From: a virus
Reading direction: 5' to 3' (one strand)
DNA length: 31,727 nt
Virus record (IMG/VR): IMGVR_UViG_3300013005_000111
Coordinates: 1-31,727 of that record
Shown here: piece by piece, positions 1-31,727 of the stretch
Layout of the letters: every line of letters starts with the position of its first letter
Position numbering within the stretch: the first letter of the stretch is position 1
The notes under the pieces: generated by a model
The model's input: only the letters and a program-made list of their open reading frames with translations
What the model was told of the DNA's origin: nothing
The model's database searches: none
Translations under genes and position numbers: made by a program

Positions 1-65
1 GATAATGCAATTGAAAATTTAATGTCGTTCTTCGGTGGAGTTTTCTCCTTATTCGGTGTTGCCAT
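1..65 (-). CDS. Partial gene running off the left edge, unknown product
   Basis: Only the first 21 codons are inside the window. An ATG at 65 is preceded by AAAAGG about six bases upstream, and the frame stays open to the edge (it begins MATPNKEKTPPKNDIKF). It starts 19 bases after the stop of the preceding 91-residue gene, so it is probably co-transcribed with it, downstream of the capsid-gene terminator. The N-terminus is Lys/Pro-rich and polar. Too little is visible to assign a family. The call rests on the ribosome binding site, spacing and strand. Confidence 0.55.
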   Translation of the reverse strand, partial: MATPNKEKTPPKNDIKFSIAL

Positions 66-83
66 AATAACCTTTTGTTAAAT

Positions 84-359
84 TTAAAATGTTTTTGTGA
101 GTGTTGATTCTTTCAATATCATTTCTTTGAGTGTATCAATTTTACCTACACATAGTTTTTGTATAGCGCGATATGTATCTCGGGGAGGATATTGAGTTAA
201 AATTTTGATTGTAATTAATTCTTTGTCTGGTCCTAAATCTTGTTCTATATGAACCATGAGTACTAAACGAATTGCTCGTATGCGATCTAAAACATCAATT
301 AGTCGACCATCATATCGAACTATTGCCTGCATTGAATATTTGTTCCTAGGAACTGCCAT
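84..359 (-). CDS. Small conserved-looking protein of unknown function (91 aa)
   Basis: I do not recognise this family. The protein has an N-terminal beta-like stretch followed by an Arg-rich helix (residues about 20-38) and a Lys/Leu-rich C-terminal helix. It has no signal peptide or membrane segment. The start is well supported: AAAGGAAG lies about six bases before the ATG. The gene has its own transcription context: the capsid gene ends at 471, an intrinsic terminator follows (391-419), then a TATTTATA element (373-380) sits 13 bases before this ATG. It is therefore probably the first gene of a new unit. In T4 a vertex protein gene (24) follows gene 23, but this product is far too short to be gp24. 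Confidence 0.7.
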   Translation of the reverse strand: MAVPRNKYSMQAIVRYDGRLIDVLDRIRAIRLVLMVHIEQDLGPDKELITIKILTQYPPRDTYRAIQKLCVGKIDTLKEMILKESTLTKTF

Positions 360-372
360 ATACTTCCTTTAT

Positions 373-380
373 TATAAATA
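373..380 (-). promoter_or_regulatory. TATTTATA element upstream of the 91-aa gene (late-promoter-like)
   Basis: The coding strand reads TATTTATAAT, 13 bases before the ATG at 359 and directly after an intrinsic terminator. It is one of eight exact copies found at gene boundaries. The terminator-then-element order argues for a promoter. The sequence is the reverse complement of the T4 late consensus, so the assignment is inference. Confidence 0.45.
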
Positions 381-390
381 TTCGAACAGT

Positions 391-419
391 AAAAAAGGGA
401 TGACCGAAGCCACCCCTTT
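391..419 (-). terminator. Intrinsic terminator after the major capsid gene (UUCG tetraloop)
   Basis: On the minus strand AAAGGG pairs with CCCTTT. The stem continues through a G-U pair and TGGC/GTCA (itself with one G-U pair) to a C(UUCG)G tetraloop, and six T residues follow. It lies 52 bases past the capsid stop codon, as expected for a strong rho-independent terminator of the scaffold-capsid unit. Confidence 0.9.
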
Positions 420-470
420 CCTTATTCCTTAATTCAATAAATCATTAATTAAAATAATTCAAATTAAATA

Positions 471-2111
471 TTAAAGAGTATTCAATCCGTGTACGTATAC
501 TTTACCGTAGAATTCTGAACGAACTACTTTTTTCGCGTAACGTGTCATAACACCTTTACGTGGTGTGAAGTTAACTGGATCATATACTAATGGAGTCATG
601 ATCAACGGAATATATGGACTAAATACAGCACCTGTTTCTAAGAACTGAGCACCTCTGAATCCCATTAAGATTACGTTTTCTGTCATGTAAGGGTTTTTGT
701 AAACTGTGTAACGATTATTAATCGAACCAATTTTTTGAACACCTGCAGCAAATTCCATTTTAGTACCGTCTGTGTCTGCAGCAAATCCTGGGATAGACTC
801 AAGAATTGTAGCTACTGATGGACTAGTTACTAAGAAGTTTGCACCTCCACGCAATGTTTTTTGGTGAATTTTGTTAGATACTTTTTGAAGTTTAGTACCT
901 AAAGTTTGGAACCAACCACCTTGAGTGTTATAGAATCCATCACCCGCTGTACCAACTGTACCAGCCGCAGCTTGTGTAAAGCTAGTTCCATTCCAGATGT
1001 TGTTGTTCAATGCTGACCAATACTCAGTTGTTGGAGCTGCAGAGATTAACATGTCCAAGATCTCTAAATCGATTTCCATAGATACGTACTCAGATAACAT
1101 TGAAGTTAATTCTGCTTCAGCATCAATTGAATGGTAAGCGTTTAAATCTTGAGCAAATTCTGGAGTCCATACTGCTTTCAACTTACGTGTTTTAGCAACG
1201 ATTGGATCTGATTGCATTTCCAAGTTAATTTCTGGAATATCAATATTGGTATTGTATCCATTGCTGAATTGTCCAATATTGTCCTCAAAATCACCTCTAG
1301 TAACATCAGTTGGTTGTTTGCTATATTTAACTGTTAATGAGAAAGATCCTGTAGTTACAGCTGTAGAGTCGATAATGAAATCGATTGAACCAACTGTTGT
1401 TCCGTCTAATCTAGTGAATGCTGCATAGTTAGCTAATGGAGTTGACCCAGAAACTAATGCAAATGAACGAACTGCTAATGGATCTAAACCTGGCAATGAT
1501 GAAGTTGCAACAGTAATTCTTTTGTAAGAAGTTAATGCACTTGTAAAGTTACCGTCAAAGTTAACAGATCCAGAACCAGCTACAGAACCAGTACTAACTG
1601 TTGCTGCTGTACTTGAAGTTTCGTTCATTGAGTAACCAAAACGACCTGCACCATATAAACCACCTGCTGCATCTGAACCTGTAGTTGTTACACCGAACAT
1701 AGAGTCTAATGCATTAGGGTTACCAAATGGATCACCTACTCTGGAATTGTTATCATCATCAAATCCAGGTTGAGCTGTACCATATTTAAAATCTAAGTAA
1801 AATACTAGACCAGATGGCAAGTTCATTGGTTGAACTGATACAAATTCTTTTGCTGCAAATTCAGCAAAGATTCTTCTTACTAATGGTAAAGCAACACCAG
1901 CCCACTCTTCAGATCCTGCTGTTGTACCTGTAGACGATGCTTCTTTTACTAATTGACGTGCTTGGTTTTCAAGCAATTGAGCCATTCCGGCTTTTTCAGT
2001 TTCGGTTCTAAGACCTTCTAACAATCCTGTCTTCTCCCATTTAGAAACTGCTAATTTAGCATTGTTTCTTTGAACGAAGTCATTTGTTTGTAATAAATTT
2101 GAAATTGACAT
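471..2111 (-). CDS. 23: Major capsid protein (T4 gp23-like)
   Basis: This protein forms the hexameric lattice of the phage head. At 546 residues it is close to T4 gp23 (521). Family hallmarks visible by eye are the N-terminal region ending in FVSVQPMNLPSG (T4 has ICGVQPMNSPTG), the central KTRKLKAVWTPEFAQDLNAY block (T4: KSRQLKAAYSIELAQDL) followed by DAEAELTSML, and a C-terminal FTPRKGVMTRYAKK...YVHG segment like the T4 end. The sequence QLVKE|A (E57/A58) is a plausible prohead-protease cleavage site that would remove a delta-type propeptide. The start is supported by AAAAGGAAAA about eight bases upstream. It follows the scaffold gene by 24 bases and is terminated by the hairpin at 391-419. 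Confidence 0.96.
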   Translation of the reverse strand: MSISNLLQTNDFVQRNNAKLAVSKWEKTGLLEGLRTETEKAGMAQLLENQARQLVKEASSTGTTAGSEEWAGVALPLVRRIFAEFAAKEFVSVQPMNLPSGLVFYLDFKYGTAQPGFDDDNNSRVGDPFGNPNALDSMFGVTTTGSDAAGGLYGAGRFGYSMNETSSTAATVSTGSVAGSGSVNFDGNFTSALTSYKRITVATSSLPGLDPLAVRSFALVSGSTPLANYAAFTRLDGTTVGSIDFIIDSTAVTTGSFSLTVKYSKQPTDVTRGDFEDNIGQFSNGYNTNIDIPEINLEMQSDPIVAKTRKLKAVWTPEFAQDLNAYHSIDAEAELTSMLSEYVSMEIDLEILDMLISAAPTTEYWSALNNNIWNGTSFTQAAAGTVGTAGDGFYNTQGGWFQTLGTKLQKVSNKIHQKTLRGGANFLVTSPSVATILESIPGFAADTDGTKMEFAAGVQKIGSINNRYTVYKNPYMTENVILMGFRGAQFLETGAVFSPYIPLIMTPLVYDPVNFTPRKGVMTRYAKKVVRSEFYGKVYVHGLNTL

Positions 2112-2135
2112 TTCTTTTTCCTTTTTTTTTTAATG

Positions 2136-3146
2136 TTATAGCAATCCTGCTAATTTTTTCCAACGATTAGCTAATTCAAAGCCTTCAGTTAAAACTTGAG
2201 TAGTTTCTTTCTTTGGAGCCGTTGATGCAGCTGGTTTAGATGCATACGATTCTTTAACTACGCGTTTTTTAGTTGATGGGCGATTGAATGATTCAGCCAA
2301 TGTACTAAATACTAATTTAACTTCTCTTGTGTTTCCAGCTCTGTCAAAGTTTTCAATTACTTTCATTTTTTGACCTTCTGTTAACTCAAAGTTACGGAAC
2401 AATTTGTTTGTGTAAAGAAGTTTTGCATTAAGCAAGTTAACTTCTGAAATTGTTGACTTCATGATGTGAATTGCATTGTAAGCTTCTTCTAACTCAGCTT
2501 TCATGGCTTCCATTACTGAATCATCTTCCACTTCGTCTTCTTCCTCAGCTTCATCTTCTTCACGTAAAATTGATTCAATGATTTCATCGATATCCATGTC
2601 GTCGCCTTCTTCTAGATCGTCTGGCATACTGTAACGTTTCTCCATCATCGGTTCTTCGTCGTCCATCATGTCGCCTTCTTCTAAATCGCCTTCTAATTCG
2701 CGGATGATTGCTTCAAGATTAAGATCTTCATTGTACTCATCTGTCATTTCATCGTCCGCCATCATGTCATCTGCCATAGGTGCTTCTTCGTCACCCATCA
2801 TGTCGTCTTGTGGCATTTCTTCGTCGTCTGTCATTGCATTATCAATTTCAGCGTCAAATGATTGTCCGCCTACGTTGAATGAAATGTCGTTATCGACCCA
2901 GTCAACACCTTGTGATTCGTCCTCTGCAGGTACATCACCCATATCGCCCATATCATCCATTGCTGGATCTTCAATTGACATTTCGTCATCCTCGCCTTCG
3001 ATTTCATTAGTTAACTTAGTTGCTAACATTCTTTCTAAACGTGGGGCAAATGCTTCTTGTAGAGCGATCTTTGCGTTTGCTAATGCAGTTTCTTTAACAG
3101 CACGAGCGTCAGCGATTGCTTCTTTTAGCAAATCTGATTTTGCCAT
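2136..3146 (-). CDS. 22: Prohead core scaffold protein (T4 gp22-like)
   Basis: Probably the internal scaffold on which the capsid assembles, later degraded by the gp21 protease. The 336-residue product has an N-terminal amphipathic helix (about 1-45), a very acidic Asp/Glu/Met-rich low-complexity middle (about 50-210) and a helical C-terminal part (about 211-336) ending in an LTEGFELANRWKKLAGLL segment. This composition and the position directly before the capsid gene are typical of gp22-type scaffolds in marine T4-like phages. The assignment rests on context and composition more than on motifs. TAGGAG lies eight bases before the ATG, one of the strongest ribosome binding sites here. The gene is preceded by a long structured leader (3147-3290). 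Confidence 0.8.
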   Translation of the reverse strand: MAKSDLLKEAIADARAVKETALANAKIALQEAFAPRLERMLATKLTNEIEGEDDEMSIEDPAMDDMGDMGDVPAEDESQGVDWVDNDISFNVGGQSFDAEIDNAMTDDEEMPQDDMMGDEEAPMADDMMADDEMTDEYNEDLNLEAIIRELEGDLEEGDMMDDEEPMMEKRYSMPDDLEEGDDMDIDEIIESILREEDEAEEEDEVEDDSVMEAMKAELEEAYNAIHIMKSTISEVNLLNAKLLYTNKLFRNFELTEGQKMKVIENFDRAGNTREVKLVFSTLAESFNRPSTKKRVVKESYASKPAASTAPKKETTQVLTEGFELANRWKKLAGLL

Positions 3147-3178
3147 AAGTTTTACTCCTAAATTTTGTTTTTTGGAAA

Positions 3179-3198
3179 TAAGATTATTTGAAATCTTA
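3179..3198 (-). promoter_or_regulatory. Stem-loop in the leader of the scaffold gene
   Basis: TAAGATT and AATCTTA form a 7-bp perfect stem with a 6-base loop, about 30 bases upstream of the scaffold start codon. No T-run follows it on the coding strand, so it is not an obvious terminator. It could shape the leader near the ribosome binding site. Confidence 0.4.
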
Positions 3199-3222
3199 AT
3201 AGAATATTTTTAATTGTCTTTC

Positions 3223-3248
3223 ACGCTATATTAAGGTGGGAATAGCGT
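3223..3248 (-). promoter_or_regulatory. Second stem-loop in the scaffold leader
   Basis: ACGCTAT and ATAGCGT form a 7-bp perfect inverted repeat around a 12-base loop that reads TCCCACCTTAAT on the coding strand. It lies between the TATTTATT element and the scaffold gene, within the presumed 5' leader. Function unknown. Confidence 0.4.
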
Positions 3249-3256
3249 ATTCTAAG

Positions 3257-3264
3257 AATAAATA
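3257..3264 (-). promoter_or_regulatory. Degenerate TATTTATT element upstream of the scaffold gene
   Basis: The coding strand reads TTATATTTATTC directly after the terminator that closes the upstream unit. It is a one-base variant of the TATTTATA element seen at other gene starts, but about 110 bases from the ATG rather than 12-27. It is the likely promoter for the scaffold and capsid genes (inference). Confidence 0.4.
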
Positions 3265-3286
3265 TAAGCATGAATGAAAAAACAGT

Positions 3287-3318
3287 AAAAAAGCCCTAAC
3301 TTTTTACGGCTAGGGCTT
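3287..3318 (-). terminator. Intrinsic terminator after the bS21 gene
   Basis: AAGCCCTA and TAGGGCTT form a perfect 8-bp stem with a 12-base loop. On the coding strand the 3' arm runs into TTTT and, after ACTG, another T run. A further imperfect hairpin (CTTATA/TATAAG at 3327-3358 with an inner GCG/CGC pairing) lies between it and the bS21 stop codon. Confidence 0.85.
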
Positions 3319-3361
3319 AATTAGAACTTATACGGCGCAATTTCGAAACGCTTATAAGATT

Positions 3362-3607
3362 TTAATTTGCATGTTGATTGCGTACCATTTGCATAAACTT
3401 TGCATGTTGCAATTTTTGACGCTTTATCACTCCTGGTTTGATAAATTCTCGTCTATCTTTAGTTTGTTCTAAGATTCCGGCAGATTTTACTTTGCGTTTC
3501 CATGCTTTAAGTGCATATGCTAAATCTTCTCTAGTTGACCCGATAACGTTGACAGCTAATGATTTTCCTGGTACTGTTTGTTGATGTTGTTTTTGTTTTT
3601 TACTCAT
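3362..3607 (-). CDS. rpsU: Phage-encoded ribosomal protein bS21 homologue
   Basis: bS21 is a small basic protein of the 30S subunit platform, next to the 3' end of 16S rRNA, and affects translation initiation. Residues about 24-75 match the family core: REDLAYALKAWKRKVKSAGILEQ, then a RREF-IKP-VIKRQK stretch equivalent to RREFYEKPTTERKR of E. coli bS21. The whole protein is Lys/Arg/Gln-rich. The first 20 residues look like a phage-specific extension. bS21 genes are known from several cultured and metagenomic phages, where they are thought to swap into host ribosomes. Here the gene is the last in the packaging/head-assembly run, immediately before a terminator. Its start has no purine-rich Shine-Dalgarno sequence but the leader ACAAGTTATATG, which two other genes share. 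Confidence 0.85.
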   Translation of the reverse strand: MSKKQKQHQQTVPGKSLAVNVIGSTREDLAYALKAWKRKVKSAGILEQTKDRREFIKPGVIKRQKLQHAKFMQMVRNQHAN

Positions 3608-3624
3608 ATAACTTGTTTATAATT

Positions 3625-4098
3625 TTATGCAACCGGTTGTTCTGGTTGATTTCTTACTTTGAATCTAAAATGTTTGATGTTTGGTAATTGTGATATATAC
3701 CCTTGAATTCGTTGAGCTTCTTTGCCCGGATTTTCTCCTAAACGAAAATAGATATATGCACTTTTTCCAGTTCCAGACAATTTTTTAGTTACTACAACAA
3801 ATCCTTTTTTCTTGGTCCATTGTAAAATATCCATCAATGTTTGTTTGGCTAATGCTGGATCGATCATTACCATTTCAACTCCGCCTTGATACTCAGTAAT
3901 ACGATTATCTAAACGAGCTTCGTCGATTTCTTCCGATGTCATCGCAGACATAAGATCTTTTGTTTTTGTTAATTCTTTATTGTATTTTGTTAAATTTACA
4001 GTATCTTCTATATCTAAGCCAGGAACCACCGGATGTTTTTTTGCTGTTTGTTCAGTTAATCCAAAATAGTCTCGATATAATTGTTTTAGTTTATTCAT
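3625..4098 (-). CDS. Unknown protein of the head-assembly region (157 aa)
   Basis: I do not recognise the family. The N-terminus (MNKLKQLYRDYFGLTEQ) is a short amphipathic helix of the type common on proteins of these phages. A Lys/Thr-rich helical stretch follows, then an alpha/beta C-terminal half (about 75-157) with alternating hydrophobic strands such as GFVVVTKKL and AYIYFRLG, suggesting a small compact domain. I chose the ATG at 4098 because AAAGGC sits six bases upstream; an in-frame ATG at 4131 adds 11 residues but has no ribosome binding site. It lies 17 bases before bS21 and is probably co-translated with it. A head-related role is suggested only by position. Confidence 0.75.
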   Translation of the reverse strand: MNKLKQLYRDYFGLTEQTAKKHPVVPGLDIEDTVNLTKYNKELTKTKDLMSAMTSEEIDEARLDNRITEYQGGVEMVMIDPALAKQTLMDILQWTKKKGFVVVTKKLSGTGKSAYIYFRLGENPGKEAQRIQGYISQLPNIKHFRFKVRNQPEQPVA

Positions 4099-4140
4099 TT
4101 TATTGCCTTTAATATAAAAAATATCAATCAAATATCCAAA

Positions 4141-4518
4141 TTATTGAACATCAAAATAACGGTTTAAATGTTGTCCGATATTTTCATAACACATTGCCAT
4201 TCGATCTTGTGATTCTTTTAATTCACGTGCCGCTTGTTCAAAATCACGATAATCTTCATGCATTCTTTTATTGTTCTTTTTGTGAGCAACATTAGACATC
4301 CAATCTTCGCCTTCTGTCATAATGCGGTCAGCATTTTCTACAATTCGTTTAACACGTTCAACAATTTGTTCTAAATCGCCTTTGCCATATACTGATTCAC
4401 CCAATGCTGTAAAGTTAGCTACTTCTTGTACGAATGCTCTTTTTTCTTCCTTAGACATTGGTTGTGGCTTATCTTCTAGAATCGTTTCCAAGATAAATTT
4501 TAAGTTCGGTGTTCTCAT
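4141..4518 (-). CDS. Unknown helical protein downstream of the prohead protease
   Basis: No recognised family. The product (125 residues from the start at 4518) is predicted almost wholly helical and charged, with a heptad-like stretch in the C-terminal half (residues about 75-115) ending in GQHLNRYFDVQ. I chose the ATG at 4518 because it follows the protease stop codon directly (TAACATG), a junction also used before the protease gene and before the kinase-fold gene. In-frame alternatives at 4539 (ATG) and 4545 (GTG) overlap the protease and lack ribosome binding sites. Its place among portal, protease and scaffold genes suggests a prohead core or assembly role (inference). Confidence 0.7.
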   Translation of the reverse strand: MRTPNLKFILETILEDKPQPMSKEEKRAFVQEVANFTALGESVYGKGDLEQIVERVKRIVENADRIMTEGEDWMSNVAHKKNNKRMHEDYRDFEQAARELKESQDRMAMCYENIGQHLNRYFDVQ

Positions 4519-4519
4519 G

Positions 4520-5149
4520 TTATATTCTACATTTACCATTATCACATAAAATCGATGTAATAATGCTGTTTACTTTATTATATTTGTTTGTGGTAGTACT
4601 AGTACCAACTGACTCGTGCATGTGCGTAGGCCGCATAAAAGCGCCATGAGTCGAAGGATTAGAAACAAAGTCCCAACAAATCAATTCAAAATCTTCTTGA
4701 ACTTCAACAGTACCCTCACTTCGTAGTTCTTTAACAGATCCTAAACCACGAGATGATATACCTAGTGTGATACCTGCTTTGAATAAAGCCTTTAAAATGT
4801 TTCCACTTGGAGTTTCAAGAATCTGTACAGCTCCTTTTAAATCATCGCCATCCCACCAAATTTTCAAAATGTTATGTGATACATTGTTCAAGTTAACTAC
4901 AGATGACTCTGGGTGATCTAATTCACCTAATGCTCTGTGTTGATCAATATACTCATTTTGATATCGACGACATTCACGTTCTAGTATGTTTCTTGGATAT
5001 ATTCTACCATTCTGATTTTTAGATCCAGCTCTTTGCAAAACTCCTTGTACAACAAAACCACCAGGTATCCCATATGCAGCTCCACCTGATTCAGCAAGTG
5101 AACCAATTGGTTTAAATGGCATATATTCTACTATTAGTTGTTTGTTCAT
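4520..5149 (-). CDS. 21: Prohead core protease (T4 gp21-like, peptidase family S80)
   Basis: A serine protease that matures the prohead by cleaving scaffold and capsid proteins. The 209-residue product (T4 gp21: 212) has the expected N-terminal layout (GVLQRAGSKNQNGRIYPR). It also has GELDHPES with the likely catalytic His79, ISSRGLGS with the likely catalytic Ser132 or Ser133, and a conserved downstream CWDFVSNPS with Asp158. The last ~35 residues are polar and variable, as expected for a self-processed tail. The start follows the previous stop directly (TAACATG) with AGGAG five bases upstream. Its neighbours are the portal, two unknown proteins and, downstream, the scaffold and capsid genes, matching T4 order with insertions. 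Confidence 0.95.
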   Translation of the reverse strand: MNKQLIVEYMPFKPIGSLAESGGAAYGIPGGFVVQGVLQRAGSKNQNGRIYPRNILERECRRYQNEYIDQHRALGELDHPESSVVNLNNVSHNILKIWWDGDDLKGAVQILETPSGNILKALFKAGITLGISSRGLGSVKELRSEGTVEVQEDFELICWDFVSNPSTHGAFMRPTHMHESVGTSTTTNKYNKVNSIITSILCDNGKCRI

Positions 5150-5150
5150 G

Positions 5151-6008
5151 TTATTCTCCTAATGATCTTACTCGTTCTGATATTTTGATTAATCGTTCTG
5201 AAATTTTATTCAAGGCCTTTGCTGTTGCTGGGCCGTATGTTGATGATGCTATGCCGGCCTCAGTTTTTAGTCTAGAATTGTATTGTACTAATTTTTCAAT
5301 TTCATGAAGTTTTTTAGCAATTTCTTGTATTGTATTTTTTACTTTGCGGTCTGGAGACATGGTGGCATCGCCTGTTGCAAAGCTACGATATCCTTCAATT
5401 AATTGCTCGTATTTTTTTTCTAATACATCTTCTACTTTGAGCTTAGTACTAGTATCACGATCTTTTTTACGGGCAGTTCCGGGAGTATTTGTTATATCTT
5501 TAGATGGATATTCCATATCTTTATTCCACCATATGTTATCATCTAATGAAAATGCAAATTTATCATTTTGCACTTCTTCGTCAAATTCTACCGTTTGATA
5601 TTGTCCTGGCTTCGCTGTTTTAGAAACAGGGCCTTTATCTTCATTTACGCGTTCATATTTAACTGATTTGCTTTTCCATTTTCCTGGCTTAGCAAATGCA
5701 GCTGGCGTATTAAATCCTGCTACTGCTCCCGTAACATTTTGTTCGTCTAAATCATCTTCATTGACATGAGCATCATATATTTCAATTGAATGCGAATCAA
5801 ATGTAGCTAGTAAGTCTGCAAGTTCTGATGCATTGTCTGAATAATAATAATTAGATCCTCGCAAACTAATATCTTTATAATTTCTAGCAACATCAGCGTA
5901 TATATCTAATGCTTCTCGAGCATCGCGTATAGCTACTTCTATATAATTAGTATCAGCTTGTTCATACTCAGCAAATTTATCATCCATTTCTTTTAACAAT
6001 GATCTCAT
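5151..6008 (-). CDS. Unknown head-module protein with C-terminal coiled coil (285 aa)
   Basis: I cannot name the family. The protein has an acidic, helical N-terminus (about 1-85), a Gly/Pro/Lys-rich linker (AGFNTPAAFAKPGKWKSKSV, about 95-120), a Trp-containing acidic segment (DDNIWWNKDMEYPSKD) and a basic helical C-terminus (about 195-285) with heptad-type hydrophobics (ALNKISERLIKISERVRSL). Its start overlaps the previous stop (ATGA), so translation is coupled. It lies where T4 carries the small prohead core genes 67 and 68 between portal and protease. A core or assembly role is plausible but not shown by sequence. Confidence 0.75.
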   Translation of the reverse strand: MRSLLKEMDDKFAEYEQADTNYIEVAIRDAREALDIYADVARNYKDISLRGSNYYYSDNASELADLLATFDSHSIEIYDAHVNEDDLDEQNVTGAVAGFNTPAAFAKPGKWKSKSVKYERVNEDKGPVSKTAKPGQYQTVEFDEEVQNDKFAFSLDDNIWWNKDMEYPSKDITNTPGTARKKDRDTSTKLKVEDVLEKKYEQLIEGYRSFATGDATMSPDRKVKNTIQEIAKKLHEIEKLVQYNSRLKTEAGIASSTYGPATAKALNKISERLIKISERVRSLGE

Positions 6009-6856
6009 GAGTGCATTCCTTTTAATTCGCGAACTAAATCAAAATAACGTAACAATGATAGTACATGCGATTCTTTGATTGTTTTCATTGATTCTACATT
6101 GCAAAGCATTTCCGACAATGTGGCTACTTTAATTTTGGTTGCAGCATCCGTTATTGATTTTGTTTGTTTTGCTAAATCAGATTTGATTGCAGGAATAATT
6201 TTTTGAATATATTCTCGCAATGCGGTTGTATCATTAACGTGAGTAATGTATTTGTTCAACAACTGTTTTTGAGATTCATCTAAAACTGAATATTTTTCAT
6301 TGAATTTATCAATCAAAATTTTATATGATAATAATCTCATATCTTTTGGTTGAGCTTCAAATGTTTCCATTATAGAATCGATTGCTGGTTTGACGCGTTC
6401 TGTAATTATACTGTGATCAATTATCGCACGTTTACATTCCATTAATTGTTTAGGATTATCCGTTTCATTGTATTCAAAAATCATGTTGATTGATGCTAAT
6501 ACTTTGTAATTATTGATATGCATTTTTGCCATATCCGTAAACACAAATTTTTCTGAAATTTCTTTTACTAAATTATATCGTTGGCGTTTTAATAATGATT
6601 GATTTAATTTGTCATATGTCGATTTAACAGTACGAATATAATCTAGTGCGATAGCTTCACTTCTGAACTGTTCTTTTACTAGAGAATTATACAATTGTAA
6701 TTCCTTAGATAATTCAGTGTTTCTGCCAAAATACTTTTTAATGATATCAATCGTTACTGATTTATTTGATGTCAATGTTTCTGAGGTTAGTTTCCTCACT
6801 AACATTTCAAATAAAATACCCGTATTTTTGTATTTTGAATGTTTGATTTTCTTCAT
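6005..6856 (-). CDS. Unknown all-helical protein downstream of the portal (283 aa)
   Basis: No family assigned. The N-terminus is Lys-rich (MKKIKHSKYKNTGILFEMLV) and the rest is predicted helical, with many Lys, Ile and Leu residues and no signal or membrane segment. It sits between portal and protease, overlaps the next gene by the ATGA junction, and is preceded by a degenerate TATTTATT element (6882-6889). AAGG lies about 15 bases before the ATG, rather far for an ordinary ribosome binding site. Its constant company with head genes suggests a capsid-assembly or core role (inference from position only). Confidence 0.75.
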   Translation of the reverse strand: MKKIKHSKYKNTGILFEMLVRKLTSETLTSNKSVTIDIIKKYFGRNTELSKELQLYNSLVKEQFRSEAIALDYIRTVKSTYDKLNQSLLKRQRYNLVKEISEKFVFTDMAKMHINNYKVLASINMIFEYNETDNPKQLMECKRAIIDHSIITERVKPAIDSIMETFEAQPKDMRLLSYKILIDKFNEKYSVLDESQKQLLNKYITHVNDTTALREYIQKIIPAIKSDLAKQTKSITDAATKIKVATLSEMLCNVESMKTIKESHVLSLLRYFDLVRELKGMHS

Positions 6857-6881
6857 GCTATATACGATGCCTTGTTTTTTT

Positions 6882-6889
6882 AATAAATA
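6882..6889 (-). promoter_or_regulatory. Degenerate TATTTATT element upstream of the 283-aa gene
   Basis: The coding strand reads ACATATTTATTAAAAAAAC, between the end of the portal gene region and the ATG at 6856. It differs in one base from the TATTTATA element found at other gene starts. It overlaps the region just upstream of the portal stop codon at 6898. Confidence 0.35.
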
Positions 6890-6897
6890 TGTTTGTA

Positions 6898-8733
6898 TTA
6901 TAAAATGTTGTTTTCATCTAACATAGTACCAGCATCTGAATCAGTTTGTGATATTTTACTAGATTTCAATGATTCAGTAATAATTGATACTGCTCGTTTT
7001 TTAGTTTTTAACTGTTTAAGCATTCGACTTTCAACTGCAACAGCACCGGCTTGATTTTTAAATTTTGGATCGGGCTGAAAAGCTGTTTTTTGATTTTCTG
7101 GATTGAAATCTTGTTTCAATTGTTTTGCACCTGTCGGATCCCATCCAAATTCATTTTTATGTTGACCAAATTTAATTCCTTCTTTTGGTCGACCTCCCTT
7201 ATCTGATTCTTCATTGCTTGACATATGAGCTGTTGCCAAATCATGTGGCGTTCCAAAAGATACTCCGGTAACTGCCGGATCATTTCCTTCTGTTTCAATT
7301 TGATTTTGACGGAATCTCAATTTCAAATCTTCGATAACATTGGTTCTTTCCTGCAACCATTCTTCTTCTGACATATTGAATATGTATTCGTATATGTATT
7401 TATCAGAAACTAATTTGCTGTCTTTCATTGCATTTGCTAATGTAATTTTTTCATTCATTAATGCAACTTTTTGTTGATCGTATATAATAGATGGTGCTGT
7501 TAATTCTAATTCAAATCCAACTAATTCTTCGCCTTCGAATCCTTGTGAATATAAATGCACTATCGCAATTTTAACTAGTTCAGAACAAACAATTTTTTGA
7601 ACACGTTCAATTGTTCTAGCAAAACGAATATCCATCGAAGCTAATGTAGTTTTTCCTTCAACTGCTTCAGCATATCCTAAAAATGGTTTAGGAATTTTAA
7701 GTGCCGCCATCATTTTATCTTTGATGTATTCAATATCATCCATTCCGGTAAATGTCATACCGGGCAATGTATCAATCTGTGTAGATGATTGACCTCCACG
7801 CACTGGCAAGTAATAATCTTCCAACATATTGTTAAGATTAAACTTTAAGTTGTAATTTCCTGTTTGTGGATCAACGTGTGGAATCTTTTTCATTTTATTG
7901 ATAATTTGTTCCATGAAACTATCAACTTCATTTGTAGGAATATTACCAATATCAATTTTAAAAATACGTTTTTCTGGTGCACGCATAATTCTATGAATAA
8001 GCATTGCATCTTCCATCATCATTAATTTTTGAAATTCTTTGCGGGCTCCTTCTAACATTGATCTACCATATGGCAAAAAGTTAGAATCTGATAGCATACG
8101 GAAATGTGCAATTTCAAACACATCATATGTTGCTTGTTCTGATGCAATATTTTTGAATTTAATATCATATTCACCAGTTGCTTCATTGTATTCTTCCCAA
8201 CGCTCCATTTCATAACTAGAAAATGGTCGGGCATTTAATATTCCAATTTCATCGGCAATATCTAATTTTAAAAAGAAATCACCGTATTTGGTCATGTTTC
8301 TAATCCATGTCCATAAATTGAATTCAATGTTTAATACATCATAAAATAAATTATAAAGTATTTTTTGAATACGAGTATCATTGGTTTTAATTGTTAAAAT
8401 TTCACCAAATTGATCTGCTAGTGTTGATTCATCTGAATAAATATCTAATGCTGATGATATAATTGGATCTTTGTCCATCATTTCGTAGTCAGCATAAAGT
8501 TGCATACGGTTTTGGTGCATGTAATAGTTGGAATCATATCCACCCATTCCACCAACTCGATGTTTGTTTGCTCCGTGCAGTCTTGTATATCTATCTGCTA
8601 CTTTACTTTGACCTAAATTTCCAACTGATTGTAAGCGGTTTGTATCAACTACTCGAAGTTGATCTTTTCCATATGCTCTAACAATTACATTGGTTCTAAA
8701 TAGATTTTGTAAACGTTTTCTTAATGACGCCAT
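6898..8733 (-). CDS. 20: Portal vertex protein (T4 gp20-like)
   Basis: Forms the dodecameric portal ring through which DNA is packaged and to which the neck attaches. The 611-residue product is longer than T4 gp20 (524). The N-terminal third has the family pattern of a long polar arm followed by YADYEMMDKDPIISSALDIY, an alpha/beta wing (WTWIRNMTKYGDFFLKLDI), and FEIAHFRMLSDSNFLPYGRS before a stem region with EDAMLIHRIMRAPEKRIF. The segment ending LEDYYLPVRGGQSSTQIDTL and the KPFLGYAEAVEGKTTLASMD crown/tunnel region are also typical. The extra length is a charged, Gln/Lys-rich C-terminal tail (about 500-611). The start has only a weak AAAGAAA ribosome binding site and a TATTTATA element 13 bases upstream. 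The terminase gene is directly upstream. Confidence 0.95.
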   Translation of the reverse strand: MASLRKRLQNLFRTNVIVRAYGKDQLRVVDTNRLQSVGNLGQSKVADRYTRLHGANKHRVGGMGGYDSNYYMHQNRMQLYADYEMMDKDPIISSALDIYSDESTLADQFGEILTIKTNDTRIQKILYNLFYDVLNIEFNLWTWIRNMTKYGDFFLKLDIADEIGILNARPFSSYEMERWEEYNEATGEYDIKFKNIASEQATYDVFEIAHFRMLSDSNFLPYGRSMLEGARKEFQKLMMMEDAMLIHRIMRAPEKRIFKIDIGNIPTNEVDSFMEQIINKMKKIPHVDPQTGNYNLKFNLNNMLEDYYLPVRGGQSSTQIDTLPGMTFTGMDDIEYIKDKMMAALKIPKPFLGYAEAVEGKTTLASMDIRFARTIERVQKIVCSELVKIAIVHLYSQGFEGEELVGFELELTAPSIIYDQQKVALMNEKITLANAMKDSKLVSDKYIYEYIFNMSEEEWLQERTNVIEDLKLRFRQNQIETEGNDPAVTGVSFGTPHDLATAHMSSNEESDKGGRPKEGIKFGQHKNEFGWDPTGAKQLKQDFNPENQKTAFQPDPKFKNQAGAVAVESRMLKQLKTKKRAVSIITESLKSSKISQTDSDAGTMLDENNIL

Positions 8734-8746
8734 ATTTTCTTTTTTA

Positions 8747-8754
8747 TATAAATA
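8747..8754 (-). promoter_or_regulatory. TATTTATA element upstream of the portal gene
   Basis: The coding strand reads TTATATTTATATAAAAAAG, ending 13 bases before the portal ATG. It belongs to the eight-member set of exact TATTTATA elements and is proposed as a late promoter or leader element. Confidence 0.45.
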
Positions 8755-8778
8755 TAACTAAGTACAATCTATGGTGTT

Positions 8779-10365
8779 TTATTTGATAAGCCAAGTAAGG
8801 CTTTCATCATTATAACCATTATTCCAAGTCCAACCCGTATCTTGATTGTTTCGATTACCGGTATAAATTACATTGGTGGATTTTTGAAATGATGATAAAG
8901 CTCGTTTATTTAATTCAATTCCTTGTTGTCGCAATTTCAAAGTAGAATCGCGAAGCCATAGTCCAATACAGAATGCCATGACTAAATCATCGTTATAACC
9001 TTGCTGTGATTGGGCTTTGCCATTTAGCCATATAAATACTAATAGTTCTTGTATCAGTCTCTTACTGCGAATTATAGGTGTTTTTTCACGCATATACATT
9101 TCTAATGCAGATATCATTAATGGTCTAGTACGCGTTGTAGTTGATACTCCAGGAACCATTTGGCTCTTATCTTTCATATCATAACCTTTTTTCAATTGTA
9201 CATCAGCATCGGTATATCCGTCATCTTTATATGTATAATGTAAATTTTGATAACCTCTATCTAATGCCGGTTGAATTGCGGCCCAACCAATATTTGCATT
9301 TTCAATTGCTAGCAATGCATTGTTCCATTCGGTTGCAACAGTTACTAGCATATGGCCGAATTCATTAGGTGGTATTTTTCCTTTATACTCAGCAACCTGG
9401 CGTACGTCTTGTACATCGAAAATATGAAAAGCTGAGTAATCGCCTCCATCTCCACGTGCAACGTCAGCTACTACTAAATAATCACGTTCATAGTTAGGAT
9501 ATTCCCAAACCCAATAATTTCCATCAAATCCTCGACGTTCGATCGGGTCAATAGTTTGTGCGTCATATTCTAATAATAATGGACCATCTACCACCGTGTG
9601 ACCTGAACTAACAAAGTCACAGTCACATTCCTGTGCCGCTCCACGTTCTCCTAATAAGCGAGTTTGTTCATCACGCCAATCTTGATCTCGTTCTGGATGT
9701 ACTGTCCAATGCAGTTTGACTGTATGGAATCCATTGATATCTGCCTCAGCATCTGCCCATGTTTGATGAAACCAGTTACCCACACCATTTGGTGTAGATA
9801 GTACTATTGCACCCCCACCCGTAGATAATGTAGCTTGTGATGCAATCCAAATTTCTTCAATGTTTCGAATAAATGCAGCCTCATCGACAATTAATAATGA
9901 TAATGCTTCTGAACGTGCTCCTGTACCCGCAGATGATACTGCTTTGATTTGTGAGCCATTTTTAAATTTTAGTGATAATTTATTGTCTGCTTCAATTGTA
10001 CCTTTTAACCAACTTGGCAAGTTGTCATGCATGACTCTTACTTTTGTTACAAGGTTTTTTGCAACTTCTTGTGTTGTTGCAATAACTAATACATTGAAGT
10101 CTTCATTGAATAGCATTGACCATAAAGCAAAGCCTGCCGCCAAAGTTGAAATACCCAACTGTCGTGATTTTAATATTACATTGTAACGATTATCACGCAA
10201 TTCTGTTAATGAATCTTCCTGGAATGGAAACAAATTAAATTTAATCTTTCCGCGCTTAGGATGTTGGATATAACAATAATTTCTCATAAAAAATACAGGA
10301 TCTTTAGCACACATCATGTACTGTTGCTGTATAATTTGTTTGATATTTGGTGTAGGCGTTGGCAT
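8779..10365 (-). CDS. 17: Terminase large subunit (T4 gp17-like)
   Basis: The DNA-packaging motor: an N-terminal ATPase translocates DNA into the prohead and a C-terminal RNase H-fold nuclease cuts concatemers. In the 528-residue protein (T4 gp17: 610) the Walker A motif is SRQLGIST (67-74), Walker B is LLIVDEAAF with Asp161/Glu162, and the coupling motif is LSTPNG (189-194). The nuclease domain shows VADVARGDGGDYSAF with Asp301, a downstream AIENANIG acidic motif, and the final acidic pair in DDLVMAF. All key residues are present, so it should be active. The start lies three bases after the previous stop and has only a weak ribosome binding site, suggesting translational coupling. No small terminase is obvious nearby. 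Confidence 0.97.
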   Translation of the reverse strand: MPTPTPNIKQIIQQQYMMCAKDPVFFMRNYCYIQHPKRGKIKFNLFPFQEDSLTELRDNRYNVILKSRQLGISTLAAGFALWSMLFNEDFNVLVIATTQEVAKNLVTKVRVMHDNLPSWLKGTIEADNKLSLKFKNGSQIKAVSSAGTGARSEALSLLIVDEAAFIRNIEEIWIASQATLSTGGGAIVLSTPNGVGNWFHQTWADAEADINGFHTVKLHWTVHPERDQDWRDEQTRLLGERGAAQECDCDFVSSGHTVVDGPLLLEYDAQTIDPIERRGFDGNYWVWEYPNYERDYLVVADVARGDGGDYSAFHIFDVQDVRQVAEYKGKIPPNEFGHMLVTVATEWNNALLAIENANIGWAAIQPALDRGYQNLHYTYKDDGYTDADVQLKKGYDMKDKSQMVPGVSTTTRTRPLMISALEMYMREKTPIIRSKRLIQELLVFIWLNGKAQSQQGYNDDLVMAFCIGLWLRDSTLKLRQQGIELNKRALSSFQKSTNVIYTGNRNNQDTGWTWNNGYNDESLTWLIK

Positions 10366-10368
10366 AGT

Positions 10369-10737
10369 TTACTTAGTTAGGTATATCACTACAGATGTTG
10401 TTACAACACCTCCTATAAACCAAATAGCTGGACGATCATACCATTTTGGTTTAAATAGTTTTTCTCGTTCAATATACATGTTTATATTTTCTTGCAATAG
10501 TGATACTTGTTTAGTTGTATAATTTAATTGCAAAGAATCTAATTGAATTAGTGATTTTTGTTTGTCAATCAATGATTTTTGTTCACTAATTATTTGATCA
10601 TTGATATCCGATAATTGATACAATGAATCCAACGTGAATGATATATCTATTACTTGTTCCTGAGTAAAACATGTGTCAGGTATTTGTGATAACCCAATTA
10701 CTGGTATTAACAACAATATGATCAATAAATGTTTCAT
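10369..10737 (-). CDS. Small exported protein with coiled coil and C-terminal membrane anchor
   Basis: The 122 residues show an N-terminal signal sequence (MKHLLIILLLIPVIGLSQ, probable cleavage near the Ser-Gln), a middle coiled-coil-like region rich in Gln, Leu and Ser (about 35-90), and a C-terminal hydrophobic segment (about 103-119) ending in Lys. The LSQ-style signal peptide is typical of Bacteroidota proteins. The overall topology resembles unimolecular spanins, which span the periplasm during lysis. However, I see no canonical lipobox around Cys23, so that is speculation. It overlaps the preceding membrane-protein gene by one base (TAATG), so the two are made together. Confidence 0.75.
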   Translation of the reverse strand: MKHLLIILLLIPVIGLSQIPDTCFTQEQVIDISFTLDSLYQLSDINDQIISEQKSLIDKQKSLIQLDSLQLNYTTKQVSLLQENINMYIEREKLFKPKWYDRPAIWFIGGVVTTSVVIYLTK

Positions 10738-11072
10738 TATTTTTTAGGTCTTCTATTACGCTTTGTTTTAGCTAAAATATTTTCTTTAGCGTCAGCTACT
10801 GTACGTTCTGCTACAACAATATTTTCTTTAGCAGTTTCCAATGTCTCGATTACAACTTCTTGTTTAACAATTTCTTGTTTAACTTCCTCGCGTTGTTCTT
10901 CGATTACTTCAATTTTGCCTTCGAGCTCATCTACTTGTTGTTTGTTATCTGAAATTGCTTCATCTAATTCTTCTCGCTTTTTTGTTGAATTATTATTCAT
11001 CATGAATATAGTTCCTGCGATTGCTGCAATTATTCCGATAATTGCTAGCCAGTATTTTTTAATTGTTTTCAT
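10737..11072 (-). CDS. Small membrane-anchored coiled-coil protein (111 aa)
   Basis: One N-terminal transmembrane segment (about residues 8-25, YWLAIIGIIAAIAGTIFMM) is followed by a long charged coiled coil (about 32-98, rich in Glu, Lys, Val and Ile) and a basic tail (KTKRNRRPKK). This is the shape of an inner-membrane spanin or other membrane-tethered rod. Its start lies inside the end of the zinc-ribbon gene (14-base overlap) and its stop overlaps the next start by one base, giving tight coupling of a two-gene membrane cassette just before the terminase. No holin or endolysin is visible in the window, so a lysis role is only a suggestion. Confidence 0.7.
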   Translation of the reverse strand: MKTIKKYWLAIIGIIAAIAGTIFMMNNNSTKKREELDEAISDNKQQVDELEGKIEVIEEQREEVKQEIVKQEVVIETLETAKENIVVAERTVADAKENILAKTKRNRRPKK

Positions 11073-11712
11073 GTTTATTTGATTGTTTATCTAGTTGTTT
11101 TAAAAAATTTTCTTTGAATATATTGAATTGAGATTGAACTGTTTCCTCAAATTCTTCTGGTGTCATTTTTGCAGACCATGATTCAGTTTCACCTTCTGAA
11201 TTAGTAACAAATTTAGATGCCGTCGTATATGCTTCTTTTAACATTTCAACATCTCGCTCCGCGGATGCTAGCCAAGCTAACGCATTTTCTCGAATTTTTT
11301 GTTGTTCATAGTCTTCAAATTGACCATTAACTTTTAATTCGTGTTCCATTTCAATTGTGCAGTCAAAACACATTCCATGGATTTTTTTCATTTTTTTATC
11401 TAAATGATGTGTTCCGATACACGTGCATTTTTCTTTGCGACAATTAGGAAATGTTCTTAATTCTTCACGCACTGATTGCAATGCATCTGAATTCTTTGTT
11501 TTTTTAATTCTAAAACCTTCACATTGCTCAATTATAAATGTAGTGTTAGTTGTAGGATCTGTTTCTTCCCATATATCACCAACAGCATGTTTTTCATTGG
11601 TTTTAGCAGTTGCTGCCGAATCAGAAAATCCGACAGTCTTTCTAGTTTGAAATTTGTGTGTTCCTTGTAACATTTCTGTTACTGCTTTTACATTTTGTAA
11701 CTTTTTTGACAT
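11059..11712 (-). CDS. Zinc-ribbon-like protein of unknown function (217 aa)
   Basis: The central part has clustered Cys and His residues: Cys91, Cys96, Cys98, His102, His103, Cys115 and Cys118 (a CX4CXC ... CX2C arrangement). This suggests one structural zinc site. The N-terminal ~65 residues include a beta-like VGDIWEETDPTTNTTFIIEQC segment. The C-terminal half is helical and charged with a possible coiled coil. The position, three genes upstream of the large terminase, makes a DNA-binding or packaging-related role possible, but nothing in the sequence proves it and it does not resemble T4 gp16 by eye. The start uses the same ACAAGTTATATG leader as the bS21 gene. Confidence 0.75.
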   Translation of the reverse strand: MSKKLQNVKAVTEMLQGTHKFQTRKTVGFSDSAATAKTNEKHAVGDIWEETDPTTNTTFIIEQCEGFRIKKTKNSDALQSVREELRTFPNCRKEKCTCIGTHHLDKKMKKIHGMCFDCTIEMEHELKVNGQFEDYEQQKIRENALAWLASAERDVEMLKEAYTTASKFVTNSEGETESWSAKMTPEEFEETVQSQFNIFKENFLKQLDKQSNKHENN

Positions 11713-11730
11713 ATAACTTGTTATTTAATA

Positions 11731-12516
11731 TTATTGTTGTGGTTCTGCAGGAGCATTTTCTATAGTACCTAATTTCTTAACTGCTAATTGTCGAAGCAAT
11801 TTATAAAAATTTTGCAAATCTTCAGGTTCAGCTTCTTTCAATGCTAAATTAAATACTTTTGACAATGTTTTAATTCTCGCAATATTTCCGCCATCTTCGC
11901 GTAATTGATCTACAAATTTTTCAATTGAAATGGCTTGTTTTGTTTCAGCATCCATTTCCGGTTCAGGTGCTGGTGCAGCTGGTACTTCTGGTGCTGGTGC
12001 TGCTGTTGGATCAACTGGTGCAGCTGTCGGATCAACTGGTGCAGCTGTTGGATCTGGTGCTACTTCCGGAGCTGCAGTTGGATCAACCGGGTCTTCATCT
12101 TCTGGAGCAATTTGTTCATTGATAACACGCTCGATTTTTCGACGAACATATTCTCTAACTACGCGTTCTGCCTGTTCTCTGGTTAAGTTTTCAATTTTAT
12201 CTGATAACACATCAGCTACATCTTTTGCTTCATCATCTTGTCGTTTAGCTAAACGCTTCAACGCAGTTTTTGAATCATATTCACCATTCTCTAAATCTTT
12301 ATACAAACGATCATCAGCTTCATATTTAGGAACTAGATTTCCATTATCTACTACTTCTTTATCAGTTTTACGCAATAAATTTGGTAATTTCTCACCTGCA
12401 GATTTTGGATTCATTTTTTCATCCTTATCGTCCATTGTATAATCTTTTATATCTTTGCGATAAGTAGGTTTTTTATTTTCTGGTTTTTTGTATTTGCTTT
12501 TGTGTTTTTCACTCAT
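11731..12516 (-). CDS. Protein with charged helices and a Pro/Ala repeat linker (261 aa)
   Basis: Unknown family. Residues about 1-60 are Lys-rich and basic. A helical charged region (about 65-135) contains [21 protein letters not shown] low-complexity linker (about 138-188) follows, built from DPTAAPV-type repeats and Pro/Ala/Glu. The C-terminal domain (about 190-255) is helical. The basic N-terminus with a flexible linker would fit a virion-internal or assembly protein, but this is speculation. The ribosome binding site AGGAT is nine bases from the ATG, and a TATTTATA element lies 19 bases upstream. It is followed closely by the zinc-ribbon gene. Confidence 0.75.
12002..12053 (-). repeat. 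21-base tandem repeat encoding DPTAAPV units
   Basis: Two adjacent 21-base units (12002-12022 and 12023-12043) differ at one base. A third diverged copy begins at 12044, and a further related stretch near 12073-12090 encodes another DPTAA. The repeat is in frame, so copy-number change would alter linker length without a frameshift. Confidence 0.85.
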
Positions 12517-12535
12517 CTGAAATATCCTATTTTTA

Positions 12536-12543
12536 TATAAATA
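12536..12543 (-). promoter_or_regulatory. TATTTATA element upstream of the 261-aa gene
   Basis: The coding strand reads AATATTTATATAAAAATAGG, ending 19 bases before the ATG at 12516, with the ribosome binding site AGGAT in between. It abuts the stop codon of the upstream 838-residue gene. Confidence 0.45.
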
Positions 12544-15060
12544 TTACCTTGCGTACTTTAATACCCCTAGTAGTTGGTTAACCGGTGCGAATGCTCCTGT
12601 AAGTTTGTATGTGTTGCCATGGAATGTAAATACAACTCCTTCGGTTGGTACAATTGAATCAAATCCTCCTAATTTTTGTATGCGACGAAGTTCTTGTTCT
12701 AGCTTTTGTACGGTAGACGGATCTCCTTTTGCTTGTAAATCTTTTATTAGTTGAGCTAGTTCCGTTTTTATTTCTTGCACAGTCTTATCTGGATTTGCTG
12801 CTAAATAATTAGTTGCATTTTGCAATACCAAAACTCCCAATCTCAAAAAGATTGATTCAAATGGCTCTAGGTTTTGTTTTTTATATTGTTTAAAATCTTT
12901 TTTGTCGAAAGCATCAACCCACGCTAAAAATTCTGGATTTGTTATTTGTTTTTTAAGAATAGATATATTTGTTGATTTGTCAGCAAATGCCCATCGATAT
13001 GTTAATGTATTAACTAGTTCGTCTGAAATTTCATAGCCTAATTGTTGAGCTTTTGTTTTAATAATATCTCGCCACCACGCTTTGTGATATTCACTGATTA
13101 AATCAGTATCTTTGAGATTGTATTTTTGTTGTAATTGATTTATTTCATTGAAAAATGCAGCTTGTTGATCTTCGAAATCATATACACGGCCTAATTTAAT
13201 ACGTTGTGGCGGAATAAATGAAAATGTTTTTTGCATATGTGCATTTGCATCTTGAATGATTTTTTGCATCATTGCACCACCGGTTAAATCAGTTTCAGTT
13301 ACTTTGCCTTTTTCATCATATTCAACTAGGTTATGAAATTGTAAGTGAGCTTTATCATATGAAATTACATTTTTAGTTGCTGGATAAATAATTTCCATGT
13401 TAGCAAATACTCGTCCATTTTTGAATATTTGATTTAGTGTATTTTCTGGAATTGATCTAAATGATTCTGTTAAATCTTCTGCACATGCTCGATATGCATC
13501 TACTACTCGTTGATAATCTTCCCCAGCTGCTGCTCCATTTTTTTCTATAGTTAATTGTTGTTTGCGCTGAAAATCTGCAATAATTTCAGGAGCCGTCATT
13601 GGATTAATTACAGTTCCAGTTCCTCGAGCAAAACCAAGTTCTCCATTTTTCCAAGTAACTTGAATATTTTGGCCATCAGTTTTTTCTGTAACTGCATTTT
13701 CAATATCTAATCGTCCAGACAATGAACGAGCTACAATTTCTTTGATATCATTGAATGTTAATCCATGATCGTCCCATGGGTGTGCCATATGACCTGCGGC
13801 GCCGCCTTCGGTAATTAACTTGTTTTCTTTAATTAGATTGCCGTTAGTCATGGCTGATTCAATTCGATATACAACTTGACTTTTATCACTCGGCACCCAT
13901 GGACGTCGTTGAGCCTTAATTGTTTTAGGAATCAATTTGATTAAACCAGTTTGTTGATTTAATGTTAACATGAATGGCATATGAAGCGGAACATCGAATT
14001 GATAATCAGAACCAATTGCTCCGGGCTTATTTTTTTGTACTTGTGCTACAATTTGATCACCATATTCATCTGCTAAATCATAAAATAAATTTTCAACGTC
14101 GTCTAAACTGATTGTTCCTTCATTTCTCGGATCATTTAAACGGTCAATAAAATGAGTAAACTCTCCTTGAAAATCTACATCAATTCCATATTCTTTAAAG
14201 AAATTATCAATGACTGGTTCAATTTCTTTTAATTCATCACGTGTAATGTAATTTTCGGTGATGATTGATTCTATTAATTTTGCGCCGGCCACTGTTTTAG
14301 CAAATTTATCAAAATCATATACAAATGATTGTCCTCTATGCTTTTCTAGATATGAACGTAAATGTTTAATTTTATCTGAGTGACGTTGTTTTTCTTTAGG
14401 ATTCATTATGGCCTCAAACACTTCTTCAACATCTTCCGTTAATGCATTTGTCCACCAGCCTACACTTAACATGGCAGTCTCTTGGATATCTTTTAAAATG
14501 TTCCAAATAGTTTTTATAGTTGATTCAGGTTGTCCTGGATATGACATTTCAAATGTTTGGTAGTCATCAATCTCTAAAGTTTGTCGAATTGTTGATGCAG
14601 ATATTGGTTGGCCGTTAGGATATAATAATGGATCGACATCTACATTTAATTCTACGGCATCTATTCCGCTTGGAATTGTTCGACCTTTTTTATCTCCAAT
14701 TGTAGCATATTTATCAACATTTGGTACAAAGTCTTTGGTTCGAACATAGTCATCGCCTTTTGTTGAAGCTGCCATTGCATAACGACCAGTTGCATCTGGT
14801 GGCAAGGCAAATAAATATTCATACGCGGCCATGATAGGCGAATTGAATTCAGTTGGTTGAATTACAATTTTAGGATTATTATTAAGTAGGTTGAATATTT
14901 TGATAGTTTTTTCACGTGTAATACCATCTCTAGGTTTTTCGCCGACTAGCAATATTACTCGTTCAACTTGAGGATCTTGTGCATATCTTTGAGCTAATGC
15001 TAAATGAGCTCCAGTTAATGGTTTAAATCCGCCTGGAAACAGTACTGTTATTTTATTCAT
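12544..15060 (-). CDS. Fusion of a cytidylyltransferase-like domain and a nucleic-acid-ligase-like adenylation domain
   Basis: An 838-residue protein with two recognisable nucleotidyltransferase domains. Residues about 1-165 have the HIGH-superfamily pattern: FPGGFKPLTGAHLALAQRY (the T-x-G-H motif reads TGAH) and the later ISASTIRQ motif, as in NMN/pantetheine-phosphate adenylyltransferases. Residues about 455-838 carry a set resembling covalent nucleotidyltransferases (RNA/DNA ligases): motif I EKTDGQN (Lys460), a motif III-like FANMEIIYP (Glu556), motif IV EGVVF (807-811) and motif V-like YKLTG (Lys819, second lysine replaced). A helical region (about 205-400) joins them. The substrate is unknown; RNA/DNA end repair or NAD-linked chemistry are possibilities. 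The start has a weak ribosome binding site and a TATTTATA element 16 bases upstream. Its neighbours are virion and packaging genes. Confidence 0.8.
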   Translation of the reverse strand: MNKITVLFPGGFKPLTGAHLALAQRYAQDPQVERVILLVGEKPRDGITREKTIKIFNLLNNNPKIVIQPTEFNSPIMAAYEYLFALPPDATGRYAMAASTKGDDYVRTKDFVPNVDKYATIGDKKGRTIPSGIDAVELNVDVDPLLYPNGQPISASTIRQTLEIDDYQTFEMSYPGQPESTIKTIWNILKDIQETAMLSVGWWTNALTEDVEEVFEAIMNPKEKQRHSDKIKHLRSYLEKHRGQSFVYDFDKFAKTVAGAKLIESIITENYITRDELKEIEPVIDNFFKEYGIDVDFQGEFTHFIDRLNDPRNEGTISLDDVENLFYDLADEYGDQIVAQVQKNKPGAIGSDYQFDVPLHMPFMLTLNQQTGLIKLIPKTIKAQRRPWVPSDKSQVVYRIESAMTNGNLIKENKLITEGGAAGHMAHPWDDHGLTFNDIKEIVARSLSGRLDIENAVTEKTDGQNIQVTWKNGELGFARGTGTVINPMTAPEIIADFQRKQQLTIEKNGAAAGEDYQRVVDAYRACAEDLTESFRSIPENTLNQIFKNGRVFANMEIIYPATKNVISYDKAHLQFHNLVEYDEKGKVTETDLTGGAMMQKIIQDANAHMQKTFSFIPPQRIKLGRVYDFEDQQAAFFNEINQLQQKYNLKDTDLISEYHKAWWRDIIKTKAQQLGYEISDELVNTLTYRWAFADKSTNISILKKQITNPEFLAWVDAFDKKDFKQYKKQNLEPFESIFLRLGVLVLQNATNYLAANPDKTVQEIKTELAQLIKDLQAKGDPSTVQKLEQELRRIQKLGGFDSIVPTEGVVFTFHGNTYKLTGAFAPVNQLLGVLKYAR

Positions 15061-15076
15061 TATATTTTTCTTTTTA

Positions 15077-15084
15077 TATAAATA
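15077..15084 (-). promoter_or_regulatory. TATTTATA element upstream of the nucleotidyltransferase-ligase fusion gene
   Basis: The coding strand reads AATATTTATATAAAAAGAAA, ending 16 bases before the ATG at 15060. The element lies immediately next to the stop codon of the 902-residue gene (15085), filling almost the whole intergenic gap. Confidence 0.45.
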
Positions 15085-17793
15085 TTAAATTGACGCTCTA
15101 ATTGGGAACGGTGGAGTTGTTGTACTTGCGCCTTGCGATCTACTCGATCGGTACACAAAATTTCTTAGTTTTATAGTAGCATTTGTAGCAACGGCTAAAT
15201 TAAAATATATTATCGAATATATTTGACAATACATCCCTTGTCTATCTTCTAGATCCGTGTTATGCATGTTTAAATTAAAAACACCAGATGATATTTGGTT
15301 TGCTGATGTTGCGGTTGGTAAGTTATTCCCTCCAATTAGTGCATAATCTTGAAACGTATTATACAAAGTGGTAGTTGTATTATTATCAAATAAACTACCA
15401 CTAGCTATATAGTGTCTAATTACTAATGATGGCGTTATTGATGACCCAAATGCGCTATTATCTAGTTCCATGGTAAATGAACATTGAATATCAGTTTCAC
15501 CAGGCAATAAATATGTGTGAAACATACTAGCTGTAACAGCATTTGCAATTCCACCATCTATTGTTTGTGCGGTTGTAGATATCTCGTCTGGACTATAATA
15601 TAAAACTCGGCCGATATTGATACCGTCTGCAAATTCATTATTCGAATCAAACAATGTAACACCTGTATTGCTTATTGCCGTAAATTGAGATGCTGTTACT
15701 GATCCATTTGGGTTAAGATGAAATGAACTTGCTGAAATTTCTATGTTTCCATTTGCGCCACTAATGAATGGAGCTGGATATTGTCCAAAGAAAAATCGGC
15801 GAGTTCGTATATCAACTTCACTGTCAGTGGTTGAATATCTAAAATAGCTAGCAGTATTTGCATATAATTCTATTCCTACTCCAGAATATGGAGCTCCGCC
15901 TTTAGTACCCAATGATCCAGACAATGCTGATCCGGACCAAATTAAGAATCCAGGAAACCCTGCTGTGAATCCTTCATATCCTAAAGACCGAATAAATCCA
16001 GTATTTTTATATCCACTTATTGCAATTCCAGAATCCAATGAATCAGCCACATACAATGAACCAGTAAGCATTGAGTATTCGCCATCTACATAACGATTTC
16101 CGCCGTACCAATCTAAGTTGTATACATAGTTAAGTTGTTTGCTTTTTACACCTGCAACATTGTAATATTCAATTTTAAATGAAAGCTGGTTTCCGGCTTT
16201 ATGGGCTGTCGGTACCAATGTTTTCACCCTAGTATAATTAGGAGTATATCCAGCATCATTGTCTGATGTTGTTCGTATATCTGATACTTGCCAATCTCCC
16301 GCCTCTACTACCAACAATAAAACTGCGTTACCAACATTTTCAGTTTCAAAGCTAAAAATTATATCATCAAAACGTTGATTGTTTGTTGTTACTCGAAGTT
16401 CTCCGATACGCTTACCTAGTTTAACCGGTAATTCATTGTTAAAATAATCTGTCGTCGATCCATCAACGGCGCTACCGGATAAGTATATTGATAGCACCGG
16501 ATCCAAATTATTGCTAGTTGAACTTCTTGTTCCTAAGGCATCCAATGTTATTTTATAGGCCGAACTTGATATAAATGCGCCAGAATATATAGATTTTAAT
16601 TGTGCTACATGTACCGCATTTCTAGCTGTGATATTTGTTGAACTAGAAATTACCATGGCATTGTTTATCGAAGAAGTCGACCATAGTAATACGGGTGGTG
16701 TTGTTTCAGTGAAACCTTGATATGTATGGGCTTCCCAATATTCGTTTATAATACTCTGCGATGTAAACAAACCAATATTTAAGTCTGGATATATTGATGA
16801 TGTGCTAGCAACGAATATTTCTGTTTCGCCTAATTCAACATCATTGAGCAATTCCCATGTTCCTATAGTACCATTGTTGTTTGCAAAAACTTTGATTCTA
16901 GATATATCGCCGGTAGCTGGTTCTAGATTATTAATTTGTAAAACTCCGTATGATTCTGAATTTTGTGTTTGAATGTATACCGGAGTTGCTTCATAACTCA
17001 AACTAAATGGAGATGCTGCGAATGATGAGTATGTGTGATTATTCACAGTTGGCGTTAGAACCGTATACTCTTGATCTAACAATGCCGTAGTCGGAGATAA
17101 GATCTTTTTAACCGAAGATGCATATCCTACGTTAGATACGGCGTAATTAGGTGTAGGTAAAGGATTTACAGGGTTTGGTACTGTAATGGTACCAGTCGCC
17201 ATGTCATTTGTGAATGTTCCTCCGGTAATTTCAATGGCTGGTTGTAAATTATATGAAAAATATCTAACAGTTCCAGTATTATAAGTTGGGAACTGTGTTC
17301 CTGCAGGATATGTTCTATCTAGGTGTGGTCCTATTTCTTCATGCAATGTTATTTCTGGCAACGTGTCAAATATAATTTCAGAGATATTTGAAATATTAGG
17401 ATTGACCGGGACAGTGCGAATCCATTTTATATTTGGTTTACCTTGCCATTCTGTTGGACTATATGCCGCTTCAGCAATCAATGTTATGGAACAATCACCT
17501 GGCGATGTTTCTGAATAAATGTAAATTGCAATTACACGGGACTTGTCTTCATCAATATAATCAACAACTTCATGATATATCGGATCTCCATTATAATCTA
17601 AGATCTCAACGTTTAAAAGGCCTCCAACTTTTAAATTTGTTGGATGACCTCGAAGTTTGAATAAATTCTTACCAGCTGTTAACTGTGTTGGAAAATCTGT
17701 TATTTGAAAATAATCAGGCGAAGTTAATGAAGTATCCGTTTGCCATACATCATTAAATTGTAAACCTTTATAAACTGCTTCTTTGCGTTTCAT
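15085..17793 (-). CDS. Large tail fibre or baseplate-type virion protein (902 aa)
   Basis: Very likely a virion surface protein. The 902 residues are rich in Ser, Thr, Gly, Asn and Tyr, with alternating beta strands, few Cys and no enzyme motifs. The N-terminal ~110 residues look like a globular attachment domain (TAGKNLFKLRGHPTNLKVGG ... YHEVVDYIDEDKSRVIAIYI). The middle contains several beta-sandwich-like stretches (around 380-520), and the distal part (about 600-730) has fibre-like text with GSLGTKGG, FFFGQYPAPF and SFHLNPNGSVTASQF. A receptor-contact or fibre role is inferred from composition. The ribosome binding site AGGGTG is close to the ATG, and a TATTTATA element lies 20 bases upstream. 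Confidence 0.8.
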   Translation of the reverse strand: MKRKEAVYKGLQFNDVWQTDTSLTSPDYFQITDFPTQLTAGKNLFKLRGHPTNLKVGGLLNVEILDYNGDPIYHEVVDYIDEDKSRVIAIYIYSETSPGDCSITLIAEAAYSPTEWQGKPNIKWIRTVPVNPNISNISEIIFDTLPEITLHEEIGPHLDRTYPAGTQFPTYNTGTVRYFSYNLQPAIEITGGTFTNDMATGTITVPNPVNPLPTPNYAVSNVGYASSVKKILSPTTALLDQEYTVLTPTVNNHTYSSFAASPFSLSYEATPVYIQTQNSESYGVLQINNLEPATGDISRIKVFANNNGTIGTWELLNDVELGETEIFVASTSSIYPDLNIGLFTSQSIINEYWEAHTYQGFTETTPPVLLWSTSSINNAMVISSSTNITARNAVHVAQLKSIYSGAFISSSAYKITLDALGTRSSTSNNLDPVLSIYLSGSAVDGSTTDYFNNELPVKLGKRIGELRVTTNNQRFDDIIFSFETENVGNAVLLLVVEAGDWQVSDIRTTSDNDAGYTPNYTRVKTLVPTAHKAGNQLSFKIEYYNVAGVKSKQLNYVYNLDWYGGNRYVDGEYSMLTGSLYVADSLDSGIAISGYKNTGFIRSLGYEGFTAGFPGFLIWSGSALSGSLGTKGGAPYSGVGIELYANTASYFRYSTTDSEVDIRTRRFFFGQYPAPFISGANGNIEISASSFHLNPNGSVTASQFTAISNTGVTLFDSNNEFADGINIGRVLYYSPDEISTTAQTIDGGIANAVTASMFHTYLLPGETDIQCSFTMELDNSAFGSSITPSLVIRHYIASGSLFDNNTTTTLYNTFQDYALIGGNNLPTATSANQISSGVFNLNMHNTDLEDRQGMYCQIYSIIYFNLAVATNATIKLRNFVYRSSRSQGASTTTPPFPIRASI

Positions 17794-17813
17794 TACACCC
17801 TATATTCATTTTA

Positions 17814-17821
17814 TATAAATA
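17814..17821 (-). promoter_or_regulatory. TATTTATA element upstream of the 902-aa virion gene
   Basis: The coding strand reads TTAATATTTATATAAAATG, ending 20 bases before the ATG at 17793 and abutting the stop of the gp47-gp46 fusion. The ribosome binding site AGGG lies between element and start. Confidence 0.45.
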
Positions 17822-20800
17822 TTAAGTGTGGGAGATTTGGCTGAAATTATTTATCTTGTTAACTTCTATCAATGAATCAACCATATCTCGCATTGTGTCT
17901 ACATGTGATATTACAATTGAAAAATCAAATTTAGTACGGAAATAATCAAACAAATTAACAACTGCCGCAATGTGTTCTGCATCCAATGAACCCCAACCTT
18001 CATCTATTGCAATGAAATTCGGACGTGGTAAGGCTGAAACATTTATTAAAGCAATGCGTATTGCTAATGAACTAATGAATCGTTCCATTCCGCTAGTTAA
18101 TTCTAAAGGCCAAAAATTATCTTCATCATAAATAATATATCCGTTAATATTTTTGCCATCACTTTGAAGCACCATATTAAAATCAACTACTTGATTCAAT
18201 ACATTGTTAATTTCTGCTTCAATTTTTGGCATAGCCTTTGCAATTAGTTCATATGGAACACCATCTCTTTTAATTGAGTCTAGATAGTATTCATATGCTT
18301 TGTATTCAGTTTCTAATTTCTTGTATGCATCTAATTGTTCAATTGCTGATTTTTTTGTAGTTTTAGCAACTTCAATTTTACCGTGTTTACTGCGAATAGT
18401 ATCTGTAGTTTGTTTTATTAATACGGTTAATGAATCAATTGATTCTTTGCATTTTGCAATTTTACAATCTACTGTTTTATTGTGTTTGATTGCTGATTCA
18501 TTTGCCCGGAAAGATTCTTGTCGCTCTAAACATGTTTCTAATTCAGATTCTCGAGTTTGTAAATCATTTTCTAAAATTTGAATTTGTAGTTCTTGTTTTT
18601 CAATTGACAATCTAGTTGTTTCATGTTGTTGATTGATTTTGATATACTCAGCATGGTCAATTTTAACATTAGCATACATTGCAATTTTTTCAGTTAACTC
18701 AGTTTGGGTTGCCGTTAATTGCGTTAATAAATCTGTATCTGCTGTAATCGTATTTTGTGCTTCAATTGCATTTTGTACGAATATGTTAGATGTACAGTAT
18801 TTGCAGTCTGGATCATATTCGTGGTCGGAAAGATGATCAATTTTTTCTTGCTTTGCATTGATAATTCCTTGTTGTTTTTTAATGCTAGAATTTTGTGTGG
18901 ATAATTTGAGTTCTAGTTGTTCTAATTCTTCTAGCTTGGTTTGTAATGATTCTTGATTGTATTTTCGTTTGTCTCGCTTAATGATTAAATATTGTTGAGT
19001 CGATGCTTCTAAATTTGTTTCAGCAGTATCAATATCAGCTAGCAGTTTGCTAATCTTTTTTGTAAGCTCGGATTCAGTGGCCGACAGTTCATCAATTTCA
19101 GGACCATTATACGTTGTTGGTTGTTTAGTTTCAATTAATTGTACAATCTCAGTTTGTGCTACATTTCGATCTTCTTGATATTGATCTTCTTGTTCTTCTA
19201 ACTCAGTAATTGCTTGTTGATTGTTAGTAATAATACTATCAGCATCATTAATAATAATATCATAGTCCGTTTTCTTGTATGCTTTTAGTTTACCGGCAGT
19301 TTCTTTGCTTTCATCTGATGCTAGTTGATATAGTTGTTCAAATACCGTAATATCTAAAAATTGTGATAGCAAATCTTTTCGTTCACGTTGTGATTTTTCA
19401 ATAAAATTATTATTATCGGCTTGCAATGAAAATGCAGTTAAAATAAAGTCATCATAAGTTCCTAAATAACGACGGATTGATTTATTAGTATCACTTCGTT
19501 CTTCCCCGTTTAAATTTTCAGTGTCAGTATAAAAATCAACTAAAACTTTTACGTGACCATTTTTTTGTTTGATGCCTGTGCGAACAATTGTATAAATAGT
19601 CCCATTCATTTCAAATTTAAACTTGCCGACAAATGTAGATTTTTTATTGTTTAAAACTTCATGTGCTTTACCGGTTTTACTACATTTATCAAAAATAGTA
19701 TAAGTTATTGCATCTAACAATGATGATTTACCAGATGTGTTTGCAGCAAATAAACCACATACGTCTTGTAAGTTTTCAAAATTAATAATGTTGCCTTCAC
19801 CATATGAAAACATGTTGTCAAATTCAAATTGAATAGGATGCCAGGTCATGTGACGAACTGATTCGATTGCTGGCAGTTTTGAATTTATTGTGCGATTAAT
19901 ATGTCTAATTGCATCTGTTTCTTCGGTAGTTGCTTGTGGATGATTTACCGCAATATAATCGGTAATCAATGTATTTTGATATTCTACATCTCTAACATTG
20001 CCAATAGTAAATGAAGATGATGCATTAGTGTCAGGTCCGTTACTACTTCGTTGTATTGTAATATCCTGTACATCATATTTTTTACGAATCGTAGCAATTA
20101 ATTTTTTCATGTCAGCTGCTGCAGTTTCATGAAATTTAATTCTAACACGTGGTTTGTTTGGCATTCGGTGTGGCGATTTTACAATTTTAGTTCCCTCCAC
20201 TTCCAAAGTTACATAGCCATAATCATTTTGTATTTCTACAAATTCGGCAACTCGAGATTCGATATCCCATACTAATATTCCATGGTCTAAGGCTTCTCCA
20301 TGATTTTGTTGAATCAATGAACCTGGGTATGCAATAGTACGAGCGTCATCTAGATATTGAGCTGGTTTATGAATATCGCCTAACAATGTTAAATCATGTC
20401 CTTTAAATAATTCTGTAGTTACATGCTCATTTGATATCTGATACCCTATATCAGTTTTAGCAGTATTAACAGCTCCATGATGCAATGCAATTTTATATTC
20501 CGAATCGAAATCTTTAGCTAGAATGTATTCAGTCGGCGCCACATCTACCGCCATATGATTCCATGTAATACCTCCCAATTCAAACAATCCGTTTTCTTTG
20601 ATGAATGTAATATTTGAATTGTTAATAACATCAAGTACTGGACTTATAGCATCAATTCGATGCATATTGTTTAGGTTCATGTCATGATTACCTAGTATAA
20701 CAATTGTAGGTATTTCAAAGCCATTAAAAAATTCAACTAGCATTTGAACTAGTTCTGGCGACATATCTAATTTGCTATGCACAATATCTCCGGTCACTAC

Positions 20801-20962
20801 CGCAATACTGTTAGGTGTGCTTGTTCTCGCAATATAATCAAACATGTTTTTAAATACTTCGCGGTATTCTTTATGTCGTTTTAATGTACGTATATGTATA
20901 TCTGAAACATGATAAATTTTATCAATTTTATCTATTCCAATATCAATAGTTTTTATGTCCAT
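17822..20962 (-). CDS. 47/46: Fused recombination endonuclease: Mre11 nuclease (gp47) plus Rad50 ATPase (gp46)
   Basis: Processes DNA ends for recombination-dependent replication; in T4 and bacteria (SbcD/SbcC) the two subunits are separate proteins. Here one 1046-residue chain holds both. The Mre11 half (about 1-360) has HVSDIHI (Asp21, His23), VTGDI (Asp59), GNHD (91-94), ALHHG (His161/162) and LLGDIHKP, where the usual GHxH first histidine is Asp196. The Rad50 half (about 371-1046) has a Walker A-like FAANTSGKSS, two long coiled coils around a zinc hook CKYC (720-723), a signature LTSGMERF (955-962), Walker B FIAIDEGWG (Asp987, Glu988) and VISHVD (His1020). The start overlaps the primase stop by ten bases with GGGA upstream, so replication genes are coupled. 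No frameshift or internal stop separates the halves. Confidence 0.93.
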   Translation of the reverse strand: MDIKTIDIGIDKIDKIYHVSDIHIRTLKRHKEYREVFKNMFDYIARTSTPNSIAVVTGDIVHSKLDMSPELVQMLVEFFNGFEIPTIVILGNHDMNLNNMHRIDAISPVLDVINNSNITFIKENGLFELGGITWNHMAVDVAPTEYILAKDFDSEYKIALHHGAVNTAKTDIGYQISNEHVTTELFKGHDLTLLGDIHKPAQYLDDARTIAYPGSLIQQNHGEALDHGILVWDIESRVAEFVEIQNDYGYVTLEVEGTKIVKSPHRMPNKPRVRIKFHETAAADMKKLIATIRKKYDVQDITIQRSSNGPDTNASSSFTIGNVRDVEYQNTLITDYIAVNHPQATTEETDAIRHINRTINSKLPAIESVRHMTWHPIQFEFDNMFSYGEGNIINFENLQDVCGLFAANTSGKSSLLDAITYTIFDKCSKTGKAHEVLNNKKSTFVGKFKFEMNGTIYTIVRTGIKQKNGHVKVLVDFYTDTENLNGEERSDTNKSIRRYLGTYDDFILTAFSLQADNNNFIEKSQRERKDLLSQFLDITVFEQLYQLASDESKETAGKLKAYKKTDYDIIINDADSIITNNQQAITELEEQEDQYQEDRNVAQTEIVQLIETKQPTTYNGPEIDELSATESELTKKISKLLADIDTAETNLEASTQQYLIIKRDKRKYNQESLQTKLEELEQLELKLSTQNSSIKKQQGIINAKQEKIDHLSDHEYDPDCKYCTSNIFVQNAIEAQNTITADTDLLTQLTATQTELTEKIAMYANVKIDHAEYIKINQQHETTRLSIEKQELQIQILENDLQTRESELETCLERQESFRANESAIKHNKTVDCKIAKCKESIDSLTVLIKQTTDTIRSKHGKIEVAKTTKKSAIEQLDAYKKLETEYKAYEYYLDSIKRDGVPYELIAKAMPKIEAEINNVLNQVVDFNMVLQSDGKNINGYIIYDEDNFWPLELTSGMERFISSLAIRIALINVSALPRPNFIAIDEGWGSLDAEHIAAVVNLFDYFRTKFDFSIVISHVDTMRDMVDSLIEVNKINNFSQISHT

Positions 20963-21897
20963 ATCATTCCCATTTTTAAATGCATTAAACCTTCAAATGT
21001 TAATACGTCGGTATCTGCTAATATATTTGTAATTTGTTTGAATCCTAATTCTGATGCATCTTCATTTGCTAGTTCAACAAAGTATACATTTAATCCTTCA
21101 CCCATAAATCGTTGTGCAATTTGTACGGCATTCTTTAAAGCGTCAGCATCTAGACAAATATAAATGTCTCGTACATGCTCTTGAATAATTTTCTTTTGTA
21201 GGGCCGGTTGAATAATTTTACCAAATAATGGAATTGCGTTGCGTTTAATTGCAATTGCATCAAATGAACCTTCGCAAAGTATGATTGGTTCGGCCCAATT
21301 TATAAACATTTCAAACCCTATAATATCTTTTGAAATTTTTGGATTTTTATGTTTTTGTTTGTCTTCTTTATAAAATGCTCTGCTAACAAAATAATTTAAT
21401 TGGCCAGCAGCATCATAGCTAGGAATAATTATTTTGCCAGAATATTCACCAGATTCACAATAACCAATTCTGTATTTTAAAATATCAAACGCCGTGATTC
21501 CTCGTTTTGATAAATAGTGTATTGCGTTTCGATAATCAGGAGTTAGTTTTTTAATCCAAAGTGGTCGATACTGTTCAGGTAGTTGAACTGCGATTGGTTT
21601 CTCGGTAACTGAGTTTTGTGATCGGTACCGGGTTGATTCAACAATTCGTTCTAGTTGTTCAAACTTTTCTTTGGATAAATTTAATTGTTTGAATAATGAA
21701 GAAATACTTCGACCCTTTTTATCCGAAATCCAACAGTGCCAAGCATTTTCACCGGCATGATTAGTGTTGATATTAATTTCTAGTTTGGGTTTGTAATGTG
21801 AAGTAAATGGAGAGAAGAATGCAATATTATCACCAGATGTTGGTTTACCTTTACCAAGTACTGATTCTAATAACTGTAATAATTTAAGATTCTTCAT
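20953..21897 (-). CDS. 61: DNA primase, DnaG/TOPRIM type (gp61-like) with degraded zinc ribbon
   Basis: Synthesises RNA primers for lagging-strand replication. The 314-residue product has a TOPRIM core: IILCEGSFDAIAI (Glu209, Asp213) and YICLDADA (Asp250, Asp252). The N-terminal region follows the layout of the DnaG zinc-binding domain (SPFTSHYKPKLEINI ... WHCWISDKKGRSISSLF), but three of the four expected Cys positions are Ser29, Thr32 and Ser58, leaving only Cys55. A catalytic-domain stretch (KRGITAFDILKYRIGY ... GKIIIPSYDAAGQLNYFVSRAF) lies between. The start lacks any Shine-Dalgarno sequence and is preceded by a 190-base structured spacer. The gene overlaps the gp47-gp46 fusion. No helicase is seen in the window. 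Confidence 0.88.
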   Translation of the reverse strand: MKNLKLLQLLESVLGKGKPTSGDNIAFFSPFTSHYKPKLEININTNHAGENAWHCWISDKKGRSISSLFKQLNLSKEKFEQLERIVESTRYRSQNSVTEKPIAVQLPEQYRPLWIKKLTPDYRNAIHYLSKRGITAFDILKYRIGYCESGEYSGKIIIPSYDAAGQLNYFVSRAFYKEDKQKHKNPKISKDIIGFEMFINWAEPIILCEGSFDAIAIKRNAIPLFGKIIQPALQKKIIQEHVRDIYICLDADALKNAVQIAQRFMGEGLNVYFVELANEDASELGFKQITNILADTDVLTFEGLMHLKMGMIWT

Positions 21898-21941
21898 TAA
21901 TAATAATATAATGAATTACACTGAGTAATCCAATTAAATAA

Positions 21942-21963
21942 TATTATTAATATATTAATAATA
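21942..21963. repeat. 22-bp perfect AT palindrome between the resolvase and primase genes
   Basis: The bases from 21942 to 21963 form a perfect palindrome centred between 21952 and 21953 and made only of A and T (core TTAATATATTAA). It could be a dimer-binding operator, a cruciform or an origin element. In AT-rich DNA some palindromes occur by chance, but 22 bp is long. Confidence 0.5.
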
Positions 21964-21995
21964 GTTAGACACATACATTGCATTCCTGGTCTAAC
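21964..21995 (-). promoter_or_regulatory. Inverted repeat (possible hairpin) upstream of the primase gene
   Basis: GTTAGAC (21964-21970) and GTCTAAC (21989-21995) form a 7-bp perfect stem with an 18-base loop, directly beside the 22-bp palindrome. On the coding strand it is followed by a TATTATTAATA stretch rather than a T run, so it is a weak terminator candidate. It may instead be part of the primase leader or a protein-binding site. Apart from these two repeats the 190-base spacer holds only AT-rich sequence. Confidence 0.4.
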
Positions 21996-22087
21996 GATCG
22001 ATTCAAATAAATTTTCATCAATCTATTAATAAAATGAATTTCATTAATTATACTGAATATATTAAAAATATTTCACAAATCAAACCA

Positions 22088-22570
22088 TTACCTGAAAAAA
22101 GTTTTAATTGTTTTTGGTTCTTCGCCATCTTTTAAACATTCTGCAAACCATTCTGCAGGAATATCTTTTTTGGCTACATGATTTATGCCTAATTTCAATG
22201 CGTGCATTTCATACGTAGTTTTGCTAGCTTTTGATATTTTCTGTGCAGGTGCCTGAAATACCATGCGAATATCAATACCGGGATTGGATGCAAGAACATG
22301 TTTCATTTTAAGTCGGTCAATTGATGTCCAACGTCCCTTTGTTTCGATATACATTAATGAGCCATCGCGTTTAGTAAAAACAAAATCAGGTGTATATTTT
22401 GCTTTGCGTTCTGGTACTATATAATTTAATGTTTCTGTCTCGTAATTCAAAGGATATTCGTAACTTTTTATTTGATCAGCTACCGTATGTTCTAATCCAG
22501 ATTTATATCCATATTTAAGTGCCGCAGCTCTTTTTGAGTTTCCAGAACTATGATAATGATTTTTTGCCAT
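22088..22570 (-). CDS. Holliday junction resolvase, T7 endonuclease I (gp3) family
   Basis: Cleaves branched DNA such as Holliday junctions. The 160-residue product (T7 enzyme: 149) follows T7 endonuclease I along its length: KSGLEHTVADQI with Glu27, KYTPDFVF with Asp62, YIETKGRW with Glu76 and Lys78, SIDRLKMKHV, then GIDIRMVFQAP, LGI and IPAEWF near the end. Those residues correspond to the T7 catalytic Glu20, Asp55, Glu65 and Lys67; the Glu-to-Asp spacing is identical (35). T4 itself uses an unrelated resolvase (endonuclease VII, gp49). The start has the AAAAAGTTATATG leader shared with the bS21 and zinc-ribbon genes and lies ten bases after the previous stop. Confidence 0.92.
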   Translation of the reverse strand: MAKNHYHSSGNSKRAAALKYGYKSGLEHTVADQIKSYEYPLNYETETLNYIVPERKAKYTPDFVFTKRDGSLMYIETKGRWTSIDRLKMKHVLASNPGIDIRMVFQAPAQKISKASKTTYEMHALKLGINHVAKKDIPAEWFAECLKDGEEPKTIKTFFR

Positions 22571-22580
22571 ATAACTTTTT

Positions 22581-23753
22581 TTATTTTATCGGTTTGATGT
22601 CAGAATTATGTACAATCCACATTGTACCATCACTAAGTTTTACATACGATGATTTTGAACCATATGGTTTTACGTAAGTTACAAATAATTCGTCTGGATT
22701 GTTTTTACTTATTCTAGCAACTGTAACATTACCAGTTTTAGTATTTACAGGTTGTTTAATCTTGCCATTGCTTAAATAATATATTGGATAGTCTACATCA
22801 TATTGTTTAAATTGCAATTTATCACCTGTTTTATAAGATACCGCAACTGGTGCAACTGTCGCAGTTGGAACAACTGCAGTTTTGCTGAATTCTTTATTTA
22901 ATTTAGCAATTGCCTCTGCATTTTTTAAAAGAATAGGTTTAGGATTTGTACCTGATTCCCAAGCTTTTTTATTCATTGTATACCATGCATTATCCATATA
23001 AGTATATATATACGGATCTGTATCACCCATTGTTTGCAACACATTGCCATCCGGTTGCTGATATGGATATGTACGTTTTTCTGAAGTTCCAGTTGGATCT
23101 GTTTTTGGGGGCGCAAACAAATTCTGAATCGGAACACCTTTTTCAACTTCGGGCTTATTAATTATCTCTTTTTCTTCCGGTTGGTCAACGGAAGCTGCTT
23201 TAATATCTGCCGCAGTAAATGATTGACCTTCATTCATATTTTTATATTTTGTTTGCTCAGCCGGACTAAGTTGTTTGAATTGAACCAATGTACTAGCTCC
23301 AATTGTATATCTTCGTGCAGTAACAGGTAACTCAGGAATTTCTTCCGGGGCTATATCTCGCCCAGCTTTTGGCTTATCGGTATTAGGATCTGCAGCGACA
23401 CCGGTAGTTGATTTAATTTTTTTAGTTGATGGAACAATCCAAACATTCCATTTCATTCGACGTTCTGAATCTTTAAGATTGACGCTCAAAACATATTTAT
23501 TTTCAGCTTTAGCATATTTACTATACGCACCAACTGTACTATCTGCCGATATAATACCAGGCAATGTATTTAACACATCCGTTTCTGTTGGCAATGGATC
23601 TTTTCCTAGTTTAATTGTATAAACAACTTCAAATGCATATATAGCACCATCGGCTAAAGCTTGATCAAATTCACCCACAGGCTTCATTGCTTGCACAGTA
23701 GCTTTGAATCTTCTAGATTCCAATAAATATTTTTTGATTATCGATTCTAACAT
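22581..23753 (-). CDS. Unknown protein with proline-rich linker (390 aa)
   Basis: I do not recognise the family. The first 15 residues form an amphipathic helix ending YLLES, which resembles the leucine-x-glutamate sites cut by gp21-type proteases. An alpha/beta domain follows (about 20-115, FEVVYTIKLGKDPLP ... WNVWIVPSTKKI). A long polar Pro/Lys/Glu linker (about 120-225) leads to an aromatic segment (DPYIYTYMDNAWYTMNKKAW, about 243-262) and a beta-rich C-terminal domain (about 305-390) that looks SH3-like (YKTGDKLQFKQYDVDYPIYY). An internal virion protein is conceivable but unproven. The ribosome binding site AAGGAAA is optimal and a TATTTATA element is 12 bases upstream. Confidence 0.75.
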   Translation of the reverse strand: MLESIIKKYLLESRRFKATVQAMKPVGEFDQALADGAIYAFEVVYTIKLGKDPLPTETDVLNTLPGIISADSTVGAYSKYAKAENKYVLSVNLKDSERRMKWNVWIVPSTKKIKSTTGVAADPNTDKPKAGRDIAPEEIPELPVTARRYTIGASTLVQFKQLSPAEQTKYKNMNEGQSFTAADIKAASVDQPEEKEIINKPEVEKGVPIQNLFAPPKTDPTGTSEKRTYPYQQPDGNVLQTMGDTDPYIYTYMDNAWYTMNKKAWESGTNPKPILLKNAEAIAKLNKEFSKTAVVPTATVAPVAVSYKTGDKLQFKQYDVDYPIYYLSNGKIKQPVNTKTGNVTVARISKNNPDELFVTYVKPYGSKSSYVKLSDGTMWIVHNSDIKPIK

Positions 23754-23765
23754 AATTTCCTTTTT

Positions 23766-23773
23766 TATAAATA
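23766..23773 (-). promoter_or_regulatory. TATTTATA element upstream of the 390-aa gene
   Basis: The coding strand reads CAATATTTATAAAAAAGG, ending 12 bases before the ATG at 23753, with the ribosome binding site directly after it. It fills the 24-base gap after the kinase-fold gene. Confidence 0.45.
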
Positions 23774-23777
23774 TTGA

Positions 23778-24320
23778 TTACCAATCAACTAGTACCATTT
23801 TATTGCTCCACAACATTACATTGTCTGATTTAAAATCTAAATCTAAATCTAAATCTGCGATACCCGTACGGTTTGTGTCTTGTTGCAAAGCCCGTAAAAA
23901 ATTAACTAGTCTAGGGTTAGTATTGCGAGCTCCATCATTATCCAGATAATCAAATATACTAACTTCGCCTCCGGTTTCTCGAGCATACATTTTGAACTGA
24001 TTCATGAATTGGTCAATCATCAATTTATCAGGTTTTGTTAATTGTTCTGCATTTGCCATTATATACATACTTTGTTTTGAATCAACATAATATACTGGAA
24101 TAAATGTCGTAAATTCAGACCATCGGCCTACAATCACTTCTGCAACTTCTAATTCACTTTGTTCTTGTGTTATTTTGAAACATCGGTCCGTCCCATCAAT
24201 TTCATAGACACGACCATTATCTCCAGCTGCAATAAACCGAAACTGTTTTGATTTAATTTTATTTAAAAGATCTCGCAACTCAGTGTCAACGATTTCTAAT
24301 AATGATTTTAAACGTATCAT
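23778..24320 (-). CDS. Minimal protein-kinase-fold protein (180 aa)
   Basis: The sequence shows an ordered set of kinase landmarks: a glycine-loop-like AAGDNGRVYEI (31-41), a lysine in CFKIT (Lys49), helix C acidic residues (SELEVAE, 56-62), a hinge-like MYIMANAEQL, a catalytic-loop-like DFKSDNVML (Asp162, Lys164, Asn167; compare DLKPENILL) and a final LVDW in the place of the DFG strand. The chain ends right there, so the activation segment and C-lobe are missing. It could be a small-molecule or protein kinase remnant or a nucleotide-binding pseudokinase. I chose the ATG at 24320, one base after the previous stop (TAACATG) with AAGGAT upstream; the in-frame ATG at 24356 has no such support. 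Confidence 0.72.
   Translation of the reverse strand: MIRLKSLLEIVDTELRDLLNKIKSKQFRFIAAGDNGRVYEIDGTDRCFKITQEQSELEVAEVIVGRWSEFTTFIPVYYVDSKQSMYIMANAEQLTKPDKLMIDQFMNQFKMYARETGGEVSIFDYLDNDGARNTNPRLVNFLRALQQDTNRTGIADLDLDLDFKSDNVMLWSNKMVLVDW
23833..23856 (-). repeat. Four perfect copies of a hexamer in the kinase catalytic loop
   Basis: AAATCT is repeated four times on the plus strand, coding for the alternating Asp-Leu run just before the catalytic DFKSDN. Gain or loss of units would add or remove two residues without a frameshift. Confidence 0.9.
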
Positions 24321-24321
24321 G

Positions 24322-25914
24322 TTATCCTTTAAATGCAATATTTTTATCCAAGTCAATGCGAATTAAAAAATTCATATCAACATCGTTTCGTTTTTTAATT
24401 GGCTGTGCTAATTTACCAATTGCTAGTAATTCTCCGGCTTCATTATACAATCCAATTGTAGTTATGTAAGGAGCAAAAGCACTGCCACTAACAAAACTAT
24501 GATATGTTGAATCATCGTCTTGTGTTAATGATAAATTAGTTGACATATTGAAATCGCCAGCATCTAATTTAGCAACAGCACTGAGTTCATTGATTGTTAC
24601 AGTGCTTTGATAGCTAGCTGTATATGGACTTGATAAAATATCTTTAAATCTATAATCTGCTGATGAAATTACAACTAAGCCTTGTTTGCTAAACACGTTG
24701 CCAACATGAGCTGTTTGTAAAAATGTTCCTCCTACGCTACGGTCCGCTAACGCACTTATGTTGCTAGCGGAAAGTGACTTGTTAAATATTCTAATTTCAT
24801 CGAGATAACCGCGGAAAGAAGAGATTATGTTAGGATGTCCACCTATATACACGTCAGATGTATTATCAATTCTACCCGACGCACTCAATGGGCTATATGT
24901 ATTGGTAAGTATTTGATTGGATACAGAATTACTCAATGTTCCATCAATATATAATTCCAAAGTGCTTCCTGTTTTTTGACAAACAACGTGAGTCCATGAT
25001 GTAGTTAATGCAACAGATGATGTAGTAAAAACTGTATTAACCGGACTTACACTAGCTGCAAACATTAATTTGTTTGATGAACCTAACCCAGATATAGCAA
25101 ATGGATATTGACTTTGCAGTGAACTAGAGAGTTTACTAATTAGTAAATCACTAGCACCAAATCCTGATGGAGACCTGCTAATCCAAAAAGAAATTGCATA
25201 ATCATGATCTCGATCATAATACCCAGGTATCGAAGTTTGTATATAGCTACTAATTAGAACGCCAGAATTACTAAATTTAGCAGCTAGACCAACAGACTGA
25301 TTATCAACTAATGTTATTACACCGGGCAAATATATAACGTTTTCACTGATATATTGTATTCGAGTAGTGTCGAAATACTCATTGAAACCTTCATAAAATG
25401 TTTCGCCGCCGACAATCTTTGTTTGATCGAAATTAGCATCATATACATTGCTATAACGGTCGCTTTCTAAATTTATAGAGCCGGAACCGATAAATGTAAA
25501 TGATTCAGCTTTAATACCTTCACCAATTTTTATTTGAGGAATTGACAATACAGATGCAGATTCAAATAATACTTTTGTAGTTCGATTTAAATCAGTCGGA
25601 CCATATGATTTATACGGCTCATTTTTGTATTTATAATATAAATGATTGACAGAATGATAAATAACAGTTTGCAATGATCCGTTAATATTTGCTGCATCAT
25701 TGTATACTAATTCACTGCCTAGTGCTGGCAGTTGATCTGAATAAATTGCATTTAATGGCATCATGCTACTAGTAGAACTACCAGATATTACAGTCCAAGA
25801 TTTATAAACTTGGAATGGATTAAGCATCACATCCGTTGGATCTATCTTTTTAAAGACAGTTGGATATGCGCCTATATATGTATTTTCATTGTTTGATAAT
25901 CTAGACTCAGCCAT
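24322..25914 (-). CDS. Tail-associated protein with a LamG (concanavalin-like) domain
   Basis: A 530-residue virion-type protein. Residues about 215-395 form a LamG/pentraxin-like lectin domain: YAISFWISRS, SWTHVVCQKTGSTLELYIDG, VYIGGHPN and FRGYLDEIRIFNKSLSASNI are the classic beta-sandwich landmarks. Such domains commonly bind glycans, so host-surface or matrix attachment is likely. The last ~80 residues (YITTIGLYNEAGELLAIGKL ... LIRIDLD) match the C-terminus of the upstream 445-residue protein, suggesting a common attachment domain. The N-terminal part (about 1-140) starts with a short conserved-looking YPTVFKKIDPTDV segment. The start is weakly marked (AGGG about 17 bases away) and lies downstream of a composite terminator/TATTTATA element. 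Confidence 0.85.
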   Translation of the reverse strand: MAESRLSNNENTYIGAYPTVFKKIDPTDVMLNPFQVYKSWTVISGSSTSSMMPLNAIYSDQLPALGSELVYNDAANINGSLQTVIYHSVNHLYYKYKNEPYKSYGPTDLNRTTKVLFESASVLSIPQIKIGEGIKAESFTFIGSGSINLESDRYSNVYDANFDQTKIVGGETFYEGFNEYFDTTRIQYISENVIYLPGVITLVDNQSVGLAAKFSNSGVLISSYIQTSIPGYYDRDHDYAISFWISRSPSGFGASDLLISKLSSSLQSQYPFAISGLGSSNKLMFAASVSPVNTVFTTSSVALTTSWTHVVCQKTGSTLELYIDGTLSNSVSNQILTNTYSPLSASGRIDNTSDVYIGGHPNIISSFRGYLDEIRIFNKSLSASNISALADRSVGGTFLQTAHVGNVFSKQGLVVISSADYRFKDILSSPYTASYQSTVTINELSAVAKLDAGDFNMSTNLSLTQDDDSTYHSFVSGSAFAPYITTIGLYNEAGELLAIGKLAQPIKKRNDVDMNFLIRIDLDKNIAFKG

Positions 25915-25921
25915 ATTCAGT

Positions 25922-25957
25922 AAAAACCCTACTACATTTATTATAAATATAGCAGGG
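25922..25957 (-). terminator. Composite hairpin: terminator with a TATTTATA element in its loop
   Basis: On the coding strand CCCTGCTA pairs with TAGTAGGG (8 bp, one G-U pair) and TTTTT follows. The 15-base loop contains TATTTATA. The T run is nine bases from the next start codon. It would terminate the 445-residue gene unit, and a promoter in the loop could restart transcription for the LamG gene. Confidence 0.6.
25942..25949 (-). promoter_or_regulatory. TATTTATA element inside the terminator loop before the LamG gene
   Basis: An exact TATTTATA on the coding strand, 27 bases before the ATG at 25914. It is the only copy of the set that sits within a terminator hairpin loop. Confidence 0.45.
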
Positions 25958-25976
25958 CTTAAATCAATGTGTTATT

Positions 25977-27314
25977 TTAAAAATCTAACTTAACTCGGAT
26001 CAATGCTTCTCGTTGGAATGATTTTAGCAATGGCTGACTTAATTTAGCTACTCCTAATAATTCCTGACGATCATTATACAATCCTACCGTAGTAATATAT
26101 GTTTTAGGATCGCCTATAAAAGTTGCTTGTGAAATTTGACCAACACTTCCACTTACATATGATGGATTATTTGAAAAGTTATATTCTGCATTTTTAATTC
26201 TTACAAAATAATGTGTACTTGTTACTTTTTCTGAGTTACGAGCTTGGAAACCGAATGGATCACTAGTAGCCGAACTTGTTACAAGTGCAGATCCGGAAAT
26301 AGAATGGAACAATGCAAAGTGATTGTTACCTTCAGAACTTGAACCAGTATTAGTTTGGAATTTAAGTTGTTGATCTAACATTTTACCATCTAGTATCAAT
26401 GTTCCATAATCTGGGTAAACTAATCCGTAATATACAGGTGCTGTTGGATTAAAAACACCACTATTTATTGAACCAGAAACAATGTTATAAACCATGCCAG
26501 CTCCAACTTGAGTTCCCTGAGAGATTGATGAATCATCAATCAATGTAGTAATTATAGTTGAACTTGAAACTGCTACAGAACCCGTTGCGTTCAATGGTCT
26601 AGATCCAGAAATTTGTCGTAATGGTAATTCAAAATTACCAACATCTAATTTTTCTTTAACACGATTACGTTTAAAGTTAACAACATAAATTGAATCAGTA
26701 CTACCAGATCCAGCAGTTGTAAAACGAGTATCTGTTGCATTAAGTAATAATTGACGATACTGTGAATAGATTGCTTTACTTGGAGAATCGTTAAGTTGTC
26801 CTTGAGAATCAGAACCACTACCTAACGCATTTCCATATGCCAATGAAAACTGAGTTACAGATCCATCTGCTGCAGGATCAGCTTGTAAAACATCAATATA
26901 ATATCTACGTTGAGATGTTGTCGCCGTTGATGATGTAAAATAAGTAGTTAAACTTGCTACATTATCACTCCATAATCCGCCAGTTACAACCTCCGTTTGA
27001 TTTGATATAATATCATTCACGGTATCAAACTTTGTAAATACACGGCCGTTTCTTGTCAACATTTGACTTTGTTGCATATCTGCAACCATTTGATCTGCTA
27101 ATTGTTGAGCTAATTGCTGAACTTGATCATTAACCGCCGCTGTTGTGTTTGCTGTAGCAGCCTGCAGAGCTGCAGTTATAGCTGGTGTAGAAATTGCCGT
27201 AAGATTACCAGCAGCACCAGCCGTTCTAGTAGACCCTAGTGATGATATTCTACTTGGAGTAATACCATGGCGTGGTTGATTTTTTAATTGATTTATCACT
27301 GTTGATGTATTCAT
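25977..27314 (-). CDS. Tail or baseplate virion protein (445 aa)
   Basis: Ser/Thr/Gly-rich structural protein. Residues about 40-95 are Ala/Gln/Thr-rich and probably form a helical coiled region (ALQAATANTTAAVNDQVQQL). The remainder is beta-rich, with VKEKLDVGNFELPLRQISGS at about 235-255 and YVVNFKRNRV just before it. The C-terminal ~90 residues (YNFSNNPSYVSGS ... YITTVGLYNDRQELLGVAKL ... LIRVKLDF) resemble the end of the LamG protein encoded next, so both probably dock at the same virion site. This C-terminal pattern is common in structural proteins of T4-like cyanophages and uncultured marine phages (recollection, not a search). The start has AGG about nine bases upstream and lies 11 bases after the preceding gene. 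Confidence 0.82.
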   Translation of the reverse strand: MNTSTVINQLKNQPRHGITPSRISSLGSTRTAGAAGNLTAISTPAITAALQAATANTTAAVNDQVQQLAQQLADQMVADMQQSQMLTRNGRVFTKFDTVNDIISNQTEVVTGGLWSDNVASLTTYFTSSTATTSQRRYYIDVLQADPAADGSVTQFSLAYGNALGSGSDSQGQLNDSPSKAIYSQYRQLLLNATDTRFTTAGSGSTDSIYVVNFKRNRVKEKLDVGNFELPLRQISGSRPLNATGSVAVSSSTIITTLIDDSSISQGTQVGAGMVYNIVSGSINSGVFNPTAPVYYGLVYPDYGTLILDGKMLDQQLKFQTNTGSSSEGNNHFALFHSISGSALVTSSATSDPFGFQARNSEKVTSTHYFVRIKNAEYNFSNNPSYVSGSVGQISQATFIGDPKTYITTVGLYNDRQELLGVAKLSQPLLKSFQREALIRVKLDF

Positions 27315-27325
27315 GTTCTTACCTA

Positions 27326-27976
27326 TTAAATAGTCGCAGTAGTTGCTTGGTTAACTGTTAAATTAATTGTAACACTACCACCTGTTTCATTTGCAATAAT
27401 AGTAATCGAAGCAGTTTTACTAGACAGCAACTGTGTTTTAGCAACAACACGGAATTCAAATCCTGCTACTGCAACACTTTGTGCATCTTCATTATCACCA
27501 ATAAATCTAGGAGTCGTCGGAAGGGTTGAATTCTGTAATGCTCTAGTAACTTGTATATCAGCCACCGTAGAATCAGACAAAATTGCCGTGTATCCTAAAT
27601 TTGCATTACCGCCTTGGAAGTTACTTGTATTAGGAGCAATAATTGCACTGTCGCCTGGAGCTGCCAATGTAATCAATGTATTACCTACAGTAATTACTGG
27701 TATATTTGTTGTTTGTTTAGGCAACGTGATTAACTTGTATTTTAATGCTTGAGTTTCATCAGGAATTGCTTCAGTTATTGGCATATTTTCAATAATAGTA
27801 CCATAATAATTTGTTCCTAGTGGATGATCTGGATTCCATAATGAATAATCAATTTCATCATCACCTACTGCAAACTGTGTAATACTAAATGCACTACCTC
27901 CTTTTGCTAGCAATTCACGTCCTTTTAATGTTAGTATAGCGTCAATCGTTACCGACGTATTATCTAAATATCCCAT
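27326..27976 (-). CDS. Conserved virion-associated protein (216 aa)
   Basis: The N-terminal sequence (TIDAILTLKGRELLAKGG followed by SITQFAVGDDEIDYSLWNP) is of a type I associate with virion genes of uncultured marine and freshwater T4-like phages; no specific function is known to me. The remainder is beta-rich with Thr, Ile and Asn, and the C-terminal ~75 residues look like an immunoglobulin-like beta sandwich (FEFRVVAKTQLL ... ASITIIANETGGSVTINLTV). It lies between the very large tail protein and the 445-residue protein, so a baseplate or tail role is inferred. AAGG lies about ten bases from the ATG, with a TATTTATA element 20 bases upstream. Confidence 0.78.
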   Translation of the reverse strand: MGYLDNTSVTIDAILTLKGRELLAKGGSAFSITQFAVGDDEIDYSLWNPDHPLGTNYYGTIIENMPITEAIPDETQALKYKLITLPKQTTNIPVITVGNTLITLAAPGDSAIIAPNTSNFQGGNANLGYTAILSDSTVADIQVTRALQNSTLPTTPRFIGDNEDAQSVAVAGFEFRVVAKTQLLSSKTASITIIANETGGSVTINLTVNQATTATI

Positions 27977-27996
27977 ATTGTTTTAACCTTATTTTA

Positions 27997-28004
27997 TATA
28001 AATA
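27997..28004 (-). promoter_or_regulatory. TATTTATA element upstream of the 216-aa virion gene
   Basis: The coding strand reads TGTATATTTATATAAAATAAGG, ending 20 bases before the ATG at 27976. It is an exact member of the set and lies about 22 bases past the stop of the 1161-residue gene. Confidence 0.45.
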
Positions 28005-28025
28005 TACATGTTATTAATTTTGGTG

Positions 28026-31000
28026 TTAAACTAACACAAAACTTCCTTGGTCTCCTGCTGTCTGATACATTAGTTGATTTGGATTGCTAGTAAACCATTC
28101 TGCTACCGGGCCACCATCTATTGTTTGCGTTGATGCAATATTAAATCCTGGACTAGACATTTGCGAACCAGCATATCTTTGATTGCTAATACCGGTTGGT
28201 AAATAATCTGACACATCAGATAATGTTGATCCTGATACATATTGGTATGTTGATGGCACGCCTGTTATATAAATTGGTTGTACGGCATCACTTAACCAAT
28301 ATGGCGATGACGCAGTAATCCACGTAGACCCGGAATATAATAAATATTCATATGAATATATCGCACTATCATATTTAGCTGCATTTGACGCCGTTAAATA
28401 TAATTGCCATTGATTATCGTCAATTGCATTGATATCCATAATAACATCATTGAAACTACCAGCATAATAAAAATAATCTCCTGATGCTGTTGGTTGAGTG
28501 TTTTGAATTTCAGTTAAATAACTTGAATCATACGGCTTAAATGTTGGTAGTATAGTATCTTTGCTTCGTTCTAATACATTTGGCTTAATTAATATTCCAA
28601 GAAGCTTATCAGTACGGGCTGGCAGTAATTGTTCTAATTGTTTAAAAAATGATAAATCAAACAATGTAAACATGTTTATATATGCATTGATATCATTTTT
28701 AGTATCATACTTTTTCCAATACGACTGTGCGAAGTGAATTAAATCTGGATATGATTTTGCATTCAAATTGCCCGGGTCACCGATATAATCATCTAGTGCA
28801 GTAAATCCAAACTGCGCAAATACATCTTCATCAATCATTGTTTGTGGTGAAAAGTATATGCCTAATTTTTTACTATCTAGAGGTGCTTTATCAAATTGAC
28901 TGCGTTCAGCTCTAGTTTTAACATCCAATGATCCAACTAAATTGTTTGATTCTAAACGAACTTTGTTGTCATCAAATGTACCAGCCCCTAATGAAATTGC
29001 ATCATAATAATATGTTTCTTCAATTGAATCATACGGTGTACTAGTACTCCAACTAGCAAACGATGCTGATGATATTGTAGATGGTTTAGGCTGCACTCCA
29101 ACCAATGAACCAGTTAATGTATGATTAATTTTTTGTGTTAATGGTACTCGAAATATTAGTTCATCATATGAATTAACATTGCCGTCATATGCTGCTGGCG
29201 CTTTAACATGATTATTAAATGATGAATCTTGCAAACTGCTTGACCACAATCTTAATTCTTGTAACTGACCTACTAATCTAGAAGCACCGGCACTTGTTCC
29301 ACCCAATGTAACAACGCCATTAGTTGCAAATGATGCAGTTGCTGATGCAGATACTGCTGCTACAATTTTACCGTATTTAGATTTTTTAGTTACAACATCT
29401 AGATTAGTTCCATTAGTTCTCAATACGGCTGTTAACCAACCGCCATCAAACATTTCAATATCGGTAGAGCCTGTACCATTAATTTGTATAGTACCTAATG
29501 TACCACTAGTATAATCTAAAGTTACTACATTTGAACCTACTGTAAATAATGTCATTGTACTAGGAATAGTAGGAGTAGTAACGACATCAGCTGTTCGATA
29601 TCTCAATTCAATTGAATTAATTGACTGCGAATAATTAACCTGTACAGTACCGGCGGTATTTGTAATTAAATCTAATGCATAATCAAAATTCAATTTTTCA
29701 TATACCGGTGCTCTATCAATTCTAGGTCCACCATATTCATTGATTGATATCATTGATTGTGGTATTCCATAACATGATAATAATGCTTGAACACTACGCT
29801 TAGTACCTTTACTTTTCAATAGGTATGGTAAATTATTTACAATTCTTCTCCAAACCGTATAAGTCATATTTTGACTAGATACAGATGGATCGCCAACCGA
29901 ATTAGATCCAGTTAACGGCGTGCCTGATTCATTTGTTCCTAATACATATTGCCATAATTCGTGATTCTGATGACCATCAGTTAGGTTCCAACCAAATTGC
30001 TTAGCAACCGAATATAATAATTCATTTGGCATTCCTAATTTAGGATTTTCTTCGCGTTTATTGACCTTAGTCATATGATTGATATATGTATACAAAATAT
30101 CATAATGATGACCTAACATGTTAACAAATGTAGCTAATTGAATGTTATTTTCATCATAACGAATATATTCTGGAACTGCGTATATCAATGCGTTTGCATT
30201 TAAACTATCATATAATGATGCTGTTGCATATAAATTGTCATACCATGTAACAAATTGAGGGCTAGTACTATTAGCTAATGAATATGGTACTGTTGAATTT
30301 GTTTTTGGCGTCGGCGTTATGTAGCTTCCTGTTACTGAAGGAACCGACGGCGATTCATGTGGTATTGGATTTGATGTTAATATCGACGATGATTGATAAT
30401 ATAAAAATTGTTCGAACGCATCAAATCCGCCTATCAAATTGGTTTTCGTAGTAGCATAATCCGCTGCATTAGTTGCAGCAACACTTCCGGATAATTGTGA
30501 TATTACTATACTTTGTGATGTATAATATTCTAATAAACCTAATTTATATTTGAAATTTTCTAGACGTTCAACAGCTGAACTATAAAAAATAAAATTATTA
30601 AAATCAGAATAATCAATGTTTAATTTAACTCCAGCTAAACTTCCGGAAAAATATGCATCGACAACCTGTTGTGAAGTTTGTACAGATGATCCTAATAAAT
30701 CATTCCAATTTTTTAAATCGGTTTCTGTTGATGTATTATATGTAGCAGTTGCCTGCCAATTTGGATTAGCTAATCGATTAAATTGTGTAGCAGTATATAC
30801 CGGATAAATTACTACAGTATCAATGTACGGATCTTTTTCTTCTCTAACAACCCAACATTTAAAATCAACATCATATGTGTTTGGTAATGGCTCTGCTAAT
30901 TTTACGTATAAGTATTCTCCAATTACAACACTATTAATAAATAATACATTTTGATTTCTACTGAAATTTAACAAGTATGATTTATAATATGTAGATGATG

Positions 31001-31511
31001 TTTGATTAACTGTGTTAATATATGATGCAATTTGTTCTAAAAATTGAGGATTAGTAGCATCAATTGCACGTAATCGAACTTCAGTACGATCTGGAGATAT
31101 CTCATCAATTGTTAAAAATTGTTGTTCATAGTTACCAATTAAATTTTCAAAGAAATTAACAATGATGCGGAAGTTGCCAGCATTTAATTGTAATTGATTA
31201 AATTCATTGTATAAGTCAATAGCAACCGGCTGACTAGGCAATGTAATTAACTGATTGGTATTTTTATCTCGATATTCTGGAATCTTTTGTACAACTTGTA
31301 TTTTGTGATTTCCAGTAAGCCAAGTATCGCCAGAATAAACATGCAACTCAATTCTAGATTCATTAGTTTGTTGAACTAATTTTGGAATCTGTTTAACGCG
31401 CTCATTTGCATTGTAACTCAAAAGACTAGTTTTTAAAATAGGCAGTCTGGTTGCAGATACAGATTTAGCTGTATTATTAATTTGCTCGATATTTTTATAT
31501 TGTGTTAACAT
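28026..31511 (-). CDS. Very large tail/baseplate protein with tail-protein-I-like and LamG-like segments
   Basis: A 1161-residue virion-type protein. The N-terminal third (about 1-235) has repeated beta segments (ELHVYSGDTWLTGNHKIQVV, ISPDRTEVRLRAID). Around 460-610 lies a helical region with WQYVL and RRIVNNLPYLLKSKGTKRSV followed by ALLSCYGIP and INEYGG. This resembles the KGT...AVRALL segment of P2 gpI-type baseplate proteins. A LamG-like stretch follows (about 640-770: TLGTIQING, GGWLTAVLRTNGTNLDVV, LVGQLQELRLWSSSL). The C-terminal third is Tyr/Ser-rich. I chose the ATG at 31511 because AGGAAA is upstream and it starts four bases after the previous stop; the ATG at 31538 overlaps that gene and lacks a ribosome binding site. 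Confidence 0.8.
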   Translation of the reverse strand: MLTQYKNIEQINNTAKSVSATRLPILKTSLLSYNANERVKQIPKLVQQTNESRIELHVYSGDTWLTGNHKIQVVQKIPEYRDKNTNQLITLPSQPVAIDLYNEFNQLQLNAGNFRIIVNFFENLIGNYEQQFLTIDEISPDRTEVRLRAIDATNPQFLEQIASYINTVNQTSSTYYKSYLLNFSRNQNVLFINSVVIGEYLYVKLAEPLPNTYDVDFKCWVVREEKDPYIDTVVIYPVYTATQFNRLANPNWQATATYNTSTETDLKNWNDLLGSSVQTSQQVVDAYFSGSLAGVKLNIDYSDFNNFIFYSSAVERLENFKYKLGLLEYYTSQSIVISQLSGSVAATNAADYATTKTNLIGGFDAFEQFLYYQSSSILTSNPIPHESPSVPSVTGSYITPTPKTNSTVPYSLANSTSPQFVTWYDNLYATASLYDSLNANALIYAVPEYIRYDENNIQLATFVNMLGHHYDILYTYINHMTKVNKREENPKLGMPNELLYSVAKQFGWNLTDGHQNHELWQYVLGTNESGTPLTGSNSVGDPSVSSQNMTYTVWRRIVNNLPYLLKSKGTKRSVQALLSCYGIPQSMISINEYGGPRIDRAPVYEKLNFDYALDLITNTAGTVQVNYSQSINSIELRYRTADVVTTPTIPSTMTLFTVGSNVVTLDYTSGTLGTIQINGTGSTDIEMFDGGWLTAVLRTNGTNLDVVTKKSKYGKIVAAVSASATASFATNGVVTLGGTSAGASRLVGQLQELRLWSSSLQDSSFNNHVKAPAAYDGNVNSYDELIFRVPLTQKINHTLTGSLVGVQPKPSTISSASFASWSTSTPYDSIEETYYYDAISLGAGTFDDNKVRLESNNLVGSLDVKTRAERSQFDKAPLDSKKLGIYFSPQTMIDEDVFAQFGFTALDDYIGDPGNLNAKSYPDLIHFAQSYWKKYDTKNDINAYINMFTLFDLSFFKQLEQLLPARTDKLLGILIKPNVLERSKDTILPTFKPYDSSYLTEIQNTQPTASGDYFYYAGSFNDVIMDINAIDDNQWQLYLTASNAAKYDSAIYSYEYLLYSGSTWITASSPYWLSDAVQPIYITGVPSTYQYVSGSTLSDVSDYLPTGISNQRYAGSQMSSPGFNIASTQTIDGGPVAEWFTSNPNQLMYQTAGDQGSFVLV

Positions 31512-31515
31512 TGTA

Positions 31516-31727
31516 TCAAATTTCCTGATTCCAATCATCTACATTTTTAGATGCATCGGTAATTACCCAATATGTTTGGTCCGCGTCAACTACATGTCCT
31601 GTTTGTTGAACTCCCATTCCGATACTAAATTTGTCGCCTAGCTCAAATGAGTCATTAGCAATAATTAAATCTAATTCAGTATCTCGAAATTCGCCAAATT
31701 CGATTCTACTAGATGGCGATGTAAATA
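31516..31727 (-). CDS. Partial gene entering from the right edge, C-terminal part only
   Basis: The minus-strand frame is open from the edge to a TGA at 31518-31516, giving the last 69 residues of a longer protein. The fragment is acidic and beta-rich, with EFGEFRDTELDLIIANDSF, a Gly-rich turn (GDKFSIGMGVQQTG) and a Trp-containing end (DDWNQEI). It is followed after four bases by the large tail gene, so it is probably also a tail or baseplate component. The family cannot be named from this piece. Confidence 0.65.
   Translation of the reverse strand, partial: FTSPSSRIEFGEFRDTELDLIIANDSFELGDKFSIGMGVQQTGHVVDADQTYWVITDASKNVDDWNQEI

Follow-up and report, generated by a model that had tools for sequence, protein, structure and literature searches.

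A kinase-fold protein that ends at the DFG aspartate position and begins with a leader resembling a T4 capsid targeting sequence in a T4-like phage

The window analysed here is the whole 31,727-base stretch of virus record IMGVR_UViG_3300013005_000111, and the features discussed below are collected in Table 1. At the centre of this report is a gene for a 180-residue protein, hereafter the mini-kinase, which is preceded by a possible ribosome-binding site. An alternative TTG start, giving 192 residues, is possible; the ATG is preferred because the family described below begins there, with Met at this position in 58 of its 62 distinct sequences and Val (GTG) in two (the first three residues of the remaining two were not extracted). 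The gene is flanked by large tail-region proteins on one side and DNA-metabolism genes on the other, in a window that also encodes a major capsid protein and a head maturation protease, the latter sharing 53% identity with the protein annotated as prohead protease in Flavobacterium phage vB_FspM_immuto_2-6A (immuto). The closest major capsid proteins of cultured phages are those of immuto (59.5%), Microcystis phage Mel-JY01 (54.8%) and Rhodothermus phage RM378 (38.3%), similarities which place the window in the same broad group of T4-like phages; its host may plausibly be one of the Bacteroidota. Elsewhere in the window (12544-15060), an 838-residue protein has a nucleotide adenylyltransferase-like beginning, and an immuto gene annotated as NMN adenylyltransferase (NadR) occupies the same neighbourhood as this gene.

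Table 1. Features of the window that bear on the mini-kinase.
Feature	Coordinates	Strand	Evidence or remarks
Mini-kinase CDS, 180 aa + stop	23778..24320	minus	ORF reading, family, model, fold search; start ATG at 24320, stop TAA at 23780-23778
AAAGGA, possible ribosome-binding site	24325..24330	minus	read directly from sequence
Leader residues 1-9, MIRLKSLLE, candidate capsid targeting sequence, candidate cut after Glu9	24294..24320	minus	conservation, pattern tests
Glycine-rich loop, G33-DNGRV38	24207..24224	minus	family alignment conservation
Lys49, equivalent of beta-3 Lys	24174..24176	minus	62/62; within modelled strand 46-51
Glu56, likely equivalent of helix C Glu	24153..24155	minus	62/62; within modelled helix 54-63
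Conserved non-catalytic stretch, residues 117-132, GGEVSIFDYLDNDGAR	23925..23972	minus	between helices taken as D and E
Catalytic loop, D162-FKSD-N167	23820..23837	minus	D162 and N167 each 62/62
Asp179 (DFG Asp equivalent) and terminal Trp180	23781..23786	minus	62/62
Variable downstream gene, 390 aa	22581..23753	minus	leader-like start MLESIIKKYLLE, then S
Head maturation (prohead) protease	4520..5149	minus	phrog_207, E 3.8e-55
Major capsid protein	471..2111	minus	phrog_138, E 8.3e-68

The mini-kinase reading frame is not a product of chance, since a search of viral contigs with a ten-member profile recovered 219 relatives (the best 80 were retained). The family set as extracted covers 84 distinct contigs and 62 distinct sequences, one of them identical to the window protein, and a profile search of 36 contigs gave a match in every one. 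Seven of seven sequence pairs gave dN/dS values of 0.10-0.32, with dS above 1 (saturated) in six of them. The kinase motifs that the preliminary description had picked out are all present, namely 33-GDNGRVY-39, Lys49, the acids at 53, 56 and 58, D162-FKSD-N167 and the terminal LVDW, and 36 positions are identical in all 62 sequences, among them G33, G36, K49, E56, D162, N167, D179 and W180. From sequence and model together, the catalytic loop has the form D(x)4N and is followed, after two short strands, by the presumed Mg-binding Asp. By analogy of position, the glycine-rich loop, Lys49 and Glu56 would serve the ATP phosphates, Asp162 and Asn167 catalysis, and Asp179 Mg.

That the protein stops at the position of the DFG Asp, as had been remarked beforehand, holds throughout the family: in each of the 84 contigs DW closes the chain, one residue past the DFG-equivalent Asp, and three stop codons are used at this end (TAA in 61, TGA in 19 and TAG in 4, counted without the DW ending as a filter). 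A further conserved region is the stretch of residues 117-132, whose mean majority fraction is 0.88 against 0.73 across the whole protein. We know of no catalytic role for these residues, which may bind a substrate or a partner. One related contig (G001) encodes a second, partial profile match of 242 residues that begins MIRLKDLLQE; by eye, it has kinase-like motifs with Glu at the position of the catalytic Asp and a tail of about 45 residues beyond the DFG-like Asp.

An AlphaFold2 model computed from 54 of the 62 family sequences is confident (pLDDT 91, pTM 0.85). It contains strands 27-33, 36-41, 46-51, 76-80, 85-89, 168-171 and 174-177 and helices 54-63, 96-116, 122-127 and 136-152, with a loop between 152 and the strand at 168, and these elements follow the kinase order: an N-lobe comes first, then two or three helices of the C-lobe, and last the catalytic loop with its following strands. 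A Foldseek search of the PDB returned 1123 matches at E <= 10 and four at E <= 0.001, led by APH(2'')-IIa (E 2.5e-4) and PRPK (7.8e-4) and followed by CK2, RIO1 and CDC7. The TM-scores by query are low (0.31-0.48), which is expected of a partial domain. In VIA-align, CDK2 aligned over 115 residues with Z 9.2 and rmsd 3.9, a Z of at least 8 being reached by 16 of 1000 chains; the structural alignment pairs model residue 180 with CDK2 residue 146, which we take to be the Phe of DFG. The viral library (BFVD) gave 59 matches at E <= 0.001, including many phage proteins of 142-216 residues; several entries from other phages are annotated as protein kinases.

The preliminary description had proposed a kinase fold, to be checked by structure prediction and fold search, and the model and the listed Foldseek matches agree on it. 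No kinase-unrelated fold emerged, as all 50 of the top PDB matches listed are kinase-fold proteins by name, choline and methylthioribose kinases included. We regard the kinase fold, as modelled, as nearly certain. The same description had pointed out that normal kinases need a C-lobe past this point for substrate binding, a picture that can be refined. In 84 of 84 contigs the protein lacks the activation segment as well as the later C-lobe helices (F to I). It does have the catalytic loop and counterparts of alpha-D and alpha-E, so that the mini-kinase is more than an N-lobe.

Sequence-profile searches were largely silent on this fold. The mini-kinase has no significant match in Pfam, PHROG or the PDB sequences: Pfam gave no kinase-family match for the window protein at E <= 10 and no Pkinase (PF00069) match among ten family members at E <= 1, there was no match to the APH, RIO or PRPK families for either despite the fold similarity, and the PHROG search gave the window protein no match to the T7 gp0.7-type kinase family (phrog_15752). 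The Pfam and PHROG matches that did appear (GhoS, EF-hand, phrog_3761, phrog_18684) were weak and mutually inconsistent and were set aside; EF-hand proteins among the PDB sequence matches (profile search, best E 0.009) were put down to an LDLDLD stretch. No relative was found in the phages collection at E <= 0.01, and a pattern search of genome_contigs matched 27 stretches, none a confirmed relative.

The first residues of the mini-kinase, which the preliminary description had passed over, form a leader, MIRLKSLLE, that gives the first tangible clue to the protein's site of action, the phage head and then the host. The family consensus is MIRLKxLL(x)E, and the mean majority fraction is 0.86 over residues 1-9 against 0.47 over residues 10-17. 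These nine residues are modelled with pLDDT below 50, yet DSSP assigns helix from residue 4. The Glu lies at position 10 in 47 of the 62 sequences and at position 9 in 15, the window protein among them; despite this change of one residue in length, every one of the 62 has a hydrophobic-x-Glu motif by residue 13. The T4 record gives both ipII and ipIII the start MKTYQEFIAE. According to passages of PMC9026906, the first ten residues of IPIII are enough for packaging; among them, 4 and 7 are important in targeting, and 8 and 10 in cutting by gp21. The kinase leader, hydrophobic at positions 4, 7 and 8 and with Glu10, fits this positional pattern of T4 capsid targeting. It differs in what comes next, since the leader Glu is followed mostly by L, I or M in the kinases and by a small residue (Ala) in T4 ipII and ipIII. 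Owing to this likeness to the head-loading tag of T4, the kinase may be delivered into the host together with the phage DNA.

Unrelated proteins in two related phage contigs (G001 and G002) begin with this leader too; we counted them in open reading frames taken from ATG starts as the longest non-overlapping frames in 20-kb pieces, with no gene caller. A strict leader pattern was found at 9 of 194 ORF starts and none of 681 internal Met in G001, at 6 of 182 starts and none of 793 internal Met in G002, and at the kinase only among the 26 ORFs of the window. As this pattern was written after the leaders had been seen, a register derived from T4 IPIII was added as a second test. It matched 7 of 184 ORF starts in G001 (against 0.25% of internal positions; binomial p 5e-7), 6 of 171 in G002 (against 0.24%; p 5e-6) and 4 of 213 in immuto (against 0.31%; p 0.004); with the kinase removed, the p values become 8e-6, 7e-5 and 0.03, respectively. 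In a T4 stretch it selected just two of 32 ORFs, those of ipII and ipIII; ipI does not conform to it. The register also matches a 349/350-residue protein starting MNKYQ in both G001 and G002, possibly by chance. A separate pooled pattern test gave matches in 84 of 840 distinct ORFs and, outside the kinase family, in 29 of 785 ORFs against 8 of 3471 internal Met, in counts that take related proteins more than once. A loose L-x-E rule was dropped because it is as common inside proteins (in G001, 45 of 194 starts against 130 of 681 internal Met) and thus is not enriched at starts.

The proteins that carry the leader include a VanY/lysozyme protein, a lysozyme-LysM protein and one with a weak GNAT match; cell-wall enzymes are not obvious head cargo, which counts against packaging. 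Seven of the strict-pattern matches in G001 are otherwise unalike ORFs with MIRLK-type leaders that lie close together at G001:21296-27646, the second kinase-like protein and a 642-residue VanY/lysozyme protein among them. In the cultured phage immuto, the 141-residue hypothetical protein gp231 (L109:24569-24994) starts MIKLIDLLTE, a leader of the same type.

The gene downstream of the mini-kinase is highly variable across related contigs (229-936 residues) and almost always has a leader-like start as well. A relative of it with 47% identity (in contig L015) starts MLETIIKKYLFE, then A. Its 50 distinct proteins fall into 16 groups at more than 50% coverage, or six if any match counts, and 49 of them have a hydrophobic-x-Glu motif between residues 1 and 25, while for internal Met the figure is 69 of 296; the 50 were counted singly in this comparison although they are partly related. 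The one that was missed has a GTG start and reads VIKLKNILSE. In 11 of 61 distinct neighbourhoods the gene is absent and an endonuclease gene directly follows the kinase; an endonuclease gene lies downstream of the kinase in at least 58 of the 84 contigs. The structural model of the downstream protein (pLDDT 39) was uninformative and was left out of the argument. One copy, in contig L017, contains an endolysin-like segment (phrog_2649, E 9.9e-5).

Cutting of the leader would be expected from the head maturation protease. The capsid protein of the window reads QLVKE, then A, near residue 57, QLVKE precedes A or S in the capsid proteins of two relatives, and immuto has QIVSE-A; QLVKE-A is a possible cleavage site of the same kind. 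The L-K-E of the scaffold is L-K-Q in G002 and immuto, which argues against a general L-x-E cutting rule.

Several known proteins resemble the mini-kinase in part. A0A6J5PIX4 in BFVD, an uncharacterized protein of an uncultured Caudovirales phage with no annotated function, belongs to the same family (180 residues, 88% identity, TM 0.94). Immuto gp093 (YP_010114590.1), a hypothetical protein of 146 residues, is similar over the N-terminal 105 columns (hhalign probability 92.3, E 5.6e-7), whereas the pairwise comparison is not significant (E 0.3). It shares the glycine-rich loop, the Lys, the leader register (MISIYNILKE) and an end in ...IIDV, and its locus is alike, with tail-region genes on one side and DNA primase, exonuclease and NadR-like genes downstream. 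It differs in being shorter, in lacking the 117-132 stretch and in seemingly having Ser for the catalytic Asp (by eye, outside the aligned part), so that the broader family may include inactive members. Its own profile matches are Pkinase at E 0.38 and the T7 kinase family phrog_15752 at E 0.15. Gp73 of Pseudomonas phage PaMx11 (L113:6856-7284, hypothetical, 142 residues), likened here by its motifs (DLKPEN and CLDY), is probably another small kinase-fold protein; unlike the mini-kinase, it ends 18 residues past the DFG-like Asp rather than one, and its start, MNLATFQDAF, is no MIRLK-type leader. Length and motifs suggest that it is the BFVD entry A0A0S0MVI9.

Two further systems offer parallels in shape and in delivery. 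In passages of PMC8196651, NleH and OspG are described as kinase domains without activation loop and terminal helices, of low activity that is raised by a host partner. By that description they resemble the mini-kinase in the missing parts; they differ in type III secretion delivery and animal-cell targets, and the PDB sequence search gave no match between them and the mini-kinase. IPII, IPIII and Alt of T4, the last an ADP-ribosyltransferase according to a passage of PMC9026906, are unrelated proteins with a capsid targeting sequence, which in IPII and IPIII reads MKTYQEFIAE and has the same register as MIRLKxLLxE, with the protease gene in the same genome. Unlike the case here, the T4 leader cargo are not kinases, and packaging of the mini-kinase is so far a prediction. 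Phage kinase-fold proteins, minimal kinases (NleH/OspG) and capsid targeting sequences are each known singly. A search of published work, largely without subscription journals, on C-lobe-less or small phage kinases and on capsid targeting in marine T4-like phages found nothing on this family, and a kinase-fold protein that ends at the DFG Asp and bears a T4-type leader is apparently undescribed in the literature searched.

The reading that we favour, at somewhat less than even confidence, is that the mini-kinase is a kinase-fold protein without a C-lobe which is loaded into the prohead by its T4-type leader, trimmed and perhaps ejected to phosphorylate a host target. The protein would be a kinase fold pared down to the parts that hold Mg-ATP together with the catalytic loop, and its first nine or ten residues would act as a capsid targeting sequence of the T4 type. 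Late in infection, the leader would bring the kinase into the prohead core, where the phage head protease would cut after L-x-E; a mature kinase of about 171 residues would remain in the head and leave it with the DNA at ejection. In the new host, it would transfer phosphate from ATP to itself or to some component of the host, and the 117-132 stretch may stand in for the absent C-lobe in substrate binding. The parts of this scheme differ in strength: binding of ATP and Mg is likely and phosphotransfer is slightly favoured, and packaging, cutting and ejection stand at about an even chance. A wider version, in which the kinase, with 117-132 replacing the lobe, belongs to a set of leader-tagged cargo that is injected and phosphorylates the host before any phage gene is expressed, is doubtful.

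The strongest alternative, itself rather unlikely, is a nucleotide-binding pseudokinase or late assembly factor that works inside the infected cell, for example in tail or head assembly, with the leader as an N-terminal docking helix. It would account for the absence of the activation segment and later C-lobe helices from every one of the 84 contigs, for a gene placed between the tail region and DNA metabolism with an endonuclease so often downstream, for gp093 with its apparent loss of the catalytic Asp and for the cell-wall enzymes among the leader-bearing proteins. Nevertheless, the invariance of D162, N167, D179, K49 and E56 in 62 of 62 sequences is unusual for a pure pseudokinase, and the leader fits the T4 packaging register. 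Less probable again is an active small kinase kept in the producing cell, where it would modify host or phage proteins, the leader serving some other targeting, such as to the membrane. T7 gp0.7 is a kinase that modifies proteins in the producing cell. The complete set of ATP and Mg residues agrees with such a role, as do several BFVD entries in which kinase-fold relatives from other phages carry a protein kinase annotation; the link to the T7 family, however, is weak, being found only for immuto's protein, and the resemblance of the leader to a packaging signal would be accidental. An artefact, in which a full kinase gene was truncated by mutation or frameshift or had its C-lobe split onto the neighbouring gene, could draw on a next gene only tens of bases away and in the same frame in some contigs, but it is refuted by the family data, which give the same end residue in all contigs with three different stop codons and a next gene that is variable and sometimes absent, and we consider it very improbable.

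If active, the mini-kinase would be among the smallest natural kinases and would reveal what portions of the fold are truly required for phosphotransfer. If it is packaged, the leader would offer a way to recognise head cargo by sequence in uncultivated T4-like phages, and with it host-takeover proteins that are otherwise hard to find because such cargo is too diverse.
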